From positions 2,232,001 through 2,296,000 of the forward strand of contig NC_054689.1 in the NCBI RefSeq assembly GCF_011074885.1: a DNA stretch of 64,000 bases. The letters are read 5' to 3'. Source of the stretch: Brettanomyces bruxellensis (Eukaryota; Ascomycota; Pichiomycetes; Pichiales; Pichiaceae). The notes beneath the pieces were generated by a model, which saw only the letters and a list, made by a program, of their open reading frames with translations, was not told the origin of the DNA and searched no databases. Below are positions 1-64,000 of the stretch, piece by piece (the stretch's first letter is position 1; each line of letters opens with the position of its first letter). The position numbers and the translations under genes are program-made.

Positions 1-118
1 TTCACGTAAAATCACAAGCACAAAGAAAGATAACCGATCAGCAAATATATCGTGACCGGCGAGTATTTAATCTTTCGTATAAGAATAGAGTTCATTTAAT
101 AACGGAGCTGCTGTACAC

Positions 119-2275
119 ATGCTTCCACATAAACAAGGGGAAGTAAGCAAGCAACAGAAGAGAGGGCTAAAGGAGTACAAAAAACATACTGCAATGGAAC
201 AAATAGGAACACTACTGCAACGAAGGCAGTATACACGGAAAGATCTTAATATTGACCAGGATAGCACGGATGATCCGAACATGAGTTATGACTTTTTAAA
301 AGGACGTGCACCTTCCAGATCTCTAGGGAATGCGTTGGAAGCACTATCCTCGTCAGGATCATCACAGTCATCATCTACCGTTGTTCGTAATACTGAATCA
401 CCAAGCAAGACGACAAATGAGCAATTGAAAAATATTTCTCTCAGTACATTAGAGATGGATGCTAACTTCAGAGAGAAATTGCATGTTGCCTTGACTTCCG
501 CCAGGGAGAATAGAACAGTTTCCGGAAATAACACATCAGTCGAGAAAGCGCGTTCACCGGTACCTTCAAGTTCGATAACGGGAAATTTTTCAACGGACAA
601 GGATGCCGGTACACATTCGAATGTGCATAAAGGAACAATTTATCAAGATGAGGAAGTTGTAATGGACGATCCACCGACTGAAAGGGAAGACAAACATGTC
701 AGAATGGTAGAGTCTCGGAAGAAAGAGAATGCTCGTATGGACAATTTGCAGAATGTTAGTGATAATACTGGAATGAGACAGTGTGAGGAGCACGAAGAGG
801 AAATCGTTGATGACTATGAAGATGATGACGATGATGATGACTTTGGTAACCAATTGCTTACAGACTACACCGAAGGTTTGCTACCATCACCTCCCGCGTC
901 TCCTCCACGTGAACTGGATCCCAACAAATTGTATGCTCTGTATGACTTTTCTGGACCTGATTCATCACAGGTGGAGCTCTCCAAAGATGATGCTGTCCAA
1001 TTACTGAATGATTCTGACAGCTTTTGGTGGCTTGTAAGACGTACGGGGGATGGAACCGTTGGATTTGCCCCTGCGGAAATTTTAGAGACCTATGAAGAGC
1101 GACTTGCCAGGCTCAACTGTTGGAAAAACGAGGTTCTAGAACGAGGTACAGAGAACACACATTTGTCCACAGAAGACCTAAAGCTACTTGATTATAATCC
1201 GGTTGACCGCAAAGCAGCAAGTAACAGCGATGGCACAAACGGAACAGGTAAAAATATGTCGTCATCTCTGGGTTCGATACCGTCATCATTGACATCATAC
1301 AATAGTTCATCAATGCAATCTCTTAGAAGCATGAAGGATCATTTGACGTCGGCCGGGGCAGCCTCACTAGGCCGTAAAAGCTCGCTTAAAAGAGGAAAGA
1401 GCACCCATAAAAAGAATGTTACGTTTGCGGGATCACTGCCTCAACTAACGGAGGAAACCAGTGAAGTATATTTACATAATGCATCCGGCGATGATGATGA
1501 GAAGGACGTTGTTGCAAAGCACGTGGAGGCATCGATACCATTAATTGTTCCAAAGAGAGCTTGCAGGACAAACTTTCTTATAAACGATCTGGATGAGTAT
1601 GATAGAACACAAAAGGACTCGAATCCACCAAGTGCACCATTTGTCAATGGATCTGGGTCCATTGGATCGTATTCACCATCTACCAACTCCGATTATAGTG
1701 ATGGTTGGGGAAACGATGAAGTCAAGGTCAAGGAAGCCAAGGTGATAAAGGAGCATAGATGCTTGAGCAATTCAAATAACGCTATTGTTAAAGAGAATAG
1801 CGAAGTGAACGAGTCGCGATTCAATACTCTAAGAAAGCTATCCGGCAAGGATGAAAAATGCAATAAAGGCGACAGTAAGAAAAAGCATTCAATACCACTT
1901 TCCCAAAGTATTCAAATGTTGGACGACTTGATACAAAACAGTCCTGAGTTCAGCTCTCAGAGATTGCGGGATAAAGGGAACAAATTTGTAGATGCCGAAT
2001 TTGTACCTCCCGATTTTAACGATCAAGATAGCAGTACCGGGCCGAGCACAATTTCCACATTAAGAAAGCGTTACAAGAGTGAGGATTTATCATATAACAA
2101 CGTTCGAAAAGTAAAGGATACTAGAAAACCACCTCGGGCTGTGTCAGATTCAGGCTCTTTCACAAAATTGCATCCTGTGACTAGCGAGATTTTCAATCCT
2201 CTGATGAATCACATGGAGGAGCTAGAGAAAATGATGAAAGATATTTACATTGAAAATCCATCTACACACAAATGA
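119..2275 (+). CDS. BUD14: Bud14-like SH3 protein, PP1 phosphatase regulator
   Basis: In S. cerevisiae Bud14 (fission yeast Tea4) targets the PP1 phosphatase Glc7 to cortical sites and controls formin activity and bud-site or polarity decisions. The 718-aa product is close to the length of S. cerevisiae Bud14. An acidic run (about 226-244) precedes an SH3 domain at about 271-330 that contains ALYDFSG and continues into FAPAEILETYEERLARLNCW, the Bud14/Tea4-specific extension. A PP1-docking RVxF-type motif, KNVTF, lies at 432-436. The rest is Ser/Asn-rich and probably disordered. The ATG at 119 is the first in frame; an internal ATG at 194 is an alternative start. The CTG codon in ALYDF (938-940) shows that the standard code is used. 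Confidence 0.9.
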   Translation: MLPHKQGEVSKQQKRGLKEYKKHTAMEQIGTLLQRRQYTRKDLNIDQDSTDDPNMSYDFLKGRAPSRSLGNALEALSSSGSSQSSSTVVRNTESPSKTTNEQLKNISLSTLEMDANFREKLHVALTSARENRTVSGNNTSVEKARSPVPSSSITGNFSTDKDAGTHSNVHKGTIYQDEEVVMDDPPTEREDKHVRMVESRKKENARMDNLQNVSDNTGMRQCEEHEEEIVDDYEDDDDDDDFGNQLLTDYTEGLLPSPPASPPRELDPNKLYALYDFSGPDSSQVELSKDDAVQLLNDSDSFWWLVRRTGDGTVGFAPAEILETYEERLARLNCWKNEVLERGTENTHLSTEDLKLLDYNPVDRKAASNSDGTNGTGKNMSSSLGSIPSSLTSYNSSSMQSLRSMKDHLTSAGAASLGRKSSLKRGKSTHKKNVTFAGSLPQLTEETSEVYLHNASGDDDEKDVVAKHVEASIPLIVPKRACRTNFLINDLDEYDRTQKDSNPPSAPFVNGSGSIGSYSPSTNSDYSDGWGNDEVKVKEAKVIKEHRCLSNSNNAIVKENSEVNESRFNTLRKLSGKDEKCNKGDSKKKHSIPLSQSIQMLDDLIQNSPEFSSQRLRDKGNKFVDAEFVPPDFNDQDSSTGPSTISTLRKRYKSEDLSYNNVRKVKDTRKPPRAVSDSGSFTKLHPVTSEIFNPLMNHMEELEKMMKDIYIENPSTHK

Positions 2276-2891
2276 GCTTTTGATTAAAGAAACCACTCAA
2301 TAATATATACACTTGACTGGCCCTATGTGCGTACAAACGCAGAATATAAATAGACAAGAACTGTATATGAATATAAGTTAAAAGATTAGTGATCATACTA
2401 GTTTATTAAATGCCTGTTTTGATAATTTAGACTTCAGTCTGTAGTGATTTCTGAAAGGAATAGGTAGCCTGTACTTTGAGTCTCGGTTGTAGTTGGGTTA
2501 GGATGTGCAGTGCCATCTGAATTGTAAGCCCGGAATATATATTCTCCAAAGCCGATTTTTTTTTATTTTTTTGTCAATTTATTTATTTATTTTTATTTTT
2601 TTTTTGGGAGCTCGATCAGGCAAAGAAAGCATTCTGATGAAAATTTTTGATTGGGATTAGAGCAATGAATTTCAATGTATAGTAAGCCATACTCAGGGCT
2701 ATCCTTAAGCACCATCTTTTAAATTGTCTTCTTAACAAAGAAGCATATCACAAAATTTGTGGTAGTTTTGCCATTTTACTTTGCCTCAATTAGGTATATT
2801 ATCTAGTTTTGACAAAAGGTTGATAGACTCGGTGCGCTTGGTTGGCTATCAGATTCAACTGTTCATAAAGGCAGTTCGTATTCGAATAAAA
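2276..2891. other. intergenic region BUD14-KAP104
   Basis: This 616-bp gap holds the 3' end of BUD14 and the promoter and leader of KAP104. It contains a T-rich, low-complexity stretch at about 2559-2607. The KAP104 frame is open for 37 codons upstream of its ATG (from 2781) but has no ATG there, so this is taken as leader. No RNA gene was recognised. Confidence 0.6.
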
Positions 2892-5675
2892 ATGTCAAAT
2901 TGGGCACCAGATCAGAATGCTGTCAATCAGCTGGTGAATATTTTGATGGGAACGCTTTCGGCCGAAAGGAGTGTAAGAGAACAAGCGACATCTGCATTGA
3001 AACAAGCGGAAGAAAGAGAGCAAGAGTTGGATAATTATTTGCTTCATGTTCTTATAGAGGGTAAACAGGTTCAACCCCAAGTGAGGGCTGCTTCTGGATT
3101 AGTGTTGAAAAATGATGTTGCTAGGAACTGGATGCAAAAATCTCCCCAAGTTAAACAGTATCTTCTGGAAAGAATTCCTCTGGGCCTCATGGACAATGCC
3201 GGTCTCGTTCGAAACATCACAGGAAACGTTATTACCACGCTTTTACAAATTGTTGGGGTGACGAGGTGGCCGAATATTTTAGGAGATTTGATGCAACTGG
3301 CTACCAATCAAAATGGAAGCACGGACTCGCAGGAAGGAGCAATGAGCAGTCTTGCTAAAATTTGTGAAGATTCCGCCTCAACACTTGACAAAGAGTATGC
3401 AAATGGTGATCGGCCTCTTAATTTTATGGTTCCACAGTTTATTGAGCTTACCACTTCTCAAAGTGCACGGGTGCGTGTTCTAGCATTGACGTGTCTCAAT
3501 TATGTTTTGGAAGTCGAGTCGCAATCAATTTTGGTGTTGCTCGATAAATTTTTATCCAGGTTGTTTGAACTAGCAACAGACAAGGACCCAAAGGTGCGGA
3601 CATCTGTCTGTCGTGCTTTTAATGAAGTTGTGGAAATGGCACCAAGTAAGTTGGCCCCACACTTAGCCGGTATAATTGATTACTGTGTGCACACAATGGG
3701 TGATGACGATGATGATGTTGCTTTACAAGCCTGCGAAGTTCTTCTCTCTATCTCCTCGTCAACGTACTTGGCGAATCATGTGGAGAGTAAATTGGATGTT
3801 ATCATACCGGCCCTTCTCAAGAATATGGTTTATTCTGAAATGGAGGTGTTTTTAATGGAGGGTCAGGATGAAAATGATGACGAGAACGTTGTTGATAAAG
3901 ACGAGGATATAAAGCCGACGGCGGTAAAAAGCCGAGGAAATCGTAATCGCGGAAACAATACAGACACAGCATCCGATTCTGAACTTTCAGACGATTCCTC
4001 GGATCTTTCTGATGCAGATGACTCTGACTTGACTCCATCATGGACAATCCGGAAGTGCGCTGCAGCTACATTAGACTCATTGGCATCGGGCTACCCACAA
4101 AAAGTTTTCCTGCTTACTCTTCCGGCAGTGAAACAGCAGATTACCTCGGAGAAATGGCCGATAAGAGAAGCTGCTATTTTAGCATTGGGTGCTGTCGCTG
4201 AGGGCTGTTGGCAAGTTGCTGCCAATGAGTTACCATCTCTGGTTCCATACTTAGTTGAAAGGCTTTCGGATCCACAGCCAAGAGTTCGCTTAATAGCCTG
4301 TTGGACTTTGGGAAGATACTCTTCATGGATATGCGAACAGGCTGCCCAACAAACAGGCTGTGCCAACTACTTCAGGCCTACTTTTACATGCATTATGGAC
4401 TGTGCACTGGACAGGAAGAAGGTTGTTCAACAAAGTGCTTGTTCGGCACTTGCGGACTTCATTGACAGTTCGACCCCAGATATCCTCGCACAGTTTATTG
4501 AGCCACTTCTTCAACATTTCAACATGTACTTCCAGAAGTACCAGCGGAAAAACATGATCATTCTATATGACACGGTTCAAACGTTTTCGGAGAAGGTGGG
4601 GTATCTGCTGAAGGGACATGACAACTTGATTAAAATGCTTCTACCACCACTTATGACCAAGTGGCAGGTGCTCAAAGACGATGATCATGATCTTTGGCCA
4701 TTACTTGAATGTCTATCATCCGTTGCTGCAGCATTGGAGGAGTCCTTTGCACCTTACGCATCACCTGTTTATGATCGTGCTGTTCGTGTTTTATCAAACT
4801 GTCTTCAGGGAAAAAGCATATCGTTGAAAGATGCGGACTACGATGCACCAGAGGATGACTTTATTGTTACGGCATTGGACTTGATTGATGGTCTTGTGCA
4901 AGGATTGGGTGCCCACTTTAACGATTTGGTGCAGTCTTCAGGGCAACCAGAGGGAAAACCAAATACTCTTATGCAGTCATTAATTCAATCCATGCAAGGC
5001 GAATTTGGAGACATTAGGCAAAGTGCATATGCATTGCTTGGAGACTTGTGCATTTATGGAGTGCACAACTTCATTTTGCCATTTCTCCATGATGTCATGG
5101 TATGTATCGGAAACGAAATTGCCAACCATACATACGATTCAATACCATCTTGCAACAACGCAATATGGGCATTGGGTGAACTCTCTTTAAGGATAGATAG
5201 TAATGCAATGTCTCCATACTTGGATAATTTCTTGAGGATATTGGCACAGATGTGCTTGGAGACGGATATGGATTCGACCATTCTTGAAAATACCGCTATC
5301 ACGATTGGTCGCCTTGGTAACAACAATGCATCTTCAATGGGTCAGTACTTGTCCCAGGTTCTTTTCTCGTGGTCTTCCTATATGTTACACTCCGAAGAAA
5401 ATCAAGAAAAGCGGACAGCATTACAAGGGATGTGCAACATAATAATGGCCAATCCTTCAATGCTTAATACAAACGATGCAGCCACTAAAGATGCCTTATG
5501 CTATTTTTTGGCCTGCATTGCAACATACGAGGACCCGGGAGAAGAATTGGGACAGACTTTTCATATGCTAGTTCATGGAATTCAGAATGGACTGGGTACA
5601 GATCAGTGGTCGAAGTTGATATCAAAGTTAGATGATGGACACAAGGCATCATTAATTGAAAGGTATGGAAGCTGA
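2892..5675 (+). CDS. KAP104: Kap104, karyopherin beta-2 / transportin
   Basis: Kap104 is a nuclear import receptor that carries PY-NLS cargoes, such as mRNA-binding proteins, through the nuclear pore and releases them to Ran-GTP. The product is 927 aa from the ATG at 2892 (starting MSNWAPDQNAVNQLVNIL), close to the roughly 918 aa of S. cerevisiae Kap104. It is built from helical HEAT repeats throughout. A strongly acidic loop, rich in Asp, Glu and Ser with a short basic patch, sits at about 320-380 and corresponds to the transportin H8 loop that helps cargo release. The segment after it, TPSWTIRKCAAATLDSLA, is typical of transportins. The frame extends further 5', but without an ATG. Confidence 0.93.
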   Translation: MSNWAPDQNAVNQLVNILMGTLSAERSVREQATSALKQAEEREQELDNYLLHVLIEGKQVQPQVRAASGLVLKNDVARNWMQKSPQVKQYLLERIPLGLMDNAGLVRNITGNVITTLLQIVGVTRWPNILGDLMQLATNQNGSTDSQEGAMSSLAKICEDSASTLDKEYANGDRPLNFMVPQFIELTTSQSARVRVLALTCLNYVLEVESQSILVLLDKFLSRLFELATDKDPKVRTSVCRAFNEVVEMAPSKLAPHLAGIIDYCVHTMGDDDDDVALQACEVLLSISSSTYLANHVESKLDVIIPALLKNMVYSEMEVFLMEGQDENDDENVVDKDEDIKPTAVKSRGNRNRGNNTDTASDSELSDDSSDLSDADDSDLTPSWTIRKCAAATLDSLASGYPQKVFLLTLPAVKQQITSEKWPIREAAILALGAVAEGCWQVAANELPSLVPYLVERLSDPQPRVRLIACWTLGRYSSWICEQAAQQTGCANYFRPTFTCIMDCALDRKKVVQQSACSALADFIDSSTPDILAQFIEPLLQHFNMYFQKYQRKNMIILYDTVQTFSEKVGYLLKGHDNLIKMLLPPLMTKWQVLKDDDHDLWPLLECLSSVAAALEESFAPYASPVYDRAVRVLSNCLQGKSISLKDADYDAPEDDFIVTALDLIDGLVQGLGAHFNDLVQSSGQPEGKPNTLMQSLIQSMQGEFGDIRQSAYALLGDLCIYGVHNFILPFLHDVMVCIGNEIANHTYDSIPSCNNAIWALGELSLRIDSNAMSPYLDNFLRILAQMCLETDMDSTILENTAITIGRLGNNNASSMGQYLSQVLFSWSSYMLHSEENQEKRTALQGMCNIIMANPSMLNTNDAATKDALCYFLACIATYEDPGEELGQTFHMLVHGIQNGLGTDQWSKLISKLDDGHKASLIERYGS

Positions 5676-5832
5676 GTAGCTTTCCATGTGAAAGGAGATT
5701 TATATAGCACTATATATAATAGTTTTCTTTTTTGTATTGCTTTCATCGCAATTTTGTTAATGTAGAATATAGATTTTTAAGTACGTAATTACGCAAAATT
5801 GTAATTGATTAGTATTTATTAGGCGTTGCGCT

Positions 5833-7427
5833 CTATGGCTTATTTTCTCTAGGAGAAAGAATGAGTCTACCCATTGGCATTCCACTGACACCTTTACCGA
5901 TGGCATATATGGAATTGCCTCTTAGAATTGTTTCAACAACCCTGCCATGAACCTTCTTCCCACTGAATGCCGTGAGCTTGTTTTTGAAAAATGTCCTAGT
6001 ATTATCAATCCTATACACAACATCAGGATCAAAGATTGCGAAGTCTGCATCGTATCCAACTCGGATATGCCCCTTGGAATTTGCTAGACCAACCTGCTGG
6101 GCAGTATTTTCACAGCACCACCTTACTATATCGGTTAAACTAATGGCATACTTCCTTCCTGCTTCCCAAAGCATAATCATTCCAAGTCCAAGAGAAGTAA
6201 CACCGCCCCATGCTTTGAAAAAGTCACCCTCATCCAACCTTTTAAGATCTGAGGTACATGGTGAATGATCACTCACTACGGAGGTGATTACACCATCCAA
6301 AAGAGCTTTCCAAAGTTTGTCTTTATTGGCAGCAGAACGAATTGGTGGACAACATTTGAATTGGGTAGCTCCGGCTGGAATATTATCTGCATCCAAAGTA
6401 AGATAATGAAAGCACGTTTCTACTGTAAGTGGGAGTCCCAATTTGAATTTGGCTTCTTTAATGATTGGAAGGGCATGGCTGGTTGCCAAATGCACGATAT
6501 GTATTGGAACAGTGGGGTGATGCTTCTGACAGTCAATTATATGCGTAATGGCTCTGACTTCAAAAGAATCTGGCCTCGAAGCCAAAAATGAATCATATGA
6601 TCGTGGATCAACAGATGTTAGAGCATCATTTGTGCTTTTAACTAAAGTTAATGGTGACATTTCATCATCGATGGTGGCCAAAGGTTCCACATATTGAAGA
6701 ACCGGTGACGATGAAAGAATTTCAGCTTGTTGACAGGTCAAATTGCCATGATCACCACAAGTTTTCGTTTCCGCTAAGCTGTTACGGTTATTATAACATT
6801 GGGAATATACCTGTATTTTATTCTCATGTGGTTCCGGTGCCATTTCAGCATGAAACATAATCAACGTGTTTTCATTTTGCACTTTTGCAAGAACCTTGTT
6901 TATATAGGCCGGCGTCACCAGGGGAAACTCTTCCACTCCACTATCCATCAAAAATCCCTTGAATCCACGCACACCGGATCTAATCAATGGAATTAAGTCA
7001 TCCAAGTTGTCAGGAACCAAACCACCCCAAAAGGCAGTATCAACCCAGACTTGACCTGTTGCCGCATCGATCTTTCTCTGAAAATTAGCAAGAGTGGTTG
7101 TAGGTGGAATACTGTTTAAAGCATATCAACAATTGTTGTAACTCCTCCTGAAGCTGCGGACTGTGTTCCTGTTGCAAATCCCTCCCAAGGTGTTCTTCCA
7201 GGTTCATTTAAGTGAACATGAGAATCAACAAGTCCCGGCATGATCACAAGTGAACCGAAATTTCTATAACTCACAACATCGTACGATCGTAATCTCAAAT
7301 CTTTCTCCGAAAGAATCTCGTCTTTGAATATGTCCAGAATTTTACCGGTAATACGAGAGAAAACGATGGTTGCCGGTATTATGGTACCTTCGATAACGAC
7401 TCTAGAGGAGGAAATAACCTTCGACAT
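5833..7427 (-). pseudogene. DAL1: allantoinase, broken by a one-base deletion
   Basis: Allantoinase hydrolyses allantoin to allantoate, the first step in using allantoin as a nitrogen source. Two minus-strand frames carry one protein. The N-terminal part (7427 to 7116) has the metal motif HVHL and ends VDML-stop. The C-terminal part resumes in another frame within about 7120 and runs to 5833, with GFKGF (carboxylated Lys), FHAEM, IVHLATS and SDHSPCTSDLK. Around 7120/7121 the strand reads GATATGCTTTAAAC; the conserved DMPLN sequence would need one more C. All expected metal ligands are present, so this is either a recent null allele or a sequence error. The region downstream of FHAEM carries about 70 extra residues compared with my memory of the family. 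It converges on KAP104 with 157 bp between them. Confidence 0.85.
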
Positions 7428-8021
7428 TCAAGAATTTTTGACAAATAAAAAAAAATACAGGTGAAACACACTAGTCTTGGCCCAAACCTCAAAGCAAATA
7501 TGATATCTCTGGCAATGATCACACCAGTGAATATAACCGAAAAATACTGAAAGAAAACGGTTGCACGTTAGAACGTATGCTACAAGGATAATCAACGGAA
7601 TTATTTCTTGAACATGGATGCATCGCAACATCCCTGGCTTATTCCTACTTATTTACATATTTATTCTATTAGTGCTTTAATGAGAAATTCCTCATGCATG
7701 CAGAAATCCGGGTAGATGAATCTTCGTTTTGGCTTTATTAGGAAAATGCGGTGGATCAACGGAGATCACCGAATATTATGATCGCGATAAGATTTTTTTT
7801 TGACCAATGAAAATTCAGGAACCCAGATATATATTCAATCACCCTGCTCCCCGACGTTGAAAAAAACCATATGGGGAAATAGGGAAAGCATTTTTTTAAA
7901 AAGGATTTTACGTTGAATTTAATCTGTACAACATGAAGGAAAATAGTCTCTCTTAAATTTAAGAATTACAGTCAAAAATACCTTATTACCAAACTGGATT
8001 TCTTTGCCGCCACCACTGCTC
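7428..8021. other. intergenic region MSH2 3' end - DAL1 promoter
   Basis: This 594-bp gap lies downstream of MSH2 and upstream of DAL1, both on the minus strand. It should hold the DAL1 promoter. A GATAAG sequence at 7786-7791 matches the GATA-factor site used for nitrogen catabolite control in yeasts. A 67-codon minus frame (7631-7428) ends with TGA directly abutting the DAL1 ATG and shows no protein similarity. Confidence 0.55.
7786..7791 (+). promoter_or_regulatory. GATAAG, candidate GATA-factor site for DAL1
   Basis: The sequence GATAAG lies about 360 bp upstream of the DAL1 ATG. GATA factors (Gln3, Gat1, Dal80) bind this core upstream of allantoin-pathway genes in S. cerevisiae. A six-base match is common by chance, so function is inferred only from the neighbouring gene. 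Confidence 0.35.
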
Positions 8022-10910
8022 TCAAAGTGCCAAAATATATTGTAAAACTTTGTCGGCTTCGAACTCCGATTTGAACTTTGTAGAAACAATACTTCTAAGC
8101 TCTCCAGTAACTTCATCACTAGATAGTTTTTCAAGGCCTCCTTTACTTTCGACGCTACTTTTCCATGCTTTCAAAACAGCCTTTAAAGTTTCTCTTCCAC
8201 CAAGAAGCTCATCATCAGAGAAATGTGGCCTCTTACTATCTGCATTTTCATCCTCATTATCGTCTAGCTCCGATGCTTTTCTTTTCGCCATAGAGATGAT
8301 CTTACTAGGAAATCTGACAATTTCGGCAACATGAATTCCGAAGGACTGGTCAGAAATACCCGGCTCTACTTTGTAGAGAAGTGTTATATTGTCGGTTGAA
8401 CCTTTTCTTGCAACGTTATCCACATCTTCCACATGTGCCATAACATGAAGGTTACTAATTGTAGGGATTTTTTCTGCTAATGTTGTGAGCTCATGGAAAT
8501 GTGTAGCAAATAACGTGAATGCCTTGATTTTCGTCGATATATATTCGGAAATCGACCATGCTAGACCGAAACCATCATAAGTGGATGTACCTCTGCCCAA
8601 TTCATCCACAATAATTAATGAGTTTGCTGTAGCAGTCTTGATAATTGATGACATCTCAAGCATTTCTGACATAAAGGTAGAAACACCTTTTAGTTGGGAG
8701 TCTGAAGCACCAACACGAGCAAGAATCGAGTCGACTATGCAAATTTCAGAACCTTCTGAAACTGGAATAAAACAACCTATTTGGTTCATTAACGCAATGA
8801 CACCAACCGTCCGTATATAAGTGGATTTACCACCCATGTTTGGTCCCGTTATTATGAGAAATTCCTCCTTATTTTTCTCCATGTGGATATCATTTGCTAT
8901 AAACATCATATTCTCTTGCTGCTCCAAGCATGGATGTCTTGCCTCTTTCAAGTTGCACACACGTCTTTCAGAGTTTAGAGAATACATGCGACTTGGTCTA
9001 ACGTATTCGATAGGAGCAAATGCCGCAGCATGACTAAAAGAAACAATCACATCCAGTTTCGAAACTGAAATCTCCAACTTAGTGAAAACAGGAACGTATG
9101 TGGCAGCCGTCGAAACGACCTCATCAACAATTTCTCTTTGACATTTTTCATAATTTTCTTGCAAGGATTTATACACACGACTCAAATGACTTAATTCCTT
9201 TGTTGTAAAGTAAACACCCGCCTTGACTGTGGAAAGTTCTCTGTATTTATGGTTACCACGAATACAGGAGGCATCATTTCGTGTAAGTCTGAAACACCAT
9301 CCATGTAAATGATGATCCTCAAGCTTCAATTTCCGGTTCAACTCCATACCAAGTTCATCACCCACATCCGCGTGAATATTATGCATCGATTTCTGTACTT
9401 TATCAAGCTTCTTACTAAGATTCATCAAGGATTCATCGTATTCAGGATTAATAGCAAGCATTGAATTGGAGAATGCGCTGGCTGAAGTTGCATTTTCTAA
9501 TGAAGATAGATCAATCGTCTGCTCGATCATAGCCTCATAAGTTTTCAAAACTTTGCCACACTCCGTAATTGGTTCAATCCACAGAGAGCTCACCAACTGC
9601 TTGGTGAGAGCATTTTCCTTTTCATCATCGTTCATAATTCCTGTTAGTCCCTCGGTCAACAATTTAATAGCCACCGGAAGCTTAAGGCACATCTGATAGA
9701 GGCATATCACATCATCCAAACGGGCCATTCTGTTACGCTTGGAGCTAATCTTTTTCAAAAGTTTTGCGATATCCGGAACGCCAGAAAGAAAATCGTTTTG
9801 AAGGCTGGTTCTTAAATTCATGTCATCGAAGAAGAACTTAACAAGCATGTGTCTTTTATTGATTTCATTGACATCAACTAACGGCTGCTTTATCCATTGA
9901 GAAAGAAGTCTTGTGCCTCCGGCAGTTTTACAGTTGTTAAGGAGACCAAAAAGTGACGATGTTTTGTTCATAGAGTTGTTAAAGTTTGGAGGAGGAAACA
10001 AGTTTAATGCTCTGACCGCTGCATAATCCAACTTCATGAATTGTTCAAGGTTATACTTTCCAATAGACAGGGCTCCACGGTTAGAATCATCAGAAAGAAG
10101 AGATAGATAAGAAACCAACGCGTTCGCACATGACTGTGCAAGCTGAAGACTGCTCATTTCATTTGTAGAAAGGACAAGTTCATTACCGGTCAATGTAACA
10201 AGATCCTGTTCAACATTCTTCACATTGAATTCAGAGGATTTGAATTCAGTGATAACAACATCACATCTGTCTATAACATGCTTCACTTTCTCAAATTCTG
10301 GATCTTTAGAATCCGCATTTTCGGGAAGGAGGCATTCCTTAACACCCAATTGAATAAGAATCGATTCCAAGTTTGAATACAAACCATTATCCATAAATTC
10401 AGATAAACCAATATATTTATGATTCGGATCATAATAGCCCAATCCGATTTTCCTTCCTTCACTAGATGAATTGACCAACTTCAAGGCCGCAATTATTGAC
10501 ACGGAACTTAATTCTGATGTGTTTATCAAATCATCGATTTCGGTCAAATTTCCGGGCGAGGCCATTTTGCAATTGCTCCATGTGCGGTCATATATTTCAA
10601 GCTTGTAACCCATGTCGATGACGACAATTTTCACCAAGTTTGCAAAGACTGCTGGCGATAATGTCAAATATTGAACAGTTTGTTTGTCAATTCCGGATAT
10701 CTTAACATGTGAATTCTTAATAACCGACTGTGTTTTGTAAATAAGATCGGCCACAAACTCTGCATCTTGGTCAAACACACTGTAATAGTCACCTTTATCA
10801 ACCACCCTGATAGTTCTCTGTGGCTTGTCAGCTAATCTTAGATACTTATAGTAGAACGATCTTTGATCCCGATCATCGGAGAATTTCAACTCTGGGCGCA
10901 CACTTGACAT
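8022..10910 (-). CDS. MSH2: Msh2 DNA mismatch repair ATPase
   Basis: Msh2 pairs with Msh6 or Msh3 to recognise mispairs and small loops in nuclear DNA and recruits MutL proteins in an ATP-dependent way. The 962-aa product has the full MutS order: N-terminal mismatch domain (FYYKYLRLAD region), connector, lever and clamp, then the C-terminal ATPase. Walker A, GPNMGGKST, is at 689-697. Walker B with the signature loop, IIVDELGRGTSTYDG, follows, then FATHFHELTTL. The C-terminal dimerisation tail is complete. The ATG at 10910 is the first in frame. Length agrees with S. cerevisiae Msh2 (964 aa). Confidence 0.97.
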   Translation of the reverse strand: MSSVRPELKFSDDRDQRSFYYKYLRLADKPQRTIRVVDKGDYYSVFDQDAEFVADLIYKTQSVIKNSHVKISGIDKQTVQYLTLSPAVFANLVKIVVIDMGYKLEIYDRTWSNCKMASPGNLTEIDDLINTSELSSVSIIAALKLVNSSSEGRKIGLGYYDPNHKYIGLSEFMDNGLYSNLESILIQLGVKECLLPENADSKDPEFEKVKHVIDRCDVVITEFKSSEFNVKNVEQDLVTLTGNELVLSTNEMSSLQLAQSCANALVSYLSLLSDDSNRGALSIGKYNLEQFMKLDYAAVRALNLFPPPNFNNSMNKTSSLFGLLNNCKTAGGTRLLSQWIKQPLVDVNEINKRHMLVKFFFDDMNLRTSLQNDFLSGVPDIAKLLKKISSKRNRMARLDDVICLYQMCLKLPVAIKLLTEGLTGIMNDDEKENALTKQLVSSLWIEPITECGKVLKTYEAMIEQTIDLSSLENATSASAFSNSMLAINPEYDESLMNLSKKLDKVQKSMHNIHADVGDELGMELNRKLKLEDHHLHGWCFRLTRNDASCIRGNHKYRELSTVKAGVYFTTKELSHLSRVYKSLQENYEKCQREIVDEVVSTAATYVPVFTKLEISVSKLDVIVSFSHAAAFAPIEYVRPSRMYSLNSERRVCNLKEARHPCLEQQENMMFIANDIHMEKNKEEFLIITGPNMGGKSTYIRTVGVIALMNQIGCFIPVSEGSEICIVDSILARVGASDSQLKGVSTFMSEMLEMSSIIKTATANSLIIVDELGRGTSTYDGFGLAWSISEYISTKIKAFTLFATHFHELTTLAEKIPTISNLHVMAHVEDVDNVARKGSTDNITLLYKVEPGISDQSFGIHVAEIVRFPSKIISMAKRKASELDDNEDENADSKRPHFSDDELLGGRETLKAVLKAWKSSVESKGGLEKLSSDEVTGELRSIVSTKFKSEFEADKVLQYILAL

Positions 10911-11748
10911 TCTTGTATATTCAAGTGATCACTATCAATACAGTTAGATTTATTGCTACCAGATAACGTTATGAAAAAGCAAGATGTTGCTCAAAGTACT
11001 GCTAAGGAGAGAAAAATAAAGTCGCGGGGCAGGTTCGCGTTTGGGGCTCTCAGATTTTATTTGGAGCGCGCTGTGATAATTTGAAAACGCGTTTTCATTC
11101 CAAAGATATTTTGCTGGAGAATGTAATAGATGCGTCGAGAGTCGCGTCTACATAAAGCTGCCCTGCCTTGTTTATGCCCAAGAAAACCTCACTCATAAGG
11201 ATCAAAGGTATTTAAACATGTGCATTTCCCCTTTTATCCTGTTCTTTTTACCTTCTTACTTAGTTCTTTTTACTTTTATACTTTTCCTTTCTGGAGCCTT
11301 AAAAACACTCAATACTAGTTATAACAAAAACTTCATAAAGAATCGGCGTCACACTAAAAACAATTAAACAAAAACCATTACAGAGAACATAAAAATTAAA
11401 ATTTAATGCAAGGATTAATTCAAATGGATGTGAGCAAATGTATATCGAAATGCACATGTGTATATAGAGTATATAGAGTATATAAACGTTGTATGGCTAA
11501 GACTTTAGATAAAAAGATGCTACTTTCCTAAAAAAAAAGGCTAGTTATCTTTCTCATAAACCGATGAATTTTTACCCCAAAAAGTTAGAACGTAATCCAA
11601 CAAAGCACATTAAAGGAATGCTATTCTTTCCCGATGCTTCAGAATAAAAGGTATCTGGTTACGCAAAGGAAGAAAAAAAAAAATGAGAAAAATATAACAA
11701 AGCAAATAAAGCAACGTCCTGACCTTGCCTTACTCATTAAAGCTTGAT
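10911..11748. other. intergenic region YPQ1 3' end - MSH2 promoter
   Basis: This 838-bp gap has no supported gene. It holds the MSH2 promoter, with an ACGCGT box at 11087-11092 and further CGCG-containing sequence near 11035, 11068 and 11136. The part next to YPQ1 (11200-11700) is AT-rich, with short TATA-like and A-rich runs. No RNA gene was recognised. Confidence 0.55.
11087..11092. promoter_or_regulatory. MluI cell-cycle box (ACGCGT) upstream of MSH2
   Basis: A palindromic ACGCGT lies within AAAACGCGTTTT, about 177 bp upstream of the MSH2 ATG. MBF (Mbp1/Swi6) binds this element upstream of G1/S DNA-replication and repair genes. The distance and the gene fit S-phase control of MSH2. Confidence 0.55.
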
Positions 11749-12765
11749 TTATGCAGTACCGTATGTTCTAACAGCGGTAACTTCTCCCTCATCTGCTTCC
11801 TCCTGTTGCGATAGAACTTCATCCTCGTCTATGATCTCTTCTTCTAAGCTTCGACTGTTATCCCTGTAGAGGAAAAACTGGAAGAATATCACAAAATCTT
11901 CGCCCAAAGTTCCGAGAGAACCAACCAACCAAGGTAGATTGATCAAAATATACTTCTTTCCCGAAGACACCACAACAATAGAGATCACATAGGTGATGTT
12001 TCCCAAGCAAGCAAAGAGGAAGAACAAAAATGAAATTCCTTCACATGACTTTCTCTCATAGTTCAATATAATTTGGGGAATACGGGAACCCAAATAAAGT
12101 GCCGTACACAGCCATCCAAATATCTGAGCAGCTAGATTGAACGTCAAATTCTCATCAACAGGAGGGGTGGATTTTTCATCCTTAGAACTGAAAAGCCATC
12201 CACCAACGCCCGCCAAACAAACAAGGAGAACCATTAAAAAGTTATAGAAATACTCTCTTGTTGCATCAGTATCACAGCTGCTGGTTAGATTAACACCATC
12301 GATATCCTCAAAGTTTGTTCCGCTTTCAATATCCGTGTAATCACGGCTTCTGCGATCATCCGAACGCCCACTCAAAGTGTGACTGCTTATGACAGTATCC
12401 AATAGAGGCTCATCTTCGTTCAAAGGATTAGCTGGGGAAAGATGCACGGGATCAATATCACTGTCCTTATCATGTCCATAAATAAGGCATTGCCATAAAA
12501 GTACAATATCTGCAAATGTATAATAGAAAGCAAGCACGATCATTGTCGGTAGAACTTTTTGTAAAACTGCACCGATAACATTGAAAACATCACCTGCAAG
12601 CCAAAGAATCACAAATAGCAGTGACACACCAGTCGCACTCTTTCGTATAAAGTTCTGATAGATCTGTGGTGCAAAAACTATTATCCAGCATGCTATCGAG
12701 ATAGATCCTGTGATACCACTTATGGTTTGTGCATCAAGGGCCACAGAATTTAAAGGTGGTGTCAT
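11749..12765 (-). CDS. YPQ1: PQ-loop vacuolar cationic amino acid transporter, Ypq family
   Basis: Ypq1-3 (lysosomal PQLC2) are seven-helix vacuolar membrane proteins that move lysine, arginine and related amino acids across the vacuolar membrane. The 338-aa product has two PQ-loop repeats, with Pro33-Gln34 (FAPQIYQNF) and Pro230-Gln231 (RIPQIILNY), separated by an acidic, Ser-rich cytosolic loop at about 97-170. Hydrophobic segments fit seven membrane helices. The C-terminus is acidic. Neighbours MSH2 and TRM10 flank YPQ1 in S. cerevisiae as well, which favours YPQ1 over its paralogs YPQ2 and YPQ3; the paralog choice rests on that gene order. Confidence 0.85.
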   Translation of the reverse strand: MTPPLNSVALDAQTISGITGSISIACWIIVFAPQIYQNFIRKSATGVSLLFVILWLAGDVFNVIGAVLQKVLPTMIVLAFYYTFADIVLLWQCLIYGHDKDSDIDPVHLSPANPLNEDEPLLDTVISSHTLSGRSDDRRSRDYTDIESGTNFEDIDGVNLTSSCDTDATREYFYNFLMVLLVCLAGVGGWLFSSKDEKSTPPVDENLTFNLAAQIFGWLCTALYLGSRIPQIILNYERKSCEGISFLFFLFACLGNITYVISIVVVSSGKKYILINLPWLVGSLGTLGEDFVIFFQFFLYRDNSRSLEEEIIDEDEVLSQQEEADEGEVTAVRTYGTA

Positions 12766-13443
12766 ATTGAGTCAATAAACAGGCCTACTAGCAAAGAAGC
12801 AAATAACGATACCGAATTATTATGTATTCAAACCTTTTATTTCGAAGCTGTGCCTGTTTGAACAATTTGATGATGTTGATAGAAAGAAGTGAAAAGTAAG
12901 GGAAAAACATGTAAATTATAGATAAAAAATCAAACAAAAAAAAAAAGTTTACGAGAAAAAGAAGCTCGTCGTAATAATGGATTCCAGAGTCGGGGAAAAA
13001 AGTGAAAAAAAAATTCATGCGGGTCCTGCTGCTTTTTTTTTGTCCGGCTGCACGGCTATACAGAAAGCTCTAACTGATAACGGAGCAAGTATGATCCTTC
13101 ACAGTAGTTTTCCCGATACCTCTCTTTTTGCCGCATTTTCATGAACTTAGGCTAATAGCTGTCATATAAATGAAATGGAAATGGATAATAATAAGCTGTT
13201 ATGCCCGATTGAATATACCATTTACCCTTATTCCGAGGAACGTAAAAGGACGTCTTGCTAAAAAATATTTTCCAGCGACGGCAAAAATTTCATGTCCAGA
13301 CGATCGACTGCGTATTTAAATTTTCGACGACTGTTGAAGTTGTGGGAGAGCTAGTAACAAGCTATGAGAGAAGTGTACAGAAGTAGATTAAATCCCCTTC
13401 CCCAACATATTGACGCTGAAATACAGTAGCATATGCTCACATT
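12766..13443. other. divergent promoter region YPQ1 / TRM10
   Basis: This 678-bp divergent gap holds both promoters. It is AT-rich with several A and T runs (12937-12950, 13008-13014, 13034-13041). A 76-codon minus frame inside it (13018-12788) is Phe/Leu/Tyr-rich, looks like chance translation of T-rich DNA, and is not called. Confidence 0.5.
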
Positions 13444-14409
13444 ATGACAGAAACTATAAATGCCACAAATTTGGTGAATGTATCTGCTAAGAAGGAGCAG
13501 GCTGGTGCAGACCATGCTGAATCTTCTGAGTCAGTGGAAAATGAAGCTGAAAATGGAAATAAAAAGAAGGTTTACCCAAGGAAACCAAAACCGATTATTC
13601 CTGAGGGAATGAGTAAACATCAATGGAAAAAGATGATGAAACGGAAAAGATGGGAAGAAAATAAGGTGCAGATGAGAGTTGCTAGGAGACAACGTCTAAG
13701 AGAGCGTAAGCAGGAAAGGAAAAGAAAGATACAAGAACTGAAGGATAAAGGTGAGGATTATAGTTCGTTACTTCCGGCAAAGAAGCCAAAGAAGCTGACA
13801 GTAGATGAACAAAAGGATACAAACGTTAGTATAATTGTAGACTGCGCATTCGATGATTTAATGCTAGAGAAGGAAGTTGTTTCTTTGAGTGGCCAGATAG
13901 CACGATCATATTCTGTGAACAAAAGAAGTCCAAACAGAGTTAAGCTGGTTATTGGCTGCTTTAACAAGAGGCTTAAAAGTAGGTTTGATGAGTCATTGAA
14001 GGATTATTTCAAGTGGGATCACAACGAGATTGAGTTCACCGAAGATGACTTAGATAAGTTATTTGTGGGAAAAGACTTGTCGAAAGTCACATATCTCTCC
14101 GCAGACACAGATGAAAAAATTGAGGAGTTGAAGAGTGGTGAAACATATATCGTTGGAGGAATTGTGGATAAAGGACGACATAAAAATCTTTGTAAGGAAA
14201 AGGCAGAAAAGTTAGGAATTAAGACAAGACGTCTTCCTATTGATGAGTGCATTAAAATAAGTGGTAGAAAGGTCTTGACAACCGCACATGTCGTTGAACT
14301 TCTTATACGTTGGTTTGAATATAAGGATTGGACCAAGACTTTTGAGCAAGTTCTTCCAGCACGTAAACTGAAGGATAATAAACCAAGAAACAAGGAAGCG
14401 AAGGACTGA
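13444..14409 (+). CDS. TRM10: Trm10 tRNA (guanine-9-N1)-methyltransferase
   Basis: Trm10 methylates N1 of G9 in tRNAs using S-adenosylmethionine; it is a SPOUT-fold enzyme. The 321-aa product starts with an acidic N-terminus, followed by a strongly basic tRNA-binding segment (about 45-100; MSKHQWKKMMKRKRWEENK is characteristic). The SPOUT domain then runs to about residue 310, with IIVDCAFDDLM, VTYLSADTD, YIVGGIVDKGRHK and LPIDECIKI, the standard family blocks. Length compares with 293 aa in S. cerevisiae. The ATG at 13444 is the first in frame. Confidence 0.95.
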   Translation: MTETINATNLVNVSAKKEQAGADHAESSESVENEAENGNKKKVYPRKPKPIIPEGMSKHQWKKMMKRKRWEENKVQMRVARRQRLRERKQERKRKIQELKDKGEDYSSLLPAKKPKKLTVDEQKDTNVSIIVDCAFDDLMLEKEVVSLSGQIARSYSVNKRSPNRVKLVIGCFNKRLKSRFDESLKDYFKWDHNEIEFTEDDLDKLFVGKDLSKVTYLSADTDEKIEELKSGETYIVGGIVDKGRHKNLCKEKAEKLGIKTRRLPIDECIKISGRKVLTTAHVVELLIRWFEYKDWTKTFEQVLPARKLKDNKPRNKEAKD

Positions 14410-14891
14410 ACTTTGAATACTTGTGCTCCTTTTTAATTTCTATAGAATAAATGAGTAAGATTTTCTTTTGATTAAGTTGTACTGACACATAAAATTTGAA
14501 GTAGATGAACGGTAGTGACAGGAAATATTTATTTGTGCTTGAAAACGACGATGAAAAGTGTTGACTTAGTCTAAAAAAAAAGCATGAAGGATGTTAGTCT
14601 TTGATAACACACAATATACTTTATAAGCACAAAAAGAGGCCATAACATTTATAACTAGGTTGGTTATTGCTGGATTATGTCATTGATGTCTGCGAGATCA
14701 ATATCCGCTTATTAGTGCAAATAAATGTAAATCCTTATAACAACGTTGCCTTCTGTCGTATCTACAAGTTACCCGGATTCTTAGTGAGAGGTAAATAACG
14801 TAAGCCGATCGACTTGAGAGAGGGTCGCTACATTTGAAGTAGCTGAGGGTGAAAAGTTCATTTAGCACAGCATGGGGCAAAATGTATCTGC

Positions 14892-14914
14892 AAAAAAAAA
14901 AAAAAAAAAAAAAA
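14892..14914. repeat. poly(dA:dT) tract, 23 A
   Basis: An uninterrupted run of 23 A lies about 185 bp upstream of the NOP1 ATG. Long poly(dA:dT) tracts exclude nucleosomes at strong yeast promoters. The exact length may be imprecise in an assembly. Confidence 0.8.
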
Positions 14915-14950
14915 TTAACAGACCTCGCGGAAAGAGAAAAAAAAGCTTTC

Positions 14951-14962
14951 TAAAAAATTTTC
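14951..14962. promoter_or_regulatory. RRPE-like box in NOP1 promoter
   Basis: The sequence TAAAAAATTTTC resembles the rRNA-processing element (AAAAATTTT core) that controls ribosome-biogenesis genes in S. cerevisiae. It lies about 135 bp upstream of the NOP1 ATG, and a similar AAAAAATTT follows at about 14970. The motif is low-complexity, so this is an inference from gene context. Confidence 0.35.
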
Positions 14963-15096
14963 CACAACTAAAAAATTTCACCATCAGTGTAGAACTACCA
15001 GGAAAGGATACAAGCGATTCTTTTCAAGTGCTCATATTGGAATTTCGACTTGACAAAGGCCAGATACCAATAGTATAAGCTTCATAGACAAGAAAA

Positions 15097-16198
15097 ATGG
15101 CATATTCTCAAAGAGGCGGTAGAGGTGGCTTTAGAAATGGTAAGTTGAACAAAGCAAGAGTGCACAAGCAAAGTGCTTTAATGTGTTTCTGTATATTGCA
15201 ACATATAGCAATTTGGCGACTATATGAATTTTGCAGAGTGCGCAAAAGAGTTCCTCCAGGATGCATACTAACATAAAAACAATTTTTTAACAGGAAGAGA
15301 AGGCGGTTCTCGAGGAGGCCGTGGTGGAAGAGGTGGATTTAGAGGAGGCCGTGGTGGAGGCCGTGGAGGATTCAGAGGAGGATTCAGAGGTGGCCGTGGA
15401 GGCCGTGGAGGGTCAAGAGGTGGAAGAGGTGGAAGAGGTGGAGCCCCAAGAGGAGGAGCAAGAGGAGGAGCCAAAGTTGTGATAGAACCTCACAGACATC
15501 AGGGTGTCTATATTGCAAGAGGCAAGGAAGATTTGTTGGTGACAAAGAACTTGGTTCCAGGTGAGTCCGTGTACGGAGAGAAGAGAATCAGTGTTGAGGA
15601 GCCTTCAAAGGACCCAAGCACCCCACCAACAAAGATTGAATACAGAGTTTGGAATCCTTTCAGATCGAAGTTGGCTGCCGGTATCATGGGAGGTTTAGAT
15701 GACATTTTCATGGGACCAGGAAAGAAGGTGCTTTATCTTGGTGCTGCTTCTGGTACCACTGTTTCGCACGTTTCTGATTTGGTCGGACCAGAGGGTATTG
15801 TCTATGCTGTGGAGTTTGCCCACAGACCAGGAAGAGAGTTGATTGCTTTGGCCAAGAAGAGACCAAACATCATTCCTATAATAGAGGATGCTAGACACCC
15901 ACAAAAGTACAGAATGTTGGTGAGTATGGTGGACTGTGTCTTTGCTGATGTTGCCCAACCAGATCAGGCCAGAATTATCGCTTTGAACTCACATCTTTTC
16001 CTTAAAGATGGTGGTGGTGTGGTTATCTCTATCAAGGCCAACTGTATCGACTCCACTGTCGATGCCGAGACCGTTTTTGCCCGTGAGGTGCAGAAAATGA
16101 GAGAGGAAAGAATCAAGCCTCTTGAGCAATTGACCTTGGAGCCTTATGAGAGAGATCACTGTATTGTTGTTGGAAAGTACATGAGAGGTGGAATCTAA
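15097..16198 (+). CDS. NOP1: Nop1 fibrillarin, box C/D snoRNP 2'-O-methyltransferase (spliced)
   Basis: Fibrillarin is the catalytic subunit of box C/D snoRNPs in the nucleolus; it 2'-O-methylates rRNA and is needed for pre-rRNA processing. The gene is join(15097..15139, 15294..16198) and encodes 315 aa. Exon 1 gives [14 protein letters not shown] plus the first base of a Gly codon; exon 2 continues the Gly/Arg-rich (GAR) domain to about residue 75. Then follow [17 protein letters not shown] and the SAM-binding fold, with [20 protein letters not shown] and [16 protein letters not shown]. The reading frame is kept exactly across the splice. The next gene downstream on the same strand is SLX5-like. 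Confidence 0.97.
15140..15293 (+). other. NOP1 intron
   Basis: This is a 154-nt intron with donor GTAAGT (15140-15145), a perfect branch site TACTAAC (15266-15272) and acceptor TTTTTTAACAG ending at 15293. It interrupts a glycine codon after the first 43 coding nucleotides, a typical near-start position for yeast introns. Without it the conserved N-terminus cannot be joined in frame. Confidence 0.93.
15294..15475 (+). repeat. GAR-encoding degenerate repeat in NOP1
   Basis: This is a purine-rich, degenerate tandem array of units such as GGAGGCCGTGGTGGA, encoding Gly-Gly-Arg and Gly-Gly-Phe repeats of the fibrillarin GAR domain. It creates a spurious proline-rich frame on the opposite strand. 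Confidence 0.8.
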
Positions 16199-16745
16199 GG
16201 CTGGGGGGTGTACGCATGATAGACTGTTGTGGTGTTTAAGTACGTGTTGGTTTTATGGACCTCCATTAGTACATAGTAATAATAAATAGCGAGGTATATC
16301 AACAAAATTTACTGTATTTCTGTTTTAAGATAATCTAAAATTAAATCCTGCAATGAGGGTATGGGCTACCTTGGGCAAAACGGCAACAAAAAAAATAGGT
16401 CGGGGGCACCAGGACAAAGAAGAGGGAGGGAGCAAAAAAAAATAAAAGAGACCGCATCTTTTTCCTCACCACGCGAACCCTATATATATAATACAGAATG
16501 GAGGGGAGCTCCTTGCTTGGCGTTCTCTTTCTCAACCACGGCGGACAAAACAGCTTTTTGATATTTTCTGCCGTTCACGAATAACCTTTCAACTAGAATA
16601 AACTGTATTTAATTTTACACTTATACTTTTTGCCCTCAGCTTCAAACGAACCATCATCTTTGCTTTTGTATCATACTATTTTAGTTTAATATAGAATATT
16701 GCACCTGAAACACATAGGACATACTCAGTTATGAGGGCGGACTAA
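16199..16745. other. intergenic region NOP1-SLX5
   Basis: This 547-bp gap holds the NOP1 3' end and the promoter of the next gene. Short A runs occur at 16387-16396 and 16436-16442, and a TATATATATAATA stretch lies at about 16481-16494, some 255 bp before the ATG. Small frames here have no similarity to proteins I know. Confidence 0.5.
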
Positions 16746-18095
16746 ATGAACAAAAACACTACTGTAATGGATCAAGCAACTACAAGTGAAGAAAGAAGCA
16801 CCAGGCCTGTTTACATTGATGCCAGTCAAGGGCAGACATCACCAAGTGAAGAAAATGATGAAATCGAGATAACCGGATCGACAACTGTTCAACGGCCGAT
16901 AGCACACGCTCATAATATCAACAGGCAGACCGTTTCTGTGCCTTCATCATCGTCTAATGGTAGTAATAATGCAAGACACACAGTATCAACTACAAGAAGA
17001 AGCAATTCAACAAATGCAGAACCTATACTGGTGGCCTCTGATGGCGAGGATGACGACCAAATTTCGATTAATGATGATGTGGTGTTTGAAGGTGAAAGAC
17101 AAATACCACAAGAGGAGGTCCAAATAACGGGTGAACGTCGTACACGACCCCATTTACATTTAGGAATGGAGAATGGACGTGCAGGGTACTTTTTGAGACT
17201 TCCGAACGGGCAAAGATACGTACCTCTGACAGATGCTTCAGAGATCGGTGCATTTCGCCGCCGTCATAATTTACGGAGAAGCGGAAGGAACAACAACCAG
17301 CGGTTTGGTGCACCATTTATGCAGAGAAGAGCAAGAACAGGTACTTCGGCAATTCTCCAAAGACTAAGAACATTTTTAGAATTTCACCCTGAAATGGGTG
17401 AAGCAAGTGGACTCGTTCCCGGAATGTTAGATGTGCTTATGCCATCATATCAAACGGTCCAGGATACGTTATCAGCCATGCTTCCAGGGAATACTGATAT
17501 GGAGGATGATATCCCTATTGCCATTATGGAGCAAATATCCCGAAGTGAACAGCACGAGGAAGATCACAGGATTAACGGCAGGAATAAGGTTGCCGATAGG
17601 CTGAAAAAGCAGAAAGAAACGGAATCCAGAATTCCAGCAGAGCTCCAAGATAAGTTTACACGAGGAATATTACCAGCAAACACAAATATATGCACCCTAT
17701 GCGGAGTCACCTTAGCGGAAGGGATTCCAGAAGGCTATTCGGTTTTAACAGATCCTGAAAAAATTAAGAGTTTGGTTTTGGATCATGACATCAGAGCACC
17801 GTGGCAGTGCTCCCGGAAGCTTACTAAGATTGATTACGATCTTTCTAGGAAGATTTTCTTTGGAAAATGTGGGCATGTGTATTGTGGGAGATGTGTGAAT
17901 AACATGCTGAGGGCGGCAAGGGAAACGAAGACATCCAAGAAAAAAAGAAGAAGAAAGAAGATTAATTACGATAATGTGTCTGTGGCAAATTTGGATTTTG
18001 ATGATCCCGACATTTGTGCTCCCAATAGATGCGTTGCACCGGGTTGTAACAAACTTCTACGTGGTAAATATTTCTTTAGAGAGCTTTATATATAA
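16746..18095 (+). CDS. SLX5: Slx5-like SUMO-targeted ubiquitin ligase subunit (RING)
   Basis: Slx5 with Slx8 forms a nuclear ubiquitin ligase that recognises SUMOylated proteins through SUMO-interacting motifs (SIMs). The 449-aa product has several hydrophobic-acidic SIM-like clusters in its N-terminal part (EIEITGS, EPILVASDGEDD, DVVFEGE, EVQITGE). A RING-like domain lies at the C-terminus: CTLC (316-319), KCGHVYCGRCV, then CVAPGC followed by LLRGKYFFRELYI at the very end. A spacer of about 55 residues separates the first Cys pair from the CGH block, unlike a compact RING. Position directly downstream of NOP1 on the same strand, as recalled for S. cerevisiae NOP1-SLX5, supports the name. Another nuclear RING protein is possible. 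Confidence 0.7.
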   Translation: MNKNTTVMDQATTSEERSTRPVYIDASQGQTSPSEENDEIEITGSTTVQRPIAHAHNINRQTVSVPSSSSNGSNNARHTVSTTRRSNSTNAEPILVASDGEDDDQISINDDVVFEGERQIPQEEVQITGERRTRPHLHLGMENGRAGYFLRLPNGQRYVPLTDASEIGAFRRRHNLRRSGRNNNQRFGAPFMQRRARTGTSAILQRLRTFLEFHPEMGEASGLVPGMLDVLMPSYQTVQDTLSAMLPGNTDMEDDIPIAIMEQISRSEQHEEDHRINGRNKVADRLKKQKETESRIPAELQDKFTRGILPANTNICTLCGVTLAEGIPEGYSVLTDPEKIKSLVLDHDIRAPWQCSRKLTKIDYDLSRKIFFGKCGHVYCGRCVNNMLRAARETKTSKKKRRRKKINYDNVSVANLDFDDPDICAPNRCVAPGCNKLLRGKYFFRELYI

Positions 18096-18189
18096 ATGGG
18101 TGGTCCCGAGGGAATTACAAGTATCTTTACTAGGCATATATACATAGTGTAAAGGAGGTTAAACTGTTTGATATCATTAATTGTAAATG

Positions 18190-19236
18190 TTATGCATAAA
18201 GGATGTCGGATTCATCGCAGAATTCGCACTTTCTTATAAAATAGTCAACATCGAGCTTATACTGCTCGCTTTGAACCATTGTAACATTATTCTTGATCTT
18301 AAAAGGGATCAAAATATCCTTTTCATCAAGCTCAGGGTATTTTTTTCTATCCAATGAATTTAATTCTTTTACAAGAAGAGGTGATCGATAACGATTGGCA
18401 GTATTGCTTCTTGTATGGAAGAGCATATTTGCGGAATCGTATAAATAGTATGCATTTTCCAAATGGGTCACTTTGATCTCTATTTCACTAAGTTTTCGAT
18501 TCAATTTAACAATCTTCAAATGTTCCGATCCCTGTACAGTGTATTGGGTTCGTTTAAAAATTGTATATTTAAGTATCATCCGATTTCCTTTTTCAAGGCC
18601 GCTAAGATCAAAGGAAAGTTGAAAAACACTTTGTGACACATTCTCACTAGTTTCTATTGCAAGTTTTAGAATTCCATCTTTTGGTATCTCAAAACCAGGG
18701 AAGTTACGCCTATCGCCAGGAAAGGCTAGCCGTTGTTCTTTTTTGATATAATGTTCTGAAATATTAACATTTGCGAAGTATGGGTTACCCGACAAATCAA
18801 CACTGTTTGAATCTGAATTAATCACCATGCAATTGGCGAAAAGTGGTAATGATAAATTATTAAAGTTTGCTTTTGAATGAGATATCGAGAGGTTTAATCT
18901 GAATGGAACTTGGTTACATCCTGAATTTGCACTGAAGAGTATTCTTGCATATAAAAATGAGGACTTTGTTACCATTTGCGCTTTTGCATTGTCACTTGCT
19001 CGACTACGACAATATTGAATTCCATATATTGGCTTTTGCTGCCTTAGTTTTTCACATTTAAAGCACATGTGATCATAATTATGAGAACTAGTCAAGGGGA
19101 TAACGTAATTCAAATAATCATCATATATGTTGTCTTTGATAGGAAAATGCATGGAATTGCTGTCGATATCAAGAGCATCCACATCCTTTTTCTCCAAGTC
19201 CTCCGCCGTCACCATTTGTTGCAATTTTGATACCAT
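18190..19236 (-). CDS. unrecognised protein, weak Atos-like similarity
   Basis: The 348-aa product is not one I can name. There is no signal peptide or membrane segment. Cysteine pairs flank it: CFKCEKLRQQ (about 58-61) near the N-terminus and CEFCDES at the C-terminus. A central block, FEIPKDGILKLAIETSENVS followed by FQLSFDLSGLEKGNRMILKY, resembles the pattern of the Atos / fungal 'chromosome segregation during meiosis' family, in which a G-x-LQ-x-I-x-N strand leads to a YDLSDMPPGTKTF motif. That similarity is from memory and weak. It converges on the SLX5-like gene with 94 bp between the stops. The ORF is long, with codon use like its neighbours, so it is a real gene. Confidence 0.75.
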   Translation of the reverse strand: MVSKLQQMVTAEDLEKKDVDALDIDSNSMHFPIKDNIYDDYLNYVIPLTSSHNYDHMCFKCEKLRQQKPIYGIQYCRSRASDNAKAQMVTKSSFLYARILFSANSGCNQVPFRLNLSISHSKANFNNLSLPLFANCMVINSDSNSVDLSGNPYFANVNISEHYIKKEQRLAFPGDRRNFPGFEIPKDGILKLAIETSENVSQSVFQLSFDLSGLEKGNRMILKYTIFKRTQYTVQGSEHLKIVKLNRKLSEIEIKVTHLENAYYLYDSANMLFHTRSNTANRYRSPLLVKELNSLDRKKYPELDEKDILIPFKIKNNVTMVQSEQYKLDVDYFIRKCEFCDESDILYA

Positions 19237-19810
19237 AATGATTTAAAATTTAAAAATTTCTGGTTCACAGAGATACGTTCCTTAGAATAAAGAGAGATCG
19301 ACAGATAGGAAAACATTTGCGTTCAAGAGCCAACCTCAGAAACAGTATGCCAACGGCAGCCCAACATCCATTTATAATTTCAACACAGAATATATTATTT
19401 AAAACAAGAATACTTTCTTATTAAAAACGGCCACAATATTTTAATATGTTCTGACATCCGTTTACATTTGAAGGATTTTATTCCTTCCGCTTCCTCATTT
19501 GGTAATCGAGGCTGCTCTCTCTCTCTTGCGGTCTTATCGATAAAGTCAAATTAATTATTTTTTTTTTTTGTATCTCCGCCTTAGATCTCAAATTTACAGT
19601 GGAGAGTCAATTTATCTTATCGAATCTCCAAAGTACTATTCTAAAATCAAAATCCGAGCACAATAACGCAAACAGAATCATACTTGAATTAAGTAACTAA
19701 TTGCAATTATTTAATGGAAATACCTATTGATACTGTCATTTAAACGGGCGATTGGAAATCAGGGTATTCTTTTGTGTATACTACTATCGCTGAACCCAAG
19801 TGTATTTACA
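19237..19810. other. divergent intergenic region
   Basis: This 574-bp promoter region lies between the Atos-like gene and the SLC35F6-like gene. It is AT-rich with a 15-T run at 19556-19570. The downstream frame is open back to a TTG at 19727 but has no ATG before 19811. Confidence 0.5.
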
Positions 19811-21046
19811 ATGGCATCGACAGTAGCATCTTTTCTCACTTTCTTGATTGCAGGAACGATAATCACAGGTGCATTAAACTCCATTTTCACCAAGTTCCAG
19901 GATCTCCAATGTGTTTCAGGCTGCGATACTCCGGGGAAGGAGCGATTCTTTGAGGCTCCGGTTTTGCAAACAATCCAGATGTTTATAGGAGAGATGCTTT
20001 GCTGGATACCAGTTGCAAGTGGTAAATTTTTGGGCAGGAAGGTGCGCCGGTCTGAACAAGATGAAGTGCAAACAGATGCATCTGCTACTACCAATGAGCT
20101 TAGACCTTTAATCAGCGAACATGAAACCGGCGTTTCAAAGGATAAGAAGAAGGTGTCCGATTTTAAGACATCATTGCTACTTGCAATACCCTCAACCTGT
20201 GATCTTCTGGGAACCACGTTGATGAATGCGGGTTTACTCTACACACAGGTTTCCATTTATCAGATGACTAGAGGGTCGATTATACTTTTTGTCGGCCTTT
20301 TCTCTGTTGTTTTTCTTGGAAGAAAGATCAATAGAATAGAATGGGCAAGTCTTTTTGTTGTTTTTGCGGGTGTTTTTCTTGTTGGCTTAAGTGGCTGGTT
20401 GAGTGAACTAAACACTGAATCTTTGTATTCAGTATCTGCAACAAAGTTTACCGCGGGACAAACACTTTTCGGTATATCCTTAATCTTTGTTGGCATAATG
20501 TTTTCCGCCTTCCAATTTGTTGCCGAAGAAAGCATTTTGACAAAAATTGAGGTTCGACCACTCGAGTTGGTTGGATGGGAAGGTTTATATGGCTGGCTAG
20601 TAAGCTTTGGTGTTGCTATATTTGCATACATACTCGTTGGATCAAGGGAAAGTGGCAAAGAAGGCCAATGGGATATTATTTATGAAATCGAGATAATGTT
20701 TGAGAATAAGAGCATATTGATATCATCGCTTTTGATTATGCTTTCTATTTCCAGCTTTAACTTTTTTGGCATCTCGTTGACAGAAAATCTGAGTGCTACT
20801 GCTCGTTCTACTATAGACACTTCAAGAACCCTTTTGGTTTGGATAATATCTATTTGCATAGGCTGGGAATCATTTAAATGGCTTCAACTATTTGCATTTT
20901 TTTTGATGGTGTTTGGAACACTCGTTTTTAATGGTGCTGTGGTTATTGACGATTGGAAGTATCTACCTTCGTTTCTTAGGGTCGATGAACCAACAAAAGA
21001 CTCAATCCTTGAGGATGATGTAGAGGCCAATCTCAATCGTCGCTGA
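19811..21046 (+). CDS. SLC35F6-like drug/metabolite-type transporter
   Basis: The 411-aa product starts at the ATG at 19811 (MASTVASFLTFLIAGTIITG). About ten hydrophobic helices and an overall EamA/drug-metabolite transporter layout are visible. GALNSIFTKFQD followed by a Cys-rich luminal loop, then FFEAPVLQTIQMFIGEMLCW, matches SLC35F6 (C2orf18/ANT2-binding protein) proteins. MNAGLLYTQVSIYQMTRGSI and WEGLYGW are further family signatures. A charged loop of about 50 residues follows the second helix. The acidic C-terminal tail is probably cytosolic. The substrate is unknown; human SLC35F6 is reported on lysosomal or mitochondrial membranes. It is transcribed toward VPS68, which follows on the same strand. 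Confidence 0.85.
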   Translation: MASTVASFLTFLIAGTIITGALNSIFTKFQDLQCVSGCDTPGKERFFEAPVLQTIQMFIGEMLCWIPVASGKFLGRKVRRSEQDEVQTDASATTNELRPLISEHETGVSKDKKKVSDFKTSLLLAIPSTCDLLGTTLMNAGLLYTQVSIYQMTRGSIILFVGLFSVVFLGRKINRIEWASLFVVFAGVFLVGLSGWLSELNTESLYSVSATKFTAGQTLFGISLIFVGIMFSAFQFVAEESILTKIEVRPLELVGWEGLYGWLVSFGVAIFAYILVGSRESGKEGQWDIIYEIEIMFENKSILISSLLIMLSISSFNFFGISLTENLSATARSTIDTSRTLLVWIISICIGWESFKWLQLFAFFLMVFGTLVFNGAVVIDDWKYLPSFLRVDEPTKDSILEDDVEANLNRR

Positions 21047-21428
21047 TACTGAGCCTAGAACATCCAGTTTTGTAAAATTTCTATACGTTTATCACAGTTT
21101 TAACATGATTTGTTTTGAAGCTACAATTTGAATCTTATCGGTAAATAGTGCGTCGATCGACGTGCAAATGGGGACGATTGATGCTTTTTTTTCTCTCGCG
21201 AGCCTCGTGTTCCATATCTTTTTCCAGTCAACTATCAATCGTTTTATTTTAATTTTTCCCGGGCACAGATTCTCGCCCCGTGGCATGTGCCAAAATAAGT
21301 TGGCTTCCGAAAACTCCACACAGACTTAAAACCACATATACAGTTTTAAGCAGTGCTATTCCTGCAATAGAGGAGAAACATAACAGAAGAAGCACAGGTG
21401 AGTCAACTGAAAGGAAGAAAATAGCAGA
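21047..21428. other. intergenic region SLC35F6-like - VPS68
   Basis: This 382-bp gap holds the upstream gene's 3' end and the VPS68 promoter. Small minus-strand frames here show no protein similarity. Nothing else was recognised. Confidence 0.5.
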
Positions 21429-21938
21429 ATGAATTCGGATTCTAATCACTTATTTAGGATCCCAATAATAAAGCTACCTAATTCCAAAGCTGTTCGAACA
21501 GCAATGGTTTATTTAGCTGGTGCCCTTTATGCAATTGGATTTTGGCTCTTGGTCGATGCATCTATATTCAGCAAAACAGTGAATGCCTCAGTTGTGCATG
21601 TGACGTTTGTTGACTGGATTCCATTTATTTGCTCTACGTTGGGAATGATCGTCATTAATTCAATAGATAAAAGCCAGCTCTTCAATTCTGAAGGATTTGG
21701 CTCCGGATTGCAATGGCAGGCGAGATTGGTTCTTTTTATAGGCTTTTCACTGTTGGCAATTGGAACGGCGGGATCATTCCTTGTGCTTATTTTGAAATTT
21801 TTAATTAAGGGTTTCAATACTATGCCTACGTTGGAAATGGGATTAGAAAACGTTGGTGCCAACTTCAGCGTGATGTTTAGCTGCATATTACTCTGGATAA
21901 TACAGAACATTGAGGAGGATCAAACTTTATCTTTGTGA
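21429..21938 (+). CDS. VPS68: Vps68, TMEM50-family endosomal membrane protein
   Basis: Vps68 is a small four-helix membrane protein (TMEM50/UPF0220 family) that acts with Vps55 in endosome-to-vacuole trafficking. The 169-aa product has four hydrophobic segments. The conserved blocks ALYAIGFWLLVDASIFSK, VHVTFVDWIPFICSTLGM, QWQARLVLFIGFSLLA and LLWIIQNIEED match family members nearly residue for residue. Length agrees with S. cerevisiae Vps68 (184 aa). The ATG at 21429 gives a short cytosolic N-terminus before helix one, as expected. Confidence 0.95.
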   Translation: MNSDSNHLFRIPIIKLPNSKAVRTAMVYLAGALYAIGFWLLVDASIFSKTVNASVVHVTFVDWIPFICSTLGMIVINSIDKSQLFNSEGFGSGLQWQARLVLFIGFSLLAIGTAGSFLVLILKFLIKGFNTMPTLEMGLENVGANFSVMFSCILLWIIQNIEEDQTLSL

Positions 21939-22336
21939 TGGAAGCAATCTATTCTTACCAAAGTGTCGTTCAAATGTTGAAACTACAATGATAAACATAA
22001 AGTTATAAAAAATAGGTCTGAGCAGTCAGACCAAGCAAGGCCGAGATCGAAGAGTTGAAGAGATAATTTAACAGGGAAAGAAAATGCTAGCAGAAGTGCG
22101 GATGATAAATCGATGATTCTATTAACGGATAAAGTGAGCACCTATCTGAGACAGGTAACTGTAATGTACTTTTGAACCGAAATATACATATTTGTAGATT
22201 GGAGAAACAAAATTAAGAGATTATACATCCGAAAGGCAGTAGCAAAAGTAGTGACAGCCGTAGATGGTTCATTCATTAGCATATAACCAAAACATTTAAA
22301 GATTAAGAAAACAAAAAAAAAAGGAAAGAAGATGAA
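21939..22336. other. convergent intergenic region VPS68 / MCK1
   Basis: This 398-bp region lies between two convergent 3' ends. It is AT-rich. A weak box-C-like ATGATAA (about 22103) and a CTGA (about 22146) are visible but have no terminal stem. I see no supported gene. Confidence 0.45.
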
Positions 22337-23440
22337 TCATTTTGAAGGCAAAAGCTTGCCAGTCAATGGACCAAGTGTACTCAATTCATAGTCACTGAAA
22401 TTGAAAAGCATGTTGGCAATCTTCAACTTAGTAGCTGTGGTTCTAGAAGTAACAGTAAAGTCAGGGCTTCTCAGCGAATCATAAAACTGGTGTGCCATCA
22501 CATCTCTCGCTCTATATCTCTTTTGGGGTCTGTAGACAAGCACTTTCATCAATAATTCAACTCCCTCTGGTGTAGCATGGGAAAAGACATGCTTAAACCT
22601 GGAAGACAAACCAGCAGTGAAAAGTTTTCTGCTGTACATTGGCCCATTATAAGAAGGATTGGATTCATATATAAACGACTTCTCTGGCGGTCCCAAGAGC
22701 TTTGAAATCTCCCTGAGTTGAAGCATCGAGTCATGACCTTGGAACACAGGCTGACCAATGAACATCTCGCCCAAAACACACCCCAAACCCCAAACATCTA
22801 TCTGAGTTGTGTAAACTGAGCATCCCACGATCAGTTCCGGAGCACGATAAAATCTCGAGCATATGTAAGCGACGGATGGCTCAGAAGGCAGAAGTCTTTT
22901 GGCGGAACCAAAATCGCATATTTTAAGGATTAAACTGTCTGGATTTATAAGAATGTTGGATGGCTTGATATCCCTGTGGCAAATACCATAACTGTGAAGA
23001 TAGTTCAGCGCACGCGCAAGTTGAAACGAATAAACCTGAATGTGTTTCAACGGAAGTATCATACCTGAGTGCCGATAATTTGAAATCTCGGACTGCAAGT
23101 TACAAGGTAATGATTCCATGACAAGATGTTGATATAATTTGTTTCTGTCTTCTGGATTAGGATATGTAAAGAAAAACTCTAGTGTGACGACGTTAGGATG
23201 GCAGGTCTTCCGTAAAATAGCCAACTCTCGGCTTTTATATTCGGTTTGGGCGGGAACTTTTTTGATTGCAAATGGTCCCATCCACTCAATTTCTTGTCCT
23301 GGTTGCTCAACATCTTTCAAATAAGCACGCAGGACTGTTCCAAAAGCACCTTCACCTATCTTAGCCGTTTCCCTCACATTCATAGGCCGCGTAACATTGG
23401 TCCTGTTGTTTGTTACAGCTTCGACTAGAAATTGCACCAT
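22337..23440 (-). CDS. MCK1: Mck1, GSK-3 family protein kinase
   Basis: Mck1 is a dual-specificity GSK-3 kinase acting in meiotic entry, calcineurin and stress signalling, and degradation of cell-cycle proteins. The 367-aa product is nearly all kinase domain: Gly-rich loop GEGAFG (29-34), catalytic Lys60 in AIKK, HRD at 155-157, DFG at 176-178 and the GSK-3-type activation-loop tyrosine, Tyr192, in VAYICSRFYRAPE. The sequence KKVPAQTEYKSREL and the C-terminal block NMLFNFSDYELSTLG are closer to Mck1 than to Rim11 or Mrk1. Length agrees with S. cerevisiae Mck1 (375 aa). The ATG at 23440 is the first in frame. Confidence 0.92.
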   Translation of the reverse strand: MVQFLVEAVTNNRTNVTRPMNVRETAKIGEGAFGTVLRAYLKDVEQPGQEIEWMGPFAIKKVPAQTEYKSRELAILRKTCHPNVVTLEFFFTYPNPEDRNKLYQHLVMESLPCNLQSEISNYRHSGMILPLKHIQVYSFQLARALNYLHSYGICHRDIKPSNILINPDSLILKICDFGSAKRLLPSEPSVAYICSRFYRAPELIVGCSVYTTQIDVWGLGCVLGEMFIGQPVFQGHDSMLQLREISKLLGPPEKSFIYESNPSYNGPMYSRKLFTAGLSSRFKHVFSHATPEGVELLMKVLVYRPQKRYRARDVMAHQFYDSLRSPDFTVTSRTTATKLKIANMLFNFSDYELSTLGPLTGKLLPSK

Positions 23441-24218
23441 TCTTTGTGACTTCGATATTATTCGGCAACTTCAAAATTTCCCTTTTAGTTTCTGCAAGAT
23501 CCGAAAGGGTGATAATGATATTCGAATCAAAACACAACTATTCTTCTATGCTAGATCTGTTTATGTTTCAGGATGTTGATATAAAATTCGTGGCTATTCG
23601 GCCTGGAGTAAAAACTGTGAATTTGATGAGATCTCCCAGATTCTCAGAGGTCAATAATTAACTGAGAATGCGAGACTATCTTGTGAAACAGTTAATCACA
23701 CCCTGACAAAAATACCAACTGTAAAAAAAAATGCTCGGATCCAAATTCAAATTGCTTTAATCTGAAACTGAACTTAACGATTCTGCGTCTACTTGTGGAG
23801 GTAAAGGTATATATTTATGGACATCCCGTAGATGTATTGTATATGAGGAAAGGGGAAAAGTTATGGGGACTAGTGCGAATTAGCTCGAAAAAGTGAGAAT
23901 TTGAATCAGGAAAAAGGGAGAAGGGGGGAAAAAATAAAAAGCAGGAGAAAAGTAATGCGATCATATTTTTCATTTAGGAAGACAAATGTTATTTTCTATG
24001 GGAATGCAGAATGTGCCGCTTCACCATCTTAGCTACCATATTTGGTAAATATCTAGCGTCAAATTTCTAATGACACAGCAAAAAGATGAGAGGATAAATC
24101 GTAAAAGCTTGCGGTTGATATTTAAACCTGCCATTATATCTGGTAGATAAATAAATAGTGTATGGTTTGGTATTTTTATTTGCCTCTTTACCTAATTTAA
24201 TAGACGGGTCAGGGTGTC
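23441..24218. other. MCK1 promoter and left flank of the retroelement
   Basis: About 780 bp separate the MCK1 ATG from the retroelement. Plus-strand frames of 60-83 codons overlap the MCK1 start (23397-23661) and look fortuitous. Purine-rich DNA occurs at 23850-23955. No tRNA gene, the usual Ty1 neighbour, was seen here. Confidence 0.5.
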
Positions 24219-24223
24219 CTTTT
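24219..24223 (+). repeat. 5-bp target-site duplication CTTTT (left)
   Basis: The CTTTT immediately before the left LTR is repeated exactly after the right LTR at 28206-28210. A 5-bp duplication is the mark of Ty1/copia integrase. With both copies intact, the element has not been rearranged by recombination with another copy. Confidence 0.92.
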
Positions 24224-24727
24224 TGTTGAGTTATAGAATTCGCGGAGGAATCCGAATAACTCGTATTTGGCTCTAAAAAGGGAGCCTGACCTGTTTCGGC
24301 AGTAGCATTACCGCCTTTTGGAGTAGATTGTAAGTTATCCGAAGGGTTAGTTGACATATTAATAGAATACTAGCTTATATTAAGATATATAGCGGTGATA
24401 GTCTCTAAAGAAAGAGGTAAAATAGTAACAAAATAATAATAGAGTGAGAAAATACAAGGGGTGTTGCTAGACCCCTTATATATTCTTACTCGGGGAGAGG
24501 CCACATATCCCAAATATGGGCAATGACCCGTTCAAAGTAATATAAAAAGTAATAAGGGCAATTCGCATGGCTTTAACACCAGTGAAATACAATAAAAGTA
24601 ATGAAAGATAAAGTAATCCTTAAATATAATTGGTCCAAGGATGTAAATAAAGAGAAAATTTCTCGAGGTTGTGTGGTTAACAACAATTGTCTTTGCAATA
24701 TTCCGCTGATGGTAGAATATTCCAACA
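24224..24727 (-). repeat. 3' LTR (504 bp)
   Basis: This is the left copy of the terminal repeat, the 3' LTR of a minus-strand element. It begins (plus strand) TGTTGAGTTATAG and ends GAATATTCCAACA, with TGTTG/CAACA inverted ends. It appears base-for-base identical to 27702-28205. It also places a gag-like ATG at 24357, whose reading frame runs out into host DNA. Confidence 0.95.
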
Positions 24728-24734
24728 CACCCCC
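24728..24734 (-). other. candidate polypurine tract
   Basis: On the element strand the sequence GGGGGTG directly precedes the 3' LTR. This is where the plus-strand primer of an LTR element lies. The run is short and contains a T, so the assignment rests mainly on position. Confidence 0.45.
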
Positions 24735-24753
24735 GTAATGAGGTAATGGTTAA

Positions 24754-25620
24754 TTAATCATTGATAGACTTAATGAGTTCTTTGAAATCAGATAGTTCTA
24801 GGATATATGGCATGAGTTTGTCGAATATTGCAATGCTTGTAGGTTTGGTAAGAATGTCTGTTATTTGGTTCTCGGTCCCAATTTTCACGATAGCAGCCTC
24901 CTGCGTTGCAACACTATCCTTGATTACATTCCTATCGATGTCCATGAGATTTTCGCATTTAGTTGGTGTCTCTGATTCATCCATTATGATGTTGCTTTGA
25001 TTATCCTCATAGTACGCGACGATATCTGACCGAAGTTTCAAGTTGGATATCGTCTTGATGATTTTCATCAAATGTTGTAGAATATACCCATAGTTAGAGG
25101 CGTTTACTAGGGTAATGTATTCCGCGTGCTGTAGATATTTAGCAATCATGGATTGACTTCTGGATTTCCAAAATATGGATCCATTAGTCATGAACATCAA
25201 TCCTTCTTGACTTTTTCTGTCAATAGAATTGGAGACCAAGTTCGCGTCACAGAATCACCTTAATTGTAGTGGTTCAAGTAGATGGTCGCAAGTGAATGGG
25301 ATGCCGAAGTTTTCAGTTTGGTTGAGGTAATTAATAACTCTCTTCAATTGATACCATATAGACTTTATCTCATACTTACTAGCCTCCGCTAAATAATTAG
25401 TTGCATATGCAATGTCGAGTCGGAAATTTGAAGCAAAGTAGTTCAACCTGTTTGAAAGGTCTGCTGACACAAGAATCTTTTATTCATCGATATTTTCAAA
25501 AGATGGTTCGAACTAGTAGTGTCCGGGCGAGATATGTGAATCGACTGCATTTGGAAACAATGTTCCGGTGTAATTTGCATTAATTGTTAATGAGAGAAAT
25601 ACCCGAAAGTATGATCCTGT
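24754..25620 (-). pseudogene. copia pol remnant: reverse transcriptase end and RNase H
   Basis: One minus-strand frame reads through the C-terminal end of a Ty1/copia polyprotein. It includes LNYFASNFRLDIAYATNYLA (reverse transcriptase end), then CDANLVSNSIDRKSQEG, YEDNQSNI and TENQITDILTKPTSIAIFDK (RNase H and tail). It stops at 24754, 26 bp before the 3' LTR, as in an intact element. Three in-frame stops break it: TAG at 25515-25513, TAA at 25482-25480 and TGA at 25257-25255. Upstream the frame decays further. It cannot make a working polymerase. Confidence 0.88.
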
Positions 25621-27676
25621 CATGTCCAGATGAATCTCTGTCACGAAGTACATTCAACATCATCATATGAATTCCGATCAATAATTTTGGCAGCTATTTC
25701 ATCCAGAAAAGGACTTGCTTTTTCCAGACATCAAATACTATTCACATAAAGAACTAGTAAAACAAAATTGTTATTCCATCTGAGACCATGAAGGTTCTCA
25801 TAAGTCAATGAGTCGCAGCCTAGAAAGGCTGACTAACGGTCAATTGTATTATTCCATAAATGTCCATTCTGATTGCCTGTATGATTGCAATATTGAGCTG
25901 AAGTCTTTTCCATCTCTTGTAACTTGTATTTTGTCGTGAGTAGGCATACCTATCTTTGTCAAGTAAGACATTTAAAATATGTCAATATATCCATTTGAAT
26001 GTAGTCCCATGACATTAAGTACTTCAGCGAGATCATAATCCAAACGTTGTAATCGTTGCATATTGGACTTTAAGTTTCCTCGTAAGTTTCTTCTTTTCGC
26101 ATATCATACATAGAGTCGACATGTGTATTAGTTAGATATCCTGTCTTCATTGTATAAACCCATATCGAGTTTGGGAGGCATATGCTTTTTAGGAAGGTCA
26201 ACTTCTGATCAAGTTTAATTCCGTTTATTTGCCAAGAATTCTTTATTCATCGTTTCGGCAAAGTTTGACTGATCCGATGCATCCTTGCACGATTTAGAAT
26301 TGAGTTTCCCATTTATGCCGACTGCATTGATTTGCGGCGATTTCAATCTATATGACCCGAGCCTTTATGCAATTATGCTGGCAGATTTAAGGTTCTTTAT
26401 AGCCTGTTTCGAATGTCTGCGTGCTATTTGAGGCGTTCTCACATTCGCAAATGGAGATTCCCTCGGTACTTTCTCATCTGTATCTGCTTCTGGATCATAT
26501 AGGTATCTAGTCTTAAAACCTTGGAAGGTGAATGTAGATTGTTATCTTCTGATTAACTGGAACACTAGATGCCATGACAATTGATTCCTTTATTAAGATA
26601 TCCTCTGAAGAGTCAGAGGAATACTAATGGCAGAAGATGAGGGCTTTTATGTCAACCCATTTAATGGCCGTTTAATGAGTGTCACTTCATTAGTGATTAT
26701 TGCTCTGCGGCATAGGCTTATCGTCCAGCATAGATTTATCCGTGTTTTTATCTCGCCTTGTGTCTTGTTCCAATTGATGAATTAGATTATCTGGATTAAC
26801 GTTACCGACTCATCTCAACCCCTTAAGATCAGGTGGCTGGTCACTTGATATTAGATTGTCTATTAGGTCGGGTGACAAAGTTAATCTTGAAGATGGAGAC
26901 ATCAGCAAGCGGATCAAAACTGGGATCCTTGACTTTTATATCTGCAACTCTGGCGTCAAATGGTAAGCATTGATATGGAGATAATTATTGACATATGTGG
27001 TTTGTCGACGTATGGAGTTCTATGGCACCTACACATCTGCAATCAACATTCCTAATATTGGTATCGCTTTCTGTTCGAAGTACTTCGAACACAATAGTCG
27101 ATCCAACTGGATGGTTCATGAAGGTAGGGTACACTTTGATCCATTCTGTCAAACCACTTTCTTGTTTTTGTTGTTGAACCCATGTATAGAGACAACCGAT
27201 TGAATCGATCGCGGAGATTCATAGTTCTTATTTGAACAAGAAAACAAATAATAATATCTCCAGTTTTCTCTTTGAAAAGTAAGTTAAGTCATACCAAATG
27301 AATATTGTCGGAATATCTATGAAATCGGAACTACTCCTCTGGAAATAATTCCGGACATGACATATGTACCGATTCCAACTGTAGGCTATCCAATCAGTCA
27401 AACTGCATACACAGATTGCGTTAAAGTTTCGCACAGTGAATCATTTACCAATTGTTGATAAGCAGCATTAATTGGATCCGTTAATCCCATTTGACCGGTA
27501 TCCATGTAGATCCATCAATATATAATATCTTTAGCAACACCATTGAATAAGAGTTCTTAACCCTTTCCTGTGAGAGATGGTTCCGAATTGAGACTAATTA
27601 AACTATAGAAATCGGAACCAAATAGTTCACCTGAACTATTATTCTTATATTGAATAAGCATACGCTTCAATATACT
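25621..27676 (-). pseudogene. degenerate internal region of the retroelement
   Basis: No intact gene remains. Minus-strand stretches of open frame alternate with stops. One of 77 codons runs from 27218 to a TAA at 26987-26985 (contains WIKVYPTFMNHPVGSTIVFE), continuing after that stop to a TGA at 26843-26841. Another frame near 26690-26790 contains SMLDDKPMPQSNN, and one near 26180-26330 contains CKDASDQSNFAETMNKEFL, which resembles the start of copia reverse transcriptase. Integrase zinc and catalytic motifs and the YVDD active site were not found, so a large part of pol appears to be deleted. Confidence 0.65.
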
Positions 27677-27835
27677 TCAGTCCTCCTCGGAGATCGCACC
27701 ATGTTGAGTTATAGAATTCGCGGAGGAATCCGAATAACTCGTATTTGGCTCTAAAAAGGGAGCCTGACCTGTTTCGGCAGTAGCATTACCGCCTTTTGGA
27801 GTAGATTGTAAGTTATCCGAAGGGTTAGTTGACAT
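27677..27835 (-). pseudogene. gag N-terminus starting inside the 5' LTR, early stop
   Basis: An ATG within the 5' LTR (27835) opens a 52-codon frame that begins MSTNPSDNLQSTPKGGNATA, crosses the LTR boundary and stops at TGA 27679-27677 after HGAISEED. Starting gag inside the LTR is a Ty1 feature. The Ser/Thr/Asn/Gln-rich composition also recalls Ty1 Gag N-termini. The frame is open again after the TGA for about 50 codons, so the stop looks like a point mutation in a once longer gene. Confidence 0.7.
27690..27701 (-). other. candidate primer-binding site
   Basis: On the element strand TGGTGCGATCTC directly follows the 5' LTR. Starting with TGG, it could pair with the CCA end of a tRNA. It does not match the initiator-methionine primer used by Ty1 (TGGTAGCGCC), and I could not assign the tRNA. 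Confidence 0.5.
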
Positions 27836-28205
27836 ATTAATAGAATACTAGCTTATATTAAGATATATAGCGGTGATAGTCTCTAAAGAAAGAGGTAAAA
27901 TAGTAACAAAATAATAATAGAGTGAGAAAATACAAGGGGTGTTGCTAGACCCCTTATATATTCTTACTCGGGGAGAGGCCACATATCCCAAATATGGGCA
28001 ATGACCCGTTCAAAGTAATATAAAAAGTAATAAGGGCAATTCGCATGGCTTTAACACCAGTGAAATACAATAAAAGTAATGAAAGATAAAGTAATCCTTA
28101 AATATAATTGGTCCAAGGATGTAAATAAAGAGAAAATTTCTCGAGGTTGTGTGGTTAACAACAATTGTCTTTGCAATATTCCGCTGATGGTAGAATATTC
28201 CAACA
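27702..28205 (-). repeat. 5' LTR (504 bp) with promoter
   Basis: This is the right copy of the terminal repeat, the 5' LTR of the minus-strand element, apparently identical to 24224-24727. It contains a TATA box (TATATAAG on the minus strand, 27960-27953) about 120 bp upstream of the gag-type ATG at 27835, so transcription would run leftward into the element. Confidence 0.95.
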
Positions 28206-28210
28206 CTTTT
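28206..28210 (+). repeat. 5-bp target-site duplication CTTTT (right)
   Basis: This CTTTT directly after the right LTR exactly matches 24219-24223. It marks the right boundary of the insertion. Confidence 0.92.
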
Positions 28211-28503
28211 CTGCCACAACTTTTCGTTCAGGGAGTTTCAAAGATAAACCAAGCTTTTCGGACTAATTAAATCCTCACATACAAATTAAACGGAATGAGA
28301 TTCACGCTATTTATGTGACATTTTTCCAGGTTCCATGTAATTGTTATTTGATTTTGTATTTGTACATCCTGGTGCCCTAAAGATTTAAGCAAGGCAGTGC
28401 TTACTTGAAATTTCCAGACTTGTTTCTTTTAGCAGTATCAGTAAGCATAATGCTTTCCCACACACATATGTCCTACAATACAATTTATCTTCCCCTTTAG
28501 AAG

Positions 28504-29724
28504 ATGTTACGTTCTATTAGGTTAGTTGGGCGTGAAAGCTGTGTGTTGAGGTATGAAGGTGTGGAGTATAGCGCCCACAAATCCAAACGTTGCTTACATA
28601 CATCTTCTGAGAAAAAAGGGTATGATACCGATGTATATGTTAACAGGGTTCAGAAAGCACAAACAATCTGTGCAGAAAAAGTTCACAAGTATGATCCATC
28701 ATCGTTTCTACTTGCAAGATTCCTTCCAACTTGTTTACGGCCAACATTTTATGCCATCCGATCATTTGGAATCGAGTTATCGAAGGTGTCATTAGGTAGT
28801 GCATCCACATTTTCGCAATCTGCTCATTTTGGAGATATCAAACTAGCGTTCTGGCTGGAACAAGTTGAAAAATGTGAACAATTGGGTACGGGTCCGGGTC
28901 ATATAAAGGGATTGAACGATCCCACCAGTATATTATTGGCCGACTCAATACTAAAGGGAATTAACATTGATATTGGTATGCTTCGACAAATGATCTTTAC
29001 GCACAAGCACTATCTGCACGAGGAGAAGGTGAAGGGATTTACTGATTTAGATTCGATGTGCAGCTTTGGAGAGGGTACATACTCTCAGATGAATTATCTA
29101 CTTCAGTCGGCTTCACTTACACCAAATTTATATGGCTACTCAGACTTTGGAGTTGGACTTCTTGAACAACCCAATACTGACAATATGAGGAACTTGCTGT
29201 CGGATATTAGTGCACATATAGGACAGGCTACCGCAATCTGCTCATTTATCATTGGATTAAAGTACTTCGTGATGAAGAGCGGCTGTGTTACACTTCCAAT
29301 TGATATTCTTGTCAAGCATGCAATTTCACAGGAAGACACAATTAGGCTTTTATCAGGCAAGGAGAAATCGGTAGAAAGTATTGAGAAATTGAAAGCCGCA
29401 ATTTTTGATGTTACCACGCGGGCAAATGATCACATACTGGCTGCTCGTCAGAAACTAGACCAGTTAAAAGCAGCCATTAAAGATCGCGTAGAACACTTGA
29501 ATGAAAATGATACAGAAAATAAAATGCTCATTGACACATACCATAATTTGAGAAGAGGACTTCCGGATTGTATTTACACTCCATTCATGTGTGCAATTCC
29601 AACTGTGTTGTATTTGGAGCGTTTACAAAAATATGATTTCGATGTTATGAGTCCTCGATTACAATACAGGGAGTGGAAATTGGCTTGGAGAGCATACCAA
29701 AACTTCAGAAAAAGAACAATATGA
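28504..29724 (+). CDS. NDUFAF6: NDUFAF6-like mitochondrial protein (phytoene synthase fold)
   Basis: NDUFAF6 is a mitochondrial squalene/phytoene-synthase-like protein needed to assemble respiratory complex I. The 406-aa product begins with a basic, Ser/Arg-rich segment that fits a mitochondrial presequence (about 1-35). Family blocks follow: DPSSFLLARFLPTCLRPTFY and AIRSFGIELSKV (about 65-95), GDIKLAFWLEQVE, then HIGQATAICSFIIGLKYF, LPIDILVKHAISQED, ANDHILAARQKLDQ and a C-terminal FDVMSPRLQYREW. The Asp-rich prenyl-synthase catalytic motifs are absent, as in NDUFAF6. I know of no S. cerevisiae equivalent, and that yeast lacks complex I. The ATG at 28504 is the first in frame; its promoter lies next to the retroelement. 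Confidence 0.85.
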   Translation: MLRSIRLVGRESCVLRYEGVEYSAHKSKRCLHTSSEKKGYDTDVYVNRVQKAQTICAEKVHKYDPSSFLLARFLPTCLRPTFYAIRSFGIELSKVSLGSASTFSQSAHFGDIKLAFWLEQVEKCEQLGTGPGHIKGLNDPTSILLADSILKGINIDIGMLRQMIFTHKHYLHEEKVKGFTDLDSMCSFGEGTYSQMNYLLQSASLTPNLYGYSDFGVGLLEQPNTDNMRNLLSDISAHIGQATAICSFIIGLKYFVMKSGCVTLPIDILVKHAISQEDTIRLLSGKEKSVESIEKLKAAIFDVTTRANDHILAARQKLDQLKAAIKDRVEHLNENDTENKMLIDTYHNLRRGLPDCIYTPFMCAIPTVLYLERLQKYDFDVMSPRLQYREWKLAWRAYQNFRKRTI

Positions 29725-30117
29725 TTATTCCATTGTATTTACTGTAAATTAATGATCATGTCTCATGCTTATATATATATATATTAATTATGGAAGGAAC
29801 TCCTTTAACTTTTGTAGGTAGAAAATACCAAAGGTTTGCATTTTTCAATAACCAAGTTATGTGGAATTAATTTCTATTTACGCAGATCTAGTTCTAGGAC
29901 CAGGATCTTGTGAAAAAAAAAGGAAAATAAAAAAATAAATGTCTGAGAAAGACAGAGAAGAAGAAAAAAAAAAGGTGAAGTTAATAAATTATGGAATCGT
30001 AAACAATAGCTGCACTTGATTTTAAAACATCGTGTCCAATTTCCACATACTCATCCTCTTTTTTCCAATTTTCAAAATTGCACCAAGCTTTGATATTGGA
30101 ACAAAACATCAGAAAAT
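29725..30117. other. intergenic region NDUFAF6-like - GEA2
   Basis: This 393-bp gap holds a 3' end and the GEA2 promoter. A (TA)n stretch lies at about 29770-29784 and A-rich runs at 29912-29972. No gene was seen. Confidence 0.5.
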
Positions 30118-33100
30118 ATGCCTCTAGATCACGAAGTGGCTATGTCTGATTTAGACAGGCTGTCATTCGTCATACAGGAGTGTACATATCTCACTTCTTA
30201 TATGAGGAAGTCTACTAAGTCATATGGTGGCCTTTTGGCGTCTGTTTTGAGAAGCCAATTCTTGGAAGAATCACCTCTGGATGATGAATCGGAGGATAAA
30301 TTCCCAAGCTTTTTGAAATCTGCAACAAAATTCAAGGATGATGATCATTTTCTCAGTGGTTTGGTGGAGTTGAGGTCCATTCTCTCTGAGGTAAAAACAT
30401 TGGATGAAGTCGATATTTTAACATTATTGCAGCCCTTTTTGCTATTGATCCGATCTCCAGAAATATCATGCAAGATCACCTCTTTGTCCGTGAATTCTTT
30501 GTCTATGTTTTTGAAATATGGAATTGTTAGTTCGGAAAGAAACAACATTCATCAATGCATGGCTCAAATCGTTTCTGCATTATCGCACTGCAGGTTTGAA
30601 GGATCCGATCAATCACAGGATGACGTTGTTTTGGTTAAAATTATCCGTCTTTTGGAATCTATTGCACTTTCGGATCTTGGCGATTATTTGAGAGATGATT
30701 CAATGTATGAAATTGTTTCTACTTGTTTTTCCGTTGCTATAAATAACAAGAGAGGTGATATGCTCAGAAATGCTGCTCAAATATCCTTAATTAACCTAAC
30801 TGAAAAGATTTTCAGCAAGTTGAGATATATCAAATTTGGATCTCAGGATGAAGAAAACCACAATCTGAAGAGTACCAATTTTGAATTGGGCTCTTCCCAA
30901 AATGGTGAACTGCCCGATGACACAATTGGTGGAACACTTTCAAGAGATTCGGATGAATCTTCTGATTCACATAGTGATGGTAACGTTGATGAAAAAGTCG
31001 ATGGTGAAGTCAGCGAAAATAAAAATTCGACTGAGAAAGTATCCACAAAAACGGAGGACGTTGCGGAAGATGAACATCATACTAAAAATCTTGCTATTTC
31101 ACAAGAAAAGGAAAATGATGATGAGTCAGCTGAAGCCGATTTTAAAATGTACGGACTTCCATGTATGAGAGAACTTTTAGTCCATACTGTGGACATTATT
31201 TCACCACAAAACGAACTCAAATTTACCGAGGGAACCAAGCTGCTATCATTGGAGCTTTTATGTCGGATCATTGAGGTTTCTGGCTTGGAAATACATAGAC
31301 ACCCATCCATATTTCATATTATATCTGATCGTGGATGTCATCACTTGCTTAAAATTATAAGAACAACTTCATCGATCAATATGCTTTCTCAGAGTTTAAA
31401 GGCGTTTCTTGATCTCTTTTTTAATTCTTCTGAGCACTTGAAATTGCAATTTGAAGCATTTTTTCAAGCAGTTGCTGATAACATCGTTGCTAAATGGCCT
31501 CAAATGGAAGATGACTTGGATAAAATGAACAGTACAGTTTTTGATATGACTAAGAAAGGGAAATTCGAAGTTGTCTCTTTATCCGAAAAGGAAGTTACTG
31601 AACTAGGAAAGGAGTTTCATACATCAAAACCTTCAGTGTTCAAGGAAATATTGATAGAAACCTTAAGCGTTTTATGGTGCAGATCGCAGTATCTGTTCAT
31701 CAACCTTTTTAAGGTTTACGATTGCAATTTTGAGAGAAGCGATGTTTGCCTTAATTTAATTAAGATTCTTTGCAGGCTTTCAGCATCAGATGCATCTCTT
31801 TTCACAACGAGTAGTGTACCACCAATCTGCATGGAAGGAATTCTATCATTTATTGACTCAATGTTTGAACGTGTTCATGAAGGTATGAAGCAGCATATTG
31901 ATATGAGTCAGCTTGAGTGTCCGATTCTACTAAAACAACGTTCCAAAAAAGCAGATTTTATCTCCTGTATAAAGGTTTGGAATAAGAAGCCAAGGAAGGG
32001 ATTAGAAATGTTACAAAATAAAGGATTTATTTCGAACATTCATAATGATAATGAAGTTGCACAATTTTTGTATGAGAAGTCTGGCCGTATCGACAAGAAG
32101 GAACTTGGTGAGCTGCTAGCAAAACCATCAAATATTAATGTTTTGAAAAAGTTTATTAACTTCATGGACTTTAAAAATTTACGGCCTGACGAAGCTTTAC
32201 GTAAATTACTGAACAATTTCAGACTTCCTGGTGAGGCACAAGAAATTGAAAGAATTGTTGAGTGTTTCAATGATAGATATATTGAATGTCAAGATCATAT
32301 TGAGACTACGGTCGACTCTTCAGAGAAGAATAATACTAAGAAGGAAACCAATTCCTCAAATTCAAATACGAAAGATGAACACGATGAAGAAAGTTCAGAA
32401 GAACAAGTTGCTCCAGATAAGGATGCCATGTTTGTCCTATCATTTTCGATAATTATGTTGAATACAGATCTACATAATCCAAATGTTAAGAAGCCAATGA
32501 CATTAATCGACTATCAGAGAAATTTGAGAGGATGTTATAATGGTGGTGACTTCCCGTCATGGTATACGGAAAGGATATACCATAGTATCAAGGAGAGGGA
32601 AATAATTATGCCAGAAGATTTTAAGGGTAGCAATAAGTGGTTTGAGTCGAAATGGCACGCTTTGATCGGTGAATTTCAGAGTAAAAGCGAGGAAGAAGAT
32701 CTCGTCAAATCTTTTGTTACCACAAATGGAGAAGATCTTCAGTCTCTGCTACAATTTGACTCCAGAATATTCCAAAAGACTGCTAAATATATTATTAGCA
32801 CACTAGTGAACATGTTTGATACCGACACTCACGATGGAATTGTTATTAGAATGATGTCTACAGTTGAGAAATGTGCCACAATTGCAAAGTTTTTTGGCTT
32901 TGACGATATTGTGAATTCCGTGATCGATATTACGTCTCATATGACAACTTTGACGGGATTGAAGAAACAGAAGGTTTTAGTGCCTACCGATGAAGAAATA
33001 TCGTCGGTTAAGTTAAAGGTGAAGCAGCAGGATAAACCAATCACAGTGAGTCAACTTTCTGTTACCTTCGGCCGTGACTTTAAATCTCAAGTTGGATTGA

Positions 33101-34926
33101 TCACGCTTGTCCATGTTCTAAAGAGATCAGGTTATAACGTTTCGCCTGAATGGAAGCATGCATTACAATGTCTTTTCGAATTGTTCAAGTATGATTTGGT
33201 TAATCCAAACTCTTTTCCCGAATTTCAAGGAAGACTTGATCTGGAACCTCTACGGGCTCCAAAGCCAGATTATGTTTTGAATGAAAACAAAATTTCAAAT
33301 GAAGGGGGATTACTTTCCACGTTTTCTTCATATTTCAAAGGGCTTTCTGACGATACACCAGAGCCAACAGAGGAAGAGATCGAGTGCACATTATCGACCC
33401 TTGAATGTATTAACTCAAGTGGATTAAGTAATTTGTTAAGAAATATTAGCAAAACAGAATCCTCAAATATTGATGCAATGGTGGAATTGCTTCTTGATTA
33501 CTTACCGGATGAAAAAAGTTCAAAGGTTGATGAATATATCGAACAGCGGAGTTTATATATATTGGAAACATGCGTTTGCTACCTTCTTCTTTCCCAAAAC
33601 CAGAAGCTTATTTCAGTTGAATTAGAAAAATGCCAACTTCTCACACGTTCCGAACTGGGATTCAGCACAAAGTCTTTGGTTAGGGTGATGACATACGAGT
33701 TGTTGCTTTTGCATAATGGCAGTCTAGAGCACGATTCTTATTTGGCCGGCACATTAGAGCAACTTGTGTCACTGATCAATAAAAACAAGGAGAGGACTGT
33801 TCAAATCGGCGGAGTCTTGCTTCAACCTCTTCAGGTTTTATTACTTTCCCCAGATTGCTGGTGCAGAGATAGGCTACTACATAATACAAACTACTGGTTT
33901 GTTTTTAGGTGCTTTGCTTCATCGCCAAAGAACACTGCTCGGGTCTATGACTTCATAGAGGAAGTCATTCTTGAACAACATGATTTGATTAAATACAAAA
34001 ACTATATGGATATTCTTGGCTTGTTGGACGAAATATCTGCGGTTGGAGCATACGGTGCCCAGTGGGAGCAAGAACTAGACAAATTAATTTCTAAGGGTGT
34101 TGATGTGAGCCAGAAAAAGAATCCGTTTGAGAAGCTTGTTGGTACTTCTCTAAAGTCAATTTCGCTCACAGGTAAGTTGGGTCGAATTTTAAAGACAAAT
34201 GAGTTCCAGGTTTCAATAAAGGAAGTTACTCCAGAGCATGATAAAAAGGGACATACTGTTTCTCCTTGGTACCCATTAATTGAAGCCATATCTCATCAAT
34301 GCTACAACCCTTGCAGAGAGTTAAGGAATCATGCTTTGAAAACATTGACCAGTATTCTTCTTTCAAACGAACTCCCAATGGAGGAACTTTCCGCCGAAGC
34401 CGTAATGGAATCAGGATGCTTTAGATTACTTGAGCAACTTTGTGAACCAAACGTTACAAACACCGATCCAAACGGGATGCTCAAAACGCAACAAAATGCA
34501 ATAAACCTTTCATGCAAAGCGATCTTACTTTATAAGTTCCAGAACCCAAACATTCAGGTAATCCGGCTATTGCATATCACAGACATGCTATTAGAGAAGA
34601 ACTCAAAGAATCGTGACTTCAAAGAGGAGACATTAGAAATAGAGAAAAATGCGTTGCGAGTGAAAATGCCGGAGTTTGACATTAAACAACTCCAGAGCTC
34701 GAAAATTAGCCTTACTTTGAAGGATATGATTTTGGATGTGGCTAAGGGTGTAACGGCTACAAACGGTGCGGCAAAACTTAAAAGCCCAGCTGAAAAGGTT
34801 AATGAGATACCTAAGAAGCCAGAATATTCAGATTCTCCAGTTGAAAATGATAATAAAGCAAGCAAAATAGATGAAAAGGAAGGTGATGATGCCAAAGAAG
34901 GTTCAGAAAAGGGACAAGCGGAGTAA
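30118..34926 (+). CDS. GEA2: Gea1/Gea2-type Arf guanine nucleotide exchange factor
   Basis: Gea proteins (GBF1/GNOM family) activate Arf1 on the Golgi by GDP/GTP exchange, driving COPI coat recruitment. The 1602-aa product has an N-terminal DCB-HUS region (HUS-like block at about 515-560, before the Sec7 domain), then the Sec7 domain from about 620 to 850 with VWNKKPRKGLEML, the exchange loop FRLPGEAQ (catalytic Glu706) and SFSIIMLNTDLHNP. A Ser/Asn/Glu-rich insert of about 35 residues splits the Sec7 domain between these motifs. Long helical HDS domains and an acidic low-complexity tail follow. It is longer than S. cerevisiae Gea1/2 (about 1410-1460 aa). An acidic insert also lies at about 250-335. 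The ATG at 30142 is an alternative start. It converges on URA3 with 85 bp between stops. Confidence 0.93.
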   Translation: MPLDHEVAMSDLDRLSFVIQECTYLTSYMRKSTKSYGGLLASVLRSQFLEESPLDDESEDKFPSFLKSATKFKDDDHFLSGLVELRSILSEVKTLDEVDILTLLQPFLLLIRSPEISCKITSLSVNSLSMFLKYGIVSSERNNIHQCMAQIVSALSHCRFEGSDQSQDDVVLVKIIRLLESIALSDLGDYLRDDSMYEIVSTCFSVAINNKRGDMLRNAAQISLINLTEKIFSKLRYIKFGSQDEENHNLKSTNFELGSSQNGELPDDTIGGTLSRDSDESSDSHSDGNVDEKVDGEVSENKNSTEKVSTKTEDVAEDEHHTKNLAISQEKENDDESAEADFKMYGLPCMRELLVHTVDIISPQNELKFTEGTKLLSLELLCRIIEVSGLEIHRHPSIFHIISDRGCHHLLKIIRTTSSINMLSQSLKAFLDLFFNSSEHLKLQFEAFFQAVADNIVAKWPQMEDDLDKMNSTVFDMTKKGKFEVVSLSEKEVTELGKEFHTSKPSVFKEILIETLSVLWCRSQYLFINLFKVYDCNFERSDVCLNLIKILCRLSASDASLFTTSSVPPICMEGILSFIDSMFERVHEGMKQHIDMSQLECPILLKQRSKKADFISCIKVWNKKPRKGLEMLQNKGFISNIHNDNEVAQFLYEKSGRIDKKELGELLAKPSNINVLKKFINFMDFKNLRPDEALRKLLNNFRLPGEAQEIERIVECFNDRYIECQDHIETTVDSSEKNNTKKETNSSNSNTKDEHDEESSEEQVAPDKDAMFVLSFSIIMLNTDLHNPNVKKPMTLIDYQRNLRGCYNGGDFPSWYTERIYHSIKEREIIMPEDFKGSNKWFESKWHALIGEFQSKSEEEDLVKSFVTTNGEDLQSLLQFDSRIFQKTAKYIISTLVNMFDTDTHDGIVIRMMSTVEKCATIAKFFGFDDIVNSVIDITSHMTTLTGLKKQKVLVPTDEEISSVKLKVKQQDKPITVSQLSVTFGRDFKSQVGLITLVHVLKRSGYNVSPEWKHALQCLFELFKYDLVNPNSFPEFQGRLDLEPLRAPKPDYVLNENKISNEGGLLSTFSSYFKGLSDDTPEPTEEEIECTLSTLECINSSGLSNLLRNISKTESSNIDAMVELLLDYLPDEKSSKVDEYIEQRSLYILETCVCYLLLSQNQKLISVELEKCQLLTRSELGFSTKSLVRVMTYELLLLHNGSLEHDSYLAGTLEQLVSLINKNKERTVQIGGVLLQPLQVLLLSPDCWCRDRLLHNTNYWFVFRCFASSPKNTARVYDFIEEVILEQHDLIKYKNYMDILGLLDEISAVGAYGAQWEQELDKLISKGVDVSQKKNPFEKLVGTSLKSISLTGKLGRILKTNEFQVSIKEVTPEHDKKGHTVSPWYPLIEAISHQCYNPCRELRNHALKTLTSILLSNELPMEELSAEAVMESGCFRLLEQLCEPNVTNTDPNGMLKTQQNAINLSCKAILLYKFQNPNIQVIRLLHITDMLLEKNSKNRDFKEETLEIEKNALRVKMPEFDIKQLQSSKISLTLKDMILDVAKGVTATNGAAKLKSPAEKVNEIPKKPEYSDSPVENDNKASKIDEKEGDDAKEGSEKGQAE

Positions 34927-35011
34927 TAAATATGTACAACGTCTACTTTTAAATCGAACGTCTATTAATTACACTGTATATGTAAGTGAAACATTTGCTT
35001 GGAGTCAGAAT

Positions 35012-35818
35012 TTAATTCTTTGTGGATAGCCTGTTCAAATAAGCACTCCATCCGGCATCTCTGTATCTTTTACTTTCGACAACAGGATCTCTACCCTTTC
35101 CAAAGAGACCTCTACCAACAATAATAATGTCAGAACCAGTGGAAATGACGTCATTAACGGTTCTATACTGCTGACCCAAGGAGTCACCTTTATCATCTAA
35201 GCCAACACCAGGTGTCAAAATGAGCCAGTCGAATCCCTCCGCCTCTCCTCCCATACTATGTTGAGCAATGAAACCAATAACAAAGTCCTTATCGGTTTTT
35301 GCAATATCGACAGTTTCCTTTGTGTACTGACCATGTGCAATTGCACCTTTTGAGGAAAGTTCAGCAAGCATCAAAAGACCCCTAGGTTCAGATGTAGTTT
35401 CCTCGGCGGCTTGCTTTAATCCGGCAACAATACCAGGTCCAGTAACACCATGTGCATTTGTTATATCGGCCCACTTTGCAACCTTGTACAATCCTCCTTT
35501 ATATTGGAGCTTGACGGTGTTTCCAATGTCGGCAAATTTTCTGTCCTCAAAAATCATGAAGTTGTATTTCTTGGCCAACTTCAATAATGGAAGCACGGTC
35601 GTTTCATAGGAAAAATCATCAACAATATCCATATGAGTCTTAACTAAACAAATATTTGGTCCAACCTTTTCTATAAGAGACAAAATGTCAGCACTTTTAG
35701 TAAGATCGACAGATGCACACAAATTGGTCTTCTTTTGCTCCATAAGTCTCAAAAGTTTCTGAGCCACAGGAGATGGATGCACCTCTGCTCTTTCTTCATA
35801 AGTTTTACTGGATGTCAT
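35012..35818 (-). CDS. URA3: orotidine-5'-phosphate decarboxylase
   Basis: Ura3 decarboxylates OMP to UMP, the last step of de novo pyrimidine synthesis in the cytosol. The product is 268 aa from the ATG at 35818 ([20 protein letters not shown]), matching the family length of about 267 aa. The catalytic motif [10 protein letters not shown] lies at 91-100 with the Lys94/Asp97 pair. [32 protein letters not shown] and [15 protein letters not shown] are the usual phosphate- and base-binding blocks. An upstream in-frame ATG at 35935 would add 39 residues unlike any family member, so the shorter form is preferred. Confidence 0.97.
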
Positions 35819-36183
35819 TCTTGTAATTAGTACACCGTTAGTGGCTGTATCAAAGAAAAAAGTGATGAATCTATGGTAAATCGAAAGGAAAACATGGCAG
35901 TCAACGTTCCTCCCTCTTGATGATAGATGATCCATTCAATTATCGTCGCGACTAAAACTTTTCAAATTTCAAATCTGTAAGGGAAAATAAAAAAAAAGGA
36001 CAAATTTTTCTATGCCTCGTTCATTTTATTCATGGATATATTCTATTCGATATTTTGTGTGCGGAGTTGCCAACTGTAAAACATGTAAAAATCGCCGCCG
36101 TCAAAAGTTATCAACAGTCAATAACACCATTTCCATTGAATCTAATCGTTCTTGAAAATTATACGCCGGACATAAATCTCACC
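35819..36183. other. divergent promoter region URA3 / TIM9
   Basis: This 365-bp promoter region serves two divergent genes. It includes an in-frame ATG extension of URA3 (to 35935) and an open frame upstream of the TIM9 ATG (from 36055), neither of which looks coding. An A-rich run lies at 35987-35999. Confidence 0.5.
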
Positions 36184-36523
36184 ATGGATCAATTAAATTA
36201 CAAGGAACAGCAAGAATTCACAAAGGTTGTTGAGCAGAAGCAGATGTCCGACTTCATGAGAGTAAGTTATCATTAAGTTGATTCATAACATTGTTTTAAA
36301 CAAATACTAACCATACTAACTATTTATATAGCTTTACACAAGTCTCGTGGATAGATGCTTCAATGACTGTGTCAACAACTTTACTTCTGACAAACTCACC
36401 GACCGGGAGACTTCATGCCTTAACAAATGTGCTGAGAAGTTTTTAAAACACAGTGAAAGAGTTGGTCAAAGATTCCAGGAGCAGAACCAAGAAATGATGA
36501 ATCAAATGAGAGGATCAAAATAA
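36184..36523 (+). CDS. TIM9: Tim9 small TIM chaperone (spliced)
   Basis: Tim9 forms a hexameric complex with Tim10 in the mitochondrial intermembrane space and escorts hydrophobic carrier proteins to the TIM22 translocase. The gene is join(36184..36261, 36332..36523), encoding 89 aa (S. cerevisiae Tim9 is 87). Exon 1 ends ...KQMSDFMR and exon 2 begins [13 protein letters not shown], joining exactly on a codon boundary. The twin CX3C motif is present (CFNDC and CLNKC), as is [16 protein letters not shown]. The gene is too small and split to appear as one long frame. It is flanked by URA3, as in S. cerevisiae. Confidence 0.97.
36262..36331 (+). other. TIM9 intron with tandem branch sites
   Basis: This is a 70-nt intron with donor GTAAGT (36262-36267) and acceptor TTTATATAG ending at 36331. 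Two perfect TACTAAC branch sequences lie side by side at 36305-36311 and 36314-36320. The second is only about 12 nt from the acceptor AG. Confidence 0.95.
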
Positions 36524-36706
36524 ATGTCACACTTTTCTCTTTTATCATCCTAGCCGCAGGTTAAGGAGGATAAAATATAAATATAAATATAAATATATAC
36601 TTGCACATATATTCATGTACAGATTTTGAATCAGAGTTAAGTCTCCTATATTGATAAATTTCAACTCTTACAGTTTCTATTGTACATATTAATTTTCAGC
36701 AATCAT

Positions 36707-38851
36707 TTAATCGGAATTTCCTCCAATTGTTTCCTTGAACATTGTTAAAAGCCGATCAGATTCCTCCATCATGGAAATAATTCCATTATAAACTTCCTCC
36801 TGTTTAATGTCGTTGTACATCACCGCATTGCTGAACATAAGTTGTAGCAAAAACTCTAGGTCTTCAAACGAGGTCACAGCTCCAGTCCTAATATCTTTCG
36901 TAAGAGTTCGCAAATCAACCGGCTTCTTGATTAATTCGTAGTAATTGGGCTCCTCTTGGGCGTTGACCGGATGAAGAAACATAGATGCAAATCTGTTTGA
37001 TGATATTTGAGAAAGAAACTGTACTGAAAGAGCTTGAAATTTCTTTCGTTCCCTTTGCACTGCTGCATCTCTCGATGCTGACCTAGAATGTTTCTTTGTA
37101 TGCATCTTCGGTTCATTCTCTTCTTTGGTTTCTTTTTTGATTTCACCTGGACTGCTATCATTATCTACCGTTTCAGACTTTTCAGACACATCAGACTTTT
37201 TGGGCCCTTCCGATTTTTGTTCGGGCTTTACTGATTTAGTTGTTGCCCTAGGGACATCTTCTTGTGTAATATTCTTTTCGCCTGGTGTACTTTCAGAACT
37301 TTCTTCAACAATGTCAGTTCTACTTTCTGTATTTGCTGCAGGATTTGTCTTATTTTGCTCAATTTCCTCATCCGGCTTATCATTGCCAATCTTATTCAGA
37401 ACCAGATTTTCTGCTACATGCAACTCGGAAACATTTCCCTGCTTTTGTAGTGTAAGATCAGCCGGTGGCAATGAAGCATCAACCATCTCTTCATCATCAG
37501 ATGATGATGGTGTGTTTTTCATATCAACATCGTCTTTGCTGGATTCGATCTCTTTTTTAGGGCTTTCATTGTCCGCAATACCAACTTTCTTTATGGGCTC
37601 TTTCTTGTTATTTCTCTCCTCCAAATTTTTCTTTTGCTTATGTTCCTCTTCTTGAACGACAGCCCTAAGATCAGAATCCGCCTTTTGGTCCTTCTTTTCA
37701 GATGAGGAAATTGTATTGGAAGAAACGTCTTTGTTTTCTGATTTCACTGAAGAAAGGAAATTTTTCTTTGAAATACTTTTATTGGCAGATAATGTTACAT
37801 CAGCATCATCATGCTTGGCATCGGATGCTTCTTCCTCGTTTTCACACGATACTTGCTTGTCAACAGATGTTGTAACTGTAGCAGACTCAGTGATTTTTTT
37901 CAAATTACCTGTGTCGTTAAGAAGGGCAGAATCTTTAAGAATAGTAGAATCGCTATCAACCGTACTTAGAGTCCCAGAAGCTTTATCATTGATTGAATCA
38001 TTCGTCTCTGAATTAATTTTATCATGCTTAGCACCAGAGAGTGGTTTGTTGAATGATACTTTTATTTCAGATGTGTTTGTGTTGTTTTCAGAACTACCCT
38101 CAAGACGAGACATATTATTTTCCGTCTTTTTCTTTTCATCATTGGCTTTCTTACTTTCCACAATCGGTAAGGTATTCTTTTTCTCTATAACCATTATACC
38201 AGTACTTTGCTTTGGCTTTGGAATATCTTTATTAGTGTATTTTGCAGCATTCTGTTGTTCTTCTATTTCCTTTGAATGTCTCAAATTCCTCATAAATTCC
38301 TCCCTTAGATCTTTATCTGAAACCTCTCCTTTTTCCATTAAACTTATCTCCTTCTTTTTCCTCTTGTAATTCATCTCTAAGGCTGTGATATCTTTTAAAG
38401 TACTGCTCTTATAATTATTCAGAATCTTTATAAGTCTATTTCTAACGAACCCTATAGTAATTTTTGGAGAGAGCATGAAAACAGTTGTCTTAGGAACTTG
38501 TGATATTATTGGAACGTTTTTCCCATCCTTACTCTGTATGGCTAATGTTTCCGCTATAACTTGAACAATCTGGATTGCAGAAAGAACGCAATCTGTGGCT
38601 TTTCCCTTCTGCTTCTTCTGTCGCATGTTATTTAATGATTCTTTCATATTTAGAAAATCGAAATTTGGATTAATTAACGGGCTATTATTAATCATCTTTT
38701 GTAGTTGCATTATGTTGAAAGAAACTGATTTACGAGGTGGCTTAGATTGTTGAGCTGCCAAGTATAAGGAATAGATATGCTGAAGTGTTACAATCTTTTG
38801 CAAGATGGTAACCTTGCTGTACATCTGAACCAGCTGTTTTTGAGTGGGCAT
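36707..38851 (-). CDS. single-bromodomain protein, Brd8/Bdc1-like (possible NuA4 subunit)
   Basis: The 714-aa product has an N-terminal conserved-looking helical part (about 1-215) with basic coiled-coil character near its end (KRKKKEISLMEKGEVSDKD). A long Ser/Lys/Glu/Asp-rich, probably disordered middle (about 215-600) follows. One bromodomain lies at the C-terminus (about 605-705: LSQISSNRFASMFLHPV, YYELIKKPVDLRTLTKDI, MFSNAVMYN). The Asn of MYND-type acetyl-lysine binding is present in VMYND. A single C-terminal bromodomain after a long linker fits Brd8/Bdc1, a NuA4 histone acetyltransferase subunit, better than Bdf1, which has two. The NuA4 link is inference. Confidence 0.75.
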   Translation of the reverse strand: MPTQKQLVQMYSKVTILQKIVTLQHIYSLYLAAQQSKPPRKSVSFNIMQLQKMINNSPLINPNFDFLNMKESLNNMRQKKQKGKATDCVLSAIQIVQVIAETLAIQSKDGKNVPIISQVPKTTVFMLSPKITIGFVRNRLIKILNNYKSSTLKDITALEMNYKRKKKEISLMEKGEVSDKDLREEFMRNLRHSKEIEEQQNAAKYTNKDIPKPKQSTGIMVIEKKNTLPIVESKKANDEKKKTENNMSRLEGSSENNTNTSEIKVSFNKPLSGAKHDKINSETNDSINDKASGTLSTVDSDSTILKDSALLNDTGNLKKITESATVTTSVDKQVSCENEEEASDAKHDDADVTLSANKSISKKNFLSSVKSENKDVSSNTISSSEKKDQKADSDLRAVVQEEEHKQKKNLEERNNKKEPIKKVGIADNESPKKEIESSKDDVDMKNTPSSSDDEEMVDASLPPADLTLQKQGNVSELHVAENLVLNKIGNDKPDEEIEQNKTNPAANTESRTDIVEESSESTPGEKNITQEDVPRATTKSVKPEQKSEGPKKSDVSEKSETVDNDSSPGEIKKETKEENEPKMHTKKHSRSASRDAAVQRERKKFQALSVQFLSQISSNRFASMFLHPVNAQEEPNYYELIKKPVDLRTLTKDIRTGAVTSFEDLEFLLQLMFSNAVMYNDIKQEEVYNGIISMMEESDRLLTMFKETIGGNSD

Positions 38852-39198
38852 TTTAAATTAATTTCCGAACGGCAACACACCACACAATTATATATGCACA
38901 CAATCTTTAGATGTTCCTGATATTTTTGATCTAACACGATGAATTGTGTATGCTGATTCGAGTAAGCTTACTTTTATTTGAAGACCCACTGGTATGGTAT
39001 ATCCGACTGGGATGTTGCCAGTCGCTGGAAAATCTAAAAAAAAAAAAAAATCCAGGAAGATAAAAGCATTAAGAAGATCACCTTCCAAAATTTCAGGAGA
39101 ACAAATTAACTAAAAGCCTAAAGACAAGGTAAGGAAAGCCATAATTTCCATTTGATAATATTCTATATACAGCTTAATCAAAAAGACATCATAATATA
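38852..39198. other. divergent promoter region bromodomain gene / MMS21
   Basis: This 347-bp divergent gap has a 15-A run at 39036-39050. The 66-codon minus frame across it (39088-38888) has no similarity and is rejected. Confidence 0.5.
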
Positions 39199-40221
39199 AT
39201 GCCTAATGATGCGATAAATGTGAAAAGGGAAAATGCGGGAGATGAATCAGGCCTAGATGCAAATTCAGACGCGTCCCCACAAGATTTACGTGGAGAGTTG
39301 GATGATGATAATACAAAATCACCTGAATCCGATTCCGTCAAATTCCATTTACCAAAGCAGTTTCCACTTCAAAGATCCATTCGTACCAAACTTTCCTCTG
39401 TGGGGTTGTACGAGCTGGAAAAGTCCAAGGACTCCATAATTAATAAATACGTGGAACGCGCAAAGGAAATTGTAACGGCGTACATCGGAACCGTTCTAGA
39501 AGAAAATGCAGAAAAGCTTATGGACCATGTAATAACAAGAAAGGAGTTTGAAGAGGAGCGTCACAACATGTACAGGAAAGATCCAAACATTGAAAAGATT
39601 AGAAAGCATATGCAGAAGATTAGAGACATATCACTTAAGTCAGCTATATTTACCCAAGCTCTGGATAGCGTTAAAAGTAAAGTGATTGAGGCAAACGAGC
39701 CTGAATTCTCACCGGAAAGCCTTGACAGCTTTAGAAACTATAAGAGAATATTGCTTCCAGATCTATTAGAACAGAATTTAGAACATCTTCAAGGACAAAA
39801 TAACCAAGACGCTAGTCTGCAAAGGCAGGCCTACCAGAAATATAAAGATTTTGAGAAGTACATCTTTGTTACCATCAATCCTGAACAACCAATTCCATTT
39901 TCCGATGATGATGACGATATTTCAGGCACCGATGATGAACTTGCTGTTGAGGGTGGAAAAGTTAGTTTACTCTGCCCAATATCCCATTATTTGATTGAAA
40001 CTCCCGTGATGAGTCGGAGATGTGGACACACATACGATAAGGCATCAGTTCTCAATTACCTCAAAAATTCGGCTGAATGCCCAGTGTGCCCTAAGGCACT
40101 AAGCTATACGGATTTGGTCAAAGACCCGGTGATGTTACAGAGATTGACATGCTACAAAAGGGACAAAAAGATTTTCAAGGAGAGGAATATAAAGGAGAAG
40201 GAGATCGAGGATAAGCTATGA
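39199..40221 (+). CDS. MMS21: Mms21/Nse2-type SUMO E3 ligase
   Basis: Mms21 is the SUMO ligase of the Smc5/6 complex and is needed for DNA repair and chromosome stability. The 340-aa product has a helical N-terminal region (about 55-225), which in Nse2 docks on Smc5. An SP-RING at about 258-325 contains LLCPISHYLIETPVMSRRCG, HTYDKASVLNYL, then ECPVCPKALSYTDLVKD. The Cys/His pattern is complete. An acidic stretch (SDDDDDISGTDDE) precedes the RING. It is somewhat longer than S. cerevisiae Mms21 (267 aa). The gene-order match with URA3-TIM9 supports the assignment. It converges on TFC3 with 105 bp between stops. Confidence 0.9.
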   Translation: MPNDAINVKRENAGDESGLDANSDASPQDLRGELDDDNTKSPESDSVKFHLPKQFPLQRSIRTKLSSVGLYELEKSKDSIINKYVERAKEIVTAYIGTVLEENAEKLMDHVITRKEFEEERHNMYRKDPNIEKIRKHMQKIRDISLKSAIFTQALDSVKSKVIEANEPEFSPESLDSFRNYKRILLPDLLEQNLEHLQGQNNQDASLQRQAYQKYKDFEKYIFVTINPEQPIPFSDDDDDISGTDDELAVEGGKVSLLCPISHYLIETPVMSRRCGHTYDKASVLNYLKNSAECPVCPKALSYTDLVKDPVMLQRLTCYKRDKKIFKERNIKEKEIEDKL

Positions 40222-40326
40222 TTATATATACGCTACAAGTTTAATAAACACGAAAGAATGAAACTTAATATTGGGTGTCTGAGCAAAAAAAAAAAATGAT
40301 AAAACTAAAAAAAGGGAGAGTTCCTA

Positions 40327-43300
40327 TCATAACTCATTTTTCAATGCCAAGAACCAGCTAGGCTGAATCCAATAACCACCGTAGGCACCCTTCCGAGCAA
40401 CTCTTCTCTCCACAAGCCAATCAAGTAGTATCCGTACCTCAAACTTTTCAAGGAAAGGAGCCATTCTTTGGCATAAGGCGAGCAAACGAACACCTGGTCG
40501 GAATACAATACACCATATTAATGCACAAACCGACCTCGTCCAAAGAACGCCGTTAAACTTTCCATCTAGATTGATCCACAAACGTGAACAAGGCGGTCCT
40601 ACTGGCACGGAAACTTTTTGGAGTGTGTGAACTGTGAATGGAACCAAGTCAGAAATAATAAAGTCGCTTTCCAATTTCCTTCTATCCTGCGACTTGGTTG
40701 AATAAGACTTCAATGAAGGAGGGGCCTGATCAACACGCGTTAGTCGAACCATGTTGTAAGCAAACAAGTTGTATAAAGCCGCAAAGCATCCGTTGTTCGA
40801 TGTTTTAGAAAGCACTATTCCCTTCTTTAGTCCAACAATTTGCTCTAAGGTATCATAGAGATTAGCGGCATTCTTGAAGAAGGCATCATCCATCTTGCAG
40901 TCTGCGATTGATAGCAACTTATCCGTGAGGGTGAACTTAATCTTTGAGTCTTCACCCAAAAACGCAATTGCCTTTTCATCCTCTAGCTCACTCAACGCTT
41001 TGGAGTACATTACACTTGAGCTATCTGGGAACAATTTCCGAGCCTTATCGGACGAAAAGTCGTTTGCTCCGGTCGCAAAAAGAGCCTTCAGTTTTGATTT
41101 TGCCTTCTCTAGTTCCGAAGGAACAATTGCACCCTCGATTTGCCGTTCTTCATCAGTTGAATCAATTGGATACGTGAAAGACGCATTTGCATAAGTTACC
41201 TCCTTATCGATGATGGATAGTGCATCCTTGAAAAGTTCATCGGACCGTGATAGATGGAAAAGCTTGAAACTAGTGTTCTTCAAATTCAAGTCATAATCAC
41301 AGTACAACACGAAATTTGTGCGATTGGCGACGAAATCTGGGTCCTCTTCCTGCCAGATATCTATCAGCTTCTTAAGATCATAATCCAACAAGTCATTTTC
41401 CTTAATTTTTCCAGCTCCAACTGCAGAAAGCAGTGCATTTTCCCAGTTTCTTCGTGCTTGCTGAAGTCCTCTAAAGCCCATCATTCGTTTATGTCTGGGC
41501 CATTGTCTTCTTAACATTTCGGCAGTGTATCTTCCCCCAAACAATGCTGCAACTCTTGGCCACTCAATATTTTGCCCAGTTGACAACGATTGTGAAATGA
41601 TAACACCTCGGATATACAGCATAATATACTTTCTGTCAAGCTTCACGCTAGTCCGTTTCTTCTTCATTCCAGGATGAGTGGCCGAACTCACATGCTTATT
41701 TCTTACACTTAGTTTCTTTCTCTTCTTATTTCTCATTAGAGGCTTTAGAAGATCGTGTTCACTTGGCTCAGCTTCCAAAGCACTGCTTTTTCTTTTAAGC
41801 CTTTTCTCACCATGCTCAAAAAGATACCGGCTCTTAAGAATTCCAATTCTACTTTTCCGTAGTCTCTTTTCCTTGTCAACTTTCTTGCTCTTTCGCAACT
41901 TCAAGGTCAAGTTAGGCTTCTTGAAAAACTTCACCTTCTGAAAATCTATCTTTTCACCCTTGATATGATGTCTTGCTTTCAAAATTGGAAGATTCTGATA
42001 ATGTCGGAATACCTTTTCTACCTTTGCTTCTGTCATCCTCTCATCAACTGTAAAAAGTATGGTAAGAACTTTCTTCCCTGGAGCTCCTTTCTTCACAATT
42101 TTGACCTTGCCATTTGACTCCAAGTAAATGGCATCTTTGATTACTGTACGACGATCTATAAGATAGTCAACACTCATTGCCTTTGAGATCTTTTTACAAA
42201 GATCGCCATTAAAAATTTGATAACCTTTCGAGTTCACAAGTTCCGATAGTACCTTTCTTCTTGCCCTTGGCCCTTTATCAACAAATATCGGTATTCTCTT
42301 CTTATTCTCACTGTTACCATCCTCTTTATTCTTTTCTGTCCTTTCTGCACTTTCGGATGATTCCACCGGATTGTCGGTATACACATTCTGCACAAGTGTC
42401 GCAACACTAGGAGGTAATTCATTCGAAACTTCGGAACCTGATGTTGCAAGTTGTGCAATACGTCGTTCGGTACTACTGGTGGCATCCTCCTCTCCGACAA
42501 CAGGTTGCAATAATGCATTGTCAATGGCCATTTGCTCAAAGTTTGTATCTTTTTTCACCACACGCACACCAGATTTTCGAATACTTAGTACCAATTTGTC
42601 GTCACCAGATTTAAACTCATCCACTTTCCTTACAGGAGACGCATGCTTTCGCAGAAGCTTGCCTCTGTATGAACTCCAAAAGAACAAAGGATGTGCACTA
42701 TCTGGGTCAAAAAGACGACACCGTCGCTTATGCTGACTTTTGACTTCGTCTGCAGAAATCTCCACTAAAGATTTTGTAAATATACCATCCAGTTTGGGTG
42801 GTGTGTCGGAAATGTAATCACTCATGTTCAAACAATCCAACTGCACAAAATCTCTAAGAACATACATACGGAAGAACCGCTGCTTTGATTCATAGCACAA
42901 TTGCCTGATAATTTGATGGCTTTCTCCCTTTATGGGACTCTCAACAGTACATCCATTTAGTGCACTGGCAAAAACCCGAGTACGGTATTTGCCGTTGATC
43001 TTAACTTCAATATCGGTGGCACTTATGCCCCTTTCTGATTTGACAAGGTCATATATTTGATTTGGAAGCGGGAAGATCTTGTTGTAAAGCACACCTTCAT
43101 TAGAGATCGAAGCACTTTCTTGCTTTGTGTCAGAGTCGGTTGGAACAGGCTTCTCTCCCTTTTGAGGAGAAAGAGAATTAAATTGAGCCTTTATTTCCTT
43201 CTGTGTAAAATCAGGTGGTAACTTCTTTAACAGCTTAGCTCCCACAAAAGTTTTTTGGGTCTCTTCATGAACCACTACAATCTCTTCCAAGAATCCTTTG

Positions 43301-44076
43301 GAGCCTAAAGATCTAATAATAGAGTGAAATCGTCTTCTATCATAACGATTATTATCTGCCCCAACTTGCTTCATCAAGTCCGATATCACCCGAACCCCGT
43401 TTGGTGCCTTACCTAGCTCAATCATCACATTTTGCATCATATCATATTTCTCAAATCTCACAGGTATATTTTCAAAGTTGTCTCTGAATCGGAAATGGAC
43501 CATAACATAAGTTCTCACGCCAGAAGCAATTGTTGGTGTTTTTTGAATGTACTTGTGATCCTCGAGTACGTTCAATCTTGATGTGAGACTTCTTTTGTCC
43601 TGGCCAGATTCCTTTATAAGATCAACCGATGTAATTCCGTGACCTCTGGATTTTGCAATATGCATAAGGAGTTCGTATGGCATCTGTCCCAAAGAATTGT
43701 TTTTTAGTGGTACACCGGTCAAATATATTGACTGCTTATTCTCATCAGCTTTGAATCGTATTTTGCCTTCCTCATATTGGTTGCATAGATCTTGATAGGT
43801 TATAAAGGTATCTTTTGAAACAAGTTTTAAAGGTAAACGATGTGAGTTTTTTGGCTTCTTCTTTCCATCGTCAATCACAAAAACTTTGAAATATTTATCT
43901 CCCATAAGCCATGTCCATATCAGTGTCTTATAAAAATCATCCAATGGCTTTATCTTATCCTCGCATAAAGTCCATATCTGAGCAAGTTCAACTCCATTAA
44001 AACCACAAACGCAGAGGCTTTCCAAGATGAAGTTGACAATTTCGTCAGGTGAAAGACACTTAGGCATTGCTGTCAT
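40327..44076 (-). CDS. TFC3: Tfc3, TFIIIC largest (B-box binding) subunit
   Basis: Tfc3 (tau138) is the TFIIIC subunit that contacts the B box of tRNA genes and starts RNA polymerase III complex assembly in the nucleus. The 1249-aa product has an N-terminal winged-helix segment (SPDEIVNFILESLCVCGFNG VELAQIW), further winged-helix blocks (LLMHIAKSRGHGITSVDLIK at about 130-150), a basic linker at about 720-810 (many Lys/Arg) and a C-terminal region ending GGYWIQPSWFLALKNEL. Length fits S. cerevisiae Tfc3 (1160 aa). Identification is from overall resemblance rather than one diagnostic motif. The ATG at 44076 is the first in frame; M4 is an alternative. Confidence 0.85.
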   Translation of the reverse strand: MTAMPKCLSPDEIVNFILESLCVCGFNGVELAQIWTLCEDKIKPLDDFYKTLIWTWLMGDKYFKVFVIDDGKKKPKNSHRLPLKLVSKDTFITYQDLCNQYEEGKIRFKADENKQSIYLTGVPLKNNSLGQMPYELLMHIAKSRGHGITSVDLIKESGQDKRSLTSRLNVLEDHKYIQKTPTIASGVRTYVMVHFRFRDNFENIPVRFEKYDMMQNVMIELGKAPNGVRVISDLMKQVGADNNRYDRRRFHSIIRSLGSKGFLEEIVVVHEETQKTFVGAKLLKKLPPDFTQKEIKAQFNSLSPQKGEKPVPTDSDTKQESASISNEGVLYNKIFPLPNQIYDLVKSERGISATDIEVKINGKYRTRVFASALNGCTVESPIKGESHQIIRQLCYESKQRFFRMYVLRDFVQLDCLNMSDYISDTPPKLDGIFTKSLVEISADEVKSQHKRRCRLFDPDSAHPLFFWSSYRGKLLRKHASPVRKVDEFKSGDDKLVLSIRKSGVRVVKKDTNFEQMAIDNALLQPVVGEEDATSSTERRIAQLATSGSEVSNELPPSVATLVQNVYTDNPVESSESAERTEKNKEDGNSENKKRIPIFVDKGPRARRKVLSELVNSKGYQIFNGDLCKKISKAMSVDYLIDRRTVIKDAIYLESNGKVKIVKKGAPGKKVLTILFTVDERMTEAKVEKVFRHYQNLPILKARHHIKGEKIDFQKVKFFKKPNLTLKLRKSKKVDKEKRLRKSRIGILKSRYLFEHGEKRLKRKSSALEAEPSEHDLLKPLMRNKKRKKLSVRNKHVSSATHPGMKKKRTSVKLDRKYIMLYIRGVIISQSLSTGQNIEWPRVAALFGGRYTAEMLRRQWPRHKRMMGFRGLQQARRNWENALLSAVGAGKIKENDLLDYDLKKLIDIWQEEDPDFVANRTNFVLYCDYDLNLKNTSFKLFHLSRSDELFKDALSIIDKEVTYANASFTYPIDSTDEERQIEGAIVPSELEKAKSKLKALFATGANDFSSDKARKLFPDSSSVMYSKALSELEDEKAIAFLGEDSKIKFTLTDKLLSIADCKMDDAFFKNAANLYDTLEQIVGLKKGIVLSKTSNNGCFAALYNLFAYNMVRLTRVDQAPPSLKSYSTKSQDRRKLESDFIISDLVPFTVHTLQKVSVPVGPPCSRLWINLDGKFNGVLWTRSVCALIWCIVFRPGVRLLALCQRMAPFLEKFEVRILLDWLVERRVARKGAYGGYWIQPSWFLALKNEL

Positions 44077-44391
44077 GTAAAGTCCACAACTAGCTTTCGT
44101 GGGTTTTATTTGCTTTTAATGAGTGGTGACTGATTTTTTGTCAAAGGGAAGATCAATCACACAGTCCATTAAAAATGCTCATCGCTACCTCCTCTGGTTA
44201 TTTACTCTGTATCTTTTTTTCTTACACTTAATTTTTTTTTTTGAATGGGACGCGCGAAAATCAAAATACACCCACCTACATAAACATTTTCACGTGTTCC
44301 TCCAGCAAAACGATTGCTTTAAATCGAATGGGTACTAAATGATTGGAAATGAGGGGATACCATGCGTATTATTCATATAAAATCAATCTAT
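44077..44391. other. intergenic region PAP2 3' end - TFC3 promoter
   Basis: This 315-bp gap carries the TFC3 promoter and the PAP2 3' end, with a T run at 44229-44241. The 71-codon plus frame here (44123-44338) is Phe/Leu-rich and has no similarity. A CACGTG hexamer lies at 44291-44296. Confidence 0.5.
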
Positions 44392-46536
44392 TTATGAAGG
44401 TAAATAGTTATCATTCCTGTGTATAGTCACAAATGCCTCCTTTTTGCAGCCAATACTCGCGTTTCTTGTCTTATTCACGGTATGCTTTGTAATACTTGGA
44501 GTTGGTTGGTACCCACTATCATCACTTGAATCCTCAAAGTCCTGCTCAATTTCTTTCTTGCTAATATTATTATTAGTGACTTCTCTAACTGCAGAAGCAT
44601 GCTGTTCGTCATCTTGCTCTTCAGAGCTGTGAATTCCCATAAGAAGTTCTGATTTTTGTATCTTGTCCTTCTGCTTTTCCTTTATCGAGGATTGCGATTT
44701 CTCATATATTTCATATAACCTTTTTTGTTCAGCATCCCTGTCAGATTCAGATGATGATATATCAGACTCGTCGTCATCGCTTGAACTATCTATAAACTCG
44801 TACTTCGACTTGGGCTTGTAATCAGTATCAGACCCAACACTTGTAGTCTCTGACTGAGAACCACTTGATAAAAGATCTTCCCGGCTTGCCTCCCCACTTG
44901 CGATTTGGAATGCATAGTTTTTAACTGCACCCCTTGCATCCACAAAATCTCTTGCCTTTCCCTTAAATTTAATAACATCTCCCAATATGGATTCGCCCAA
45001 CCTCTGCTTGTATGTTGCATTATTCATTTCATAGCACTTGTTAACAAGCATTTCATATGCACCCCCAAATGATCTTTTAATATCTCTAAGATTGAATGTC
45101 CCGCGAGATATATTGTTTGTTGGATCTTGAGGGTCCTGAATAGCAAGGAAGAACGGATTTCGATTTAACAGGTTTTGATTGGACGTTTTCGGAATATATA
45201 TCGGTTGCGTTTTGTTTTTAAATGCAATCGCAACATTGTCGTATCCAAAGTTGAATCCGTAAAGCTCGAAAAATTCAATTAATAGAACACCTAGATTATC
45301 CATAGGATCGATTGAACCGGTAACAATCCTTGGATGGAGTCTTAAAAATGAGTACACCAGACATATTATCGAGAATCCACCCAATCCACCAGTGTGAACT
45401 TCATTCAACCTTCTTACCGATAGAAATTGCTTTACTATCATGACAAGTTCTCGTAAACCGGGGGTGCTTTTAATCCATGATATTATAATTTGTGCAGCAG
45501 TTAGCCCATTATCCCTCTCAAATGATATGTCAATATGGTATCCTGTCTCAGGGTCAACAAATTTAATAATTGGCACTTTTGCTTTGGCAATCGTCTCGAT
45601 TCGCTTTCCAAGCTTGTGAACTCTTAGATATGTTGAAAGTTTATAGAGACTTGCCCTGTTATCATACTTGTGACCTTTGGAAATAACAACTGTATCAATG
45701 TCTGAACCAGGAAGGTACAAATCTGTGGAATACGATCCAAAGCAGTGAAGTTCCGCATCTGGCCACAGACTCATAATTGCATCATTTAATCTCCGAACTA
45801 CGCTATTTCTTGCCTCGATCTCCTTCTCAGAAGGTGAAATGTATTTGACAAAATCCTTAATCTCCATTGTAAGCCAATCTGAAACCTCCAGCTGTTTTGT
45901 GTGTTTGTTGCTCTTCAGCCAAGGATATTTTGGATTAACTGCTTTAATTGGAGAGTTGTTAATTCCTGAAACATTGATTCCTCTTTCAGATTCCTCGATA
46001 TTTTCATTGTTCTTCTGCTCTTTAGCACCCTCTTCATCATCGGACGAAAAATCAAATGCAATAAAATCGGTATTTTCTTGCAATTGGTCATGCTGTTTCT
46101 CGTCTGATTTTTCGGAACCACTGCTGTTAGAAGAATCAGAATCAATCATTACAATTTCATCGTTCTTTCCCTGTGCAGGTTCAGAGTGGTTTTGAGCATC
46201 ATCATCTGCTACCATATTAATTACCTCATCGCCATCATCATCTTCAATTATCACTGCTTTCTGCTGTTTTGGATCGCTATTAGAAATGTTGTTATCTGTT
46301 TCATCATCCACTAACTCTAATGCATTGAAAGAGTTCTTCCTTACCAGACTGTTATTCTGTTCATGGCTATTATTTTTATCTGCCCCAGTACTCCTGGCAA
46401 TTTCTTCAAGTTCCTTGCGTTTCTCCCGTCTTGTTCTTCGATGCTTATGCTTATCAGCTTTGGACTTTTTCGGTAAATTTGGATATGCCGCACTATATGT
46501 TCTTTTCACTGCAGTAGTTGATCCTCCTTTTTTCAT
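44392..46536 (-). CDS. PAP2: Pap2/Trf4 non-canonical poly(A) polymerase (TRAMP)
   Basis: Pap2/Trf4 is the polymerase of the nuclear TRAMP complex; it adds short A tails to aberrant RNAs for exosome decay. The product is 714 aa from the ATG at 46536; a TTG three codons upstream is not used as a start. Acidic low-complexity N- and C-terminal regions flank a nucleotidyltransferase core. The core starts with DWLTMEIKDFVKYISPSEKE, has the catalytic block CFGSYSTDLYLPGSDIDTVV (Asp pair near residue 278) and the third Asp in HIDISFE. The central PAP-associated domain contains NLGVLLIEFFELYGFNFGYD. Longer than S. cerevisiae Trf4 (584 aa), mainly in the tails. Confidence 0.94.
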   Translation of the reverse strand: MKKGGSTTAVKRTYSAAYPNLPKKSKADKHKHRRTRREKRKELEEIARSTGADKNNSHEQNNSLVRKNSFNALELVDDETDNNISNSDPKQQKAVIIEDDDGDEVINMVADDDAQNHSEPAQGKNDEIVMIDSDSSNSSGSEKSDEKQHDQLQENTDFIAFDFSSDDEEGAKEQKNNENIEESERGINVSGINNSPIKAVNPKYPWLKSNKHTKQLEVSDWLTMEIKDFVKYISPSEKEIEARNSVVRRLNDAIMSLWPDAELHCFGSYSTDLYLPGSDIDTVVISKGHKYDNRASLYKLSTYLRVHKLGKRIETIAKAKVPIIKFVDPETGYHIDISFERDNGLTAAQIIISWIKSTPGLRELVMIVKQFLSVRRLNEVHTGGLGGFSIICLVYSFLRLHPRIVTGSIDPMDNLGVLLIEFFELYGFNFGYDNVAIAFKNKTQPIYIPKTSNQNLLNRNPFFLAIQDPQDPTNNISRGTFNLRDIKRSFGGAYEMLVNKCYEMNNATYKQRLGESILGDVIKFKGKARDFVDARGAVKNYAFQIASGEASREDLLSSGSQSETTSVGSDTDYKPKSKYEFIDSSSDDDESDISSSESDRDAEQKRLYEIYEKSQSSIKEKQKDKIQKSELLMGIHSSEEQDDEQHASAVREVTNNNISKKEIEQDFEDSSDDSGYQPTPSITKHTVNKTRNASIGCKKEAFVTIHRNDNYLPS

Positions 46537-46962
46537 CTCAGACAAATTTGGTATTATTATCGAAAAAAAGCCAAATGTTTCCTTGTTTATTGTGGTTCTA
46601 TAAAGTCGAGAACGATCTCATGGATTAAATGTCGTCTGGATGTGGCAAGTAATGGTTGTAGGTCTTTGTTCTTCCATACTGCATGTCTATTTACTTCCGG
46701 TGAAAATAAAATTTTCAGACTCCAACTATGTATTTTCCTTTGAATGTACGGGTGTCGTTTTATGTGACCGAGGGGCACTCACTGTCTTTATTTCCAGTAA
46801 AATGATACTTTTTTTTTTGCTCTTCATATGCTAGCTATATCAGCGTAGATTTTGCCTCCCGCCAATTCAGAAAGCTTCGATCGATTGTACATTACATATT
46901 AATATCAAAGTATATTTAGCATATATAATTTGTTGCAAACATACGGTAGCACACACTTTAAT
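46537..46962. other. divergent promoter region PAP2 / PRE8
   Basis: This 426-bp region serves PAP2 (minus) and PRE8 (plus). It contains a Rpn4-type site (46850-46859). The PRE8 frame is open back to a TTG at 46930 without an ATG before 46963. Confidence 0.55.
46850..46859 (-). promoter_or_regulatory. PACE-like proteasome element upstream of PRE8
   Basis: The minus strand reads GGAGGCAAAA, one base from the S. cerevisiae proteasome control element GGTGGCAAA bound by Rpn4, and close to GAAGGCAAAA described for Candida proteasome genes. It lies about 105 bp upstream of the PRE8 ATG, a usual distance. Confidence 0.6.
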
Positions 46963-47715
46963 ATGGCTGACAGATATTCGTTTTCCTTAACGACATTTTC
47001 CCCAAGCGGAAAGCTTAAGCAGATTGAGCATGCTTTAGCTGCAGTTAACCAGGGTGTCACTTCATTGGGTATAAAGGCAACAAATGGAATCATTCTTGCC
47101 ACAGAGAGAAAGTCAAATTCAGTGTTAGTCAATTCAGATTTCACGGACAAAATAGTTAACATTACACCAGATATTGGAATGACATATTCAGGTATGGGTC
47201 CTGACTTCAGAGTTCTATCGGATAAATCAAGAAAAGTTGCACATACCAAATATAAGAGGATCTACAACGAGTACCCACCTACGAAGATTCTTGTTTCAGA
47301 TATTGCACAGATCATGCAGGAAGCAACCCAGAGTCCCGGTGTGAGACCATATGGTGTTTCTCTTCTTGTTGGAGGATACGATGATAATAGTGGCTTTATG
47401 CTTTATCAAGTTGATCCCTCTGGTTCATACTTTCCATGGAAAGCCACTGCAATTGGTAGAGGATCGAATGCGGCCAAGACATTTTTAGAGAAGAGATGGA
47501 ATGAAGAATTGGAGCTTGAGGATGCCATCCATATTGCACTTCTAACCTTAAAAGAATCCGTGGAAGGTGAGATGAATGGAAATACCGTCGAGATAAGTAT
47601 CATCGGTAATGCAAACGACAATCTGTTGGGATATAAAGGTGTGTCCGGAGCTACTGGTCCAAGATTCAGGAATCTCTCACCACAAGAAATTAACGATAGA
47701 CTAGATGCTTTATGA
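46963..47715 (+). CDS. PRE8: 20S proteasome subunit alpha-2
   Basis: Pre8 is an outer-ring (alpha) subunit of the 20S proteasome. The 250-aa product equals the S. cerevisiae length. It begins MADRYSFSLTTFSPSGKL, the alpha-subunit N-terminal signature with the YSFSLTTFSPSG box, and contains SLGIKATNGIILATERK, the alpha-2 blocks SGMGPDFRVLSDKSRKVAHT and VRPYGVSLLVGGYD, and a FPWKATAIGRGSNAAKTFLE segment. No catalytic threonine is expected in alpha subunits. The start at 46963 is fixed by this N-terminal motif. Confidence 0.97.
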   Translation: MADRYSFSLTTFSPSGKLKQIEHALAAVNQGVTSLGIKATNGIILATERKSNSVLVNSDFTDKIVNITPDIGMTYSGMGPDFRVLSDKSRKVAHTKYKRIYNEYPPTKILVSDIAQIMQEATQSPGVRPYGVSLLVGGYDDNSGFMLYQVDPSGSYFPWKATAIGRGSNAAKTFLEKRWNEELELEDAIHIALLTLKESVEGEMNGNTVEISIIGNANDNLLGYKGVSGATGPRFRNLSPQEINDRLDAL

Positions 47716-48300
47716 GAGATTTCATTCCAAGTATGAGCGTGCAAGCTGCTGTGTATAATGTTTGTTTATCCAATCAGGGTAATGAAGAGAAAAGAATTAT
47801 AGATTGTACTTGTAGGTTGTTGCTACTCACAGATTAGTGTTACTCTGTACAGGATTGATAATAATTCAAAGTCGACAAGTAAAAAAAAATGCATGACATT
47901 AAAAATATAAAGGGATTGTTGGATTGAATGATGATCTGTTTCCTTGAATGATTCAGGGACGTAAAATGCATACTCACCCACTCTTTATAATCATACGATG
48001 GGGATATTTGATGCCGTTTAGTGCGATGGCCCTATTACGAGAAAAATGACCGCAAGAAAAAAAGTCAATTATTTAACTCTTTATCGTCCATAGCGTATTT
48101 CCTGTGGCTAAATAATTTCAATCTCGAATATTGAAGACGCTTTCTTTGCCATAAAGACAACACGAAGCACATCTTTCTTTTGGACGAATTTATAAATCAC
48201 ATCCAAGAAAGCAAAGTTTGGTTGTAGTTCAAGTGGAAAAAGCTAGAATCAAACTTATTTGTGTGGTTCCCATCTATTAGCATTGGCTTTATTATCAAAA
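47716..48300. other. intergenic region PRE8-APE4
   Basis: This 585-bp gap holds the PRE8 3' end and the APE4 promoter. A box-C-like AATGATGAT (about 47928) has no matching D box nearby, so no snoRNA is called. The APE4 frame extends to a TTG at 48259 without an ATG. Confidence 0.5.
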
Positions 48301-49734
48301 ATGAGTTCAACCCTGAAACAGGCTCAGGGTTTCATTGACTTTGTGAACGCATCACCTACACCTTATCATGTTGTCGAAAACGTTAAAAAGCAGCTTACAA
48401 GTGCAGGATTTGCTTGTATTTCTGAACGTCTTAGCTGGGCTGGTAAGTTGAAAAAAAATGGAAAATACTTTGTCACTAGAAACTCTTCTTCAATTATAGC
48501 ATTTACTGTCGGTGGACAATATCGCCCTGGAAATGGCATTGCTATTGTTGGAGGTCATACAGACTCACCAACCCTAAGAGTGAAACCAACTTCGGACATC
48601 AAAAAAGATGGCTTTACTGAGGTTGGTGTTGAAACTTATGGTGGAGGAATTTGGCACACTTGGTTTGATAGAGATCTTTCACTTGCCGGAAGGGTCTTTG
48701 TCAGAAATTCTACAACTGGCAATTATGAGTACAAACTTTTGAAAATTGACCGGCCAATCTTGAGGATCCCCACCCTCGCCATTCATCTTGACAAGGAAAG
48801 AGGAAAGTTCGAATTTAATAAAGAAACACAATTAAGACCAGTTTTGGGAACAGATAATGAATCATTATCTTCAAAAGATGCAGAGGAAAATGATAAGAAC
48901 TTTGAAGTTATCAAGTCAGTCATTCAAAGACACAACAAGAAACTAGTCAAGGTGATCTCGGAAGAATTAAATGTCAAACCTGAAGACATCGAGGATTTCG
49001 AGTTGGTCCTTTTTGATACGCAGAAGTCTTGTCTTGGGGGCCTGGAGAATGAATTTATCTTTTCACCAAGATTGGACAATCAGGTCACTTGTTATTCGGC
49101 CATTCAAGGCTTGATACAGTCTACGGAAAATCTCCAGTCAGAAACTGGCATTAGGTTGGTTTCACTCTTTGATCACGAGGAAATTGGCTCACAGAGTGCA
49201 CAGGGTGCAGACTCATCTTTCTTACCTGACATCTTGCATAGATTGACAAGTTTAACATTTAATCCGACCTCAGATCTTTCATCCCAACTTTCCCCGGATC
49301 ACTTCTTTAACTGCATGTCCAAATCATTTGTTATTTCATCTGATATGGCCCACGCTGTTCATCCAAACTACTCGGAGAATTACGAGGCATTGAACAGGCC
49401 AAAGTTGAACGCCGGACCTGTGTTTAAAATTAATGCTAACCAGAGATATGTTACAAACTCACCAGGTATTGTTTTAATGAAGAAAATTGCCTCCATTGGC
49501 AAAGTTCCAATGCAATTATTTGTCATTCGGAATGATTCACCATGCGGAAGTACCATTGGCCCAATGATTGCGGCAAAATTGGGTATAAGAACTTTGGATA
49601 TTGGAAATCCTCAGTTGAGTATGCATTCTATTAGAGAAACATGTGGCTCAAAGGATATTGAGCAGTTGGTCAATTTATTCCGGACTTATTTTGAGAAGTA
49701 CACCACAATTGAGTCCAAGATAATTGTTGACTAA
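48301..49734 (+). CDS. APE4: aspartyl aminopeptidase, M18 family
   Basis: Ape4 removes N-terminal Asp/Glu from peptides; in S. cerevisiae it is cytosolic and delivered to the vacuole by autophagy. The product is 477 aa from the ATG at 48301 (MSSTLKQAQGFIDFVNASPT). The M18 zinc-site motifs are all present: GGHTDSPTLRVKP, WFDRDLSLAGRV, SLFDHEEIGSQSAQGADS, SSDMAHAVHPNY and the C-terminal MHSIRETCGSKD. It is not the vacuolar aminopeptidase I form, because no N-terminal Cvt propeptide precedes the catalytic domain. Length agrees with S. cerevisiae Ape4 (490 aa). Confidence 0.95.
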   Translation: MSSTLKQAQGFIDFVNASPTPYHVVENVKKQLTSAGFACISERLSWAGKLKKNGKYFVTRNSSSIIAFTVGGQYRPGNGIAIVGGHTDSPTLRVKPTSDIKKDGFTEVGVETYGGGIWHTWFDRDLSLAGRVFVRNSTTGNYEYKLLKIDRPILRIPTLAIHLDKERGKFEFNKETQLRPVLGTDNESLSSKDAEENDKNFEVIKSVIQRHNKKLVKVISEELNVKPEDIEDFELVLFDTQKSCLGGLENEFIFSPRLDNQVTCYSAIQGLIQSTENLQSETGIRLVSLFDHEEIGSQSAQGADSSFLPDILHRLTSLTFNPTSDLSSQLSPDHFFNCMSKSFVISSDMAHAVHPNYSENYEALNRPKLNAGPVFKINANQRYVTNSPGIVLMKKIASIGKVPMQLFVIRNDSPCGSTIGPMIAAKLGIRTLDIGNPQLSMHSIRETCGSKDIEQLVNLFRTYFEKYTTIESKIIVD

Positions 49735-49990
49735 ATCACCGGAAGTTTATATAAGAGTAAATGGAAAAGTATATATATATATATGTGAATAAGTTGAAAA
49801 GATAATTGTACCATGCACCACGAAACTTTTGGAGGAGCCTCTTTTTTATTTATTTATTTTTTTATTTTTTTTTTTTTTCACGTACTATTCAAACTGAATT
49901 AGATTGCATTTCTTATTTTAAAGCATCGATCTCCACAGGCAGTTTGTCTATGATGCTAAGCACAAGATAATATAATATTGAATAACAGTC

Positions 49991-51109
49991 ATGCAATTTT
50001 GGGTAAACTGGGTGGGCCTCATACTTTTTATCGCTGATGGTGTATTGGGCTCCACAGTAAATGTCTTTCCATCACTCCTATTATCATACGGCTTGATTCC
50101 CGGATTGAGAAGCTCGATAGATCATTCAAGTCAAATGCCATATCAAAAGGCGGAAGCAGAAACTATTATTGGAAGGGCCTTTGAGCAGTGTCTATCACAT
50201 GCATATATAATAGCAGATATACCGGGTTTAGTACTTTCTGACTTTGCACATTTTGAGGCATTTCAAACTTTAAGAAAGCAGGCTGCTGCTGCGAGTACTA
50301 TAATTAGTATGCCCAACGTTCTAACTGATGATCTTGGAAATACACTTGATATGGATAAGATTGAAAATATTTTGAAAGTGAACTGCGACGTGAAGGTAAT
50401 GGATGTCAAAGGAAACGACAAGAATAGTATGGAGAAATATATTGACACGCAAAGAAGGTTGATAAGAATCAGTTTTCCTGCATTGAACAGCAACTCCACT
50501 CTGGATGCCAGATTAGCAAGACTTAAAGAGTATGATGAGGTGATTAAGGAGGTCTTCAGAATATTGCCAACGCCTAATATCGTAACGCTTTTTACAACTA
50601 ATACATCTACCACAGTTGATTTGGATGAAATATCAAACACAGAAAATGTCATCGAGGAGAGTGAAATACCAGAGAGTCCTAAGATGATTAGCTTATCAAT
50701 TCAGAAGAAAATGAAACAGTCTAAGCGGATGATTTTTCCGGATATTACAATATTCGACAAAAGTCGTTATTACGATTATGAAAGAAACAGCAATACGAAC
50801 CAGGATGTGTATGTGAGGAAGAAAACACCTAAAAATGATAAATCATGGTTATCTCGGAAAAAGAAGGTTATTAAGAAGAAGTCATCGTTGTATAGATTTG
50901 GAGAAGATGATAAAGAATTATCATCTGTATTTATCAATGTTAAGTTCATTCATGATAATGCATTGTTGATATTTTGCGTGATCTCAGTTTTGGGCCTTAT
51001 CATATTTGGAGATGTGATTAGAATTGCGTTGGGATTCGTTACAGGTGCTTTGTCAAAACACACGAAATCAGAAAGCAAATCAACAGGAAAACGCGAAAAG
51101 CAAGATTAA
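49991..51109 (+). CDS. BIG1: Big1-like ER membrane protein
   Basis: Big1 is an ER type I membrane protein needed for cell-wall beta-1,6-glucan and related to V-ATPase assembly factors of the Ac45 type. The 372-aa product starts with a hydrophobic signal sequence (about 1-22, MQFWVNWVGLILFIADGVLG), has a luminal domain with SHAYIIADIPGLVLSDFAHF and a basic stretch near 285-305, then one transmembrane helix at about 325-347 and a short Lys-rich cytosolic tail. The topology and the IIADIPGL segment fit Big1 proteins. Sequence similarity is only moderate, so an unrelated type I membrane protein remains possible. Confidence 0.65.
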   Translation: MQFWVNWVGLILFIADGVLGSTVNVFPSLLLSYGLIPGLRSSIDHSSQMPYQKAEAETIIGRAFEQCLSHAYIIADIPGLVLSDFAHFEAFQTLRKQAAAASTIISMPNVLTDDLGNTLDMDKIENILKVNCDVKVMDVKGNDKNSMEKYIDTQRRLIRISFPALNSNSTLDARLARLKEYDEVIKEVFRILPTPNIVTLFTTNTSTTVDLDEISNTENVIEESEIPESPKMISLSIQKKMKQSKRMIFPDITIFDKSRYYDYERNSNTNQDVYVRKKTPKNDKSWLSRKKKVIKKKSSLYRFGEDDKELSSVFINVKFIHDNALLIFCVISVLGLIIFGDVIRIALGFVTGALSKHTKSESKSTGKREKQD

Positions 51110-51367
51110 ATATCAGTATAGAGGCCATCTTGTTTATAATGCAATGATTTTAATTGGTGTGTGTATTATAGAGAAACCAGTAGTATGACTTATCGTTTGA
51201 ATATTTTGCTAAACCTCGGTGCGATGCTCTCTCCTTTTATTTTATTTTTTTTTCAGTGTGTTATTCTATTCCTTTTTCCTTATCTTTTCTACTTCAGGGC
51301 ATGTTACATCAATCTTTACTACTCTTTACAGTAGCCTTTTTTATCCGAATCAAGCATTAATACCAAC

Positions 51368-53761
51368 ATGTTTACCAATACTTTGCACATTCAATTACAA
51401 CACCGTTTGCGTTCTCTAGTACCTAGGGCATTTTCCTCGGTGGCTCAATTTACAAAAGTCTCAGATGAAGTGAGGCAAGCTGTTGCAGAGAATAAGCCAG
51501 TGGTGGCTTTAGAAAGTACAATTATCACCCATGGGCTTCCTTATCCTGCTAATGTACAAATGGCTATCAACGTGGAAGCAGTGGTGAGGAAGTGTAATGC
51601 TGTTCCGGCCACAATTGGCTTTGTGCGAGGTCGGCCGACAGTTGGTCTCAGTTTGGAGGAAATCGAACATTTGGCAGATATAAAGCGTCCAAAATACAAG
51701 ATTTCACGTAGGGACATTCCAGTGATAATGAGTGGTGGTTTAAGTGGCGGAACGACAATTGCTGCTACTATGATTCTAGCACATCAACAAGGAATTGATA
51801 TTATGGCTACAGGTGGCTTAGGTGGAGTTTCCAGGCCGCATAACTTAATGGATGTCAGTGCTGATTTGGATGAATTGTCCAAAACTCCGGTTGGCGTCAT
51901 TTGCTCAGGTCCGAAATCGATTTTGGATGTTCAACGAACCATGGAGTATCTAGAGACCAAGGGTGTACCTGTTTTCACATTTGACGATGGGGGATTTCCG
52001 AATGCATCGGGTCATCATGTTTTAAATGTACCTGGCTTTTACACTAGAGACTCCGGGGTACCATCGCCATTCAGTTTTGCAAGGCATTCCGATGCTGCCA
52101 GTGTTATATATAACGGAAAATATGGGATGAACTTGAACAATGGATACGTGTTTTGCATTCCAGCTCCTTCAGACATCGCAATGCCAAAGGAAATTATCGA
52201 AAAGGTGATAGAGTCTGCTCTTGCTGAGGCAAACGAGATGGGTGTCCGAGGAAAAGACCTCACGCCTTTTCTTTTGGGAAGGATCAACAGTATGACAAAT
52301 GGGGCAAGTGTGAAATGTAACGTTGCCTTTGTGAAGAACAATGCGGCCTTTGCATCTAGTGTCGCAGCAAATTTATGCAAGTTGAAAAGTGATGCAGGGT
52401 TGAAAGTTTCCTCTGCAGATAAGAACTTCGTATCAAATACTAATGCGGCAACGAAAAATACAAGTAGTAGTCCCAAGAATGTTACCAAAGATCATGAAGA
52501 TACTAATCTCGGTATCTCGTCTGTTGCGGTTATTGGATCCGTTGCCATGGATTCAACAAGTTCAATTGGCATGAACACCAGTGTAGTGATGGGTGACTCT
52601 AACCCTGGTAAAACGGTCCATTCTATTGGAGGAGTTGGCTTCAATGTGGCATTAGCCTGTTCATCAAGTACCAGACAGAAAACCAAGGCATCTCCATTAT
52701 TCATCTCTGCCATAAATGGTGAGGACTTAACTGGCTCTTCCATTCTCAAAAGAATTGGGAAGTTAGGAATTTCTGCTGAAGGTTTACAGAATCTTAAAGA
52801 CCAGAATACGGCAGAGTATACATCTGTTCACGATGAGACGGGAAAATTAATAGTTGCCTGTGCAGATATGGACATTATAGAGCATCTCTCCGAGAAGGCA
52901 ACCATAGAAAAGTTACAAGAGCACAAACCATCACATATTCTTATGGATTCTAATATCCCGGTGAAATTGATGAACTCAGTTTTAAAATACTCTAAGGATA
53001 ACTCAGCAAAGCTTATATATGAACCTACATCCGCGGTCAAAGCATACAAATTAGGCCAGGCCGCTGTTCATAGTTATCCTGATAATGAGATTACCATGAT
53101 CACCCCCACTATAAATGAGTTAAATACAGTGTTTGAGTCCTTCCACGAAAATGCAAAATTCCAGGATCTCGATACCTGGTTTCCTGTGATTGATTCGCTT
53201 AAGATTGATAAACTTAGGGATAAGCTAGAAAGGTGTACTGCGAAGCTGCCTTATTTACAGCACTATATTGAAAATGGTCTGTTTCAAGAAGCCTTTCGGA
53301 TTCTTCCATACGCACCAAACATGTTCATTAAAGATGGGGCTAATGGTGTTTTTTGCATTCATTTAACTGATGACATCTCGATGGCTGCCAAAATTGTTGA
53401 TCCTTACAGCTTTAGCTTTAAGGACGGAAGAAAGACTGAAGCCGTCTTCACTATAGTACAGGAAGGAGCCCAAGGTCTTGGAATTGTCATTCAACATTTT
53501 CCAGGCTATGACATTTCACCAAATGAAATAAAAAGTGTTACTGGAGCAGGAGATTCAATGGTTGGATACCTGCTTTCGGAACTGGCTGCTAACGATAATT
53601 CTCCAAAACGCTTTCTTTTAAATCAGTTGGAAAATTCCAAAAGAGAGAAGTTAATAATGGATTCGCAGAAGGTGGCCTGCTTAAGTTTGATGTCAGATAA
53701 TGCAGTTGACCCTATTGCTATCAGGAAATTTATCCAAGAAGGGGAACCTGATCTCGATTAA
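51368..53761 (+). CDS. pseudouridine-5'-phosphate glycosidase / pseudouridine kinase fusion
   Basis: This bifunctional enzyme of pseudouridine breakdown links a kinase (PsuK, pfkB fold), which phosphorylates pseudouridine, to a glycosidase (PsuG), which splits the product into uracil and ribose 5-phosphate. The 797-aa protein has PsuG first (about 30-340): VVALESTIITHGLPYP with Glu49, MATGGLGGVSR, and SGPKSILDV with the imine-forming Lys183. A Ser/Asn/Lys-rich linker (about 345-375) leads to the pfkB kinase (about 378-797) with VTGAGDSMVGYL (catalytic Asp729). The N-terminus (Arg/Ser/His-rich, no acidic residues to about 28) resembles a mitochondrial presequence. S. cerevisiae lacks this enzyme as far as I know. 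Confidence 0.92.
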   Translation: MFTNTLHIQLQHRLRSLVPRAFSSVAQFTKVSDEVRQAVAENKPVVALESTIITHGLPYPANVQMAINVEAVVRKCNAVPATIGFVRGRPTVGLSLEEIEHLADIKRPKYKISRRDIPVIMSGGLSGGTTIAATMILAHQQGIDIMATGGLGGVSRPHNLMDVSADLDELSKTPVGVICSGPKSILDVQRTMEYLETKGVPVFTFDDGGFPNASGHHVLNVPGFYTRDSGVPSPFSFARHSDAASVIYNGKYGMNLNNGYVFCIPAPSDIAMPKEIIEKVIESALAEANEMGVRGKDLTPFLLGRINSMTNGASVKCNVAFVKNNAAFASSVAANLCKLKSDAGLKVSSADKNFVSNTNAATKNTSSSPKNVTKDHEDTNLGISSVAVIGSVAMDSTSSIGMNTSVVMGDSNPGKTVHSIGGVGFNVALACSSSTRQKTKASPLFISAINGEDLTGSSILKRIGKLGISAEGLQNLKDQNTAEYTSVHDETGKLIVACADMDIIEHLSEKATIEKLQEHKPSHILMDSNIPVKLMNSVLKYSKDNSAKLIYEPTSAVKAYKLGQAAVHSYPDNEITMITPTINELNTVFESFHENAKFQDLDTWFPVIDSLKIDKLRDKLERCTAKLPYLQHYIENGLFQEAFRILPYAPNMFIKDGANGVFCIHLTDDISMAAKIVDPYSFSFKDGRKTEAVFTIVQEGAQGLGIVIQHFPGYDISPNEIKSVTGAGDSMVGYLLSELAANDNSPKRFLLNQLENSKREKLIMDSQKVACLSLMSDNAVDPIAIRKFIQEGEPDLD

Positions 53762-54882
53762 AGCTAGAATGGTATTTTTAATATTAACATGCGTACATTT
53801 TTCATGAAAATTCCTCGTCCAATAATTTCCATATTTCCTCTGCAAAATGTTGAATTGCCGAATATTGTCATACATTTATTCGTAAACGAATAGTTTTGCA
53901 TCGCTATGCGTTTGTCATCACTTAGCTTCCGAGATATCCGCAAATATACACATTATGTAACGTTGAGAATGGCTGATAAGAGGATTGAATGTGATAGAGT
54001 AGGATATCCTAATTCTAAAGAAATAACCACATTTGTCTATGTGGATCGCCAGCAAGATGTATTAATTACAATATCTATGATGTGTCCCGCTAATAATAAC
54101 GAGTCCTAATATATTATGCTTCGTTTTACGTGCCTTTGCAATCTGCCAGTTAGTTTAATCAATAAAGTTGTGCTTGCATACACTAAGATTAAAAATAAAA
54201 GCTGGAATTCGGCCCCTCCGTATATAAATTCATGGTTTAATAATTAATCCTCGGTTTAAATTTAAGCCGTTTATTTCAAGCAATCGATCGTCCTCTGGGA
54301 GAATAGCACATGTTTCGTATCGTTTAGTTGGGCATATCGCAGCAAATTTTTTTTTTTTTTTTTTTTTTTTTTGTCCGCACGACCCCATCTCAGCACAACA
54401 AACCGAAGATCCAGCAAGTTCCGCTTTAAGCTCCACAGTGCGTTAGAGCCGGTACGAAGTGTCTTGATGCGGGATCTAGCATGATATTCAATCGGGAAGA
54501 TTTTATGGCTTTTTTTTTTTCAGTTTCCATTTTTTTTTCTCCTCCGTCTCCGTCCTCTTTCTCGTTTCCACTCGTATCTCTTACTCTCCGTATCGCGGCC
54601 AGTTTATAAATAACTACAACTCGAAAAGTTGCTTTTCCGTATTGGTTTTTATAACCCGAGAGGCTGTACGTTAAATGTCATATTCTGGTCACAACTTTTG
54701 CGATTGTTACCTTAGTAACTTAAAAGCAGCTTAATTAGAAAATATCCGCTCGGAGCTCAGACCAAGTATTTTTTTGTTAAATCGAACCGTGGGACTATAT
54801 CGCTCTTTTTGCCGTTATCTATTTTCACCAATTGTTCATTTTGAGTATTAAATTTAAGCCTATACCGTGTGGATAATCAAAT
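53762..54882. other. intergenic region PsuG-PsuK gene - CSR1
   Basis: This 1,121-bp gap has no confident gene. A 67-codon frame (53906-54109) begins MRLSSLSFRDIRKY and has no similarity I recognise; its length is within chance for AT-rich DNA. A 26-T run lies at 54347-54372, and pyrimidine-rich DNA precedes CSR1 (54508-54600). Confidence 0.5.
54347..54372. repeat. poly(dA:dT) tract, 26 T
   Basis: An uninterrupted run of 26 T lies about 510 bp upstream of the CSR1 ATG. It is the longest homopolymer in the window. Assembly length errors are common at such runs. Confidence 0.8.
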
Positions 54883-56196
54883 ATGACTACGGAAGAATGG
54901 GAAGTCGCTCCAGGGCACGTGGAAACACTTACCGAAGAGCAGGAAAAAAAGCTTAAACTTGTTTGGACTTATTTGCTTACTTTCTTTGGTTACAAACTAG
55001 CTTTACCTGAGCCTCGTGCAATATCCAGGCGCTCAACAACAAACTCCGTTCTAAGTGCAAAAACGGAAAGTTCGACCAAAAGTAAGGGCTTGTTCGGCAG
55101 ATTCAGAAAATCACATAAAAAGACAGAGTCCATTGAAAAATTGGAACGCGTTATATCGCATCCTTCTACAGATGTATCATCGAAAGAAGATGCCGGAGGT
55201 AGAATACATTACGCATTTAAAGGTTTAAATAGTGATGATATGAAAAAGGCATTTTGGGGTTTCCTTCGTCAGGACACTCCCGACAATCTTGTCCTCCGAT
55301 TTGTTAGAGCAAGGAAATGGGATGTTGACAAGTCGTTGGTGATGATGACAGATACCATGAAATGGAGATGCTATGAAGGAAAGCCTGACAAGATTCTATG
55401 TTCCGGAGAACTCGGATGTGTTGAAAATGATAAGCCTGGTGTCATTTATCAGTTCCAGCTTGGAAAATGTATTATACATGGACATGATCGTAAGGGAAGA
55501 CCAATTGCGATGGTTAGAGCTCGTAAGCATCATTCCTCGGACCAGACGCCGGAAGAAGTCGAGATTTATACAATGTTGATCATAGAGTATGCAAGGCTTA
55601 TGTTGAATGAGCCAATTGACACTTGCGATATTCTTTTCAATCTTTCCAAAATGACAATGGCCAACATGGACTGGGGTGCAGTTAGTTACATAGTTAGATG
55701 CTTTGAATCGCATTATCCCGAGTCTCTTGGAATCTTATTTGTTCATAAGGCACCCTGGATATTCAGTGGAATCTGGAAGATCGTGAAAACCTGGCTAGAT
55801 CCCGTTGTCGCTTCAAAAATCGTTTTCACAAACAGTGATAAGGATTTGGAGAAGTATATAGAGCGTGACAACATTCCAAAGGAAGTTGGAGGAGATGATG
55901 ATTACGAATGGCATTATTTGGACCCTACACCTTCAGAAAATGGTCACTTGTACAACGACCAGGAAAAGAAGAAAGCTTTGGAGGATGAGCGTAAAGAACT
56001 TACCGATAGCTTTATTGACAAAACCATTGAGTGGATTGAAGCACCTGATGATCAGGTTACTGCTACACTCTTAAAGGAGAGAATTCAGATAGGGAGAGCT
56101 TTGGCTAAGAATTACAGGAAGCTTGATGGTTATATTAGAAACAGAAGTTTCTATGATCGTACTGGAGCTCTTAACGTGGAATCGCCAACTAGTTGA
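54883..56196 (+). CDS. CSR1: Csr1/Sfh2, Sec14-like phosphatidylinositol transfer protein
   Basis: Csr1 is a CRAL-TRIO lipid-transfer protein that binds phosphatidylinositol (and squalene in S. cerevisiae) and acts in lipid metabolism and secretion. The 437-aa product has an N-terminal helical part beginning LTEEQEKKLKLVWTYLL, a short basic Ser-rich linker (about 45-90), the CRAL-TRIO N-helices (DNLVLRFVRARKWDVDKSLV) and the lipid-binding domain with HHSSDQTPEEVE, CFESHYPESLGILFVHKAPW and DPVVASKIVFTNS. The C-terminal extension NYRKLDGYIRNRSFYDRTG is specific to Csr1. Length is close to S. cerevisiae Csr1 (408 aa). Confidence 0.95.
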   Translation: MTTEEWEVAPGHVETLTEEQEKKLKLVWTYLLTFFGYKLALPEPRAISRRSTTNSVLSAKTESSTKSKGLFGRFRKSHKKTESIEKLERVISHPSTDVSSKEDAGGRIHYAFKGLNSDDMKKAFWGFLRQDTPDNLVLRFVRARKWDVDKSLVMMTDTMKWRCYEGKPDKILCSGELGCVENDKPGVIYQFQLGKCIIHGHDRKGRPIAMVRARKHHSSDQTPEEVEIYTMLIIEYARLMLNEPIDTCDILFNLSKMTMANMDWGAVSYIVRCFESHYPESLGILFVHKAPWIFSGIWKIVKTWLDPVVASKIVFTNSDKDLEKYIERDNIPKEVGGDDDYEWHYLDPTPSENGHLYNDQEKKKALEDERKELTDSFIDKTIEWIEAPDDQVTATLLKERIQIGRALAKNYRKLDGYIRNRSFYDRTGALNVESPTS

Positions 56197-56251
56197 CCGT
56201 CGTTACTGCCGATTCTAGGAAGGTTTTGTTTACCCGGGTAGGCTTAAATGC

Positions 56252-56268
56252 AATAATAATAATAATAA
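56252..56268. repeat. AAT trinucleotide run
   Basis: About six tandem AAT units lie in the CSR1-BNA2 convergent spacer. This is a simple microsatellite of no obvious function. Confidence 0.7.
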
Positions 56269-56382
56269 CATAAAACGTAAGTATTAGACGTTTTTGGTCT
56301 AGTGCCAATGTAAGTAAAATAAGGTAAATGTGATAGACAGCGGATAAATATAGAATAAAACGTCGCAAAGAAAAAAAAAGCA

Positions 56383-57666
56383 TCAATTGATAGAACCTGC
56401 AAGTGAATTTTCAGTCTCATCTCTGCACCGCTTAAGAAATGGAATTAATTCGGTACCACCTGTACCCCTTAATTCGCTAGATTTTTGGAACTTAGCATTA
56501 GCCAATCCAATCTTTGGAGTTTTAGAATTTGGCAATGTACACTTTTGTGCATTTCTTGCCTGAATAATAATGTATCTTGTAACAAGTTGGATGTGACCAT
56601 CTCTAAATTGTTTCATCATGGTCACCGCGGAATTGTATGCACGTAATAATTCTGGGCAAGTTTCCGCATTATTTAAAGCATAGTCCCTAAGCAAATTCAC
56701 CTTGGAAAGATGATTTAAGAAATCCCTGTGTTTCCTAGGCATATATTTTTTCATTTCATTAGAAAAGGAATCGTTTTCCTTACTTTTATGTCCACCACAA
56801 CATGGCTTGTGTTTAATGTTGAGAATAAGATCCAATGTTTGAATTAAAGAAGATTGGGCATTTGATCCTCCCGAATAGACCCTCAATATTTTGGAGGAGT
56901 CACCGTAGTAAACACCTTCCAATCCTGCATTTTTCATATTTTTCCAACCAGCCAGGAATGGTCTTAACTTCGTATAGAAAAATGAAGGATCACAATGTTC
57001 ATGCATTCTCGTAAGCAATTTTTTTAAAACCTCAATTTGTTTTGTTAGGGTGTTGATGTTCTGGATGACTTTTCTAGGATTGTCCTTACGCGCATATTCG
57101 ATTGCTTTTAATCCGGTCGTAATGCATGGGGCACCAACATACTCAAAGTAAATACTGAGTAGATAAAACCAGCACTCATTTGACGAGCCGGTAAAAGTAT
57201 TTAATATCTCAATATTTCCAGGCTCGAATGATGATATTGTCTGAGGGTGTTTAGAATTGACAAATTTCCAGTTCCAAAGTATTAGCCCAGAGTATGAGGC
57301 AATGGGCAATAATCCTAAATAATCAGAAACCTCTACCCATGGCTTTGCCAATTGTGTTGGTAGCCGATTCACATAAGCTTCATCAGCCCAGATATATGCA
57401 TGAGCAATATATCCCAAAACTGAATACGCCCTCCTATACGCTCTATCATCTTTTAATCGGTCACAAGAGAGTAATGGCATTTTATTCACTGACAAACGAA
57501 ATTCTCGTTGTTTCAATAGTTCAACAATATTGCTAACCAAATTCTCCCATAAATCAAAATAGGATGGTAACCTTTCAAGTGGCTGTCGTTCTGGAAGAAA
57601 TCCGGTTACAGGTGAAATATCATAGCTGTTCAAATCTGGAAGAGGATAAAGGCTGAGTGATGGCAT
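56383..57666 (-). CDS. BNA2: Bna2 indoleamine/tryptophan 2,3-dioxygenase
   Basis: Bna2 is a cytosolic heme dioxygenase that opens the tryptophan ring to N-formylkynurenine, the first step of de novo NAD synthesis. The 427-aa product matches the IDO family: PSYFDLWENLVSN near the N-terminus, ARKDNPRKVIQNI, YYGDSSKILRVYSGGSNAQS SLIQTLDLIL, MPRKHRDFLNHL, the proximal heme ligand His358 in RDGHIQLVTRYIIIQA, and the C-terminal GTGGTELIPFLK. Length agrees with S. cerevisiae Bna2 (453 aa). The ATG at 57666 is the first in frame. It converges on CSR1 with 186 bp between stops. Confidence 0.95.
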   Translation of the reverse strand: MPSLSLYPLPDLNSYDISPVTGFLPERQPLERLPSYFDLWENLVSNIVELLKQREFRLSVNKMPLLSCDRLKDDRAYRRAYSVLGYIAHAYIWADEAYVNRLPTQLAKPWVEVSDYLGLLPIASYSGLILWNWKFVNSKHPQTISSFEPGNIEILNTFTGSSNECWFYLLSIYFEYVGAPCITTGLKAIEYARKDNPRKVIQNINTLTKQIEVLKKLLTRMHEHCDPSFFYTKLRPFLAGWKNMKNAGLEGVYYGDSSKILRVYSGGSNAQSSLIQTLDLILNIKHKPCCGGHKSKENDSFSNEMKKYMPRKHRDFLNHLSKVNLLRDYALNNAETCPELLRAYNSAVTMMKQFRDGHIQLVTRYIIIQARNAQKCTLPNSKTPKIGLANAKFQKSSELRGTGGTELIPFLKRCRDETENSLAGSIN

Positions 57667-59251
57667 TCTCTTTTTTTTCTCCTTGAAGGAACAAAATCAG
57701 CAGATCCTTAGCTTAGACTTAATATCAACCAATTATAATCAGTATTTGAAGATAAAATGGTCGTTTGCTTGTAAAGTCGTACTATAAATCGGAATAAATT
57801 TGAAAGTACAAAAAAAAGGATTGGAAAACGCTGGAAAATGGGAAAAAAAAGGAGTGGACGCAAGTAATCCTTAATTCAAAGAAAAAGTTAGTTTTCGCGG
57901 TACTTTGAGTGTCGCTCTCATTGAAGAAACTTAATTCGTCGCAAAAAAATTTTCCTGTGTGGTCCCAACTACTCCATTACTGCAAAAGGAAGCGTAACGA
58001 AGTCTAAGAATAATAAATACATGATTAGCCAGAAATGCATTGACTTATAAGAAAGAGGTCGAGAATTACCCCATTCCAAAATTCAACAATATGTTTACTT
58101 TCCTTGATCATTCAAAAAGCACTACTTTTGTTTCTTGTTTTTGATGGGGAAGCATTCAAAGGATTGTTTTTATTTCTTTATATGCATTTGTGTACAAGTC
58201 AATTGGGGCCACAATTTTACTGACAGTGATCAGTAATCCTATATATTCGATACACCAGCAACTGAAAACACCCACATATATTGTAATGTGTGAATATTGC
58301 CCTTGGGTTTTTGAATTAGGGTAGATATCCCTTCAGTTCGTAGTTATAACTTTTTGGTTTTCCATTAATAAATCAGTATGCTTTCCTTGAAAGATGTGTC
58401 ATCTTCCTTTTTGATTGCTCTGAAAGAAAAAATTTAGTGTAAGAGTTTTGATTAAATATCGTGTTGACCAATTAATTATTTTACTGAGTTGGCCGTATTC
58501 GGCAGCTCGCGCGCTAAATAAAGGATTTTTTATGAGCAATTATATATTCAAGTAAATTTCCACTTTCTTCATAGTTTTTAATATATATTTCTAAACTATG
58601 TTTGTATGAATGTATGAAAAGAATATTTTAAGAAAAAAAGTGTCAAAATTAATAAAATATAAAAGGAAAGAGGATTCTTTGAATTGCGAAGAAGAGGTTT
58701 ATTGAGTAATCTATTATTTTAATTTATTTAGTCTTTTTTTATTTGTCTGACTTAAAGGTAAGTTGTCATGCTTTAATCATTTGAGAAAATATCATTTTTG
58801 AGTTTTTCTGTTAGTAAAAAACATACGATTTATTTTACTTAGGAAATATTTGAAAGCATGAAAATGTATGCTTTATTTTCTACAACTCTCCAATTTGTCA
58901 TTTCCCACATTTAAGAGTCACGTGATCGAACGTTTGCCTTCCACCAAATAATAAATAACGCAAAAATAAAAGTATATCATTTTTCAACAATATGTGTTTA
59001 CTGCAAAGCCTCGATTTAAACCTGAGTATGGAAGATACTCCCGGATAGATGAATTTGGAAGTCATCGATGAGTAGAGGACCAGGTTTGTTATTTCCGTGT
59101 AAGGATGTAAAATAGGGCAACTCGAAGTTACGTAAACCTTTCGCACTAACTGATAAAAAAAAAGCATTCAATTCAAGAAAGTTTCCCCCTCACTAGGCAT
59201 CAAATCTTTTCAGGTACCAAGGTTTTCCTCAAGAGAAGACAAAGTTTTGTT
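57667..59251. other. 1.6-kb gene-free divergent region BNA2 / ESA1
   Basis: This is the largest gap in the window (1,585 bp), between two divergent genes. It is very AT-rich at 58540-58900. A TCACGTGA palindrome (58918-58925) that could bind Cbf1 lies about 330 bp before ESA1. The longest frame (59167-58898, 89 codons) has no similarity or biased composition. No tRNA or snoRNA signature was seen. Confidence 0.5.
58917..58924. promoter_or_regulatory. GTCACGTG, Cbf1-type E-box
   Basis: GTCACGTG matches the Cbf1 consensus RTCACRTG, used both in promoters and as centromere element CDEI in S. cerevisiae. It lies upstream of ESA1. No CDEIII (TTTCCGAA core) is found within 200 bp, so a promoter role is likelier. 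Confidence 0.4.
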
Positions 59252-60619
59252 ATGTCTGATTCAGAAGATTCAGGGCCCGATCAGGAGCAGATTCAAAGAC
59301 TTACGGCTCCTGAACCATCGAAAGAAGAGTTCTTTACAGAGTCACAATTGATATCAGGATGTCAAGTATACGCAGAGAAAAACGGGAAATACATTTTGGC
59401 AGAGGTTCTAGGGAGCCAGCTGAAGCATGAGAGAATGCTATATTATGTTCATTATGTGCTGTACAACAAGAGATTGGATGAACTAATACCATTCAAGAAA
59501 ATCGATACTCATCGACCGTTGTATATGCCGAAACCACAGGAGAAACAGGATAAAAAGCACAAAAAGAAGAAACAAAAGAAGAAAAAAAGTACTAAAGATA
59601 CAGATAATGATAAGGGTCAGTCTTTGGAGGATGATGAAGTTGACCTAGACCACCTTAACGTCCAGGGTATAGTAAGGAAAGAGGATCAACTGAGTAGAGC
59701 AGATGCTATTAAAAGACTTCGTACTAGTGGCTCGATGATTCAAGGAGATGTTCATGTAACGGCAAGGATGAGAAATTTCAGTAAAGTCTTTATAGGGAAG
59801 CATGAAGTTGAACCATGGTATTTCTCCCCATATCCAGTGGAATTCACCGAGAAGGGAATTCTCTACATAGACGATTTCACATTAAACTTCTTTGGGTCTA
59901 AGAAACAGTTTGAGCGCTTCAGATCGAAGTCAACTTTGAGACATCCTCCGGGAAATGAAATTTACAGGGATGACTACGTTTCGTTCTTTGAAATAGATGG
60001 GAAGAAACAGACAACATGGTGCAGAAATCTTTGTTTGATGTCCAAGCTTTTCTTGGACCATAAGACTGTTTACTATGATGTTGACCCATTTCTTTTCTAC
60101 TGTATGACAAGAAGGGATGAGTACGGATATCATCTAGTGGGGTACTTTTCCAAGGAAAAAGAGAGTGCCGATGGTTACAATGTTGCCTGTATTTTGACTC
60201 TTCCGATGTATCAGAGACATGGATATGGTAAGTTGTTGATTCAATTTTCGTACGAACTTTCCAAAATGGAGGGAAAAGTCGGGTCACCGGAAAAACCTCT
60301 TTCCGATCTTGGTTTACTTTCGTATAGAGCCTATTGGACAGAGACGATATCTAGGCTGCTTATTGAGAACCACGTTTCGGAGATTAGTATAGACGAGATC
60401 TCACAAATGACGTCAATGACAACAACAGATATCTTACACACTCTACAGATCTTGAACATGCTAAAATATTACAAGGGGCAGCATATAATATGCCTAAGCG
60501 ATCAGGTCATAAATACATATAACAGGCTACGGAAGAAGAAGAGACACACAATAGATGCCTCGAAACTAGTTTGGAAACCTCCTGTTTTTACTGCTGCGCA
60601 GTTAAGATTTGGATGGTAG
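59252..60619 (+). CDS. ESA1: Esa1 MYST-family histone acetyltransferase
   Basis: Esa1 is the catalytic subunit of NuA4; it acetylates H4, H2A and H2A.Z and is essential in S. cerevisiae. The 455-aa product has a chromo-barrel (about 30-85), a Lys-rich linker (about 90-115), then the MYST domain starting VTARMRNFSKVFIGKHEVEP. The acetyl-CoA loop is Q321-R-H-G-Y-G326, the catalytic cysteine is Cys313 and the general base Glu347 lies in SPEKPLSDLG, matching yeast Esa1 Cys304 and Glu338. The MYST zinc finger appears diverged: the usual C2HC cysteines are absent from PWYFSPYPVEF, as in S. cerevisiae Esa1. Length agrees with the family (445 aa). Confidence 0.95.
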   Translation: MSDSEDSGPDQEQIQRLTAPEPSKEEFFTESQLISGCQVYAEKNGKYILAEVLGSQLKHERMLYYVHYVLYNKRLDELIPFKKIDTHRPLYMPKPQEKQDKKHKKKKQKKKKSTKDTDNDKGQSLEDDEVDLDHLNVQGIVRKEDQLSRADAIKRLRTSGSMIQGDVHVTARMRNFSKVFIGKHEVEPWYFSPYPVEFTEKGILYIDDFTLNFFGSKKQFERFRSKSTLRHPPGNEIYRDDYVSFFEIDGKKQTTWCRNLCLMSKLFLDHKTVYYDVDPFLFYCMTRRDEYGYHLVGYFSKEKESADGYNVACILTLPMYQRHGYGKLLIQFSYELSKMEGKVGSPEKPLSDLGLLSYRAYWTETISRLLIENHVSEISIDEISQMTSMTTTDILHTLQILNMLKYYKGQHIICLSDQVINTYNRLRKKKRHTIDASKLVWKPPVFTAAQLRFGW

Positions 60620-60735
60620 CAATTTACTGTATATTTTAATCATATCAATAAAAGAAAGTAGGTAAAAGAAAAGAGTCGAGATTATTAGTCAGAGAAACTG
60701 TCCGAATGTTTATAAAGTGAATACTAGTGACAATT

Positions 60736-61812
60736 CTACTGGGCAATTGAATGCGCCTGATGCTTATTACGTTCTGCAAGACTTGCAGCAGCTGCACTTG
60801 GAATCTTTATACCACAAAAATCACCCCATGTTGAGTGTATTTCATGTGTGTGAACACATTCCTCTTCAGAGTGTGGAGGCACTCCATCTGGGCATGGAAG
60901 TATTGTACCGAAGAAAAAGTGTTGAACAACAGGTAATTTCGACAGAACCTCGGCCTTGTACATTTTTATCATACCTTCCTCGATTTTCTTCCATGTCTTG
61001 ACTCCACTTATGTCATCAAGCATCGGGGAGCTTTCTCTCAAAGAAACGGCACCTGTCTTAGTCTTGTTGATGAAATCAACACAACTAAAGTATAGATACT
61101 TGTCCTTAAACTCCGCAACATAATCCTTATTGTGAATGCTCAAAGGTCTTGGCCTTCTAAATGGGGAAAGTTGTGCTGCTCCGAAAAGAAATGGGAGAAA
61201 ATGGAAATCATCCAAACCCCAAACTCCGTGAGATCCCGCGGGTTCAAGCCAATATTTCAGTTCCAATGCTCTCATTGTCTTCATATATCTTGCAAATAAT
61301 TTCAATACTATGGACTTGTCATAATCTCTGGATTGGAAGTAGGAAAGATGATCAAGAGAGTATAAAAAGCAAAGGAAGTTAAGTTCATGTCCTGAACCAT
61401 AATCGATTCTTTCCCGATCACCGAATGAATTGATTAAATACACTCGAAGTTCAGTTGCGTAATCATTGTTCGAATCATAATGTAGCTGCAAGTGCTCATG
61501 TATCAAATCTGTTGCTTTCTCTCTCAATTCATCGAAGAAATCTTTGAATTCAACTTTACCAAATCGGCTTGTAGTCTCTGTTTTAATAGGATGGGCCTCT
61601 GAAATTTGATCGATCTCATCAAACAACTTTAAGACGCCATCTATTTTACTATCGACAGGTATGCTTTTGTCTGTAAGTTCTAAACCATGGACTGAGGTTG
61701 CAAGTCGAATGACAAAGTTCAAAATATTGCCAAAAGTTTCGGACTTTTCAAATTTGTCTAAATCCGCCTCCGTTCTTAGACGTTTAACTGGCTCTATATA
61801 CTGTTCAACCAT
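60736..61812 (-). CDS. RRD2: Rrd2-type PP2A activator (PTPA, peptidyl-prolyl isomerase)
   Basis: Rrd1/Rrd2 (PTPA/Ypa) activate PP2A-family phosphatases and carry prolyl-isomerase activity. The 358-aa product has the diagnostic blocks SRFGKVEFKDFFDEL, RIDYGSGHELNFLCFLY, KYWLEPAGSHGVWGLDDFHF, LPFLFGAAQL, SPMLDDISGVKTW and GMIKMYKAEVLSKLPVVQHF. The C-terminal HTWGDFCGIKIPSAAAA (here starting from STWGDF) and the length equal to S. cerevisiae Rrd2 (358 aa) favour RRD2 over RRD1. It converges on ESA1 with 116 bp between stops. Confidence 0.9.
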   Translation of the reverse strand: MVEQYIEPVKRLRTEADLDKFEKSETFGNILNFVIRLATSVHGLELTDKSIPVDSKIDGVLKLFDEIDQISEAHPIKTETTSRFGKVEFKDFFDELREKATDLIHEHLQLHYDSNNDYATELRVYLINSFGDRERIDYGSGHELNFLCFLYSLDHLSYFQSRDYDKSIVLKLFARYMKTMRALELKYWLEPAGSHGVWGLDDFHFLPFLFGAAQLSPFRRPRPLSIHNKDYVAEFKDKYLYFSCVDFINKTKTGAVSLRESSPMLDDISGVKTWKKIEEGMIKMYKAEVLSKLPVVQHFFFGTILPCPDGVPPHSEEECVHTHEIHSTWGDFCGIKIPSAAAASLAERNKHQAHSIAQ

Positions 61813-62192
61813 TTGATAAATGCAAATTAGCTCGTGTGTTTAAATTATTCAGCAATAAAGGATACATGAAAACTTTTGAAAGCGTTTGTTTGCATAAGCA
61901 AACACCTGACATGCCAAGATTATATAAAACATTTATTCTATCGCTATTGTTTCACTTTTTTTTTTTTTTTTTTTTTTCGTTTTGAAGACGGCTGCCGATA
62001 CTAAAAATACCAAATTTATCGCTATCTACAGAGCGTCACGTCACCACTCCAATAAAATACAAAATTGTTATCATTCGAAAATACTTGCTTTTAGTATTCT
62101 CAAGACTATATAATTTTTAAAAACAAACTAAAACAAAATCAGATGAATATATGAGGCACACCCCAACTCTAATTTTCCACTACGGTTGGTCA
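61813..62192. other. intergenic region RRD2 promoter - UGA4 3' end
   Basis: This 380-bp gap holds the RRD2 promoter, with a 22-T run (61956-61977) about 150 bp upstream of the RRD2 ATG. Nothing else was recognised. Confidence 0.5.
61956..61977. repeat. poly(dA:dT) tract, 22 T
   Basis: A run of 22 T lies upstream of RRD2. It is likely a nucleosome-excluding promoter tract. The length may be imprecise in the assembly. Confidence 0.8.
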
Positions 62193-63860
62193 TCAGTCCT
62201 CCTTTTGCTCAAGATCCTCATTTTTTTCCTGATAGACAGGAACAGCATCATCAACATCGAGAGCATCCTCTGGTGATAGGTTGGAGCAAGGACCATGGAA
62301 ATATTTGTACTTATACACGTAGTAGTAGACGGCAGACAAAAGCCAGACACCACAAGAAATGGCACATGTATAGTTCATGGTATCTTTGGTAACACCAATA
62401 GAGGATGGGAACATACAAATGCAGATAATGAACAAACCCCACAAACAAGTAATCCAGGAATTAACCTGGGACCACAGGTGGCCCAAATAGAAAGCACCTG
62501 GGTTAAAGCGACGTTTACCGGATGTTAAACGGAGGAAAATAGGTGTGCACCAGGCCAAATAATTTCCGGAAACACCAAGTGAGAAAAGTGCATTAGATGC
62601 AGCAGAACCAGCTAGACAAAGACATCCGAGGATTAATCCAACACTGGAGGCAAAGAAAACAGCTCTAATTGGAACTTTCAATCTTTTATCAACGACCTTG
62701 ACAAAGCTGGCAAATGGAAGACCATTGTCACGTGCAAAAGCCCACACTTGACGAGAAAGGGCAGTGAGAATGGAAGAGCCCATGAGCCATTGACAAACAG
62801 ACATTAAAGACATCAATGCGATGGCCCATTTACGTCCCAAAGAGTCGTAAATGATCTGTGCCATTGGGAATCCAGTATCGGTATTGAGGATCGATTCAAT
62901 CTGATCCTTCTTAATGCAAGCATTCGTACAGAGGATGATGAAAAAGCCAACTACACCACAGAAGGAGATGGAACCGGTGATACCGATGGGAACACCAAAC
63001 GAGGCATTACGGGCCTCCTCGGACATATGGACACACGAGTCAAATGCTCCGATAGTCCACACTGCAGTCATCATGGATAATACAAACTGGAACCCTATGG
63101 GCCAATTGGAGTAATTCTGAACTTCAACAAAGATGGTTTTAGCACTGTTGAAATGGTGAAGATTCTTGGATGTTCCCACAGGCAACGCTATAAGGTAGAT
63201 GACAATCAAACCTGTGTTGGCAATAGCAGAGACGGTTTGGAGCCAGGCAACATGCTTTGAAGAAAGGCAAGTACATATGGCTTGGGCCAGGACACATGCT
63301 GCAAAGACGCCATAAATTTTACCTCTAGTGATGTCGAAGTCACCATCCTTGGTGAGGTAAACAGCAGCAAGGATCTCCTCCGAATTTCCGTAAGCAATAG
63401 ACACCAATCCTGCACACAAGGCCATGGAGTTGGAAAGACCAATAACGAAAGAGATGGGGACTCTGTAGTTTTCTGGTGCATAGTAGAAAGTCCAGTAATA
63501 CAAACCACCAGAAGTAGGAATGGCAGAGGCTAGCTCTGACATCGAAATACCAACAGAGAGAATGAAGATTGACGAAACAAACCAAGACCACAAGAATCCA
63601 GCGGGACCAGCCGTGTATCCTGTACCTGTCAAAGACGAAATTGAGGGAAGCAAGCCCATAATAGAATAGGCAATACCAAACTCTTGCCAAGTAGAGAACG
63701 TTCTTTTCAACTCCTGTTTGTATCCAATCTCGGCAAGTAACTTTTCATCTCCCACGACATTTTTGGCATTGATATTTCGGATTACAGACTGTGTTGACTT
63801 GATGGCAGATATTCGTGTCCTAATAGGACTTCTGATCGATTCAATAGGATTCAATGGCAT
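62193..63860 (-). CDS. UGA4: Uga4-like GABA/polyamine permease
   Basis: Uga4 is an amino acid-polyamine-choline superfamily permease that imports GABA and related compounds; in S. cerevisiae it sits mainly on vacuole and plasma membranes. The product is 555 aa from the ATG at 63860; a GTG nine codons upstream is not used. About twelve membrane helices are visible. EIGYKQELKRTFSTWQEFGI precedes helix one; SELASAIPTSGGLYYWTFYY, WTIGAFDSCVHMSEEARNA, QVWAFARDNGLPFASF and the C-terminal YKYKYFHGPCSNLS match Uga4. Hnm1, Bio5 and Tpo5 are related alternatives but fit less well. The 5' flank runs off the window. Confidence 0.87.
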   Translation of the reverse strand: MPLNPIESIRSPIRTRISAIKSTQSVIRNINAKNVVGDEKLLAEIGYKQELKRTFSTWQEFGIAYSIMGLLPSISSLTGTGYTAGPAGFLWSWFVSSIFILSVGISMSELASAIPTSGGLYYWTFYYAPENYRVPISFVIGLSNSMALCAGLVSIAYGNSEEILAAVYLTKDGDFDITRGKIYGVFAACVLAQAICTCLSSKHVAWLQTVSAIANTGLIVIYLIALPVGTSKNLHHFNSAKTIFVEVQNYSNWPIGFQFVLSMMTAVWTIGAFDSCVHMSEEARNASFGVPIGITGSISFCGVVGFFIILCTNACIKKDQIESILNTDTGFPMAQIIYDSLGRKWAIALMSLMSVCQWLMGSSILTALSRQVWAFARDNGLPFASFVKVVDKRLKVPIRAVFFASSVGLILGCLCLAGSAASNALFSLGVSGNYLAWCTPIFLRLTSGKRRFNPGAFYLGHLWSQVNSWITCLWGLFIICICMFPSSIGVTKDTMNYTCAISCGVWLLSAVYYYVYKYKYFHGPCSNLSPEDALDVDDAVPVYQEKNEDLEQKED

Positions 63861-64000
63861 TTTGTGACTATGTGATGGTGGTGACACTTCAAAGAAGATT
63901 TATTTTAGGAAAAAAAAAAAGTCCCTTCAATAAAATACAGACACCAACAGGAAGTGTGGAAAGATGGATTCAATATTCCTTATAAATGTGTTGGACCTTG

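What the first reader, a model, noticed from the sequence alone, without database searches (positions are those of the whole stretch)
24224..28205. Recently mobilised but coding-dead copia-type LTR element
The two 504-bp LTRs appear identical and a perfect CTTTT target duplication is kept, so the copy is young. Yet the 2,974-bp interior has no intact gag or pol, several in-frame stops, and looks internally deleted. Point decay after insertion would have hit the LTRs too. The simplest reading is a non-autonomous family whose RNA was packaged and reverse-transcribed by a partner element.
Basis: partly seen in the sequence, partly recalled or inferred. Interest (0 to 1): 0.75.

Follow-up and report, generated by a model that had tools for sequence, protein, structure and literature searches.

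The report
Young insertion of a dead retrotransposon
A yeast copia-type retrotransposon here looks freshly copied at its ends and control sites but its genes were already ruined, so it was most likely copied by the enzymes of a relative, possibly by patching together two parents; the process is known, the example is tidy.

Summary
The LTRs at 24224-24727 and 27702-28205 are identical (0 of 504) and flanked by CTTTT. The element reads on the MINUS strand. The 2,974-bp interior occurs once in the 13.1-Mb assembly. Its 5' three quarters has no longer open frames than random sequence; its last 752 bp keeps a 166-codon RNase H piece that has lost conserved residues. The control sites are intact: an 18/18 primer site for tRNA-Phe and a G-rich tract touching the 3' LTR. 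The window LTR has one private substitution; ten sister insertions, all solo LTRs with matching 5-bp flanks, have 0-14. Decay in place is rejected; the interior was dead before insertion, or both LTRs were overwritten. Copying in trans is the best reading, but a multi-copy family with this interior and a helper with this LTR or primer site were sought and not found. The likely source is a mosaic of a fresh LTR/primer region and a dead core. New member of a known kind.

The parts
24219..24223 (.). target-site duplication CTTTT (copy beside the 3' LTR)
24224..24727 (-). 3' LTR, 504 bp, identical to the 5' LTR
24728..24734 (-). G-rich tract GGGGGTG touching the 3' LTR; candidate polypurine tract (plus-strand primer)
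   Evidence: role inferred from position
24754..25254 (-). open 166-codon piece, RNase H end of Pol, no frameshift, with amino-acid decay at conserved positions
25255..25479 (-). open 74-codon piece, C-terminal RT, separated from the RNase H piece by one TGA
25974..26246 (-). broken RT relic (interior-sense 1456-1728) matching other copia Pol of the genome at about 25-26%
25480..27683 (-). scrambled 5' part of the interior, 41-43 stops in each frame, gag/PR/IN not recognisable (includes the RT relic)
27684..27701 (-). primer-binding site, 18/18 complementary to the 3' end (with CCA) of tRNA-Phe(GAA)
27702..28205 (-). 5' LTR, with TATATAAG starting at 27960 and the gag start ATG at 27835 (44 open codons inside the LTR)
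28206..28210 (.). target-site duplication CTTTT (copy beside the 5' LTR)

Best explanation
A copia-type (Ty1-like) retrotransposon copy inserted recently in a Brettanomyces-like yeast, in the shared upstream region of two divergent genes. Its RNA had a ruined, probably internally deleted coding region but working control sites. That RNA was packaged and reverse-transcribed by proteins of a related element, primed by tRNA-Phe, which made two identical LTRs and a 5-bp target duplication. Shown here: identical LTRs, TSD, intact PBS, decayed interior, and exchange of segments between LTRs of the family. Inferred: trans supply of Gag-Pol, and the likely source of the hybrid, namely template switching between a packaged intact-type RNA (giving LTRs and PBS) and a dead core.
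For: LTR pair 0/504 with perfect TSD. One private LTR substitution, present in both LTRs, against 5, 6 and 14 in its three closest sisters; end branch 0.0024. PBS 18/18 to three tRNA-Phe genes. Interior: 5' part statistically random in open frames, 3' part open. Of 38 residue differences from relative P0002, P0002 agrees better with six outside sequences in 18, the window in 5, tie in 15; sign P=0.011. Taking the 18 as window changes, ageing in place predicts 36 LTR differences, P of none about 1e-16; taking only the net 13, 26 differences, P about 4e-12 (equal neutral rates assumed). LTR exchange: 72 of 253 informative site pairs incompatible, Rm 6; all 9 fixed differences between the two LTR types lie in 40 bp. 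The interior 3' end SI/FF occurs in both the decayed and less-decayed lineages (window SI, P0001 FF, P0002 FF, P0003 SI). All 7 copies of the second LTR type share the same stop at gag codon 10 yet sit at 7 sites with their own TSDs.
Against: The interior is single-copy, so no second copy shows the dead core moving. No helper with this LTR or PBS was found. The PBS alone could survive by chance (27% at 7% decay, 15% at 10%). The polarisation uses outside sequences that are distant, and five of the 18 rest on a margin of one sequence. The 3'-end exchange rests on two adjacent codons. One of four distant LTRs (L069) also has T at the stop position, and translation of the second LTR type could start elsewhere. 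P0002 is itself only a fragment and its source organism is unknown.
Confidence: 0.7

Rival explanations
1. Old insertion that decayed in place, whose two LTRs were later overwritten by gene conversion from a young LTR elsewhere (ectopic), so the LTR clock was reset.
For: LTR-LTR exchange is evident in this family: ten close sisters are solo LTRs and LTRs are mosaic. Gene conversion between LTRs is predicted widely in plants and was suggested for yeast Ty (PMC7251063, passages). P0001 shows the dead core with another 3' end.
Against: Conversion within the element alone would leave an old LTR with many private changes; only one is seen. Conversion from outside must replace both LTRs end to end, and perhaps the PBS, while leaving the interior and TSD. 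The nearest possible donor in the assembly is 8 substitutions and a 4-bp insertion away.
Confidence: 0.18
2. Assembly or polishing artefact: the two LTRs differ in reality but were made identical.
For: The LTR is repeated in the genome and reads were not available; LTR identity rests on one assembly.
Against: Ten sister LTRs keep 8-31 differences from it in the same assembly, so LTRs were not generally collapsed. The short end branch of the LTR does not depend on the pair being identical.
Confidence: 0.07
3. Intact element inserted and then decayed in place.
For: Only the ordinary expectation for a broken element.
Against: Zero LTR differences where the interior's decay predicts 26-36 (equal rates assumed).
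Confidence: 0.01

Closest known systems
Ty1/copia LTR retrotransposons of budding yeasts (Ty1-like, with gag starting inside the LTR; the Ty1 layout is recalled)
   Same: TGTTGG...CAACA LTRs, 5-bp TSD, PBS next to the LTR, G-rich tract before the 3' LTR, RT-RNase H at the 3' end
   Different: tRNA-Phe primer site, where S. cerevisiae Ty1 uses initiator tRNA-Met (recalled); RNase H 20-30% identical to the other copia families of the genome over matches of 100 residues or more
Recombinant progeny of old and young copies in Arabidopsis Onsen (COPIA78), PMC5668417 (abstract and passages)
   Same: new insertions that mix sequence of young and old family members, made by recombination like that of retroviruses
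   Different: there the recombination was caught in the act; here it is inferred from site patterns in one assembly
Non-autonomous LTR elements (plant LARD/TRIM/BARE-2 type; Tca3 of Candida; recalled)
   Same: intact cis signals, no coding capacity, recent insertion
   Different: those are multi-copy with a shared interior; this interior is single-copy
Brettanomyces bruxellensis LTR elements, PMC7313668 (passages)
   Same: the host looks like the same genus; that paper counts 26 LTR retrotransposons and at least 96 solo LTRs
   Different: the passages read describe no family with this structure; most elements there are called close to Tdh5

Membership tests
Ty1/copia LTR retrotransposon | paired LTRs ending TG..CA with short TSD | tested here: met
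   504-bp pair, TGTTG..CAACA, 5-bp TSD
Ty1/copia LTR retrotransposon | tRNA primer site next to the 5' LTR and polypurine tract next to the 3' LTR | tested here: met
   18/18 to tRNA-Phe; GGGGGTG touching the LTR
Ty1/copia LTR retrotransposon | Pol similar to copia RT/RNase H (RVT_2) | tested here: met
   tblastn of 39 own-genome copia frames: about 26% identity, E down to 1e-17; but no Pfam retroelement match for the four open pieces tested on their own
Ty1/copia LTR retrotransposon | integrase lies before RT | tested here: inconclusive
   no recognisable integrase in the broken 5' part
Non-autonomous LTR family | no coding capacity but intact cis signals | tested here: met
Non-autonomous LTR family | several copies sharing the same defective interior | tested here: not met
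   interior single-copy in the assembly; the ten close sisters are solo LTRs
Non-autonomous LTR family | autonomous helper with matching LTR or primer site | tested here: not met
   none found in the assembly (one search listed only part of its inexact matches); other strains not tested

The most novel reading that the evidence does not exclude
In this yeast genus dead copia cores are repeatedly re-mobilised by being stitched, during reverse transcription, to LTR/primer regions of other family members. The control region and the core then evolve as separate, recombining modules. One LTR module spread to at least seven sites while carrying a stop in the Gag start, living entirely on partners that have since been lost from this genome.
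Probability: 0.3. Interest if true: 0.55.

Novelty: new member of a known kind. Interest (0 to 1): 0.4.

Why it matters
It is a clear case where LTR identity dates the insertion but not the death of the genes, because core decay and LTR age disagree. It warns against reading LTR age as element age. It also points to a yeast in which mobilisation in trans and template switching between live and dead copies could be looked for in laboratory strains. As biology it is expected behaviour of LTR elements.

Tried and rejected
Decay in place: rejected by the LTR/interior contrast. Further interior copies by DNA and protein in the assembly: only itself, plus other copia families at 20-30% over matches of 100 residues or more and short pieces up to 40%. 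Helper by primer site: the 10-mer of the tRNA end has 24 matches; all 23 outside the window were fetched. Three are tRNA-Phe genes by ARAGORN; the other 20 gave no tRNA gene, and none lies beside an LTR match; LTRs of other kinds at those 20 places were not looked for. The 15-mer of LTR end plus PBS is exact only at the window; with up to 3 mismatches there are 294 matches in both directions against 163 for the reversed control, and only the first places are listed, so a diverged primer site is not excluded. Pfam on four open pieces of the interior: no retroelement family. IMG/VR scan with P0002: no relative. Papers: Neuveglise 2002 is not held. No held paper has all six terms for a tRNA-Phe-primed copia in yeast. 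Other listings; PMC6493715 (passages) reports copia genes and repeats of B. bruxellensis but nothing on this element. These searches do not show that this element is absent from print.

The tree was built across recombining LTRs, so its two-type split is driven by a 40-bp segment; I use it only for end-branch lengths. The species is not settled: nearest named proteins are B. naardenensis 58% and B. nanus 55%, with unnamed ones at 99% and 73%.

Rows left out: of 29 LTR matches, 2 are the window's own, 10 are the close sisters that I counted, and 17 are more diverged (73-90%). Ten fetched regions (L064-L073) hold 11 of the 17; four of them were used as outgroups. The other six matches were not read. 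Private-change counts leave out gaps, so a 4-bp insertion in L004 is not counted.

Full report
What is there. Window 24224-28205 is a 3,982-bp element with two LTRs of 504 bp that differ at no position, flanked by CTTTT on both sides. In element sense the LTR is TGTTGGAATA...ACTCAACA. The coding relics, primer site and gag start all read on the minus strand, so the 5' LTR is 27702-28205. The window is C8:2232001-2296000 of a 13.1-Mb, 9-contig assembly. The neighbour on the right is a 406-aa protein with a squalene/phytoene synthase domain. Its best hits are unnamed proteins at 99% and 73%, and the nearest named ones are Brettanomyces naardenensis (58%) and B. nanus (55%), so the host is Brettanomyces or very near it. 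A protein kinase gene runs the other way on the left, so the element sits in the shared upstream region of two divergent genes.

Control sites. The 18 bases next to the 5' LTR (27684-27701) are perfectly complementary to the mature 3' end of tRNA-Phe(GAA), of which three gene copies were found. By my own count of tRNA positions the match ends just before A58. From recall, A58 is methylated and is where copying of a primer tRNA usually stops; also from recall, S. cerevisiae Ty1 does not inherit its primer sequence, so I do not treat this as proof of regeneration. GGGGGTG touches the 3' LTR. The LTR carries TATATAAG and a gag start with 44 open codons.

The interior. The 5' 2,222 bp has 41-43 stops per frame and a longest open run of 78 codons, as random sequence with the same neighbour frequencies would (mean 81, P=0.51, 1,000 runs). 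The last 752 bp has a 166-codon run (random mean 67, P=0.001). The split was placed after seeing the frames; over the whole interior 166 codons is reached in 4 of 2,000 random sequences on one strand and 5 of 1,000 on both. Comparison with 39 own-genome copia frames finds RT relics at interior positions 1456-1728 (E 6.5e-5 at best) and RT end/RNase H at 2256-2921 (E 1e-17 at best), at about 26% identity. Pfam finds no retroelement family in the four open pieces tested. Against P0002, a 197-aa relative of unknown origin, the 166-codon piece has 128 identical and 38 different residues. P0002 agrees better with six outside sequences in 18, the window in 5, neither in 15 (sign P=0.011). The window lineage is therefore, on this crude count, the decayed one; among its losses is the SST run just before the Glu that is catalytic in RNase H (label recalled).

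The family. The LTR has 29 matches in the assembly. Two are the window's. Ten are at 94-98% identity, full length, all solo, and all ten have matching 5-bp flanks, one of them only TTTTT. Seventeen are more diverged. The interior has no second copy. Private substitutions among the 11 close insertions are: window 1, L003 6, L005 14, L006 2, L007 4, L004 5, L008 0, L060 1, L061 5, L062 1, L063 10. Low values also occur among the second LTR type (L008, L060, L062), whose copies resemble one another closely. So the window is the youngest-looking of its own type, not of the whole family.

Two LTR types. Window, L003, L004 and L005 share one gag start. The other seven share a second, with TAA at codon 10 in all 7 of 7. 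In the first type L005 has a stop of its own at codon 24 and L004 a frameshift. The change to TAA is C to T; C stands in the first type and in three of four distant LTRs, T in the fourth, L069. All nine fixed differences between the types lie within 40 of 504 bp (0 of 200,000 random placements that tight), and the distant LTR L064 shares the first type's base at seven of the nine. Over all 11 close copies 72 of 253 informative site pairs are incompatible with one tree, at least six exchanges. So LTR segments have been swapped. If Gag starts at this ATG, as it does in Ty1 (recalled), the seven stop-bearing copies moved on Gag made by others.

Exchange at the interior's 3' end. The window ends KSIND, P0001 (98% identical, seen in 26 contigs) KFFND, P0002 KFFND, and P0003 (79%) KSIND. 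Both ends occur in both lineages, which suggests exchange close to the 3' LTR; two adjacent codons are slender evidence.

Dating. With 18 residue changes assigned to the window in 498 bp, in-place ageing predicts about 36 LTR differences; with the net 13, about 26; none is seen (P about 1e-16 and 4e-12, assuming equal neutral rates). The upper 95% limit on LTR ageing is 0.3% per LTR. So the genes died first and the insertion came later, or the LTRs were overwritten. Overwriting is less likely, since it must replace both LTRs end to end with a sequence one substitution from its type, and leave the TSD; but conversion between LTRs is real (PMC7251063, passages). For S. cerevisiae PMC3511429 argues that short-branched clusters mainly reflect transposition rather than conversion (passages).

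Most likely mechanism. A dead core was carried in an RNA with working LTR, primer site and PPT and copied by a partner's proteins (trans supply inferred). The contrast between a near-unmutated LTR and a ruined core is simplest if the RNA or cDNA was itself a recombinant of a fresh and a dead parent. Such old-young recombination was observed for Arabidopsis Onsen (PMC5668417, abstract and passages), and recombinant Ty4 clades are described in Saccharomyces (PMC11739139, passages). I put 0.7 on copying of an already dead interior and about 0.45 on the recombinant origin within that.

Against this reading. There is no second dead core and no helper was found in the assembly. The interior's relatives are fragments of unknown origin. 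One assembly was used and no reads. The control sites are short enough that survival by chance is not excluded.

Verdict. The kind is known; the example is clean and slightly richer than reported.

Noticed in passing
L006, L007, L008, L060, L061, L062, L063: Seven independent solo LTRs share a stop at codon 10 of the LTR-encoded Gag start.
   Followed up: partly
G000 contigs C2 and C3: Contig lengths are exactly 460000 and 585000 bases, which looks like cut ends rather than natural ends.
   Followed up: no
G000, among 57 RVT_2 matches, such as C2:12775, C6:16093, C7:1615650: Other copia families have long open frames (up to 1510 aa) and matches with equal scores, so other copia families look recently active in this genome.
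   Followed up: no
window 24067-24369, minus strand: The gag start of the 3' LTR stays open beyond the LTR into the flank toward the kinase gene (about 96 codons from its ATG), so a transcript from this LTR could make a chimeric peptide.
   Followed up: no
L066 (C9:1519590-1521248): A diverged LTR copy is split in two matched pieces about 600 bp apart, suggesting a later insertion within it.
   Followed up: no
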